A stretch of DNA of 37,041 nt. Source: Oscillospiraceae bacterium (lineage in GTDB: Bacteria > Bacillota > Clostridia > Oscillospirales > Oscillospiraceae). Below the pieces are notes generated by a model. The model did no database searches. It saw only the letters and a list, made by a program, of their open reading frames with translations, and was not told the DNA's origin. This document shows, piece after piece, positions 1 to 37,041 of the stretch. The stretch's first letter is position 1, and every line of letters begins with the position of its first letter. Where the stretch lies: positions 1 through 37,041 of the forward strand of contig JAFYNQ010000033.1 of the NCBI GenBank assembly GCA_017548065.1, in the 5' to 3' direction. The translations under genes were made by a program, and so were the position numbers.

Positions 1-1221
1 ATGCTGTCTCTTTCGGCATTTAATGCGCTGTTGAAGATTATTGAGGAGCCGCCTGAGCATTTGCTGTTCATACTGGCTACAACGGAATTACACAAAGTTC
101 CTGCGACGATTTTGTCCCGCTGCCAGCGCTTTTCTTTCCGACGGATCAGTCAGGAGGATATTGCGGCAAGACTTCAGTATGTTGCCTATGAAGAGCAGAT
201 TGATATGGATGATTCTGCAGCGCGTGTGCTGGCTCGCCTTGCTGACGGCGGTATGCGTGACGGCTTGAGTTTACTTGATCAGTGCGCATCTGCAACTGAC
301 GGTGAGCTGACTGCAGAGCGTGTGTATGCTTGCCTTGGTATTGCTGGTATCCGACAAAGTGGAGAATTGATGGGCTGCATTGCCCGCCATGATACGGGCG
401 CTGCGCTGTCCATTATGAGCAAGCTTTACGCAGACGGTAAGGATATGGGCGCATTGCTGGATGAGTTGGCATGTTTGACCCGTGATTTTATGATTCTGAA
501 GACCGCTCCCCAGGAGGGCATTACCATGCTGTCCGGTGTAGCTGCCGATGACGAAACAAAGGAATTGGCAGAGCAGTTTTCCAGCGGTGAGCTGCTTCGT
601 ATGATGAATTGTATTCAAACGACTGTTGCCGGCTTTACGAGAAGCGAGAGCAGACGTCTGGATGCGGAGCTGTGCATTGTCAATCTTTGCCAACCGGAAT
701 TGGATACGGACGTGGAGAGCATGCTTGCACGTTTGACAAGAATTGAAGATCAGCTGAAATCGGGTAGCTTCGTAATGGCAGGCGCTGCTGTAATGCAGCC
801 GGAGCAGAAAGCGGAAGCAGTTCCCGTTGCCTCGGAAGCGGTGGTCAAGAAGGATTTGGCTGCAGAAATTAAGGATGAAGCGCCGGTGGGTTTCTGGACA
901 GACCTTGCAGCTTCATTAAGAGCAGAACTCAGTCCTGCAATGGTAGGCTTCTTTGGAACAACTCCCAATTCTCCGCTGCGCGGCGTTCTTTCCGGGGATG
1001 TATTTTACCTGGTTTGTGTCAATGATTTCATTATTGAGATCATTAACAAGCCCGAGGTTATTCAACTGGTAACGTTGAAGGCATCTGCAGCGTTGGGAAG
1101 ACCCGTCCGTGTTTGCATTACGGATAAGTCCATGTCCGGCGATAAGGCTTCTCACCTGGAGCAGCTGCTGGATTTTGGGCGAGCTCACAGCAATGTTGTG
1201 ACAATTAAGGATTCGGAATAA
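1..1221 (+). CDS. dnaX: DNA polymerase III subunit gamma/tau, 3' part (5' truncated by window)
   Basis: The clamp-loader ATPase subunit that loads the beta clamp at replication forks. The visible 406 residues begin inside the AAA+ domain: the first codons carry the sensor-1 region (SAFNALLKIIEEPPEHLLFI), followed by ILATTELHKVPATILSRCQRF with the SRC arginine-finger-type motif. The Walker A and zinc-finger part lies before base 1, so the ATG at position 1 is an internal methionine and not the start. After about residue 215 come the clamp-loader collar and a tau-like tail ending near residue 406. The next gene, ybaB, starts 29 bases later and recR follows, the conserved dnaX-ybaB-recR order. 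Identity is firm; only the 5' end is missing. Confidence 0.96.
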   Translation: MLSLSAFNALLKIIEEPPEHLLFILATTELHKVPATILSRCQRFSFRRISQEDIAARLQYVAYEEQIDMDDSAARVLARLADGGMRDGLSLLDQCASATDGELTAERVYACLGIAGIRQSGELMGCIARHDTGAALSIMSKLYADGKDMGALLDELACLTRDFMILKTAPQEGITMLSGVAADDETKELAEQFSSGELLRMMNCIQTTVAGFTRSESRRLDAELCIVNLCQPELDTDVESMLARLTRIEDQLKSGSFVMAGAAVMQPEQKAEAVPVASEAVVKKDLAAEIKDEAPVGFWTDLAASLRAELSPAMVGFFGTTPNSPLRGVLSGDVFYLVCVNDFIIEIINKPEVIQLVTLKASAALGRPVRVCITDKSMSGDKASHLEQLLDFGRAHSNVVTIKDSE

Positions 1222-1250
1222 GATAATAATTAAGATAGGAGTATTTTACT

Positions 1251-1595
1251 ATGGCAAAAGGTGGATTCCGGGGTATGCCCGGTGGTGTTAATCAGGCTGC
1301 TATGATGCGCCAGGTGCAGAAGATGCAGCAGGATATGCTGCGTATGCAGGAAGAGCTTGAGAATAAGACCTATACTGCAACTGCAGGCGGCGGTATGGTA
1401 ACTGCAACTGCAAACGGAAAGCATGAGATCGTTGCTCTGGAAATCAAGCCCGAGGCTGTTGACCCCGATGATGTTGAGATGCTGCAGGATATGGTCATTG
1501 CAGCTGTGAATGAGGCACTGCGTGCTGCAGACAGTGATTCTGCCAGCAACATGTCCAAACTCACCGGTGGCTTGAACCTGGGCGGTCTGTTCTAA
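1251..1595 (+). CDS. ybaB: YbaB/EbfC family nucleoid-associated protein
   Basis: A 114-residue DNA-binding protein of the YbaB/EbfC family. These form tweezer-like dimers and associate with the nucleoid. The N-terminus is a Met/Gln-rich helix (MMRQVQKMQQDMLRMQEELE, about residues 20-40). A beta-rich core with the family's G-G-G-M-V-T-A-T-ANGKHE pattern follows (about residues 46-64), and the C-terminus ends in the Gly/Leu-rich tail (GLNLGGLF). Length is typical. It lies between dnaX and recR, the standard context, with recR starting 9 bases after its stop, so all three are very probably co-transcribed. Confidence 0.95.
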   Translation: MAKGGFRGMPGGVNQAAMMRQVQKMQQDMLRMQEELENKTYTATAGGGMVTATANGKHEIVALEIKPEAVDPDDVEMLQDMVIAAVNEALRAADSDSASNMSKLTGGLNLGGLF

Positions 1596-1604
1596 GGAGC
1601 GACT

Positions 1605-2204
1605 ATGCAGTATTTCCCGACAGCTTTACAAGAGCTTACAGAGCAATTTGGACGCTTGCCCGGTATCGGCACTAAAACTGCGCAGAGGCTGGCGTTTCAT
1701 GTGCTGGAAATGCCGTATGAAGATGCAGAGGCATTTGCGGATGCGATTGTTAAGGCAAAGAAGACAGTGCATTGCTGTCCCGGTTGCCAAAATCTTACTG
1801 ACCGTGAGCTGTGCGCTATCTGCGGCGACGATATGCGTGATCACGGTACGATTTGTGTTGTGACAGAGCCGAAGGATGTTGTCGCTATGGAGCGCTCCCG
1901 GGAGTTTTCTGGTGTTTATCACGTGCTTCACGGTGTGATCTCACCCTTGAATCATGTAACACAAGATGATATCCGCATCAAGGAATTATTGCACCGTGTT
2001 TCTTCCGGCACTGTCCGTGAGGTGATCATGGCAACAAATCCGGATACAGAGGGAGAGGCAACGGCTATGTACATCTGCCGCCTGCTGCGGCCGCTGGAAG
2101 TGCGTGTAACGAGACTTGCGTCCGGTATCCCGGTTGGTAGTCAGCTTGAATTTGCGGACGAGGTAACGCTTTCCAGAGCTCTGGAAGGAAGACAAGATAT
2201 GTAA
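1605..2204 (+). CDS. recR: Recombination mediator protein RecR
   Basis: Works with RecF/RecO to load RecA at gapped DNA in recombinational repair. The 199 residues match the family length. The N-terminal helix-hairpin-helix is at LPGIGTKTAQRLAFHVL (about residues 17-34). The four-cysteine zinc finger is at CCPGCQNLTDRELCAICGD (about residues 56-75). The Toprim domain begins at ICVVTEPKDVVAMERS and includes the E-G-E-A-T-A segment (about residues 145-155). The start ATG follows an AAGGAG site that overlaps the ybaB stop region. It is the last gene of the dnaX operon, ended by the hairpin at 2211-2240. Confidence 0.97.
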   Translation: MQYFPTALQELTEQFGRLPGIGTKTAQRLAFHVLEMPYEDAEAFADAIVKAKKTVHCCPGCQNLTDRELCAICGDDMRDHGTICVVTEPKDVVAMERSREFSGVYHVLHGVISPLNHVTQDDIRIKELLHRVSSGTVREVIMATNPDTEGEATAMYICRLLRPLEVRVTRLASGIPVGSQLEFADEVTLSRALEGRQDM

Positions 2205-2210
2205 ATAGTA

Positions 2211-2240
2211 AAGACGGGTTGCGTTTCGGCAACCCGTCTT
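2211..2240. terminator. Bidirectional terminator between recR and the EIIC-like gene
   Basis: A perfect 12-bp stem (2211-2222 with 2229-2240, AAGACGGGTTGC) closes a 6-base loop. The A-run and T-run edges give a U-tract on both strands. It sits between two convergent stop codons and can serve both. Confidence 0.9.
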
Positions 2241-2245
2241 TTATG

Positions 2246-3340
2246 TTACAGATCCAGTTTTAAGTCGTTATCCTTGATCCATCCCCACTTGCGCAGAACC
2301 AGGCAGAAGAGCCAGCTTAAAAGGGCAGGGAGGACAAAACATATCAGGACGAGTCCAATCCAGTCCCAGGCAGTAATCACTTTTTGGGCATCGTTGACCC
2401 AGCCGGTGTATACACCGATCTGTCCAACAAAGCCGCAGGTACCCATGCCGGAGGACACGGCAGCACCGTTCATTTCCAGCTTGAACAGACAAGTGGCAAG
2501 AGGGCCGGTAATAGCAGAGGCCAGGATCGGCGGAATCCAGATGCGCGGATTCTTTACGATATTTGGCATTTGCAGCATGCTCGTGCCAACGCCCTGGGCG
2601 ACAAGACCGCCCCAGCGGTTTTCACGGAAACTCATTACAGCAAAACCTACCATTTGCGCACAGCAACCGGCAACAGCTGCACCACCGGCAAGTCCGGTCA
2701 GTCCCAAAGCTGCGCAAATGGCGGCGGAACTGATGGGCAGCGTAAGGGCAATGCCGATAATCACAGAGACCAATATGCCCATAATAAAGGGTTGCTGCGT
2801 CGTAGCCCATTTCACTGCATTGCCAACTGCGCTTGCGGCTGTTCCAATGGGAGCGGCAACAAGGGCAGCAAAGCCAATACCAACCAGCACGGTAACAATG
2901 GGGGTTACCAAAATATCAATCTTGGTTTCCTTGGACACAAGCTTGCCGCATTCGCAGGCGAGAATTGCCACAAAGTAAACGGCAAGAGGGCCACCTGCAC
3001 TGCCCATGGTATTGGCAGCAAAGCCAACGGGTATCAAAGAAAACAGAACAAGGGGCGGACATTTGAGGGCGTAGCCGATGGCGATGGCAATACCCGGTCC
3101 CACCATTGCGGAAGCGAGGCCGCCGATGGTATAACTGACGGCGCCGTCACCGGTGCCGATGGTAGCAATGATGGCATTTAAAAAACCAATGTGAAACTGC
3201 TGACCAATGGTGTTAAGAATCGTGCCCACCAGGAGTGTGCAGAAGAGACCTTGCGCCATGGCTCCCAGGGCATCAATTCCGTATCGTTTTCCGGAGAAAA
3301 CGATGTCCTTTTTCTTGAGAAAATCTTTTATCTTGCTCAT
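2246..3340 (-). CDS. Stand-alone PTS EIIC-like membrane transporter (PTS_EIIC_2 family)
   Basis: A 364-residue polytopic membrane protein, about 9-10 hydrophobic segments, rich in Gly/Ala and resembling the PTS_EIIC_2 (PF13303) family of EIIC-like permeases. Recognisable features are the N-terminal KKKDIVFSGKRYGIDALGAMAQGLF, a GGPLAVYF segment, and MSFRENRWGGLVAQGVGTSMLQMPNI in the second half. No EIIA or EIIB domain is fused and none is encoded nearby, so whether it transports by phosphotransfer is unclear. The ATG is preceded by AAGGA. It starts 12 bases after the thioesterase stop, so the two form an operon from the promoter at 3763-3791. The substrate cannot be read from the sequence. Confidence 0.85.
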   Translation of the reverse strand: MSKIKDFLKKKDIVFSGKRYGIDALGAMAQGLFCTLLVGTILNTIGQQFHIGFLNAIIATIGTGDGAVSYTIGGLASAMVGPGIAIAIGYALKCPPLVLFSLIPVGFAANTMGSAGGPLAVYFVAILACECGKLVSKETKIDILVTPIVTVLVGIGFAALVAAPIGTAASAVGNAVKWATTQQPFIMGILVSVIIGIALTLPISSAAICAALGLTGLAGGAAVAGCCAQMVGFAVMSFRENRWGGLVAQGVGTSMLQMPNIVKNPRIWIPPILASAITGPLATCLFKLEMNGAAVSSGMGTCGFVGQIGVYTGWVNDAQKVITAWDWIGLVLICFVLPALLSWLFCLVLRKWGWIKDNDLKLDL

Positions 3341-3352
3341 TTGTATTGTTCC

Positions 3353-3739
3353 TTACAGCTTTGCGTATGTTTTATCCAGGAAACGTTGGGTAGAGATCAC
3401 TGCTCGCTTGTGAGTTCCTTCACCAATCTTTCCGGCTTCGTCATACGCAGTTACGGTGAAAGTAATCATACTTCCGTTAACTTCTGTTACCTCTGCTTCA
3501 GCGCGGACTTCCATGCCCACGGGTGTAGCAGAAATGTGAGTAATGTTAAGCTCTGTTCCTACAGAGGTTTTTTCTTCGGGCAAAGCTTCTGCAATGGCGT
3601 TGCAGGCTGCACCTTCCATCAAAGCGACCATACAAGGTGTTGCGTAGACAAGAAGACTGCCGGAGCCAACCTCGGATGCAGTATCCTCACGTTCAACCTG
3701 TGTTGCGGCAATACCCTTCATTCCAACAGTAATTTCCAT
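3353..3739 (-). CDS. Hot-dog thioesterase, fluoroacetyl-CoA thioesterase (FlK)-like
   Basis: A single-domain hot-dog protein of 128 residues, probably a cytoplasmic acyl-CoA thioesterase. Residues T34, E42 and H68 have the same spacing (8 and 26) as the Thr42-Glu50-His76 triad known in FlK, and the surrounding pattern TPCMVALMEGAA ... THISATPVG is typical of that subfamily. An upstream in-frame ATG exists at 3757, but the GGAGGG site lies between it and the ATG at 3739 with ideal spacing, so 3739 is chosen. It heads a two-gene operon with the EIIC-like permease. FlK-like proteins are widespread and most are not known to act on fluoroacetyl-CoA; the substrate is unknown. Confidence 0.88.
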   Translation of the reverse strand: MEITVGMKGIAATQVEREDTASEVGSGSLLVYATPCMVALMEGAACNAIAEALPEEKTSVGTELNITHISATPVGMEVRAEAEVTEVNGSMITFTVTAYDEAGKIGEGTHKRAVISTQRFLDKTYAKL

Positions 3740-3762
3740 AATTATCCCTCCAATCATCTTAA

Positions 3763-3791
3763 AATATAGACCAATTTTTACGGAATGTCAA
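3763..3791 (-). promoter_or_regulatory. Sigma-A promoter for thioesterase/EIIC operon
   Basis: On the minus strand TTGACA (3791-3786), a 17-base spacer, then TATATT (3768-3763). The start codon of the thioesterase is 24 bases further on. It lies back to back with the pncB promoter. Confidence 0.8.
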
Positions 3792-3800
3792 TAAAAAGTG

Positions 3801-3829
3801 TTGCTATTTGGTAAATTTGGACTTATAAT
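3801..3829 (+). promoter_or_regulatory. Sigma-A promoter for pncB operon
   Basis: TTGCTA (3801-3806), a 17-base spacer and a perfect TATAAT (3824-3829), 30 bases upstream of the pncB start. Confidence 0.8.
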
Positions 3830-3859
3830 AATGGCAATATTAAATGAGAGGTGTTTATC

Positions 3860-5311
3860 ATGACAAAAGATAAGCTGAACCTTACAATGCTTTGCGATTT
3901 CTATGAGCTGACCATGGGTAACGGTTATTTTGAAAAAGGCTATAAGGATCGCATTTGCTATTTTGATGTGTTTTTCCGCCAGTGTCCCGATGGCGGTGGC
4001 TTTGCCATTGCTGCAGGCCTGGAGCAGATCGTGCAGTATATTCAGGACCTGCATTTTGATAAGGAAGATATTGAATATCTGCGTGGCAGAAAATTGTTCT
4101 CCGAGGAGTTCCTGAAATATTTGGAAACCTTCCATTTTACCGGCGATATTTGGGCAGTGCCGGAGGGCACTCCCATCTTCCCGAAGGAGCCGATCATGAC
4201 AGTTCGTGCCCCTGCTATTGAGGCGCAGCTGATTGAGACATTCATACTTCTGTCCATCAACCATCAGAGTCTTATTGCCACAAAGGCAAACCGCATTGTC
4301 CGTGCTGCTGACGGAAGAACGGTGTTGGAGTTCGGTTCTCGCCGTGCACAGGGCGCAGATGCAGCAATTCTTGGCTCCAGAGCGGCCTACATTGGTGGCT
4401 GCAACGGTACGGCTTGCACGATTTCCGATCAGCTGTTTGGTGTCTATGCCGGTGGTACTATGGCGCATGCCTGGGTACAGATGTTTGATTCGGAATATGA
4501 TGCATTCAAGACTTACTGCGAAATGTACCCCAACAATGCTACGCTGCTTGTGGACACCTATAATACACTGAAATCCGGTGTTCCCAATGCGATTCGCGCA
4601 TTTAATGAAGTACTGAAGCCTTTGGGTATCAAGAAATGCGGCATTCGTCTTGATTCCGGTGACATTGCGTATCTTTCTCGTTCTGCGAGAAAGATGCTGG
4701 ATGAGGCCGGCTGGACGGAATGTCAGATATCTGCCTCCAACTCTTTGGATGAGTATATTATTCAGGATCTCCTTCGTCAGGGCGCTCAGGTGGATATGTT
4801 CGGCGTAGGCGAGCGCCTGATCACTGCAAAAAGCGAACCCGTGTTCGGTGGTGTTTATAAGTTGGCAGCCGTTGAACTGGATGATGGAACGGTTCAGCCG
4901 AAGATCAAGATCTCCGAGAACACCGGTAAAATCACCAATCCTCATTTCAAGAAGCTTTACAGATTCTTCGGAAATGATACCGGTAAGGCAATTGCGGACT
5001 ATCTTTGTGTTTATGACGAAACGGTGGATGATAGCGGCGAAATGGAGATTTTCGACCCTGAAGCTACCTGGAAGACAAAGACTGTTTATAATTTCACTGC
5101 AAAGGAACTGCTTGTACCTATCTTTAAAAACGGTGAACTGGTTTACAAGTGTCCGGATCTCCAGTCTGTCCGTGCTTACTGCCTGGAGCAGGTGGATACT
5201 CTTTGGGATGAAGTTAAGCGTTTTGACAATCCTCACACTTACTATGTGGATCTGTCCAAGAAATTGTGGGATATTAAGTACGGCCTGCTGAAATCCAAGA
5301 GCGGAAAATGA
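3860..5311 (+). CDS. pncB: Nicotinate phosphoribosyltransferase
   Basis: Converts nicotinate plus PRPP (with ATP) to nicotinate mononucleotide, the entry step of the Preiss-Handler NAD salvage route. The 483-residue protein opens with NLTMLCDFYELTMGNGYFEKG, the family signature, and carries FGSRRAQGADAA and RLDSGDIAYLSRSARKMLDEAGW, characteristic of the phosphoribosyltransferase barrel. A GTG nine bases upstream is in frame, but GAGAGG (3846-3851) is correctly spaced only for the ATG at 3860. A strong promoter lies just upstream. Its stop overlaps the next start (ATGA), so at least three further genes are probably co-transcribed. Confidence 0.96.
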   Translation: MTKDKLNLTMLCDFYELTMGNGYFEKGYKDRICYFDVFFRQCPDGGGFAIAAGLEQIVQYIQDLHFDKEDIEYLRGRKLFSEEFLKYLETFHFTGDIWAVPEGTPIFPKEPIMTVRAPAIEAQLIETFILLSINHQSLIATKANRIVRAADGRTVLEFGSRRAQGADAAILGSRAAYIGGCNGTACTISDQLFGVYAGGTMAHAWVQMFDSEYDAFKTYCEMYPNNATLLVDTYNTLKSGVPNAIRAFNEVLKPLGIKKCGIRLDSGDIAYLSRSARKMLDEAGWTECQISASNSLDEYIIQDLLRQGAQVDMFGVGERLITAKSEPVFGGVYKLAAVELDDGTVQPKIKISENTGKITNPHFKKLYRFFGNDTGKAIADYLCVYDETVDDSGEMEIFDPEATWKTKTVYNFTAKELLVPIFKNGELVYKCPDLQSVRAYCLEQVDTLWDEVKRFDNPHTYYVDLSKKLWDIKYGLLKSKSGK

Positions 5312-5811
5312 GAAAAGGGAATGCCTGGCGGATGGCCTATGGCGGTGTGATGGCAGCTTTGGCTGTGGTGATTATGTGTCTGGGTACACTGATTCCGCTT
5401 GCTACTTTTATCTGTCCGGTGCTTTGCTGCCTGATTGGTGCTACGGTGCTGCGTTTATGCGGTAGCCGTGTTTCTTGGGCTTGGTATGCAGCGCTTTGTA
5501 TTTTGTCGCTGCTCCTTGCACCGGATAAAGAAGCTGCTGTAGTCTATGTTATGCTTGGGGCATATCCTATGCTGAAAACCTTCTTTGACAGACTCCCGGG
5601 AAGCGTTTTCTTTAAATTGCTTTATTTCAATGCCTCTGCGGCTGTTTTATATACGCTGCTTATGCGACTTCTTGGACTTTCTGCTGTGCTGTCTGAATAC
5701 GGTGAGCTTGGAATTGCGGGCTTCCTGATAATGACAGTCGCTGCAAATGTAACTTTTTTGCTGCTTGATGTGTTGCTGAAACGAATTTCTGTCAGGAGAA
5801 AGTCAAAATGA
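5308..5811 (+). CDS. Small integral membrane protein of unknown function
   Basis: A 167-residue very hydrophobic protein with about five predicted membrane spans (roughly residues 10-30, 33-50, 56-72, 100-125 and 132-158) and a basic C-terminal tail (KRISVRRKSK). The segment LLAPDKEAAVVYVMLGAYPMLK recalls a conserved clostridial membrane protein with S-component-like topology, but I cannot name the family. The start ATG overlaps the pncB stop by four bases and its own stop overlaps the next start, so it is translationally coupled on both sides. Its position could suggest a role near niacin uptake, but this is only guilt by association. Confidence 0.75.
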   Translation: MRKGNAWRMAYGGVMAALAVVIMCLGTLIPLATFICPVLCCLIGATVLRLCGSRVSWAWYAALCILSLLLAPDKEAAVVYVMLGAYPMLKTFFDRLPGSVFFKLLYFNASAAVLYTLLMRLLGLSAVLSEYGELGIAGFLIMTVAANVTFLLLDVLLKRISVRRKSK

Positions 5812-6077
5812 GTGATGAAAAATGGGTGCTGTACATTTTGGAATGCGGAGACCACACACTATACACCGGGATCACCAATGATTTGGAAAAGCGGCTGGAG
5901 GCACACCGTGCCGGCACCGGAGCAAAGTACACCCGGGGAAGAGGTCCGCTTACATTGTGTTATACAGAACCTTGCGAAGATCGTGGGCAAGCTTCCCGGA
6001 GGGAATGGGAAGTTAAGCACATGACAAGAGCAGAAAAAATGTTGTTGTTCCGTACGGACACAGCAAGAAGGGGATAG
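5808..6077 (+). CDS. GIY-YIG domain protein, UPF0213 (YhbQ/YazA) family
   Basis: An 89-residue single-domain GIY-YIG protein. The signature is degenerate in the way usual for UPF0213: LYILEC at residues 8-13 and LYTGIT at 18-23, then the conserved Arg at about 29 (EKRLEAH), the AKYTRGRGP segment, and Glu residues in YTEPCEDRGQASRREWEVK. Such proteins belong to the same nuclease superfamily as UvrC's N-terminal domain. Their cellular role is largely uncertain, with nucleic-acid repair or processing suggested. The start overlaps the preceding stop (ATGA) and the next gene begins 4 bases after its stop. Confidence 0.92.
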   Translation: MSDEKWVLYILECGDHTLYTGITNDLEKRLEAHRAGTGAKYTRGRGPLTLCYTEPCEDRGQASRREWEVKHMTRAEKMLLFRTDTARRG

Positions 6078-6081
6078 ACAG

Positions 6082-6816
6082 ATGCAGAATTTTTTGCATA
6101 CAACAGAAACAGTTCCCGAAGGTTTGGGCTTTTCGCATTTTGACAGCTTGCATTTGATTTGGCTGGTTGCAGGTGTTTTGATCTGCGTTCTTAACGCCCT
6201 TTGGTATCGCAGTTTGTCGGAAAAGGGAAAGGACCGCTGGAAAAAGATCGTAGCAAGCCTGATCGTCCTGGATGAAATTTTTAAGGTTGTAATGCTGGTG
6301 ATCGGAAATCGGTACAAAGTATCGTACTTGCCGCTTCATCTTTGCAGTATCAATATTTTTATAATTGCAGTCCATGCCTGGAAGCCCTCTAGGATCCTTG
6401 GCGGCTTTTTGTATACGGTTTGCATACCTGGAGCTATTGCGGCACTTCTGTTTCCTACGTGGACGTCTCTGCCCCTGGGGAATTTTATGCACCTGCACAG
6501 CTTCACAGTTCATATTTTGCTGGTTATGTATCCAGTTGTTCTTACGGCGTCCGGCGAACTGGCGCCCAGCGTTAAACAACTTCACAAATACCTGCTCTTG
6601 CTGATCGCTATGGCGCTGCCGATTTGGCTTATCAATATTTTGCTTGATACCAATTTTATGTTCCTTATGGAAGCAGATGAAGGTAATCCATTGTATCTGT
6701 TTGAGCAGCTTTGGGGTAGCCATCTTCTCGGTTTTCCGGTGATCATCGCCGGTGTGCTGGTGGTTATGTATGTGCCGCTTGTGATTTACAGACTTAAAAA
6801 AGGAAAAGAAATATAA
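6082..6816 (+). CDS. YwaF family (TIGR02206) integral membrane protein
   Basis: A 244-residue membrane protein with about six transmembrane helices. The N-terminal SHFDSLHLIWLVAG, with the conserved His-Leu-Ile-Trp, the central LPLHLCSINIFI and the WTSLPLGNFMHLHSFTVHILL segment match the YwaF/TIGR02206 family. Function in that family is not established. The last gene of the pncB operon, ended by the hairpin at 6820-6850. Confidence 0.85.
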   Translation: MQNFLHTTETVPEGLGFSHFDSLHLIWLVAGVLICVLNALWYRSLSEKGKDRWKKIVASLIVLDEIFKVVMLVIGNRYKVSYLPLHLCSINIFIIAVHAWKPSRILGGFLYTVCIPGAIAALLFPTWTSLPLGNFMHLHSFTVHILLVMYPVVLTASGELAPSVKQLHKYLLLLIAMALPIWLINILLDTNFMFLMEADEGNPLYLFEQLWGSHLLGFPVIIAGVLVVMYVPLVIYRLKKGKEI

Positions 6817-6819
6817 GAA

Positions 6820-6850
6820 AACTCCCCTGATGTGTACCATCAGGGGAGTT
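6820..6850. terminator. Bidirectional terminator between ywaF-like and VanW-family genes
   Basis: A perfect 13-bp stem (6820-6832 with 6838-6850, AACTCCCCTGATG) with a 5-base loop, followed by GTTTTGTT on the plus strand and preceded by A-rich sequence giving a U-run on the minus strand. It lies between convergent stops. Confidence 0.92.
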
Positions 6851-6856
6851 GTTTTG

Positions 6857-8548
6857 TTAACCTTCAGTAACTTGACCGTTGCCAATACCGGGGAGGGTTT
6901 CGTTTGTTCCGGTGTCGGTGGAGCCCGATGCGCCTTCAATCTTGCATATAACTGCGTCTCGTCTTGCAAATTCCGAAACTGCTTCTTTTTCTTTGGAAAT
7001 TAGCTCGTTTGTGGCTTTGCTGTACTTGCAGCGATAGGTCGTTACATCGTAGCCGTTGTAGGGGGTGGTGATATAGTCGCCGTCCTTGTAACCCTCGGGG
7101 TTGTTGGCAGCCATGGTCTTATAAGTTGTTTTTGCAGTGTAGTATGCAGTGACAACATATTCCATCTTGATATAGTAGTCCTTGGTATCTGTGCCAACAA
7201 GGGAGATCGTCACAGAACCGCCGTCTGCCACAGCGTCTATACGGATGGGATAGTCTTTGTCATTCTGGAAACTAAAGTCCAAGGTGCCCCAGTTTACCGT
7301 AGCGTCCATGCCCAGAGGTACGTAACCTGCTGCATAGCGATGGCATTCACGCTCAATGATTTTTAGGTCGGCCTGGAGCGCACAGTAGTAAAGGGTAGAG
7401 GAAACCTGGCAGATACCGCCGCCAATTGTGCTGACGGTTTCATCACCGTTGTAGGAGGCACCGGGTTTATAACCCTTTTCTGCGGTACGTTCGCCCAGTG
7501 TTTCGTTATAAGAGAAAATATCGCCGGGGTAAAGGATCACACCGTTAACGGCTTCGCATGCCAGTCGGAGATTTGTCTGTCTGTTACTGCTGCTGCTTTG
7601 GGTCGCGGTGTGTGTACCCAAAGTGTCTTTATAAAGCATGGCGGACAGAGATTCTGCGGTGTTTTCCGGTGCGATCACATCAAAGGGAATCTCCACGGTC
7701 TCGCCGTAAGCGGTGGCATCCAATTTGGCTTGCACAGCTTCTTTGTCAAAGCCACAGCCGTTTTTGCCTTCCTGCACCTCAAATGTTTCGGTATAAGACG
7801 CATCAACGGGAGTAGTGGCATATTGGTCAAGGATTGCCTGCAGGTCAATGGGTTCGGGGGGAATCAGATCACACTGTGTCTCAACAAGGAAGGTTCTGCG
7901 GCTGTATGCATCCTTGACCTCCTGGTAAACAGCATCCAGATTCAAGCCGTATTCCGGGACACCCAGATTCACAACGAGTGTCAGCTCCGGTGCTGTGCCG
8001 GTAACTTCGTAAGTGGATTGGGAAAGTGTTGTGTTGTAGTGGTTTTCAAATTCAGAAAGCGCATCTTTTACTGCGGAGTTGTTCAAACTCAAATAAGGGG
8101 TAATATCCACTACGATCCCGTCTGCGGCAGCTACCTGCTTATCTGCTTCCTGTTTTGCGGCAAAACCGCTTCGTCCGTAGCGGTAGGCATCCCATACAGC
8201 AGCCTTGACATTCAGTTCTGCGCCAGAGACCGCAGGGGAGATATCAACCTGGGTATCAAATACTTTAACGGTCATGGTGTTGCTTCCGTATTCGTGGGCA
8301 ACGTTATTGACAGCATTGACGGCTTCCTGACGGGTCATACCACCGACATCAACGCCTGCAATGCTTACGTTTTCAAGAATGGTTCCGTTAAAGTCAAAGC
8401 CGTACAAATAAAGGCAACCGCCTGCTACAATGAGTACCAGCAGAAGCAATACAGAACATACGGATATCGTAACAACTGCACCGGTAGAAACGGAGCGTTT
8501 GTTTTGCTTTTTCTGAGCAGTAGTTGGTTTGCTCTTTTTCTTTGGCAT
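6857..8548 (-). CDS. VanW family membrane-anchored cell-wall protein
   Basis: A 563-residue protein exported with an N-terminal anchor: a Lys-rich cytoplasmic stretch (residues 1-20), one hydrophobic span (about 23-50), then an extracellular part. Two putative peptidoglycan-binding (PG_binding_4-like) modules occupy about 60-205 and 210-300. The VanW domain (about 325-455) contains NGVILYPGDIFSYNETLGERT and IGGGICQVSST (375-385), the family hallmarks. The C-terminal region (about 465-540) resembles the beta-rich tail common in clostridial VanW proteins. VanW is named from vancomycin-resistance clusters, but most such proteins are not resistance genes and there are no other van genes here. It has its own promoter downstream of mfd. 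Confidence 0.92.
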   Translation of the reverse strand: MPKKKSKPTTAQKKQNKRSVSTGAVVTISVCSVLLLLVLIVAGGCLYLYGFDFNGTILENVSIAGVDVGGMTRQEAVNAVNNVAHEYGSNTMTVKVFDTQVDISPAVSGAELNVKAAVWDAYRYGRSGFAAKQEADKQVAAADGIVVDITPYLSLNNSAVKDALSEFENHYNTTLSQSTYEVTGTAPELTLVVNLGVPEYGLNLDAVYQEVKDAYSRRTFLVETQCDLIPPEPIDLQAILDQYATTPVDASYTETFEVQEGKNGCGFDKEAVQAKLDATAYGETVEIPFDVIAPENTAESLSAMLYKDTLGTHTATQSSSSNRQTNLRLACEAVNGVILYPGDIFSYNETLGERTAEKGYKPGASYNGDETVSTIGGGICQVSSTLYYCALQADLKIIERECHRYAAGYVPLGMDATVNWGTLDFSFQNDKDYPIRIDAVADGGSVTISLVGTDTKDYYIKMEYVVTAYYTAKTTYKTMAANNPEGYKDGDYITTPYNGYDVTTYRCKYSKATNELISKEKEAVSEFARRDAVICKIEGASGSTDTGTNETLPGIGNGQVTEG

Positions 8549-8581
8549 CGCAAATCTACCTTTCTAGAATAAATTTGTACT

Positions 8582-8609
8582 ATTGTATCACATTTTCGGC
8601 GAAAAGCAA
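8582..8609 (-). promoter_or_regulatory. Sigma-A promoter for the VanW-family gene
   Basis: On the minus strand TTGCTT (8609-8604), a 16-base spacer, TACAAT (8587-8582), 33 bases before the start codon. It suggests transcription independent of mfd. Confidence 0.65.
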
Positions 8610-8618
8610 GAGGTGGAC

Positions 8619-11600
8619 TTAAGGAAGATATTTCCCGAAATGTTCAATAAATACTTTCGCTTGACGCAAACTGTCAACTCCGGAGGCTAGTTTGAGGCGC
8701 AAAGTGGGTACTTTTGCAGATGCTACAAACTGGAGCCTGGACTTGTAATCCGCCTCGGAGCAAATGGAAGTGATGGCTTCCAGATTGAGGTCTGCAAGCA
8801 CAAAATAAATATCGCCTGCTTTTTGTCGGATGTCTGTAATGGCCAGTCTCTTTGCGTTTGCGCGGAGAAGGGCAATGTCAATGAGATTCAAAACGCCCTT
8901 CGGCGGCTCACCATATCGGTCAATGATTTCATCCAACAGATCGTCAGCATCCTCCTGACTGCGAATGGCGGCCATTCTGCGATAAAGATCCATACGTTCC
9001 TCACCACGTGTAACGTATTCTTTGTCTACGTTTGCAGTGACGTTCAGGTCTGCGGTACATTCGGGTTCCTTCGGCTTTTCGCCACGTTCCTCCAGGACAG
9101 CTTCGTCCAGGAGCTTCAGATACATATCGTAACCGACAGACATCATGTGACCGGATTGCTCTGCGCCCAGAAGATTACCTGCGCCACGGATTTCCAGGTC
9201 ACGCATAGCGATTTTGAAGCCGGAGCCAAATTCTGCAAAATCACGGATGGCAGCCAGCCGCTTTTCGGCAATTTCTGACAGTGCTCTGTCTGGACGGTAG
9301 GTGAGGTATGCATATGCATGACGTGTGGATCTGCCTACACGTCCGCGGAGCTGGTGAAGCTGACTTAAACCAAATCTGTTTGCGTTTTCAATAATCAGGG
9401 TGTTGGCATTGGGAATATCCAGACCGGTTTCTATGATGGTGGTACATACCAAAACCTGAATATCACCGTTTGCCATGTCCTGCATGACATCGCCGAGGGC
9501 ATCTTCGCTCATCTTGCCGTGGGCAACACCAATGGAGATGTCGGGGATTCTTCTTTTTAAGGCGGATGCGCATTGGTCAATTGTTTCCACTCGGTTGTGG
9601 AGGTAGTAGACCTGACCACCCCGTGCGACCTCCCGTCGGATCGCTTCGTCAATGATGGCATTATTATGCTCTGTGACGAAGGTTTGTACAGGGAAACGGT
9701 CAGCAGGTGGTTCTTCAATGGTGGACATATCACGGATGCCGGACAGCGCCATGTTCAGCGTTCTGGGGATGGGGGTTGCAGACAGTGTCAGCACGTCAAC
9801 ACCGGCCGCCATTTCTTTCAGCCGTTCTTTGTGGCTGACACCGAAACGCTGCTCTTCATCAATAATCAAAAGACCAAGGTCTTTGAATTTTATGCTCTTT
9901 TGCAGAAGCTTATGGGTACCGATTACAATATCCACAAAGCCGGATTCCAGTCCCTGAATAACGGTTTTTTGCTGTTTGGGAGTGGAAAAACGACTTAAAA
10001 GACCAACCTGGACGGGGAACCCGCGGAAACGGGACACAGTTGTCTGATAGTGCTGCTGTGCAAGGACGGTAGTTGGGACAAGAATGGCAACCTGCTTTCC
10101 GTCCATCACTGCCTTCATTACCGCACGAAGGGCGACCTCTGTTTTGCCAAAGCCTACGTCGCCACAGAGTAGTCTGTCCATGGGGATAGGCGCTTCCATA
10201 TCTGCTTTGATCTCACTGATACAACGAAGCTGATCGTCGGTTTCAGGGTAGGGGAAGTTGTCTTCGAATTCACGTTGCCAGGGGGTATCGGCTGCGAAAG
10301 CAAAACCCTCCTGCCGTTTACGGGCGGCATACAATTGGATCAGCTTTGCTGCCATATCTTTGGCAGATTTTCTTGCCTTGGCTTTTGTTTTCTGCCATGC
10401 ATCGGTGCCGATTTTGTTCAGTCGGACATTGGTGTCTTCACCACCGCTGCCGATATATTTGCTGACGAGGTCTAACTGTGTTGCAGGCACAAAGAGTGTA
10501 TCCGAGCCGGCATATGCGATCTTGATATAATCTTTTATGGCACCGTCAACACGGATCTGTTCCATTGCAACAAAACGACCGATACCGTAGTTTTCGTGAA
10601 CCACCAGATCTCCGGGAGAGAGATCGGTAAAAGAGCTGAGCTTTTGTCTGTTTGTAGCTGTTTTCTTTGGCTTGCTCTTTTGCTGCCCTTTGGAAATCAG
10701 CTGACCTTCAGTGAGAACGGTCAGCTTTGCTGTGGGGTATTCCATGCCATAGGGGAGCGTACCGTCTGTCAAAAGAATCTGACCCGGTTTCGGCATGGTT
10801 GTAAGAGGAATGCAAAGGAATGAGGAGATACCTCTGCCGTTTAAGCTTTCCTGAAGAATCTCTGCACGTCTTCTGGAACCGCAAAGGACAAGGGAGGCAA
10901 ACTCCATTTTTTGATAATGAGCAAGGTCAGCGGCTGCAGTTTCCAGGTTGCCGCCATAGCCCGGCAATTGTTTGACGGTAATGGGTAGCAGGCAGGAGGG
11001 AGGACAGTCGGAAGGGTAGGCAGCGCCAACGAAGGTATCAAAATAGACAACACATCTGCCGCCAAGCAGTCCGGTAAAATCATCCCAATCAATGGCAAAG
11101 TCGCATAACTCACCGGCGACTAAGCCGCCTTCCAGCATTTTGTCAAGCTGCAGACCGAGTTCATCAATATTCGCTTTTGCGTTTCTGTGCAGGTTGCCGT
11201 GCTCACAAAGTACGATAACCGCATCTTTGGGAATATAATCAAAAGCGGTTTTTATTTCCGGATAAATCAGTGACATATATCTGTCGGAAGCCGGATTTTG
11301 AACACCGTTTTTGTATTTTTCAAGATCCTTTTCAAGGGTCGCTATCAGCGCCTCGTTTGGTGTTTTTCTCCGCTTTTGGCGCTGAATCAGATTTTGGAGG
11401 TCTTTGCACAGTCCTTCAATGCCGGAAGGGTGTAGCGATGACTGGGTTTCTCCGATGGGGAGAATGGTGAGGGCTTCTGTATTTCCGGTGCGTCGCTGGG
11501 TAGAAAGGTCAAAATAGCCCATAGTATCCAGTTCGTCGCCGAAGAACTCGGCACGCACAGGAAGGTCCTCTGCAGGAGAGTAGATGTCCAAAATGCCACC

Positions 11601-12125
11601 ACGTACGGCATATTGACCGGGTCCTTCAACCATAGGACAGCGGCTGTAGCCTGCATCATTCAGCTTTTTAATAAGCTCTTCAATGTTGTAATCATTTCCT
11701 ACGGAGAGCGTGAAAGTAGCACGTTCCAGGGTTTCTGCAGGGATGGTTCTTCTGCAAAGTGCGTCCCAGGGGATGATCTGAAGGGGTGTGTTGCCTTGGT
11801 GAAGCTGGTATAATTGACGGAGCCTTTTTTGTTCCCATTCTCTGGAAACGGCACAGGTGTCATAGAGTGTCAATTCACGGGAGGGGAGTACGGGGACGGT
11901 AAGCCCCAGAAAACAGCGCAGTTCCTCCTGTAACTTCAGGCAGGCAATAGAATCTTGGCAGATCAGAACCAAAGGACGCTTCGTGTCCTTGTGCAAGGCT
12001 GCAATCATATGGCTCCGATTGATCTGACCGATACCGGTAAGTGCAGCAGAATTGTTATCCTGAATGCAATCCAGAAGGGTTTGATATTCGGGTAGCGTTT
12101 TTAAGAAGGATAATAGCTTTTCCAT
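8619..12125 (-). CDS. mfd: Transcription-repair coupling factor
   Basis: An ATP-driven translocase that removes RNA polymerase stalled at DNA lesions and recruits UvrA. The 1168-residue protein has the full layout: UvrB-like N-terminal region, a CarD-like RNA polymerase interaction domain (around 495-560, DLSPGDLVVHENYGIGRFV), then the RecG-like helicase with Walker A GDVGFGKTEVA (about 655) and DEEQRFG (about 755). SATPIPRT and QLRGRVGRS follow, and the C-terminal TRCF domain is present. A TTG at 12140 is in frame, but GAGG sits 7 bases before the ATG at 12125, which is chosen. It lies downstream of pth with a hairpin in the 78-base gap. Confidence 0.97.
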   Translation of the reverse strand: MEKLLSFLKTLPEYQTLLDCIQDNNSAALTGIGQINRSHMIAALHKDTKRPLVLICQDSIACLKLQEELRCFLGLTVPVLPSRELTLYDTCAVSREWEQKRLRQLYQLHQGNTPLQIIPWDALCRRTIPAETLERATFTLSVGNDYNIEELIKKLNDAGYSRCPMVEGPGQYAVRGGILDIYSPAEDLPVRAEFFGDELDTMGYFDLSTQRRTGNTEALTILPIGETQSSLHPSGIEGLCKDLQNLIQRQKRRKTPNEALIATLEKDLEKYKNGVQNPASDRYMSLIYPEIKTAFDYIPKDAVIVLCEHGNLHRNAKANIDELGLQLDKMLEGGLVAGELCDFAIDWDDFTGLLGGRCVVYFDTFVGAAYPSDCPPSCLLPITVKQLPGYGGNLETAAADLAHYQKMEFASLVLCGSRRRAEILQESLNGRGISSFLCIPLTTMPKPGQILLTDGTLPYGMEYPTAKLTVLTEGQLISKGQQKSKPKKTATNRQKLSSFTDLSPGDLVVHENYGIGRFVAMEQIRVDGAIKDYIKIAYAGSDTLFVPATQLDLVSKYIGSGGEDTNVRLNKIGTDAWQKTKAKARKSAKDMAAKLIQLYAARKRQEGFAFAADTPWQREFEDNFPYPETDDQLRCISEIKADMEAPIPMDRLLCGDVGFGKTEVALRAVMKAVMDGKQVAILVPTTVLAQQHYQTTVSRFRGFPVQVGLLSRFSTPKQQKTVIQGLESGFVDIVIGTHKLLQKSIKFKDLGLLIIDEEQRFGVSHKERLKEMAAGVDVLTLSATPIPRTLNMALSGIRDMSTIEEPPADRFPVQTFVTEHNNAIIDEAIRREVARGGQVYYLHNRVETIDQCASALKRRIPDISIGVAHGKMSEDALGDVMQDMANGDIQVLVCTTIIETGLDIPNANTLIIENANRFGLSQLHQLRGRVGRSTRHAYAYLTYRPDRALSEIAEKRLAAIRDFAEFGSGFKIAMRDLEIRGAGNLLGAEQSGHMMSVGYDMYLKLLDEAVLEERGEKPKEPECTADLNVTANVDKEYVTRGEERMDLYRRMAAIRSQEDADDLLDEIIDRYGEPPKGVLNLIDIALLRANAKRLAITDIRQKAGDIYFVLADLNLEAITSICSEADYKSRLQFVASAKVPTLRLKLASGVDSLRQAKVFIEHFGKYLP

Positions 12126-12162
12126 ACAATAACCTCGCAAAAATTATCTCCACGCAGGAAAG

Positions 12163-12192
12163 CGGAAAGGGGGAAATATACCCCCCTTTCCG
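12163..12192. terminator. Hairpin between pth and mfd, weak terminator or attenuator
   Basis: An 11-bp stem (12163-12173 with 12182-12192, CGGAAAGGGGG) with an 8-base loop. In the direction of transcription (minus) it is not followed by a convincing U-run, so partial termination or mRNA-end protection is more likely than a full stop. Confidence 0.5.
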
Positions 12193-12203
12193 TTTTCTAA
12201 AAA

Positions 12204-12797
12204 TTATTCACTTTTTCCGTTATAGCGATTAGCAGATTCGGAAACACCTTTTTCAATAATACAAAGCGCTGCTTCCGCTGCGTTTTTTAGTGCGCCGGAC
12301 AGATGCTTCTCTTCCGATGCGGAAAAACCGGAGAGTACCCAGTCCGCAAGGTTACTGTCAGGTTGTGGCTTTGCACCGACACCGATTTTGACTCTTGGGA
12401 ATTGTTGGCTACCCAATTCGCTGATAATGGATTTTATGCCGTTGTGACCGCCGGCAGAACCGTCTGCACGAATCCGTATTCTTCCCGGAGGCAGAGAAAT
12501 GTCATCAAAGAGGACAATGATCCGCTGGGGAGGAATATTGAAATAGGCAGATAATTGCAGGATCGAACGGCCCGAAAGATTCATATATGTTTGCGGCTTT
12601 AGCAGGAACAGCTTTCTGCCTTCCCATAAAACCTGTCCGTACAGACCTTGAAACTTGGCTTTGTCAACTTTGCAATTCAACTGGGAGGCCAATACATCAA
12701 TAGCACGAAAACCGCAATTGTGTTTCGTTTTTTCGTATTGACTGCCGGGATTGCCAAGACCAACGATCAGCCAGCTTTCTGCGTTTCTTCCAAACAC
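12204..12797 (-). CDS. pth: Peptidyl-tRNA hydrolase
   Basis: Recycles peptidyl-tRNAs released prematurely from ribosomes. The 197-residue protein has the family motifs WLIVGLGNPGSQYEKTKHNCGF, with catalytic Asn and His near residues 15 and 25, LLKPQTYMNLSGRS, and DDISLPPGRIRIRADGSAGGHNGI. The only start in frame before the stop of prs is a GTG at 12797, giving a slightly extended N-terminus (FGRNAES). It follows the prs stop by three bases, in the same reading frame, with no clear ribosome site, so translation probably depends on reinitiation after prs. Confidence 0.95.
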   Translation of the reverse strand: MFGRNAESWLIVGLGNPGSQYEKTKHNCGFRAIDVLASQLNCKVDKAKFQGLYGQVLWEGRKLFLLKPQTYMNLSGRSILQLSAYFNIPPQRIIVLFDDISLPPGRIRIRADGSAGGHNGIKSIISELGSQQFPRVKIGVGAKPQPDSNLADWVLSGFSASEEKHLSGALKNAAEAALCIIEKGVSESANRYNGKSE

Positions 12798-12800
12798 GGT

Positions 12801-13766
12801 TTAGAACAGATCTGCGATGGAGGTGCCGCCGTGGATGTGAGCGATTGCCTTTGCAAAGATGGGAGCAACATCCAGCTGCTTGATCTTCTTGCAGGGACAG
12901 TCAGCGGGCACGGGGATGGTGTTATGCACAACCAGTTCCTTGATAGCGCTGGCCTCAATGCGGTCAAATGCGGGGCCGGAGAGAACGCCGTGAGTAGAGC
13001 AAGCGTAAACTTCCTTTGCGCCACCGACTTCTACCAGTGCATTTGCGGCATTGCAGAGAGAACCTGCGGTGTCAACCATGTCGTCAAAGAGGATGCAAGT
13101 CTTACCCTTGACGTCGCCGATGACGTTCATGACTTCACACTCATTTGCCTTTTGACGGCGCTTGTCAACGATAGCCAGACCCATGTGGACCTTAGCTGCG
13201 AATGCACGAGCACGTGCAACAGAGCCAACGTCGGGGGAGACAACTACGAAATCATCGTGGTTGAACTTGTCTTCAGGGAACTTGGTGAGGTAATAATTCA
13301 CAAAAGTGGGATTGCCCAGCAGGTGATCCACGGGGATATCAAAGAAGCCCTGGATCTGTGCAGCATGCAGATCCATTGTCAGAACGCGGTCAGCGCCTGC
13401 AGCAGTCAGCATGTTGGCAACAAGCTTTGCGGAAATGGGATCACGGCTCTTGGCCTTGCGATCCTGACGTGCATAGCCAAAGTAGGGGATCACAGCGGTG
13501 ATTCTGCCGGCAGAAGCACGACGGCAGGCATCAATCATGACCAGAAGCTCCATAAGGTGATCGTTGACGGGCTTGCAGGTGGACTGGATCAAAAATACAT
13601 CGGCGCCACGGACAGTCTCGTACAGGGAGACAGATACTTCGCCGTCGGCAAAGGTCTTTACTTCGCTCTGACCAACGGGCAGGCCCAGCTCTTTACAGAC
13701 TGTCGCTGCAAAAGCAGGATTGGAATTGCCACTGAAAATCTTAATGTTTTCTCCGTATGCAATCAT
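12801..13766 (-). CDS. prs: Ribose-phosphate pyrophosphokinase (PRPP synthetase)
   Basis: Makes PRPP from ribose-5-phosphate and ATP, feeding purine, pyrimidine, histidine and NAD synthesis, including the PncB reaction encoded at 3860. The 321 residues show KIFSGNSNPAFA at the start, ADGEVSVSLYETVRGADVF, GYARQDRK, VLTMDLHAAQIQGFF and the PRPP-binding loop CILFDDMVDTAGSL (about 220-233). The ATG is preceded by AGCGAGG. First gene of the minus-strand prs-pth-mfd run, with an extended -10 promoter at 13833-13862. Confidence 0.97.
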   Translation of the reverse strand: MIAYGENIKIFSGNSNPAFAATVCKELGLPVGQSEVKTFADGEVSVSLYETVRGADVFLIQSTCKPVNDHLMELLVMIDACRRASAGRITAVIPYFGYARQDRKAKSRDPISAKLVANMLTAAGADRVLTMDLHAAQIQGFFDIPVDHLLGNPTFVNYYLTKFPEDKFNHDDFVVVSPDVGSVARARAFAAKVHMGLAIVDKRRQKANECEVMNVIGDVKGKTCILFDDMVDTAGSLCNAANALVEVGGAKEVYACSTHGVLSGPAFDRIEASAIKELVVHNTIPVPADCPCKKIKQLDVAPIFAKAIAHIHGGTSIADLF

Positions 13767-13832
13767 CTGAATTATACCTCGCTTTTATGATCTTTTTCTG
13801 TTTGCAGAGAGGCTACAAACAATCTCTATAGC

Positions 13833-13862
13833 ATTATAACACTAATGGGTATCAAATTGCAA
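13833..13862 (-). promoter_or_regulatory. Extended -10 promoter for prs operon
   Basis: On the minus strand TTGCAA (13862-13857), an 18-base spacer and TATAAT (13838-13833) immediately preceded by TGT, an extended -10. It lies 66 bases before the prs start. The rest of the 297-base prs/uvrA gap (13767-14063) holds the uvrA promoter and LexA-like box; no gene is seen. Confidence 0.75.
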
Positions 13863-13955
13863 GGATGAATCGGTAAAAATACAAACAAAATTTTACATGT
13901 AATTTTACCAGGTTGTGACAATTCGCCAAGAGAACGTAAAAAACAGGAAAACTTA

Positions 13956-13969
13956 CGAATTTATGTTTG
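13956..13969 (+). promoter_or_regulatory. Candidate LexA (SOS) box upstream of uvrA
   Basis: CGAATTTATGTTTG matches 12 of 14 positions of the Gram-positive LexA consensus CGAACRNRYGTTYG and ends 8 bases before the uvrA -35 element. Established knowledge makes uvrA a common SOS gene; binding here is inferred. Confidence 0.55.
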
Positions 13970-13977
13970 AATTGTAC

Positions 13978-14006
13978 TTGTAACCGGTCGTAAACTGTGG
14001 TATAAT
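13978..14006 (+). promoter_or_regulatory. Sigma-A promoter for uvrA
   Basis: TTGTAA (13978-13983), a 17-base spacer, then TATAAT (14001-14006) directly preceded by TGG, an extended -10. The uvrA start is 57 bases downstream. Confidence 0.78.
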
Positions 14007-14063
14007 AAACCGAATATCTAAAGACCGATCTTTTGCTGAAGGGATCGGAGTCAGGAGCATTAT

Positions 14064-16889
14064 ATGGGCGATCATATCCGCATAAAAGGTGCGAGAGAAA
14101 ATAATTTAAAAAATATTGATTTGACCATCCCCAGGGACAAACTGGTGGTTTTTACCGGCCTTTCCGGTTCAGGCAAATCCAGCCTGGCATTTGATACTAT
14201 TTATGCCGAAGGTCAGCGCAGATACGTGGAAAGCTTAAGCGCTTACGCACGTCAGTTTCTTGGACAGATGGACAAGCCGGATGTGGATGCAATTGAGGGG
14301 CTTTCTCCTGCAATCTCTATTGATCAGAAGACGACATCCAAGAATCCCCGTTCTACGGTGGGTACGGTTACAGAGATTTATGACTATTTGCGTCTTCTTT
14401 GGGCGAGAGTCGGTGTGCCGCACTGCCCGTGTTGTGGAAAAGAGATTCGCAAACAGACGATTGACCAGATCGTTGACCGGATCGAAATCTTGGAGGAGGG
14501 CACAAAGTTTATGGTGCTGTCCCCGGTTATCCGAGGAAAGAAAGGCGAGCATCAAAAGGTTTTTGAGGATGCAAGACGTTCTGGTTTTGTCCGTGTTCGT
14601 GTAGACGGAATTATGTACGACCTGAACGAGGAAATCGTATGTGAAAAGAATAAAAAGCACACAATTGATCTTGTGGTGGATCGTCTTGTGATCCGTGAGG
14701 GTCAGCGCCGCCGCTTGACGGATTCCATTGAAACAGCTTGTCATCATTCCGGTGGCCTCGTTTCTGTTTTGTTACCCTCTGACGGTCAGGAGATCAGCTT
14801 CTCACAAAATTATGCCTGCGAGGACTGCGGCATCAGTTTGTCGGAGTTGGAACCCAGAATGTTTTCCTTTAACAATCCTGCAGGCGCATGTCCTGACTGT
14901 ACCGGCCTTGGTTTCCAGCTTGTTGCGGATGTGGATCTGGTTATTCCGGATAAAACGAAATCTATTTTTGACGGTGCGATCCAGGCATCCGGTTGGAACA
15001 GCGCAAGAACAGATTCTGTCTTCAGAATGTATTTTGAAGCATTGGCACAAAAGTACCATTTTTCTCTGACAGCGCCGGTGCAGGAGCTGTCAGCGGAAGC
15101 AATGGATGTAATCCTTTACGGAACAAAGGGCGAAAAGCTTCGCATGACCTATAACCGTGGTAACGGCATGGGCGTTCTGGAGCAGCCTTTTGAAGGTATT
15201 CTCAATAATATCAGCAGACGCTTCCGTGAGACACAATCCGATGCTGCGAGAAAAGAATTGGAGGAGTGCATGTCTACTGCGCCCTGTCCCCGTTGTAAGG
15301 GCAACAGACTTTCGGATATTGCCCGCAGCGTAACGGTTGGCGGTATTGGCATCATGGAGTTTTGCGCTATGAGCATCCGCCAGGCTTTGGAGTTTACGGA
15401 GAATCTGCAGCTGGACGGAAATATGGCAATTGTTGCCACCCAGATCGTGCGAGAGATCAAGAGCCGTCTTCAGTTCTTGATGGATGTCGGCCTGCAGTAT
15501 CTTACTCTTTCCAGAGCGGCGGCAACGCTTTCCGGCGGTGAAAGTCAGCGTATTCGCCTGGCAACACAGATCGGTTCCTCTCTTATGGGCGTTCTTTATA
15601 TTTTGGACGAGCCCTCTATCGGTCTGCATCAACGTGACAACGACAAGCTTCTTATGACGCTGAAGCGACTTCGTGATCTCGGTAATACGCTGATCGTTGT
15701 GGAGCATGATGAAGATACCATGCGTGAGGCGGATTATATCGTGGATATCGGTCCCGGTGCCGGCAGCCACGGCGGCAAGGTGGTTGCTGCCGGTACGCTG
15801 GAAGAAATCGTAAATTGCGCAGAGTCTGTGACAGGTCAATATTTGTCCGGATTCAAAAAAATACCTGTTCCTGCCAAAAGAAGAGAAGGGAACGGCAAGA
15901 AGCTGTCTGTCCGTGGTGCAACGGAAAATAACCTGCAGGCGGTGGATGTGGATATTCCTTTGGGAACACTTACGTGTGTTACCGGTGTGTCCGGCTCCGG
16001 CAAGTCCAGCCTTGTGGGAGAGGTGCTGAATAAGACACTCCTTGCCAAGCTCAATCATGCCCGAACACGTCCCGGTGCATGCCGTTGTGTGGAAGGCGTT
16101 GAGAATCTTGACAAGGTTATTGATATTGATCAAAGTCCTATCGGACGGACACCCCGTTCCAATCCAGCCACCTATACCGGCCTTTTCAATGATATACGGG
16201 ATCTGTTCGCTGCCACTGCGGATGCAAAGATGCGTGGCTATGGACCGGGTCGCTTCTCCTTCAATGTGAAAGGTGGCAGATGTGAGGCTTGTAATGGCGA
16301 CGGTCTTGTGAAGATTGAGATGCATTTCCTTGCAGACGTATATGTTCCTTGTGAGGTGTGTAACGGTCAGCGTTACAACCGTGAAACGCTGGAGGTGCTT
16401 TATAAGGGCAAGAACATTGCTCAGGTGTTGGATATGACTGCGGAAGAGGCTATGGCGTTTTTTGAGAATCTTCCCAAGATTCACAGAAAGGTGCAGACCC
16501 TCGTTGAGGTTGGTCTCGGCTATGTGAAGCTGGGACAGTCCAGCACCACGCTTTCCGGCGGTGAGGCACAGCGTGTGAAGCTGGCGACAGAACTTGCCAG
16601 AGTTTCTACCGGAAGAACCATATATGTTTTGGATGAGCCCACTACGGGACTTCATGCAGCCGATGTGCATAAGCTTATTGATGTGCTGCAGAAGCTTGTG
16701 GATATGGGAAATACTGTGCTGGTGATTGAACACAATCTGGACGTGATCAAAACTGCGGACTATATTATTGATCTTGGTCCTGACGGCGGTGATGGTGGCG
16801 GACTTGTTGTCGCCAGCGGCACACCGGAAGCTGTTGCGGAAGTGGATGCAAGCTATACCGGTAAGTATCTTAAAAAATACCTGAAATAA
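14064..16889 (+). CDS. uvrA: Excinuclease ABC subunit UvrA
   Basis: The damage-recognition ATPase of nucleotide excision repair, which delivers UvrB to lesions. The 941 residues contain two ABC modules. Walker A motifs are GLSGSGKSS near residue 32 and GVSGSGKSS near 641; signature motifs are LSGGESQ near 489 and LSGGEAQ near 829. Zinc-binding Cys pairs occur in [21 protein letters not shown] and [14 protein letters not shown]. Length is normal. The ATG follows a TCAGGAG site. It is transcribed alone, between its own promoter and the terminator at 16896-16932, and divergently from prs. Confidence 0.98.
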
Positions 16890-16895
16890 AAATAG

Positions 16896-16932
16896 CCGAC
16901 TCACTGAATCTGTTGCGGATTCAGTGAGTCGG
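16896..16932. terminator. Bidirectional terminator after uvrA
   Basis: A perfect 15-bp stem (16896-16910 with 16918-16932, CCGACTCACTGAATC) with a 7-base loop, between the convergent stops of uvrA and the kinase-like gene. A-rich flank upstream gives a U-run for the minus-strand gene. Confidence 0.88.
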
Positions 16933-16938
16933 GAGTAA

Positions 16939-17997
16939 TTACTTGTAAAATTCGTCGGAGAGCAATTCGGAAAATGCCAGAAGGTAATGGTCAAAGCCTC
17001 CGGCGTAGTCTTCAATGTTTGAATGAGACGTGTGTACCTTAACGTTCTGAGTTAAGGGAATAGAGAATGTAAAGCGGAGTTGCTTGGCTCTGGGACTGTC
17101 TATGAGCATAGTGCCAAAGTGGGCAGAGACTGCATTTCTTGCCAAAATCGCACCGTTGAAACCGTCTTTTTTCGCATCCAGCCCGTCATTGTCAATATGA
17201 CAGGAAAGGAGCATGTTTTCCAAATATTCCCTTTTTTCGTCGGGGAGTCTGCACTGCAAGGATAGCAGCATGCGGTTTCGTTCTTTCCGTAGCTTGATTT
17301 TGACTCTGGCATTTTCTTTGGTAAAATAAAACAGATCCGACGTCAACGTAAGGATCGCACGCTCAATCTTTTCCATGTCTACGAAGCCGTAGAACTCATC
17401 CGTAGCTTCGCAGGTATAGTCCATGCCAAGGTTAGCTTCACGCAGCAGGGTTGCGGCTTTGGTGATAATCCTTTTGATCTCTCCGGTGAGCTCGTAATTG
17501 CCCATTTTGGTTGTGCGCATCGTATTGTAAAATGCTGCATCATGCATGTCGGATACGATTTTGTGTATACGGTAAAAATGGTGTGTCAATGCGGTGAGCT
17601 CCGGCTTATCTTTAAGCTCAGGATATGCTTTTATTGTATCCAGGCTTAACATTGCGCAGGATAGCGGATCCAGCAGGGGATTGACAGTGGCGGAAAGCAT
17701 GCACAAGTCGGGATTATGAAATTCGTTTTCAACGAAGAAGAGATCTCTGTCGTGATATCTTACAACGGAGGCATCGTAGTTGATGCGGTTGAGGGTCAGT
17801 GTTAAACACAGACGGCCGTCGCTATATGTTGCATATTCGTCAAAACCTGTGCGAAGAAGGTCGTCAATAGCAGTACCTTCTTTGATTTTAAGCAATGCTG
17901 CTTTTCTGTTTGCTTTAGTTATGATTCCGTCTGCTACAAAAAAAGCGGGGTGGGGGATTTTCTTTAAAAGCTCCGCTTCCAATGAGATTTTAGGCAT
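16939..17997 (-). CDS. Histidine-kinase-like protein lacking canonical catalytic motifs
   Basis: I read this 352-residue soluble protein as a divergent sensor-kinase relative. A PAS-like stretch opens it (IPHPAFFVADGIITKANRKA, about 14-33). A helical part resembling a HisKA dimerisation region follows (NPLLDPLSCAMLSLD ... HHFYRIHKIVSDM), in which the phospho-accepting His of the H-box is absent. The C-terminal part resembles an HATPase fold (VDMEKIERAILTLTSDLFYF at the N-box; FNGAILARNAVSAHFGTMLI and LRFTFSIPL at the end), but the N-box Asn and DxGxG are not evident. No transmembrane segment or adjacent response regulator is seen. The ATG at 17997 is preferred over an upstream in-frame start at 18060. 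Homology is inferred from pattern only. Confidence 0.6.
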   Translation of the reverse strand: MPKISLEAELLKKIPHPAFFVADGIITKANRKAALLKIKEGTAIDDLLRTGFDEYATYSDGRLCLTLTLNRINYDASVVRYHDRDLFFVENEFHNPDLCMLSATVNPLLDPLSCAMLSLDTIKAYPELKDKPELTALTHHFYRIHKIVSDMHDAAFYNTMRTTKMGNYELTGEIKRIITKAATLLREANLGMDYTCEATDEFYGFVDMEKIERAILTLTSDLFYFTKENARVKIKLRKERNRMLLSLQCRLPDEKREYLENMLLSCHIDNDGLDAKKDGFNGAILARNAVSAHFGTMLIDSPRAKQLRFTFSIPLTQNVKVHTSHSNIEDYAGGFDHYLLAFSELLSDEFYK

Positions 17998-18085
17998 ACG
18001 GTTTCTCACATCCTTTGTTGTTGTTTTCTTAATGGTACAAAAATATGCGTTAAAAATCAAGATATATTTTATTTGAGGTGATTGT

Positions 18086-18772
18086 ATGTCTATTCACAGT
18101 GGACATAGAGAACGGTTAAGAGAAAAGTTCTTGAATGGTGGCTTGTCAGCATTTAATGAACATGAAAAACTGGAACTGTTGCTTACATATTGCATTCCCA
18201 GAAAAGATGTGAACGAGATTGCGCATCTACTTATTAACCGCTTCGGCTCCTTGCTGCAGGTGCTGCAGGCACCGGAAAAAGAACTGATGACGGTGGCGGG
18301 CGTTGGCGCAAGCGTTGCTTGTTTTCTGCGTCTTATGAATGAAACCCATCGTTACCTTTGTATCAGTCAGGCAACTTCAAAACCCCAGATGCACAGTTAT
18401 CGTGATTACGGCGAGTACCTCGTAAGCTTCTTTATCGGTAAGCGTGTGGAGACGGTGTATCTTCTTTGCATGGATGCTAAGGGTGAGGTGATCGGCTGTT
18501 ATCTGGTCAGCGAGGGCAGCGTTGTCTCTGCAAATATCTCTATTCGTAAACTGTTGGAAATTGCAATCAATTGTAACGCAGCTACGGTGGTGCTTGCGCA
18601 CAATCATCCTGGTGGCTTTGCTGTGCCTTCCCGTGAAGATAAAGTCACGACAAAGCAAATTGCCAAAGCCCTTTCGAATGCAGAAATCGTTTTGGCGGAT
18701 CATATTATTGTGGCTGATGATGACTTTGTTTCTATGGTTCAGTCAAATGCTTATGATCCGGATGAAATTTAA
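18086..18772 (+). CDS. radC: RadC family JAB/MPN-domain protein
   Basis: A 228-residue RadC-like protein. The N-terminal helical region (about 40-80) includes the helix-hairpin-helix-like LMTVAGVGASVACFL. The C-terminal JAMM metalloprotease-like domain holds the metal-binding motif AHNHPGG (H172, H174) with Ser182 and Asp185, and ends with ADHIIVADDDFVSM. Despite its name, a role in DNA repair is not established for the family. GAGGTG precedes the ATG by six bases. It begins a plus-strand run with the small conserved protein, the nuclease and uvrB. Confidence 0.93.
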   Translation: MSIHSGHRERLREKFLNGGLSAFNEHEKLELLLTYCIPRKDVNEIAHLLINRFGSLLQVLQAPEKELMTVAGVGASVACFLRLMNETHRYLCISQATSKPQMHSYRDYGEYLVSFFIGKRVETVYLLCMDAKGEVIGCYLVSEGSVVSANISIRKLLEIAINCNAATVVLAHNHPGGFAVPSREDKVTTKQIAKALSNAEIVLADHIIVADDDFVSMVQSNAYDPDEI

Positions 18773-18792
18773 TTTTCTAAGGAGAACGTACT

Positions 18793-19206
18793 ATGCAACT
18801 GATCGTTTGTCTAGATAATCAACGGGGTATGTGCTTTAATAAAAGACGTCAAAGTCGTGATCGTATGGTGACGGAAAAAATATGCAGCATTGTGAGAGAT
18901 AAGCAACTGCATGTCCCTGTATATTCCGCTGCACTTTTTGCACAGTCGGAGATTTCTCTTTCTGTGTCTGAGGATTATTTGAAAGAAGCCACTGAAAGCG
19001 ACGGCATCGCATTTGTTGAACGTGATTCTGTGGCGTCTTTTGCGGATGATGTAAATAAGTTATATGTATTTTTGTGGAACCGAGATTATCCGTCGGATAT
19101 GAAATTCCCTATGGATGCTTTTGCAGGAAAACTTTCTAAAAGGGAAGTGTGTGAGTTTCCGGGAAGTTCCCATGAGACAATCACTCTGGAGGTATATGAA
19201 AAGTGA
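18793..19206 (+). CDS. Small conserved clostridial protein of unknown function
   Basis: A 137-residue protein with the N-terminal pattern LIVCLDNQRGMCFNKRRQSRD (I recall D-x-x-x-G-M-x-F-N-x-R-R-Q-S-x-D as recurring in clostridial proteins, sometimes labelled ribonuclease Z without basis). It has no signal peptide, membrane segment or metal-binding motif. AAGGAG lies before the ATG. Its stop overlaps the start of the downstream nuclease (GTGA), so the pair is translationally coupled. A regulatory or immunity-like role toward the nuclease is a guess only; I do not recognise a function. Confidence 0.72.
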   Translation: MQLIVCLDNQRGMCFNKRRQSRDRMVTEKICSIVRDKQLHVPVYSAALFAQSEISLSVSEDYLKEATESDGIAFVERDSVASFADDVNKLYVFLWNRDYPSDMKFPMDAFAGKLSKREVCEFPGSSHETITLEVYEK

Positions 19207-20087
19207 AGACGCGCAAAGAAAAGATAATATCTCTTATCATATCTGTTGTCGCTATCATATGCGCGGCTGTAGTTTATTTATGCACGCTGCAAAAACAGCC
19301 GACAATGTATTCTGGGGAAATCCCGGAATATACCGGTTCTGCCTATGTGGCGATTGAAGACAATACACCGCTTTTTCGGTACGATGAAATAACTACCCGG
19401 TCTTACGAGTTTTATTCAGAATTGGATGAGCTGGGAAGATGCGGCTATGCTATGGCATGTATCGGTGAGGATCTTATGCCCACGGAGAATCGTGAGAGTA
19501 TTTCTGCGGTCAAGCCCAGTGGCTGGAATCAGGCAGAGTATGATTTTGTAGATGGCAAAATGCTGTACAACCGCTGTCATCTTATAGGTTTCCAACTTAC
19601 CGGTGAAAATGCAAACGAAAAGAACCTGATCACCGGCACAAGATATTTAAATGTTCAGGGCATGCTACCTTTTGAGAATATGGTTGCTGACTACATCAAA
19701 GAAACCGGCAATCATGTAATGTACAGAGTGACTCCCGTATACTCAGGTGATGAGCCGGTTGCACGTGGCGTGCGGATGGAGGCTTATTCTGTCGAGGATC
19801 AGGGTGACGGTATTACATTCCATGTTTATGTTTTTAATATCCAACCCGGAGTTGGCATTGATTATACCGACGGTAGCAGCAAGCTTGATAATTCTGTCAA
19901 AGAGCAGATAACCACTGAAGAAATGGCTTCCGGCGGATATGTTTTGAATGTAAAATCCAAAAAGTTTCACAGCGCCGATTGCGGTCAAGCAGACAGTATA
20001 AGCGATGGAAATAAAGAACGCTTTGACGGTGATCGTGATACACTGATCAACCAAGGTTATGAGCCTGCAGGCTGTTGTAATCCGTGA
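19203..20087 (+). CDS. Membrane-anchored DNA/RNA non-specific endonuclease
   Basis: A 294-residue exported nuclease of the beta-beta-alpha-metal NUC superfamily. Residues 7-29 form a hydrophobic signal/anchor. The catalytic segment is LYNRCHLIGFQLTGENAN (121-138), with His126 at the position of the general base in the family DRGH motif, followed by N141 and N150 in NLITGTRYLN and the conserved VQGMLPFEN. The C-terminal 45 residues add a YVLNVKSKKFHSADC ... GYEPAGCCNP module with possible metal-binding cysteines (C260, C291, C292). Start is GTG, overlapping the upstream stop. Likely acts outside the membrane on nucleic acids for uptake, nutrition or biofilm turnover. Confidence 0.9.
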   Translation: MKTRKEKIISLIISVVAIICAAVVYLCTLQKQPTMYSGEIPEYTGSAYVAIEDNTPLFRYDEITTRSYEFYSELDELGRCGYAMACIGEDLMPTENRESISAVKPSGWNQAEYDFVDGKMLYNRCHLIGFQLTGENANEKNLITGTRYLNVQGMLPFENMVADYIKETGNHVMYRVTPVYSGDEPVARGVRMEAYSVEDQGDGITFHVYVFNIQPGVGIDYTDGSSKLDNSVKEQITTEEMASGGYVLNVKSKKFHSADCGQADSISDGNKERFDGDRDTLINQGYEPAGCCNP

Positions 20088-20123
20088 TAAACAGTAAATA
20101 ATAAGAGGAAGGGAGTGAGTGCT

Positions 20124-22091
20124 ATGGATAAATTTGAATTGGTTTCATCTTATCAGCCTACCGGTGACCAACCGGAAGCAATTAAGAAGCTCACCATGGG
20201 CATTGAAAATGGGTTGCGTGAGCAGGTGTTGCTTGGTGTTACCGGTTCCGGAAAAACCTTTACAATGGCAAATATCATTGCGAACGTAAATAAGCCGACA
20301 TTGATACTTGCGCACAATAAAACCCTGGCAGCACAGCTTTGTTCCGAATTTCGGGAATTTTTCCCAAACAATGCTGTGGAGTATTTTATATCCTATTATG
20401 ACTATTACCAGCCGGAAGCTTATATTGCCCACACAGATACGTACATTGAAAAGGATTCTGCCATCAATGAGGAAATTGACCGACTAAGGCACAGTGCTAC
20501 CTCTGCGCTATTTGAACGTCGGGATGTTATTGTTGTTTCTTCGGTCAGTTGTTTGTATGGGCTGGGTGACCCTATTGACTATCGTAGCATGGTTATCTCT
20601 CTTCGTGTAGGTCAGGAGCGTTCTTTAGATGACATTCTCCGTAAGCTTGCGGAGATCCGATATGAACGCAATGATATTGATTTCTCCCGTAATAAATTCC
20701 GTGTTCGTGGTGATACATTGGAGGTTTATCCTGCCTATTGGTCCGGGCGTGCGATTCGTGTGGAGTTTTTTGGGGATGAGGTGGACCGTATTTCCGAGAT
20801 CAATGCCGTTTCCGGTGTTGTTGAACGGTATGTGGATCATGTTGCGATCTATCCTGCCAGCCACTATGTGGCTTCAAAAGAAAAATTGGAGCGTGCCATG
20901 GCGGAGATTCGCAAAGAGTGTGATCATCAGGTTGCGTTCTTTAATGAGTGCAATAAGCTTTTGGAAGCGCAAAGAATTGCCCAAAGAACAAACTATGACC
21001 TTGAAATGCTGACGGAAATCGGTTTTTGTACGGGTATTGAGAATTACTCCCGTGTTATTCAGGGAAGAGAACCCGGTACACCGCCCACAACCTTGTTGGA
21101 TTATTTCCCTGATGATTTCTTGCTCTTTGTGGACGAGAGCCATGTTACGCTTCCTCAGTGCAGAGCGATGTATGCAGGAGACAGAAGCCGAAAGGATGCG
21201 TTGGTCAATTACGGTTTCCGCCTGCCCTCTGCATATGATAACAGACCGCTGAATTTTGCGGAATTTGACAGTAAGATCAATCAGGCAATTTTTGTTTCCG
21301 CAACACCTGCAGAATATGAACTCACACGGTCGGGACAGACTGTAGAGCAAGTGATTCGTCCTACCGGTCTGCTGGATCCCATTATTGAAGTGCGTCCGAT
21401 TGATGGACAGATTGATGATCTGATCGGAGAAATCAATGCACGCAGCGCCAGGGATGAACGTGTGCTTGTTACGACACTTACAAAGAAAATGGCGGAAGAT
21501 CTTACGGTTTACCTGCAAAAAGCAGGAATTCGTGTGCGGTACATGCACGCCGATATCGGTGCAATGGAACGAATGGAAATTATTCGGGATCTTCGTATGG
21601 CAAAGTTTGACGTGCTTGTGGGAATCAATCTGCTTCGTGAAGGCCTTGACCTGCCTGAGGTCAGTCTTGTCGCGATTTTGGATGCGGATAAAGAAGGCTT
21701 CCTTCGTTCGGAAACTAGCTTGATCCAAACCATTGGCCGTGCGGCACGTAATGCTGATGGACTGGTTATCATGTATGCGGATAACATTACACCTTCTATG
21801 CGTTCTGCAATTGATGAAACAAAACGCAGAAGAGAGATTCAAGATGCTTATAATAAGCAACACGGAATCACACCCAGGACAATTATCAAGTCTGTACGTG
21901 ACCTTATTGAAATATCCTCGTCTTCTGCGGAGCGGAAGGGCAAAAACGGTGTGAAGATGACTAAGGTTGAGGTGGAAAAGGAAATCGCCCGTCTGGAAAA
22001 GATGATGAAGGAAGCTGCTCGTATGATGGAGTTTGAGTATGCAGCTTTGCTTCGTGACCAGATTATTGAGTTGCGAGGAAAAATAAAATGA
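20124..22091 (+). CDS. uvrB: Excinuclease ABC subunit UvrB
   Basis: The central helicase-like subunit of nucleotide excision repair, which verifies damage and recruits UvrC. The 655 residues have [17 protein letters not shown] at the start, Walker [13 protein letters not shown] (about 36-47), the beta-hairpin [10 protein letters not shown] (about 92-101), DESHVTLPQ (about 337-345), the helicase motifs IGRAARN, and a C-terminal UVR domain ([22 protein letters not shown]) for UvrC contact. A GTG at 20115 is in frame; GGGAG spacing favours the ATG at 20124, but this is not certain. Separated from uvrA by 3.2 kb; no uvrC is in the window. Confidence 0.97.
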
Positions 22092-22094
22092 ATT

Positions 22095-22126
22095 AAGACC
22101 GGTACGGATATTTCCGTGCCGGTCTT
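22095..22126. terminator. Bidirectional terminator after uvrB
   Basis: A 14-bp stem with one G-T pair (22095-22108 with 22113-22126) and a 4-base loop, followed by TGTGTTTA. It lies between the convergent stops of uvrB and the GH89-like gene. Confidence 0.85.
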
Positions 22127-22130
22127 GTGT

Positions 22131-24431
22131 TTAGGGGAATAGTATGCTTTCTGCCTCTGTAATGGCATTTGCAGCAAGTGTAATCAGTTCAGATATATCG
22201 TCTTTTCTGTTGGGGGTTACATCCGACAGAGGCGTGTCCAGGAACGACTGAATCAGAGCCTCACGTTGCATTGTGAGGGCTTCTTTGCTCATGTCTTCGG
22301 ACATGAGCCAGGAGAATGCATATTCTGTTTCTTTTTGATATATCAGCTTTGCGGGCTCAAATGCGGCTTGCAGGCAATAGTTGTTGCAAAGGTTGTGCTT
22401 TAGCGTGATTTCAAAATTAGGATTTACGGGTGCTGTTTCACGCAATGCTTCCAGAGTTTGCGCCATGGAAAAATCAGGGCAGATGCCCAGTAGCCTTACG
22501 GCGATATCCATAAGTAGCTGATATACTTTTTGAAGTTTTTGCAGTGTTTCTGTTTCACCCTTGCGGTCAGTTGCGACCATGATGATTAAATTCATATAAC
22601 GGCCCAGCATGGTGCGAACGATGTCTGCTACATCCCTGAAGACCATAGGGGACTCCAAGGGGTCAATGTCCCTGGGAAGCTGATTTAATGCCAGTGCCGC
22701 AGCGCCTTTTACAGCTTCATATTTTTGGATGCGCTTATTGAAGAATTTACGTAGAATAGGATCCTCACTGTCAGGACGGATCAGAAAAAGGGTAAATCTC
22801 GTCCATAGATCGGTGTGGGTATAGGTCATGTTTGCGTAGTCTTCGTAATTGGGACTTTGTGGATCTCGTTGTGTACGGCTGCCCCAATCTCCAAGCTTGA
22901 TCACCGGCATAGCTGTTTGCCATGCTTCGGACATGGGTTCGGCACTGTTTCCGTAGCGTTTTACACACATATTGTGGATGATTTGTTCTATGGACATTTC
23001 GGAGGGTTGCCAACAATTTTCGGTCAGGTACTCCAAAATCAAAGGGTCGCTGTGGGAAAGCTCCGGCCAGTAGATCATGCCCTGGCACATTGGGTCTTTG
23101 ACGGCAACGGAAAAACGTTCCCGGATGCGATCGTAAGGACCACGCAATTCGCTTTCGGACTCAAAAGCATGGAAAATACCGAAGATCCAGGGGAACTTAT
23201 TTACAAGACCCCAGTTAAGGAAGCTGCTTTTGGGGTCGGCAACCTCGCAGGTGTAATCCAAAAATATGGTTCTTTCCGGATCCAGTTCCCGGGTAAGCGC
23301 TTCTACCTGGTCTGCGTTCCACCAGCCTGCAAAATCCCAGGTTGCCAGCATCAGCTTTGCGTGGGGATATTTGGTTCGGATTTCCTCGGCGATGCGGCGA
23401 TAGGCGATCTTTTTTAGAGCAAAATTTTTCTTGGGGTCAGTGTACATGGAACGTTCGCCTAAGCCGATGGTATGAAACAGTGAAGAATCCTGATCGTATT
23501 CTTTAAGCATTGTATCCGTAAGCTTGGTGTAATACGCCATCATTTCTTTTTTGCGGAAATCAAAGACGCTGCCGGTCGCACCGTCGGCATAGTAGGAAAC
23601 CTCTTGTGTAACAAAACTAGGCTTGGCTGTATCAATAAAGCTTTGCGGCGTTCTGCTGTACCAATGGGTCATGGTGCCGCAATCCACTGGGAAGGAGAGG
23701 TCAAGATCACGGGCATACTGCATGATCTGACTGCGCAGCTGACTGCGGAACTTCAGTGTCCAAAAGTCCGAGCGGTCATGAAAGCCTGCTGCGTTCATTG
23801 TTTGATAACCGTCGGGATAGGGGACTTCCTGGGGAAAAGCTTTTTGCCAGATATCATCCATGCCGATGCGCAGCATAAAAAAGTTCATGCGCTTCTTTAC
23901 AAGCCAGTCAAGTTCCTGTTTCCAATCATCAATGTTCCAATGTTCTGCCTGGAAACGCTTCAAGCTGCGATGCGCAAAATATCTTGTGCCACGGTACTGA
24001 AAGCGTGGAGATTCGGAAACAGAAATGTTATCCATAGGAAGGGTGTCGCAGTGAGGAATCACATCACCGTCCCAGAAATAGTGACAGCCTGCGAACCTTT
24101 CAAAATAGTCATATACGGCATATATGGTGGAACGGCCACGTCCACCGGCAAAAATTAAAATCTTTCTGCCATTGTCATTGTGGCTTTGTATGCAGTAATC
24201 GTCTGTGCCGTAGCGAATGGGAAGAGAACTGATTTTAAGTTCAAGCACTTGCGCCATCAAGTAATCATTTACGCTGTCTGAACCGATGACGATAAGATCG
24301 GAGCAGCCATCGTCTTCCAGGGAAATGGACAGCTCTTGGCCGGTAACTTTTTGGTACATGGTTTGAAACGCCTGAGCTGCCAATGTATAAGCTGCAGCGG
24401 CGTTTTCCGGTGAAAGGATCAGTAGTGCCAT
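22131..24431 (-). CDS. GH89-like alpha-N-acetylglucosaminidase, cytoplasmic
   Basis: A 766-residue protein that I align by eye to NAGLU (GH89), which removes terminal alpha-linked GlcNAc. The N-terminal alpha/beta domain (about 1-140) ends in GGRGRSTIYAVYDYFERFAGCHYFWDG. The barrel follows with WKQELDWLVKKRMNFF and GMDDIWQKAFP (NAGLU has a matching W-x-x-E-I-D-W-M and EAIWQ). E326 in GLGERSMY and E396 in LDYTCEVAD fall where NAGLU has its two catalytic glutamates, with the Asn before the first changed to Gly. Then FPWIFGIFHAF and a helical C-terminal domain. No signal peptide is present, so it acts on imported substrate. It is divergent from the AraC-type regulator. Linkage specificity is not provable here. 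Confidence 0.72.
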   Translation of the reverse strand: MALLILSPENAAAAYTLAAQAFQTMYQKVTGQELSISLEDDGCSDLIVIGSDSVNDYLMAQVLELKISSLPIRYGTDDYCIQSHNDNGRKILIFAGGRGRSTIYAVYDYFERFAGCHYFWDGDVIPHCDTLPMDNISVSESPRFQYRGTRYFAHRSLKRFQAEHWNIDDWKQELDWLVKKRMNFFMLRIGMDDIWQKAFPQEVPYPDGYQTMNAAGFHDRSDFWTLKFRSQLRSQIMQYARDLDLSFPVDCGTMTHWYSRTPQSFIDTAKPSFVTQEVSYYADGATGSVFDFRKKEMMAYYTKLTDTMLKEYDQDSSLFHTIGLGERSMYTDPKKNFALKKIAYRRIAEEIRTKYPHAKLMLATWDFAGWWNADQVEALTRELDPERTIFLDYTCEVADPKSSFLNWGLVNKFPWIFGIFHAFESESELRGPYDRIRERFSVAVKDPMCQGMIYWPELSHSDPLILEYLTENCWQPSEMSIEQIIHNMCVKRYGNSAEPMSEAWQTAMPVIKLGDWGSRTQRDPQSPNYEDYANMTYTHTDLWTRFTLFLIRPDSEDPILRKFFNKRIQKYEAVKGAAALALNQLPRDIDPLESPMVFRDVADIVRTMLGRYMNLIIMVATDRKGETETLQKLQKVYQLLMDIAVRLLGICPDFSMAQTLEALRETAPVNPNFEITLKHNLCNNYCLQAAFEPAKLIYQKETEYAFSWLMSEDMSKEALTMQREALIQSFLDTPLSDVTPNRKDDISELITLAANAITEAESILFP

Positions 24432-24464
24432 GATGATATACCCCCTTTTACTTAGCTTGATTTT

Positions 24465-24492
24465 ATTATATAAAATTTCAATGGGATTCCAA
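24465..24492 (-). promoter_or_regulatory. Promoter for the GH89-like gene
   Basis: On the minus strand TTGGAA (24492-24487), a 16-base spacer, TATAAT (24470-24465). The start codon is 33 bases on, after an AAAAGGGGG ribosome site. Confidence 0.65.
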
Positions 24493-24542
24493 TGTGAATT
24501 TCAACACAAAACCTTTGATTTTCGGCACGACTATTATTGCGT

Positions 24543-24571
24543 TTGACAATGGGAGAAAAACAATATATTAT
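24543..24571 (+). promoter_or_regulatory. Strong promoter for the AraC-type regulator
   Basis: A consensus TTGACA (24543-24548), a 17-base spacer and TATTAT (24566-24571), 19 bases before the regulator's ATG. The 50 bases between this and the divergent -35 could hold a regulator site; no clear palindrome is seen. Confidence 0.82.
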
Positions 24572-24590
24572 GAAAGAGGAGGGGATAACT

Positions 24591-25370
24591 ATGTTTTTTG
24601 GCATGTCTGAATTCAATGCGAAAAATATTGAGGTGTTCAAGCTGAAACGAGATCCTTATAGAAAAACGGCACAAGAAAGACCTTTCCATGCTATATCTTA
24701 CCGGGTATACGGTAATGCTGCATATGAATTGAACGGAGAGATACTCAGGACAAAGAATGCGGACATTCTTTTTGTACCTGCTAATTTGAAATATACGAAG
24801 GATACCCAGGCAGAACTTTTTTACGTGATCCACTTTCAATGTGAGGAATTACAAGGACATAAGCTTATGCGAATGTCTCCCCGGGACCCGGAGGAATTTC
24901 GTAAACTGTTTGAAAGACTGTATTATGTACAAACGAAAAAAGAGGCTGCTTATGAACATGAAACCAAACAGCTTTTTTATCAGTTGATTGCGAATATTGA
25001 ACGCAGCTTTGCAGTTGCCGGAGAGAATGCGGGAAAAGATCAGCTGTCCAAAGCTGTTAAAATGATTCATGAAAGTTATACAAATAGTGATTTCTCCGTT
25101 GAGGCGCTGGCCAGAGAGCTGAATATGAGTGAAACCTATTTTCGCAGAGTGTTTCAAAAGACAATGGGTATCCGTCCCAAGGAATATGTTTCGGGCTTGC
25201 GGTTTGAACTGGCATTAGAGCTTTTGGGCTCCGGTTACTATTCTGTAGCGGAGGTGGGTGAGCGGTGCGGGTTCTCAAATGCCTATTATTTCAGCACTTT
25301 TATAAAGCGGATAAGCGGCAAAACACCCAGTGAACTTATGGGCTGCGGTTCCGCTGGGAAGTCAGAATAA
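24591..25370 (+). CDS. AraC family transcriptional regulator
   Basis: A 259-residue regulator with an N-terminal cupin-like sensing domain (about 20-120; NADILFVPANLKYTKDT is the typical strand-turn-strand) and a C-terminal AraC double helix-turn-helix (about 155-255). The first helix-turn-helix is at FSVEALARELNMSETYFRRVFQKTMGIRPKEY and the second at YSVAEVGERCGFSNAYYFSTFIKRISGKTPSEL. In-frame upstream starts exist, but AGGAGG at 24577-24582 is ideally placed for this ATG. Lying between the GH89-like gene and the aldolase operon, it most likely controls both in response to a sugar ligand. Confidence 0.92.
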   Translation: MFFGMSEFNAKNIEVFKLKRDPYRKTAQERPFHAISYRVYGNAAYELNGEILRTKNADILFVPANLKYTKDTQAELFYVIHFQCEELQGHKLMRMSPRDPEEFRKLFERLYYVQTKKEAAYEHETKQLFYQLIANIERSFAVAGENAGKDQLSKAVKMIHESYTNSDFSVEALARELNMSETYFRRVFQKTMGIRPKEYVSGLRFELALELLGSGYYSVAEVGERCGFSNAYYFSTFIKRISGKTPSELMGCGSAGKSE

Positions 25371-25473
25371 TAAAAACCGAAAAATAGAATAAATATTTTT
25401 GAAATTTGGATTGTAGATAGTTTAATATGGTGGTAAGATTAAACAAAAAATATAATTTAAAGGAGATATTATT

Positions 25474-26313
25474 ATGCTGGTAACCTTGCAGGAAATTATC
25501 AATATGGCAGAGGAAGGTAACTTCTGTGTGCCTGCTTTCAATTTCTATAATGTTGAGACGATGATGGGTATCATTGAAGCGGCTGAAGAAAAGAAGGCAC
25601 CCGTTATTCTGCAGATCTATCCCCGTCTTGTGAATGAGCAGGTCGGTTTTTACGTGAGTCCTGCCGCGATCGCTGCAGCACATAAGGCATCCGTTCCCGT
25701 GTGTCTGCATCTGGATCATGCTGCTGCTAAGGAAGAGGTCTTTAAGGCACTGCGCTGGGGCTACACCGGCATCATGCAGGACGGATCTAATTTGTCCTTT
25801 GAGGAGAACGTGGAGCTTACCCGTAGCACCGTTGAAATGTGTAAGACAATCGGTGTCGGCGTTGAAGGTGAAATCGGCCATGTAGGCTTTGCTTACGAGG
25901 AGACGATGGGTGAGTTTACCGAGCCTGCTGAAGCAAAGGAATTTGTAGAGAAGACCGGTGTTTGCTGTCTGGCAGTTCTTGTGGGTAATGCTCACGGTCA
26001 CTATAAGAAGACACCTTGTCTGGATATTGAGCGTATTAAGGCTATCCGTGAAGCTTGTGGCGTGCCGCTGGTTCTTCATGGCGGTTCCGGCATTCCTAAC
26101 GATCAGGTTAAGGCTGCAATCAATGCCGGTATGCGCAAGATGAATATCGGTACAGACGTTTGCTGTGCATTTGCAGATGGTACTAAGGCTGCGTTGGAGG
26201 ATCCCAATCGCTCCCTGGCAGTTGACGTATTCATGAAGGGTGCGATCAATACTGTAAAGGTACTTGCCGCAGATAAGATTGAGCTTTGCGGCGCTGCCGG
26301 AAAGGCAAACTGA
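25474..26313 (+). CDS. Class II (zinc) fructose/tagatose-bisphosphate-type aldolase
   Basis: Cleaves a ketose phosphate into two three-carbon units. The 279-residue protein has the class II features: catalytic Asp and zinc His in CLHLDHAA (D81, H82), the EGEIGHVGF segment (131-139), AHGHYK with a zinc His near 176, LHGGSGI (H202) and NIGTD (224-228). The usual NVDTD of FBP aldolases is changed to NIGTD, so it may use tagatose-1,6-bisphosphate, fructose-1-phosphate or another ketose phosphate. AAAGGAG precedes the ATG. The 103-base gap after the regulator contains TATAAT at 25451-25456 and a TTGAAA-16-TTTAAT pair at 25399-25426; which is used is unclear. First gene of a five-gene operon. Confidence 0.9.
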   Translation: MLVTLQEIINMAEEGNFCVPAFNFYNVETMMGIIEAAEEKKAPVILQIYPRLVNEQVGFYVSPAAIAAAHKASVPVCLHLDHAAAKEEVFKALRWGYTGIMQDGSNLSFEENVELTRSTVEMCKTIGVGVEGEIGHVGFAYEETMGEFTEPAEAKEFVEKTGVCCLAVLVGNAHGHYKKTPCLDIERIKAIREACGVPLVLHGGSGIPNDQVKAAINAGMRKMNIGTDVCCAFADGTKAALEDPNRSLAVDVFMKGAINTVKVLAADKIELCGAAGKAN

Positions 26314-26314
26314 T

Positions 26315-27226
26315 ATGGCACAAATTGTTGGTGTCGGAGCAAATGTTTTTGATACGCTCTATCGGTTGGATACATATCCCACAGAGGATACAAAACAAAA
26401 GGCACAGTCGGTAACGGAAAGCGGTGGAGGCCCTTGTGGTACCGGCTTGGTTGCGGCTAGCAAGCTCGGCGCTTCCTGCGCTTATATCGGAAATTGCAGT
26501 GATGACCGTGCCGGTCAGTTTCTGCGGGCTGACTTTGAAAAGTACGGTGTTTCTACAGAGTATATGCATCCGATTGCGGACACCGTTTCTTTTTGTTCTT
26601 GCATATGGCTATGCGATGATACGGCAGCCCGAACATGCGTGTTCCACAGAGGTACAGTTCCGCCCACACAGCTTGATGAAAAAGCTGTAGCGGCAATTAA
26701 AGCCGCCAAGGTTCTAATGGTGGACGGAAATGACCTGGATGCTGCTGTTACTGCAGCAAAAATCGCAAGAGAGAACGGAACGTTGGTGCTTTATGATGCC
26801 GGCGGCCGTTATCCCGGCGTGGAAAGACTTTTGTCTGTTACCGATATTTTGATTCCCTCTGCAGAATTTGCGTTGGGGCATACCGGCGAAGAGTCTGTTG
26901 CCAATGCAGCAAGAAAGCTGTGGAAGATGTATTCTCCTAAGGTGATCGTGATCACCCAAGGAAAAGAGGGCGGCATTTTGTTTGACGGCAGGGAAGTGCT
27001 TCGTTATCCTGCTTTCCCGGTGGACGCAGTGGATACTAATGGCTCCGGCGATGTGTTCCACGGCGCTTTTGCCTTTGCACTCACAAAAGGTTATGACTAC
27101 GGAAAATGCTGCGTTTTTTCCAGTGCCGTTTCCGCACTGAAATGTACCCAGGTGGGCGCCCGTCAGGGCGTGCCTGGTTTTGCACACACAATGGACTTTT
27201 TAAAAGAACGTGGCGCAGAATTGTAA
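26315..27226 (+). CDS. PfkB family carbohydrate kinase
   Basis: A 303-residue ribokinase-fold sugar or sugar-phosphate kinase. The N-terminal IVGVGANVFDTLYRLDTYP and the Gly-rich GGGPCGTGLVAASKLG (37-52) form the sugar-binding end. The PfkB signature 2 is AVDTNGSGDVFHGAFAF with D240 and catalytic base D246. The ATG begins one base after the aldolase stop, with GGAAAGG as ribosome site inside that gene, so the two are translationally coupled. Paired with the aldolase, it would logically phosphorylate the aldolase's substrate (for example tagatose-6-P or fructose-1-P), but this is inferred from context. Confidence 0.92.
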   Translation: MAQIVGVGANVFDTLYRLDTYPTEDTKQKAQSVTESGGGPCGTGLVAASKLGASCAYIGNCSDDRAGQFLRADFEKYGVSTEYMHPIADTVSFCSCIWLCDDTAARTCVFHRGTVPPTQLDEKAVAAIKAAKVLMVDGNDLDAAVTAAKIARENGTLVLYDAGGRYPGVERLLSVTDILIPSAEFALGHTGEESVANAARKLWKMYSPKVIVITQGKEGGILFDGREVLRYPAFPVDAVDTNGSGDVFHGAFAFALTKGYDYGKCCVFSSAVSALKCTQVGARQGVPGFAHTMDFLKERGAEL

Positions 27227-27238
27227 GGAGAATATAGA

Positions 27239-30193
27239 ATGGAACAGAAATTTAAACTTTCGGGACCGATTCGTACTGCAGAATTTGTTGTACGTGAGGA
27301 CAATACCCTTGCGATTGCATTTAAACTTAAAAACGGCGGCAGCCGTAAGCTTGTATTCCATGATTTTATGAGAAAGTCCGGTAAGCGATTCTTCTTGTTC
27401 AATGGCAAAACAGAGCTGCTTCAGATTGACAACCAGGTGGTGCTTCGCACTGCGGCAGCGGCCGGCGATGATGGCGAGCCGATTCCCGGGCTGCTTGTTA
27501 ATTACAGGTTTAACTTTGATAAGAAGCTTGCAGCCTTTTACGTTTCTGTGAGCTATAACAGTGACGTCCGTTGTAGTGGTTACTCTGTAAAACTGATGGA
27601 TGTTTCCTGGGAGGACATGGTGGTTCACAGCTTTACCGGCTATGAATACGATGCCGAGGACAAGCCCTTCAGCCATACTTTTGCAATGCCTGCGGAAAAG
27701 AATCCCTTGGCACCTGATTATGAAACTTTGATGCGTATTCGTCCCCATGTTGCATGGGAAAGAATGAAGACCCGTCCGTTGACTTTTAAAAATGGCGTCG
27801 GTGTTCATGGTGATAACGGTTACTTTGCTGTTTGGGGCGGATCTCCCACATTCCATGTAGAGGCAGAGTATGTCAATGTCTTTACCAACATTGACCTTTA
27901 CGATTACGATCTTCGTTACTATTCCGGCAAAAACAGCCCTGGCGCATGGTTTGTCCTGGAAGAACCCGAGGACATGTTTGCCACCATTGGTGAACTGAAT
28001 AAGAGACTCCCTGTGCTTGCAGAGCATGTCATGGCTCCTTTTGTGGAGAAGACTGTAGCACTGGATGCCGGTGCGTTGAAAATGAAGCTTCGCCAGACCG
28101 GCAACGGTGTTTGGGTTGAGCCTTTTTATGCTGACAAGGAGAACGAGTGTCAGCCCTGGCCTTTGTTCCATATTGATCTTTGGGACACCCAGTATGAGCG
28201 TGCTACACTTACTGACAGCGGTAACGGCTGGGATCGTATTGAGATCCTGGAAAAGAAAAACTATGTACGTGTGACCATGAGTGACCCTGACAGCGGCAGA
28301 GTCACTGGTATTACTGTTGTTGCAGAGGCATATATTTCTCCGGCAGAAAATCGCATAAAGTGGAAGATGCGTATTGTCAACAGAAGTGATCGCTGGTCTG
28401 TAACAAAAATCACCTATCCCCAGTGCTTGCTTCAGGGCTTTAAGACTGCTTTCGGTCCTGTTGGTTCCGGTTCTCTGTTGAAGCAGTTTAACCAGCGTAG
28501 CTATACATTCCGTGGCAAGTATCCCACCGGCGTTAAGGTGAACATGGCTTTTTTGGCAATGTTTAATGATGTTGCTATGGAGAAGGCAGCAAACAGCTAC
28601 AACGGTATTTATATGGGCATCCATGATCCTGACGGAACACCTAAGTTTTTGTATCTGAGTGGTGCTCCCCAGTCTGATTGCACCCTGATGTCTGCTGACT
28701 GCGTGCCGCATTATCAGCGCCATGCAGGTAATTCCTTTACGCTGCCGGGTTTTATGGTTTGGCAGCGCTTCAGCGGTGACTGGTTTGATGCCACCGAGAT
28801 CTACCGCGATTTTGTATTTACGGAGTCTAAGTGGCTTTCCCCCGTTCGTGGACGCGCCGACAGCCCGGAATGGATGCGCAATACTCCTGTTTGGATCATG
28901 CACTTCATGCCCAATGAGAATCCGGATGCCAATCCGTTCCCCATTACACTGCGCGAAAAGTATGCAGATAAGAATCCTGAGGATTGGTACCGCACCGCAG
29001 TTCGCTTCCGTGAAGAGATCGGCGTTCCTGTCAGTTACCATCTGTATAACTGGCACTGGGTACCCTTTAACAATGATAATCCCCATTATTTTCCCACTCA
29101 TTCCGACCTGAAGGCAGGTATGGCAGAGCTGAAGAAGGCGGATATTCGTGTTGTGCCGTATATTGCCGGTTATTCCTGGGATATGTGTGATCGCAGAGGC
29201 GGCGATTATCGCTTTGAGCAGGAGGCGCTGCCTGCTACGGCAAAGAACATTGAAGGTAATCCTATCTATACCTCTTATGCAAGTACAGAGCCTACCGGTC
29301 AGGCGGTGCGCTTTGCCCGTATGTGTCCCACAACCACAACATGGAAGAACGAGGTTCGTCAGATCGTTAAGAAGCTTTACAGCGATTTTAAGATGGACGG
29401 TATCTACCTGGATGTTGTTTCCACTGCTTATGAAATGTGTTGCGATGAAAATCACCTGCACATTCCCGGTCACGGAGATTTCTGGTGGAAGGCTTACTGT
29501 GAACTGATCGCAGGCCTTCGTGCGGATGCGCCTGCTGATTTTGCAATGGTCAGTGAGTCTACCTCCGAGGTTTATTCCGGTATTTTGGACGGCTATCTGT
29601 CCTGGACTTGGGTGCAGATTGACGGTGTGCCTGCTCACTCTCGTGTGTACGGCGGCAGAACGTCAATCTTTGGTCGTGTTATTACTCAAAACAAGCGTGA
29701 TGATGTGGATTATTTCCGCTTTAATATTGCGCAGTCTCTTCTGTACGGCCAACAGTTGGGTTGGATCCATCCTGAAATCGTGGATGATCCCGTGCAGTTC
29801 CCGTTCCTGAAGAAGATGGCAAATATCCGTTGGGAAAACAGAGAGTTCTTTGCAGAAGCGGAGATGCTTCGTCCTCCTGTTGTGGAAGGCGACATGCCGC
29901 TGCTGGACTGTGAGGCGTTCCTCCGTGGTCAGATCTGGAATCATGAGAAGCTTGCTATGGCTGCAGCTTGGGAAGATGCAGCTGGTGAAAGAAAGCTGTT
30001 TGTGATCAATGCCGGCGGTAAGGCGGCAGAGGTTACACTGTCTGTTTACGAAAAGGAATATAACCTGCCCAAGAAGATTGAACAGTTCCAGCATCAGGAC
30101 GGCTTTGAGATCCTCGGCATGGAGACGGTTAAGGGCGTGCGGAAGATCCGTTGCCGGATCGCACCTGAGGGCGTCGGTATTCTTTCTTGGTAA
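27239..30193 (+). CDS. DUF6259-like glycoside hydrolase, cytoplasmic
   Basis: A 984-residue protein resembling DUF6259 glycoside-hydrolase-clan proteins. A beta-rich N-terminal half (about 1-440) precedes a (beta/alpha)8 barrel (about 540-830): PVSYHLYNWHWVPFN, IRVVPYIAGYSWD, DGIYLDVVS with D720/D725 and MVSESTSEVY with E773. D725 and E773 sit at strand ends as nucleophile and acid/base would, but their roles are inferred. A small beta domain closes the protein (about 890-984). No signal peptide is present. TAAGGAG precedes the ATG, 12 bases after the kinase stop. Together with the divergent GH89-like enzyme it suggests intracellular hydrolysis of an alpha-glycoside; the exact sugar is not readable. 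Confidence 0.75.
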   Translation: MEQKFKLSGPIRTAEFVVREDNTLAIAFKLKNGGSRKLVFHDFMRKSGKRFFLFNGKTELLQIDNQVVLRTAAAAGDDGEPIPGLLVNYRFNFDKKLAAFYVSVSYNSDVRCSGYSVKLMDVSWEDMVVHSFTGYEYDAEDKPFSHTFAMPAEKNPLAPDYETLMRIRPHVAWERMKTRPLTFKNGVGVHGDNGYFAVWGGSPTFHVEAEYVNVFTNIDLYDYDLRYYSGKNSPGAWFVLEEPEDMFATIGELNKRLPVLAEHVMAPFVEKTVALDAGALKMKLRQTGNGVWVEPFYADKENECQPWPLFHIDLWDTQYERATLTDSGNGWDRIEILEKKNYVRVTMSDPDSGRVTGITVVAEAYISPAENRIKWKMRIVNRSDRWSVTKITYPQCLLQGFKTAFGPVGSGSLLKQFNQRSYTFRGKYPTGVKVNMAFLAMFNDVAMEKAANSYNGIYMGIHDPDGTPKFLYLSGAPQSDCTLMSADCVPHYQRHAGNSFTLPGFMVWQRFSGDWFDATEIYRDFVFTESKWLSPVRGRADSPEWMRNTPVWIMHFMPNENPDANPFPITLREKYADKNPEDWYRTAVRFREEIGVPVSYHLYNWHWVPFNNDNPHYFPTHSDLKAGMAELKKADIRVVPYIAGYSWDMCDRRGGDYRFEQEALPATAKNIEGNPIYTSYASTEPTGQAVRFARMCPTTTTWKNEVRQIVKKLYSDFKMDGIYLDVVSTAYEMCCDENHLHIPGHGDFWWKAYCELIAGLRADAPADFAMVSESTSEVYSGILDGYLSWTWVQIDGVPAHSRVYGGRTSIFGRVITQNKRDDVDYFRFNIAQSLLYGQQLGWIHPEIVDDPVQFPFLKKMANIRWENREFFAEAEMLRPPVVEGDMPLLDCEAFLRGQIWNHEKLAMAAAWEDAAGERKLFVINAGGKAAEVTLSVYEKEYNLPKKIEQFQHQDGFEILGMETVKGVRKIRCRIAPEGVGILSW

Positions 30194-30212
30194 AGAATTG
30201 GAGTGATTTTAT

Positions 30213-31910
30213 ATGGACCTGAATGCTTTGCGAGAGCTGGCAAAGGCAGAGGCAAGAGAGTTTCTTGAGAAAGATAAGGAATACAGAATGGGGTATATTG
30301 AGGCTGAAAAGCCTCATCCCCTGACTCGCAGATTGTCTCAAACTTATGCTGCCTCTATGGAAGACGGCATTCGTCTTCTGTTCAGTGTGGATAATGAAAT
30401 GTCCGGCCGTGCTGCGGAAACACTGGCAGGGGAGACCTTTGCTGTGTTTGCAGACCGTATTCGTAAGACCATTACTTCCGGTGGCAGGGTTATTTTCTCC
30501 GGCTGCGGTTCATCCGGCAGACTTTCTATGCGAATTGAGCAATCCTGGCGAAATGCTATTGCAAAACTGTCCGAAAAATACCCCCAGGCAAAGGATGCAC
30601 TGGAGGAAAAACTGGAATCTGTCGGGAATATTATGACCGGTGGCGATTATGCGGTTATCCGTGCTGCGGAGTCTTTTGAGGATTCTACAAAGCTGGGTGA
30701 AGAGCAAGCCAGAGAATTGGGACTGGGCGAGATGGATCTGCTGGTTGGTGTAACAGCCACCGGTGAGACAACATCTATTTTGGGCACAGCAATGCAGGCG
30801 TTGCGTGACGGCGCTTCTGTGTATATGCTTATCTGTGCCGACCATAAGCCGCTGATTGACAAAATGGCCCGTGCAAGAATTGTCTATACGGACCCGAAAT
30901 GCAGTGTGATGTTCCTGCCTTGCGGTCCTATGGCACTGACCGGTTCCACAAGAATGCAGTCTTCCACATTTGAGCAGCTGGCAGGTTGCGTGGCTTTGGA
31001 GGGTGCTTTGTATGATATCCTTCAGAGTTGTGGTGTTGAGGAAGAATTCCGTGGCTACGGATGGTATGGCGCCCAGTTTGCGACTATGACTCAACAGCTT
31101 ATGGAAGAACGGGCAGTATCGGTTTTGGCAGAAGCTTCCTACAGAGAACAAGCGGTGTACGAAAATAATGGCCTCATCACACTGTTTGCTGATGAGTTTT
31201 TGCTGGACGTGCTGACGGATACCACCGAACGTTCACCCACGTTTATGACGCCTCCTTTCTGCTCTGCGGATATGACACAAAATGAGCCCTCCTGGGCGTT
31301 TGTCAAGAATCCTACCTGCGAAACAGAGGAGGCATGGGTAAACTGCTTCCTTCGTGAGCCGAACTGCATTGAGTGGACTAGAGAAAAGTATACACAGCTT
31401 GGCCTTACGGATAAGCAGATTGAGAAAATCCCGGACATCAGCCTAAAAGCGTTGAAGCGGTTTATGATCGGCAACGAACCGATGATGCAAAGAGAGAATG
31501 CGCCTGATTCCCATGCTTTGTGGGTGGATGCAAAGGCTGCGCCCGATTGCTTCCGTGAGACAGCGAGCAGATATGCAACCAGCGGCAGCCTCACTATTGA
31601 GGATGCTGGGGTTGCTTTGCCGGAGACCGGTATGGATATGTTTGAGCATTTGTGCATTAAACTGATGCTGAATACGCTTTCCACCGGTGTTATGGCACGC
31701 ATGGGTCGTGTAGATGGCAACTGGATGACAAGCCTTGCCATGTCCAATAAGAAGCTGATTGACCGTAGTGCGCGTATTGTTTCGGATGTTTGCGGTGTGC
31801 CTTATGAGGTTGCACTGGAGGAGGTCTACTATTCCCGAGCTTTGGCAGAAGCCCAGGGTATCTCCCGGAGCGCTGCTCAGGAAGCGATTCGCAGACTTGG
31901 CGTTAAATAA
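30213..31910 (+). CDS. Two-SIS-domain GCKR/MurQ-like sugar-phosphate-binding protein
   Basis: At 565 residues this is about twice the length of MurQ and closer to eukaryotic glucokinase regulatory protein (GCKR), with two SIS-type lobes. The first has FSGCGSSGRLS (95-105), VTATGETTS (180-188) and ALTGSTRMQSST (241-252). The second has ITLFADEFLLDVLTDTTERSPTF (about 322-344), and the C-terminus has MLNTLSTGVMARMGRVDGNWM (485-505). MurQ carries closely similar TGSTRM and LNMLST-like motifs. The DASE glutamate after MurQ's first SIS loop is replaced (SGRLSMRIEQ), while an ESFED segment near 154 may match the second. It may be an etherase, isomerase or regulator. The start is 19 bases after the glycosidase stop. 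Confidence 0.75.
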   Translation: MDLNALRELAKAEAREFLEKDKEYRMGYIEAEKPHPLTRRLSQTYAASMEDGIRLLFSVDNEMSGRAAETLAGETFAVFADRIRKTITSGGRVIFSGCGSSGRLSMRIEQSWRNAIAKLSEKYPQAKDALEEKLESVGNIMTGGDYAVIRAAESFEDSTKLGEEQARELGLGEMDLLVGVTATGETTSILGTAMQALRDGASVYMLICADHKPLIDKMARARIVYTDPKCSVMFLPCGPMALTGSTRMQSSTFEQLAGCVALEGALYDILQSCGVEEEFRGYGWYGAQFATMTQQLMEERAVSVLAEASYREQAVYENNGLITLFADEFLLDVLTDTTERSPTFMTPPFCSADMTQNEPSWAFVKNPTCETEEAWVNCFLREPNCIEWTREKYTQLGLTDKQIEKIPDISLKALKRFMIGNEPMMQRENAPDSHALWVDAKAAPDCFRETASRYATSGSLTIEDAGVALPETGMDMFEHLCIKLMLNTLSTGVMARMGRVDGNWMTSLAMSNKKLIDRSARIVSDVCGVPYEVALEEVYYSRALAEAQGISRSAAQEAIRRLGVK

Positions 31911-31924
31911 AAGGAGAATAGTCT

Positions 31925-32722
31925 ATGGAAAAAATTATAAACGGCATCCGTTGCAAGACGGCAGCTAATGAATATTCCGTCTATTTTGACATGGCACTGA
32001 CTATGCTGGAGGAGATTATTGCCCACAATGAGAAGGGTGAAAAAACAGTAATGATCGTACCTGTTGGCCCTACAGATCAGTATCCTATTTTGGCAGATAT
32101 GGTCAATCGCCTGAATGTCAGCCTGAAGAATGTTCATTTCTTCAATATGGATGAATACATGGTAAGTCCCACCGAGACAGTGGGAAAAGACGATCCCTTG
32201 AGCTTCTATGGAAGAATGAAGCGTGAGTTCTATGACCGTGTTCGTCCGGATCTGGTGATGCCGGAAAGTCAGAGACATTTTCCGGAAGCCGGCAAAGAGG
32301 CAGCCTATGACGCCCTTATTGAGGAATTGGGCGGCGTTGACTGTTGCTTTGGTGGATTGGGCATTAATGGTCATGTAGCCTTTAACGAGCCTCCTGAGGA
32401 TGATACACCTATGACGGCGGATGCGTTCGCTGCTCTTGGCACCCGTGTGCTTCCTATTTCTCGGGAGACAAAGACCATCAATGCCTTCGGCTACAATAAG
32501 GGTGATCTCCAGGGTATGCCCCAGTGGTGTGTTACCATTGGCATGAAGCAGATACTGTCTTCTAAAAAGGTATATATTGCCCTTAACAGAGTATGGCAGA
32601 ATGGACCTTTTAAGCATGCGCTTCTTGGTGAGCAAACGGCCAATATTCCTGCATCGTTGTTGCAGCGTTGTGAGGATGTTACTTATTGCGGCATTCCTGA
32701 AGTGATGAACGGTATCGTATAA
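31925..32722 (+). CDS. NagB-like glucosamine/galactosamine-6-phosphate deaminase family protein
   Basis: A 265-residue member of the NagB/RpiA/DeoR fold. FFNMDEY (D76, E77) corresponds to the catalytic Asp72 region of E. coli NagB. GGLGINGHVAFNEP carries H150 and E155, matching His143 and Glu148; N148 replaces Asp141, as in Bacillus-type enzymes. PASLLQ near the end is also typical. The reaction would convert an amino-sugar 6-phosphate to a ketose 6-phosphate plus ammonia, feeding the kinase and aldolase of the same operon. No NagA deacetylase is encoded here. AAAGGAG precedes the ATG, 14 bases after the SIS gene stop. Last gene of the operon. Confidence 0.85.
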   Translation: MEKIINGIRCKTAANEYSVYFDMALTMLEEIIAHNEKGEKTVMIVPVGPTDQYPILADMVNRLNVSLKNVHFFNMDEYMVSPTETVGKDDPLSFYGRMKREFYDRVRPDLVMPESQRHFPEAGKEAAYDALIEELGGVDCCFGGLGINGHVAFNEPPEDDTPMTADAFAALGTRVLPISRETKTINAFGYNKGDLQGMPQWCVTIGMKQILSSKKVYIALNRVWQNGPFKHALLGEQTANIPASLLQRCEDVTYCGIPEVMNGIV

Positions 32723-32729
32723 AAATATA

Positions 32730-32757
32730 TGAGCAGGGTGCGTATACACCCTGCTCA
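32730..32757 (+). terminator. Terminator of the aldolase-to-NagB operon
   Basis: A perfect 11-bp stem (32730-32740 with 32747-32757, TGAGCAGGGTG) and 6-base loop, followed by ATTTTTGTAT. It also precedes the convergent stop of the deacetylase-like gene and has A-rich flank, so it can serve both directions. Confidence 0.9.
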
Positions 32758-32768
32758 ATTTTTGTATA

Positions 32769-34178
32769 TTAACCCGGAACAGTACCACGGTCGGGATCCA
32801 AAATGGCTGTAGCATCAAATAATCCGGAGTACCATTCGGGATGGTATGCCATTGAAGAGCCGGTAACCAGAATTCTTCCCATTCGGATATATCCTTCGTC
32901 GGCATAGAACCATGACTGATCAGCATCACAGAAGCCCAGGTAACGTGTGTAACCTGCATCCATCAGCACCTGGGAGCGGTCGTCGGTATAGGGAAGACCG
33001 GGGTTTTCCAGGTCGCTGTTTCTGGAGAATACAAATATATCTGTTTCGCCAAGAATCGGTGTGACCTCAGAGGACCATTTCTGCATTTCTTCGCTGATCT
33101 GCTGGGCGTTAAATGTACCGTAAGGCTCGTTTTCATAGGTGTAGCAAGCGAAATCGTAGCCCAACTGTTGCAGCTTGGAGACAATACGCTGTGCGTTGTC
33201 AACTTCCTGCTGATAGTGTGCTTGACCGATCTTTTCTGCGGCTTCGGGACTTGTGCGGTAACCGAATATGCCATCATATCCCGTAACAGCGAGCAGCGCT
33301 CTTGCACCCTTATAGGAGAAATCGGGGTGGGTGGTGATAAAGGATTCCAAAATGGGAACGAGATCATAATAGCCGGTCACTGTAGCACCGGTTTGATCCA
33401 CCATTTCACAGCTGATCATGCCGTTTTCGTTGATAACAAGCTTGGTTGCAAAGCCAGCACCGTTGCTGTCCGGCATCCAGTCGCCATCACCGTCAATCAT
33501 ATAGCGGTAATAATTTACGTTGGTTTGGGTGATGGTAAGCGGTTTCTTTCCTGCGGGAAGGTACAGCTCTTTTGCACCGTTTCCGTCTGTAATATCATCA
33601 ATGTCCACAAGAATGAAATCGTTGTCGTAGAGCTGTTGGAGAATTTTCTGGAACTCATCAACAGTTACAAAGTTCTTGTTATAAGAGGTTCCGTAGGTGG
33701 TATTGTTGTAGCAACGTGTGGGCTCTGCCATGAGCATCTGGAAGGAAAGATTCACAATTGCGGCCGGATCGTCCCATAAGACAAGCTCGTCCAGTGCCAG
33801 AAGATAAGAATCGTAGCAATCCTGCATTTCAGGGTAATTTGCCATTTCTCCAGAAAACGATTCAATACAAGCGATTGCGCGCTGATAATCAAATTGAGAG
33901 GCATACATCGTTGCTTCCTGAAGGATTGCTTCTGCTTCCGAATCCATTTCGTTTTGTGCCTGCTCCAAAGCAATGGCTTCCTGCTGCTTCAATTCATTCT
34001 TTACTTGTGATTTTTGAATGCCACGGACGATGGAGCCAATCAAGAAAATCACGATCAGGATCACAGTTACGCAGCCGATAATAGCCGGTAAATAATTCTC
34101 TTTAAAGATCTGTACACGTGTTTTGGGACGTCTGCGCTCTCTTGCGAGGCGTTTGTCTGTCGCATTATAATCGCCCAT
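32769..34178 (-). CDS. Membrane-anchored polysaccharide-deacetylase-like protein, probably non-catalytic
   Basis: A 469-residue type II membrane protein: basic N-terminus, one transmembrane span (about 30-52), a Gln/Glu-rich coiled-coil-like linker (55-95), then an extracellular domain resembling clostridial NodB-type deacetylases (about 145-455). Family-like stretches are FVTVDEFQKILQQLYDNDFILVDIDDI, KKPLTITQTNVNYYRYM and LLAVTGYDGIFGYRT. At the first NodB motif, where active relatives read F/Q-D-D-V-N-Y-Y, this protein has Q218-T219-N220, so the catalytic Asp pair is missing. It may bind rather than deacetylate wall glycan. AAAGGCGG precedes the ATG. Family assignment is by pattern. Confidence 0.72.
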   Translation of the reverse strand: MGDYNATDKRLARERRRPKTRVQIFKENYLPAIIGCVTVILIVIFLIGSIVRGIQKSQVKNELKQQEAIALEQAQNEMDSEAEAILQEATMYASQFDYQRAIACIESFSGEMANYPEMQDCYDSYLLALDELVLWDDPAAIVNLSFQMLMAEPTRCYNNTTYGTSYNKNFVTVDEFQKILQQLYDNDFILVDIDDITDGNGAKELYLPAGKKPLTITQTNVNYYRYMIDGDGDWMPDSNGAGFATKLVINENGMISCEMVDQTGATVTGYYDLVPILESFITTHPDFSYKGARALLAVTGYDGIFGYRTSPEAAEKIGQAHYQQEVDNAQRIVSKLQQLGYDFACYTYENEPYGTFNAQQISEEMQKWSSEVTPILGETDIFVFSRNSDLENPGLPYTDDRSQVLMDAGYTRYLGFCDADQSWFYADEGYIRMGRILVTGSSMAYHPEWYSGLFDATAILDPDRGTVPG

Positions 34179-34208
34179 ATTCGTACCGCCTTTCGTGTTG
34201 ATATAATA

Positions 34209-34237
34209 ATTATATCTGCGTTTTGTGTAAAAAGCAA
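34209..34237 (-). promoter_or_regulatory. Promoter for the deacetylase-like gene
   Basis: On the minus strand TTGCTT (34237-34232), a 17-base spacer, TATAAT (34214-34209), 30 bases before the start. It is back to back with the luxS promoter. Confidence 0.72.
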
Positions 34238-34255
34238 GGGAAATGATAGTTATGC

Positions 34256-34284
34256 TTGAAATATGAAGTGTTATAGAGTATGAT
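34256..34284 (+). promoter_or_regulatory. Promoter for luxS-mtnN
   Basis: TTGAAA (34256-34261), a 17-base spacer, TATGAT (34279-34284), 32 bases before the luxS ATG. No SAM or SAH riboswitch-like structure is evident in the short leader. Confidence 0.72.
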
Positions 34285-34316
34285 TATTTCAGTTATATTG
34301 TTAGGAGATTTCTGTT

Positions 34317-34793
34317 ATGGAAAAAATTGCAAGCTTTCAGGTAGATCATATTAAGCTTCAGCCCGGTGTGTATGTTTCAAGAAAAGATAAGGTGGGGGAG
34401 AGTGTTGTAACCACTTTTGATTTACGTGTTACCTCGCCCAATGAGGAGCCGGTTATGAATACTGCGGAGATCCACACCATTGAGCATTTGGCAGCAACCT
34501 ATTTGAGAAATGACCCCATATGGCAGGATAAGGTTATCTATTTTGGTCCTATGGGCTGCCGTACCGGTTTCTATTTGATTTTGGCGGGTGACTTGGAACC
34601 TAAGGATATTCTTCAACTTCTTCGTGCGTGCTTCGGCTTTGTTGCGGATTTCTGCGATGAGGTACCCGGTGCCAGTGCAAAGGATTGCGGGAATTACCTG
34701 GATATGAACTTGCCCATGGCAAATTATTGGGGAAAGCGTTATGCAGCGCTTTTGGAGAATTTGGATGACTCCCGGATGCACTATCCGGAATAA
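34317..34793 (+). CDS. luxS: S-ribosylhomocysteine lyase (LuxS)
   Basis: Cleaves S-ribosylhomocysteine to homocysteine and DPD, the precursor of autoinducer AI-2. The 158-residue protein has the metal site HTIEH (H53, E56, H57), C124 in AKDCGNY as third ligand, and the catalytic cysteine C81 in GPMGCRTGFY. All key residues are present and the length is normal. TAGGAG precedes the ATG. It is followed 12 bases later by mtnN, whose product makes its substrate, so the operon completes the two-step detoxification of S-adenosylhomocysteine. Confidence 0.97.
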   Translation: MEKIASFQVDHIKLQPGVYVSRKDKVGESVVTTFDLRVTSPNEEPVMNTAEIHTIEHLAATYLRNDPIWQDKVIYFGPMGCRTGFYLILAGDLEPKDILQLLRACFGFVADFCDEVPGASAKDCGNYLDMNLPMANYWGKRYAALLENLDDSRMHYPE

Positions 34794-34805
34794 GGGGGAT
34801 TTGTT

Positions 34806-35507
34806 ATGAATAAGTTGGGCATTATCGGTGCTATGACCGTTGAGGTGGATATTATTAAAGAGAATCTTACGGATATGCACTGCACAGAGCGTGCAGAAAT
34901 TACGTTCTGTGAAGGAAAACTGAAGGGGCTTCCTGTCGTGGTTGCCCAGTGCGGCGTTGGTAAAGTAAATGCCGCTATGTGCGTGCAGATCATGTGCGAC
35001 TGCTTTAATGTGACCCACATTGTGAACACCGGTGTCGCAGGTTCACTTTGCAATGAGCTTGACATTGGAGACTTTGTGGTAAGTCAAAATGCTATTTATC
35101 ATGATTTTACCTGCCAGGCAATTAACCCTGCCTATATCGTGGGTCAGGTGCCCGGACTGTCTGTGCGTTTCTTTGAAGCGGACGAAGCTCTTCGGAGTGC
35201 TGCTTTTGCGGCTGCAGAGAAAATCTATCCCGGTCATACAAGAATCGGCACAGTTGCAAGCGGAGATCAGTTTGTAAGTGATAAAGCGGTGAAAAATCAG
35301 ATCGTTGAAAATACCGGCGCTTTGTGTACGGAAATGGAAGGCGCATCCATTGCGCATACTGCATGGCGAAATGGTGTTCCGTTTGTGATCATCAGAGCAA
35401 TTTCTGATAAAGCCGACGATTCTGCGCAGATGGATTATCCCACATTTGAGGCAATGGCAGCCAAGCGCTGCGCCGCTGTTACACAGCTTCTGGCGGAAAC
35501 ATTATAA
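34806..35507 (+). CDS. mtnN: 5'-methylthioadenosine/S-adenosylhomocysteine nucleosidase
   Basis: Hydrolyses SAH to adenine and S-ribosylhomocysteine (LuxS substrate) and methylthioadenosine to methylthioribose. The 233 residues show GIIGAMTVEVDII with E13, the NTGVAGSL phosphorylase-family loop (about 74-81), and the catalytic end EMEGASIAH (E178) with RAISDKAD (D201). The 23-residue spacing between E178 and D201 matches that of E174 and D197 in the E. coli enzyme. Second gene of the luxS operon, ended by the hairpin at 35514-35547. Confidence 0.97.
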   Translation: MNKLGIIGAMTVEVDIIKENLTDMHCTERAEITFCEGKLKGLPVVVAQCGVGKVNAAMCVQIMCDCFNVTHIVNTGVAGSLCNELDIGDFVVSQNAIYHDFTCQAINPAYIVGQVPGLSVRFFEADEALRSAAFAAAEKIYPGHTRIGTVASGDQFVSDKAVKNQIVENTGALCTEMEGASIAHTAWRNGVPFVIIRAISDKADDSAQMDYPTFEAMAAKRCAAVTQLLAETL

Positions 35508-35513
35508 AATTTA

Positions 35514-35547
35514 ATCGGGTATGCTGCATAAGCGCAGCGTACCCGAT
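35514..35547. terminator. Bidirectional terminator after mtnN
   Basis: A 14-bp stem with one G-T pair (35514-35527 with 35534-35547, ATCGGGTATGCTGC) and a 6-base loop, followed by ATTTTATT. It lies between convergent stops. Confidence 0.87.
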
Positions 35548-35550
35548 ATT

Positions 35551-36642
35551 TTATTGCGGATCATTTATAATCCATTTGGAGGATGAATCATCTAACACAA
35601 CCTGCGGATATAAATCCTGCAGCTTTTGGATGTTCTTTTTTGTATAAGGAATCACACAGTGATCAGCCGCTTTGCCGTTCCAACGGTAAGCAAGTGCGGT
35701 GGCAGCGGTCAGTGCTGAAAGAGATTTGCTTTTGTTTTTGGGAAGAGATAGGTTTTTGTAACCGTTGCTTTCTTCTTTGCTTTCCAGTTCGTCGCAGGAT
35801 AAGCTTGTAATAAATAATACAGGAAGATGATGAGGAAAATATTTATGATAGCTTGTAAACAAATCAATGCGAACTGCAGTTTTAATTCCCTCGGCAGGTA
35901 TAAATACGATTTCTTTTTTGTTCGCCTTAACGTGTATTCCGTCGGTTTCCATATATACTTTGGGGTCAAAAAAAGTGAATTGTAAGCAAATGGAACTGGT
36001 ATTTGCAAAACTGCTATAAGGAGAAACAAAAATATCTTTACCTTGGGAGAAATTATAGTAGGGAAGATGCGGAAACATTTCTTTAATTGCTTGCTGAAGC
36101 GGTGTTTGCATTTCCAACATAATAATTCTGTTTTCTTTGAAAGGTGTAAATATACCGTAACGGATATGTCGTAAATATTCGGCAGCAAAATCATTTTGCC
36201 AGTTGGAAATCCTTTTGCGGAAAGGAATATCCTGCGTGGTGAAAAGGTTGCGTGTCAGGCGTTTTTCTTGAATTGCAGCCAATTTTTCTACTGTGTAACA
36301 ACTAAGGCAAAGGACGTTATCCTGTTCGTTACCGACGGCAAATATCGCTTTTATTTCAGAAACTGGGATTATAATCGGTTTTGCGCTAAAACGTTTAAAT
36401 GTTAGCGTTTCTTTTGTTATCAGTATGTCCTGATAATAACAGCAAAGAAGAATATTATAAAATAGAAAGGCAAAAATTAGCGCCACAATACAGGCAGACA
36501 AAATGCGATCTGTCCGGCAACAAGCATTTATAATAAAAATTAAATAGAAACCCAATAATCCGAGGATATATAAAGCTAAAATGGAATTGCTGGATAATCC
36601 GTGCCAACGTAAATGTATGCCATTATATTTATTGTTTTTCAT
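35551..36642 (-). CDS. Orphan membrane protein of unknown function, two transmembrane spans
   Basis: A 363-residue protein with two membrane helices close together near the N-terminus (about 19-40 and 46-68) and a long cytoplasmic remainder. The stretch after the second helix (DILITKETLTFKRFSAKPIIIPVSEIKAI) looks like a pleckstrin-homology-type membrane-protein strand pattern, and a similar IHVKANKKEIVFIPAEGIKTAV occurs later, so two related beta modules are possible. I do not recognise the family. The upstream ATG at 36648 abuts AAAGGAGG; the ATG at 36642 has correct spacing and is chosen. It is AT-richer than its neighbours and lies between luxS-mtnN and a tRNA. Confidence 0.65.
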   Translation of the reverse strand: MKNNKYNGIHLRWHGLSSNSILALYILGLLGFYLIFIINACCRTDRILSACIVALIFAFLFYNILLCCYYQDILITKETLTFKRFSAKPIIIPVSEIKAIFAVGNEQDNVLCLSCYTVEKLAAIQEKRLTRNLFTTQDIPFRKRISNWQNDFAAEYLRHIRYGIFTPFKENRIIMLEMQTPLQQAIKEMFPHLPYYNFSQGKDIFVSPYSSFANTSSICLQFTFFDPKVYMETDGIHVKANKKEIVFIPAEGIKTAVRIDLFTSYHKYFPHHLPVLFITSLSCDELESKEESNGYKNLSLPKNKSKSLSALTAATALAYRWNGKAADHCVIPYTKKNIQKLQDLYPQVVLDDSSSKWIINDPQ

Positions 36643-36697
36643 TGTCATCCTCCTTTGATGCCTACCTAAGAACGGTTAAATAGGATGCTTTGGAAAT

Positions 36698-36726
36698 ATT
36701 ATAATAAATGTTTACACAAAAATCAA
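36698..36726 (-). promoter_or_regulatory. Promoter for the orphan membrane protein
   Basis: On the minus strand TTGATT (36726-36721), a 17-base spacer, TATAAT (36703-36698), 55 bases before the start codon. Confidence 0.7.
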
Positions 36727-36763
36727 TATACAGCTTTGTGTCTAAGAATATGGAAATAAAAAG

Positions 36764-36797
36764 TAAAGAGGACATTCCATTCGGAATGTCCTCTTTA
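36764..36797 (-). terminator. Terminator following the tRNA-like element
   Basis: A perfect 15-bp stem (36764-36778 with 36783-36797, TAAAGAGGACATTCC) with a 4-base loop; on the minus strand it is followed by CTTTTTATTT. It lies 1 base after the CCA-like end of the element, just as the second terminator follows the genuine tRNA. Confidence 0.85.
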
Positions 36798-36819
36798 ATG
36801 GTACGCCGGAAGGGACTCG
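36794..36819. repeat. 26-bp direct repeat, copy 1 (tRNA-Arg 3' end)
   Basis: Identical to 36969-36994, 175 bases away. It contains the CCA, acceptor 3' strand and T-arm 3' half of the neighbouring tRNA-Arg, plus the last bases of a terminator stem. Confidence 0.95.
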
Positions 36820-36926
36820 TTTGCATTTTCTTCCGCAAGTGTGCGGAAGAAAATAGAGGATCGCCGCCATCTAGCTGGCGGCGGCAACGCTCATCCGCGT
36901 TGCATTTGATTGTTCGAGTCCCTTCC
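36799..36926 (-). ncRNA. Candidate structured element with tRNA-like 3' end (possible RNA or MITE)
   Basis: On the minus strand the element reads GGAAGGGACTCG (36926-36915), three hairpins, CGAGTCCCTTCC (36819-36808), then GGCGTACCA (36807-36799). The outer 12 bp pair perfectly. Inner hairpins are 7 bp at 36884-36903, 8 bp at 36862-36883 (directly abutting the first) and a perfect 13 bp with a 4-base loop at 36825-36854. The 3' end equals the tRNA-Arg 3' end including CCA, and a strong terminator follows. No protein-coding frame is apparent. It could be a CCA-ended structured RNA, a miniature element with inverted ends derived from a tRNA, or an integration scar. Confidence 0.5.
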
Positions 36927-36938
36927 TTACATAAAAAT

Positions 36939-36972
36939 TAAACAGGATATCCCAGATGGGATATCCTGTTTA
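36939..36972 (-). terminator. Terminator of the tRNA-Arg gene
   Basis: A perfect 15-bp stem (36939-36953 with 36958-36972, TAAACAGGATATCCC) with a 4-base loop; on the minus strand it starts 1 base after the tRNA CCA and is followed by ATTTTTATG. Confidence 0.9.
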
Positions 36973-36994
36973 ATGGTACGCCGGAAGGGACTCG
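36969..36994. repeat. 26-bp direct repeat, copy 2 (inside tRNA-Arg)
   Basis: The copy belonging to the genuine tRNA-Arg 3' end; identical to 36794-36819. Confidence 0.95.
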
Positions 36995-37041
36995 AACCCC
37001 TGACCTACTGGTTCGTAGCCAGTCACTCTATCCAACTGAGC
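36974..37041 (-). tRNA. tRNA-Arg (anticodon ACG), 5' end cut by window
   Basis: On the minus strand the visible 68 bases run from the D-arm (GCTCAGTTGGATAGAGT) through the anticodon stem ACTGG/CCAGT with loop CTACGAA (anticodon ACG, read as ICG for CGN codons), the T-arm with loop TTCGAGT, and the acceptor 3' strand ending in an encoded CCA. About nine bases of the 5' acceptor region lie beyond the window. Its terminator follows at once. Confidence 0.93.

Follow-up and report, generated by a model that had tools for sequence, protein, structure and literature searches.

A structured element behind a tRNA-Arg gene

The window, by which we mean the whole 37,041-nt stretch of Oscillospiraceae DNA analysed here, ends in a tRNA-Arg gene on the minus strand (36974..37041; Rfam tRNA, 44.7 bits at 36977-37041). 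Its 5′ end is lost at the contig end and its anticodon, ACG, was read off the sequence; C56 corresponds to base 36994 and A76 to base 36974. Every feature of the element beside this gene is also on the minus strand, in the order tRNA CCA, terminator, inverted T-arm, three hairpins, CAAA, copy of tRNA C56-A76 and terminator. A proximal direct copy, consisting of tRNA C56-A76 and 5 further nt (36969..36994), recurs 175 bases away at 36794-36819. This 26-bp repeat, already pointed out in the initial annotation, is exact and is the sole exact direct repeat of at least 22 bp in the window. Likeness between the two sites extends across both terminators, over ~64 nt in total (36931-36994 and 36756-36819), such that the terminator hairpin at the tRNA/element boundary (36938..36973) is a diverged copy of the distal one.

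The left arm of the element (36912..36926; GGAAGGGACTCGAAC) is a 15-nt inverted copy of the tRNA T-loop, T-stem and acceptor strand, and begins 11 bases, including a T-run, after the first terminator hairpin. Twelve of its nucleotides (36915-36926) pair with 36808-36819 in the outer stem of the predicted fold, and its match to the tRNA therefore continues 3 nt beyond its pairing with the right arm. The right arm is the first 12 nt of the distal direct copy of C56-A76 (36799..36819), an exact repeat. Enclosed between the arms are ~110 bp containing hairpin 1 (7 bp; 36884..36903), hairpin 2 (8 bp, loop GCUAGA; 36862..36883), hairpin 3 (14 bp; 36824..36855) and a conserved CAAA junction 3′ of hairpin 3 (36820-36823). 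The three hairpins correspond to helices 2, 3 and 4 of alignment A2 (described below), with 96.0%, 89.4% and 93.2% of cells paired respectively. A distal terminator of 15 bp follows (36764..36798). Folding thus confirmed the perfect 12-bp outer stem and the dedicated 15-bp terminator of the initial annotation as well as its two smaller inner hairpins; the third, described there as 13 bp, is 14 bp with a closing wobble pair. The element strand has a minimum free energy of -97.1 kcal/mol (z -15.19), equalled by none of 200 shuffles, and the impression of more order than in random intergenic DNA was well founded.

There is no ORF of 90 aa or more inside the element, and hence no integrase gene of its own such as a tyrosine-recombinase integrative element would carry. 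At the gathering threshold, Rfam returned only the tRNA, cut by the window end, in this region. Five other matches were found up to E 1 at 36740-37041, all far under their gathering scores, and no Rfam family covers the element in the sources scanned.

A multicopy family in the same genus and beyond

BLAST identified relatives of the element in 26 of 60 genomes, all of them within the 37 genomes of the same genus. A covariance model built from 12 copies, picked by a perfect 8-nt outer stem, found the element in 35 of 41 congeners, with as many as 23 copies in a single genome; the copies in relatives that the initial annotation proposed to look for do exist. The model found no match in the other six congeners, including G006, G021 and G035 (97-99% complete), of which G006 and G035 have one weak BLAST match each. 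Since three of the six are this complete, the element looks dispensable. Across the order, the model matched 5 of 295 genomes at E<=1e-4, including two congeners. Scoring covered 12 candidates in each genome, so weak copies may have been missed.

We also searched GTDB genomes with an exact pattern, composed of the arm ACTCGAA and the hairpin CAGTCCGGTGGACTG, which is present in both types of body described below. It occurs in at least 118 stretches. To judge by their titles, most of the 80 listed come from Oscillospiraceae and other Clostridia, and they include the isolates Faecalibacterium prausnitzii APC923/61-1, Pseudoflavonifractor sp. MSJ-30 and Aminicella lysinilytica. A same-strand tRNA lies within 400 nt upstream of 63 of the 85 matches in these 80 loci. 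Only 27 of those 63 have a right copy of at least 8 nt of the tRNA tail within 450 nt, and many of the matches without one may be class A bodies (see below). Four matches labelled Planctomycetota, with no tRNA in view, may be due to chance. No match to the window element was found in plasmid and phage records at E<=0.01, and viral contigs contained a single exact match to the pattern.

Copies lie behind tRNA genes of many kinds

Over 79 sources the model gave 117 matches, of which 113 were distinct and 110 remained after three antisense duplicates were dropped. A tRNA or tmRNA gene on the same strand lies within 900 nt upstream of 86 of the 110 copies, and within 65 nt for 64 of these 86. Not one of the 110 has an opposite-strand tRNA within 150 nt ahead. 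The host genes are of 16 kinds (Arg, Pro, Ser, Gly, Cys, Ala, Asp, Leu, Thr, Lys, His, Gln, Tyr, Met, Val and tmRNA). The Met- and Val-linked copies are weak matches from other families; the Val copy fits its tRNA, the Met copy (L079) does not. No tRNA is in view for the remaining 24 copies, the larger part of which are near a contig end; the window copy is itself counted here because its tRNA is cut. In one locus (L190), the tail of tRNA-Arg(acg) recurs six more times behind the gene, at a spacing of 106-109 nt.

The arms of each copy follow its own host gene. Over the 86 tRNA-linked copies the mean match to the own tRNA is 10.7 nt for the left arm and 17.4 nt for the right, against at most 6.9 and 7.2 nt in 200 shuffles of the tRNAs. 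A right copy of at least 10 nt is present in 75 of 85 tRNA-linked copies; its first base is C56 in 62 of these, T55 in 11 and another position in the remaining 2. When 80 copies were compared with their tRNA at nine positions (5 copies skipped), 656 of the 720 positions had both arms in agreement with the tRNA, 55 had a differing left arm and 6 a differing right arm, and at 3 both arms differed but still paired.

Bodies, on the other hand, are shared between tRNA genes. In draft genome G022 the bodies behind tRNA-His, -Gly and -Asp are 87-95% identical, each bearing the arms of its own tRNA. More generally, body identity between different tRNAs is 0.617 within a genome (106 pairs) and 0.582 between genomes (3404 pairs), the within-genome value being reached in none of 500 label permutations, and it is 0.847 at the same tRNA of one genome (31 pairs). 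The average effect of within-genome sharing across tRNAs is modest. Close cross-tRNA pairs (at least 0.8) number 4 of 106, three of them from one draft genome that is 85% complete and 3% contaminated. In one genome, the sites at two tRNA-Arg genes have both the terminator and the left arm in common.

Insertion at the T-loop and a possible origin of the left arm

The gene next to the element in the window (35551-36648) is present in 2 of 41 genomes, its own included. As it is not conserved, we used the tRNA-Arg(ccg) locus and conserved tRNA operons as anchors for empty sites. In the operons, spacers occur in both occupied and empty states. The Gly-Cys spacer is 35 nt in G011 and 179 nt in G027, where the extra sequence consists of C56-A76, a short spacer, a left arm and a body. 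The Arg-His spacer is 16 nt in G034 as against 163 nt in G022, 137 nt in G001, 195 nt in G030 and 98 nt in G027, which has a partial copy. The tRNA-Arg(ccg) locus adds two more such pairs as judged by eye, L113/L129 and L137/L126, which have downstream sequence in common. We also looked for sequences that follow an element in one place and directly adjoin a tRNA in another. Of the 70 pairs obtained, many were the next unit of an array and not empty sites; this search also pointed to the Gly-Cys pair. At the level of sequence, this comparison shows insertion at the T-loop, between T55 and C56.

Two further observations deserve mention. The Thr-Tyr spacer of L162 (44 nt) contains a left arm and a possible body start with the right arm absent, and looks like a degraded insert. 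Past the tRNA-Arg(ccg) tail in L113, L126, L129 and L137 there is a terminator with a TTTGATAGA-like loop; the direct repeats after it (TTCGACGGACTATC or CGTGTAGCGAATAG) are short and spaced, and might mark the start of another type of element.

The origin of the left arm is suggested by seven of 246 distinct tRNA contexts, drawn from a set of loci rich in elements. In these the tRNA tail from T54, the CCA and the terminator form a palindrome with arms of 35-40 nt that are 95-100% identical. The body directly follows the palindrome in all seven, and the left arm is the end of the palindrome. The complete palindrome is rare among loci. In most other copies just 8-17 nt beside the body still match the tRNA, and beyond 11 nt the match of the left arm is near chance (7.3 vs 6.7 of 12, over 56 measured loci). 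For an RNA, a reversed CCA and acceptor strand would serve no obvious purpose; they resemble what fold-back copying at the terminator hairpin would produce. Overall, the copies of the tail can be read in the order direct, inverted, direct, with turns at two natural hairpins, the terminator and the T-arm.

A second type of body, arrays and cargo

Class A bodies (GAAAGGGCGGC ... GTGGGA) bear a short right arm of their own. The class A pattern gave 27 matches. In 20 of them the arms pair over 5 nt or more, as GGACTC/GAGTCC (17), GGATTT/AAATCC (2) or GGACTT/AAGTCC (1). Both GGATTT copies come from loci that contain a tRNA-Ser. The remaining seven matches look mostly like chance. Composite A-B elements are found in the window's own genome (C86, C94).

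A few arrays hold genes between their sites. In G008, two T-loop sites 4.7 kb apart behind a tRNA-Arg(ccg) enclose genes for a Shedu SduA protein, a HaeIII endonuclease and two C5 methylases (L142, 4611-8658), with two mismatches in 18 in the right copy of the far site. Behind the tRNA-Tyr of G008, three sites enclose 2.2 and 1.1 kb; the right copy of the third is truncated, and the three longest ORFs between these sites have no Pfam match. Lastly, the stretch between a tRNA-Arg site of G033 and a weak second site (E 4.8e-5) encodes an AMP-ligase and an acyltransferase. Gene-bearing gaps are thus present in three loci; in one of these the second site is weak and in another the third is truncated, whilst the other arrays have no genes between sites; this count is to be read against a flank of only ~1.5 kb in many of the loci.

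A proposed model of copying from the target

By comparison of these copies, direct copies of C56-A76 flank both sides, the left arm is inverted, the body is shared across tRNAs, tandem arrays form and a few of the arrays carry genes. We therefore think it probable that the structure in the window belongs to a family of non-coding, mobile hairpin cassettes of gut Clostridia, which enter tRNA and tmRNA genes in the T-loop, at T55/C56, and derive both of their ends from the target.

Such an insertion might proceed as follows. A copying strand would traverse the tRNA tail, fold back at the terminator hairpin and copy the tail in reverse. This would yield tail, terminator and reversed tail, the palindrome that is still complete in seven loci. 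At TTCGA, the universal sequence of the T-loop, copying would switch to the body of another cassette and would then return at C56 of the original tRNA. The tail would end up present three times, in direct, inverted and again direct orientation, and the body would lie at the second turn. The tRNA would stay intact and the ends would always fit the host gene. The agent could be a recombinase, or the enzymes of replication and repair alone could suffice.

DNA-level copying or a conserved RNA

The initial annotation offered an undescribed CCA-ended RNA as one reading. In a version of this reading, transcription from the tRNA promoter would read through into the element and yield a functional small RNA, kept for its fold, much as the RtT repeat of Escherichia coli is listed by RefSeq as an sRNA processed from the tyrT transcript. 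The strength of the fold (z -15.2) is in keeping with this, as are the compensatory changes in its stems, which the initial annotation had raised as a check and which proved strong among relatives. In alignment A2, which comprises 111 distinct sequences fitted to the covariance model and in which array copies are not independent, 93.7% of cells are paired. There are 822 double-change cells as against 219 in shuffles, and all slid versions of the alignment score far lower.

However, the kinds of change are not those of the tRNAs. In A2 we counted 60 G-U and 48 A-C combinations in 3672 cells, whereas the acceptor and T stems of 149 tRNAs from the same loci have 174 G-U and 10 A-C. Stems conserved in a sense-strand RNA would be expected to look like those of the tRNAs. 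Such near-symmetry, which the tRNA stems lack, points to DNA-level copying over a conserved sense-strand RNA; as aligned, the Watson-Crick stems of the cassette show none of the G-U excess of the tRNAs. A hand alignment of 12 copies (A1) has 18 G-U and 6 A-C (p 0.023), outer-stem pairing being itself a selection criterion for these copies, and hairpin 2 of A2 has 14 G-U and 4 A-C. Both excesses leave room for some RNA-level selection. Moreover, the 11 bases that separate the left arm from the first terminator hairpin leave little space for a separate promoter, joint changes in the arms that still pair occur at only 3 of the 720 positions tested, and six of 41 congeners, three of them 97-99% complete, have no model match. 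Taken together, these data weaken the case for a small RNA, which we consider unlikely.

Candidate enzymes

We searched for enzymes that could move the cassette. Among tyrosine recombinases (PF00589, 12 genomes), two XerC/XerD-like proteins, presumably XerC and XerD from their sequences and neighbours, are present in 10 of the 12, and other members are not common to these genomes. The two are missing from G008 (68% complete) and G035 (98%), and are present also in genomes without a model match. G035, with neither a XerC- nor a XerD-like protein, likewise has no class B model match. Large serine recombinases are found in 13 of 13 genomes, again including some without a model match. In an F. prausnitzii locus (L219, 3954-4703), a gene fragment that resembles the C-terminal portion of a large serine recombinase ends just ahead of two class-A-like sites, with no tRNA found in the locus. 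The Y1 transposase (PF01797) was found in only 2 of 11 draft genomes and is thus not generally available in carriers, as it should be for an IS200/IS605-type element. None of the enzymes tested (tyrosine recombinases, reverse transcriptase, Y1 transposase and large serine recombinases) separates carriers from non-carriers.

These results bear on an integron-like reading, in which the element would be a folded single-strand recombination site, the T-loop an attachment site, and a recombinase would move circular cassettes with or without genes. In its favour are the right junction at C56, the terminator and left arm common to sites at two tRNA-Arg genes of one genome, and the genes between sites (Shedu with HaeIII restriction-modification, the unknown proteins behind tRNA-Tyr, and AMP-ligase with acyltransferase before a weak second site). 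However, there is no conserved integrase candidate besides the XerC/XerD-like proteins, a recombinase alone would not fit the left arm to a new tRNA, and gene-bearing gaps occur in only three loci. We regard this reading, too, as improbable.

A retroelement that inserts by target-primed reverse transcription at a nicked T-loop would account for the fixed right junction and for direct repeats of variable length, from 21 to ~64 nt. Yet reverse transcriptase (PF00078, RVT_1) was found in 7 of 14 draft genomes and in none of the carriers G011, G018, G001 and G026 (92-99% complete), which nevertheless hold 15, 22, 7 and 11 copies respectively, making this a very remote prospect. A scar of tRNA-targeted integration, also put forward in the initial annotation and here taken as that of a prophage or ICE, would repeat the tRNA 3′ end as at ordinary attachment sites but is refuted by the conserved, structured body and inverted arm of ~110 copies, and a real prophage-like element in a tRNA-Arg(acg) just upstream of a class B element (L143; 2780-4174 and 9645-9731) looks different, having its own 464-aa integrase and a different junction.

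Comparison with known systems

The preferred reading, a hairpin cassette with both ends taken from its target, can be set beside several known kinds of mobile or rearranged DNA. Integron cassettes form ordered arrays with folded attC sites that have inverted arms, and with genes between the sites. Array order, a folded site with inverted arms and, in a few arrays, genes between sites are features of the Clostridial family also. Unlike in integrons, its target is the tRNA T-loop, its arms follow that target, and the PF00589 search of 12 genomes identified no integron integrase, the only widely shared members being two XerC/XerD-like proteins. Tandem inversion duplications arise by strand switching at palindromes and have a direct-inverted-direct order. 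The Clostridial element has the same order, with turns at natural hairpins (terminator and T-arm), but differs in having at one turn a conserved body that is shared between loci.

MITEs are short, non-coding, multicopy elements with terminal inverted repeats. The element in the window is likewise multicopy and non-coding, with a direct repeat at its insertion. However, the copies have no constant terminal inverted repeats in common, because the repeats derive from the target and change from locus to locus with the local tRNA. The suggestion of a tRNA-derived miniature transposable element in the initial annotation thus holds insofar as the element is multicopy, inserted and dispersed, and fails as regards fixed terminal repeats. 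Of the three outcomes named in the initial annotation as refuting it, two, an absence of copies in relatives and an absence of covariation in the stems, were not observed. Tycheposons and other tRNA-targeting integrative elements insert at tRNA 3′ ends, repeat the tRNA tail and bring along genes, a recombinase among them. The place of insertion and the repeated tail are alike, whereas the unit in the window measures ~110 bp between its arms and is gene-free.

The closest parallel is the RtT repeat (rttR, RF00391). At tyrT-tyrV of E. coli, 19-nt direct copies of the tRNA-Tyr tail lie in tandem with a 178-bp period and a 10-nt inverted left arm. The RtT body is present in 4692 of 5426 complete E. 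coli genomes, and the copy number at this locus ranges from none to at least 5 (L309, L310). With a query of joined flanks, 8 of the 30 E. coli records listed matched the junction from tRNA-Tyr to flank in one piece, with no RtT under the match; such junctions may be losses as well as sites that were never filled. Moreover, two annotated RtT repeats lie behind a tRNA-Pro in Salmonella Infantis SARB27 (a chromosomal contig in a phage collection; L311, 978-1316). They are 78.6% identical in the matched part and have an 18-nt copy of the tRNA-Pro tail, and their arms match tRNA-Pro. In the titles and abstract openings of the open-licence literature searched, we found nothing that explains the origin or spread of RtT-type repeats or that describes such elements.

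RtT and the Clostridial family are alike in their copies of the tRNA 3′ end, their inverted left arm and an outer stem that closes a branched body, and the element in the window is built to the RtT plan, with repeats behind a tRNA that reproduce its 3′ end and form a closing stem with it. The bodies, however, are not homologous by the models used: RF00391 is absent from the window at the gathering threshold and from 36740-37041 up to E 1, and covariance model R1 gave a best E of 1.4 on the E. coli locus. The junction of RtT is near A58/A59 and that of the Clostridial family at T55/C56. In the loci read, RtT lies behind only two kinds of tRNA and has no cargo genes, whereas the Clostridial family lies behind many kinds and has such genes in a few arrays.

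We tentatively suggest that the two could be branches of a general class of bacterial mobile DNA, multiplying by strand switching at the terminator hairpin and the T-loop. If so, ends copied afresh at each target would let one body fit many kinds of tRNA, as well as tmRNA, harmlessly, and serial insertion would build arrays anchored to tRNA genes that are able to collect cargo such as defence genes. The target would then write the ends of the insert, and the ground beside tRNA genes would be a natural landing array that can hold defence systems. RtT itself would cease to be an oddity of a single locus and become a branch of a broader pattern, whose rule can be tested: a shared body, and ends that both match the host tRNA.
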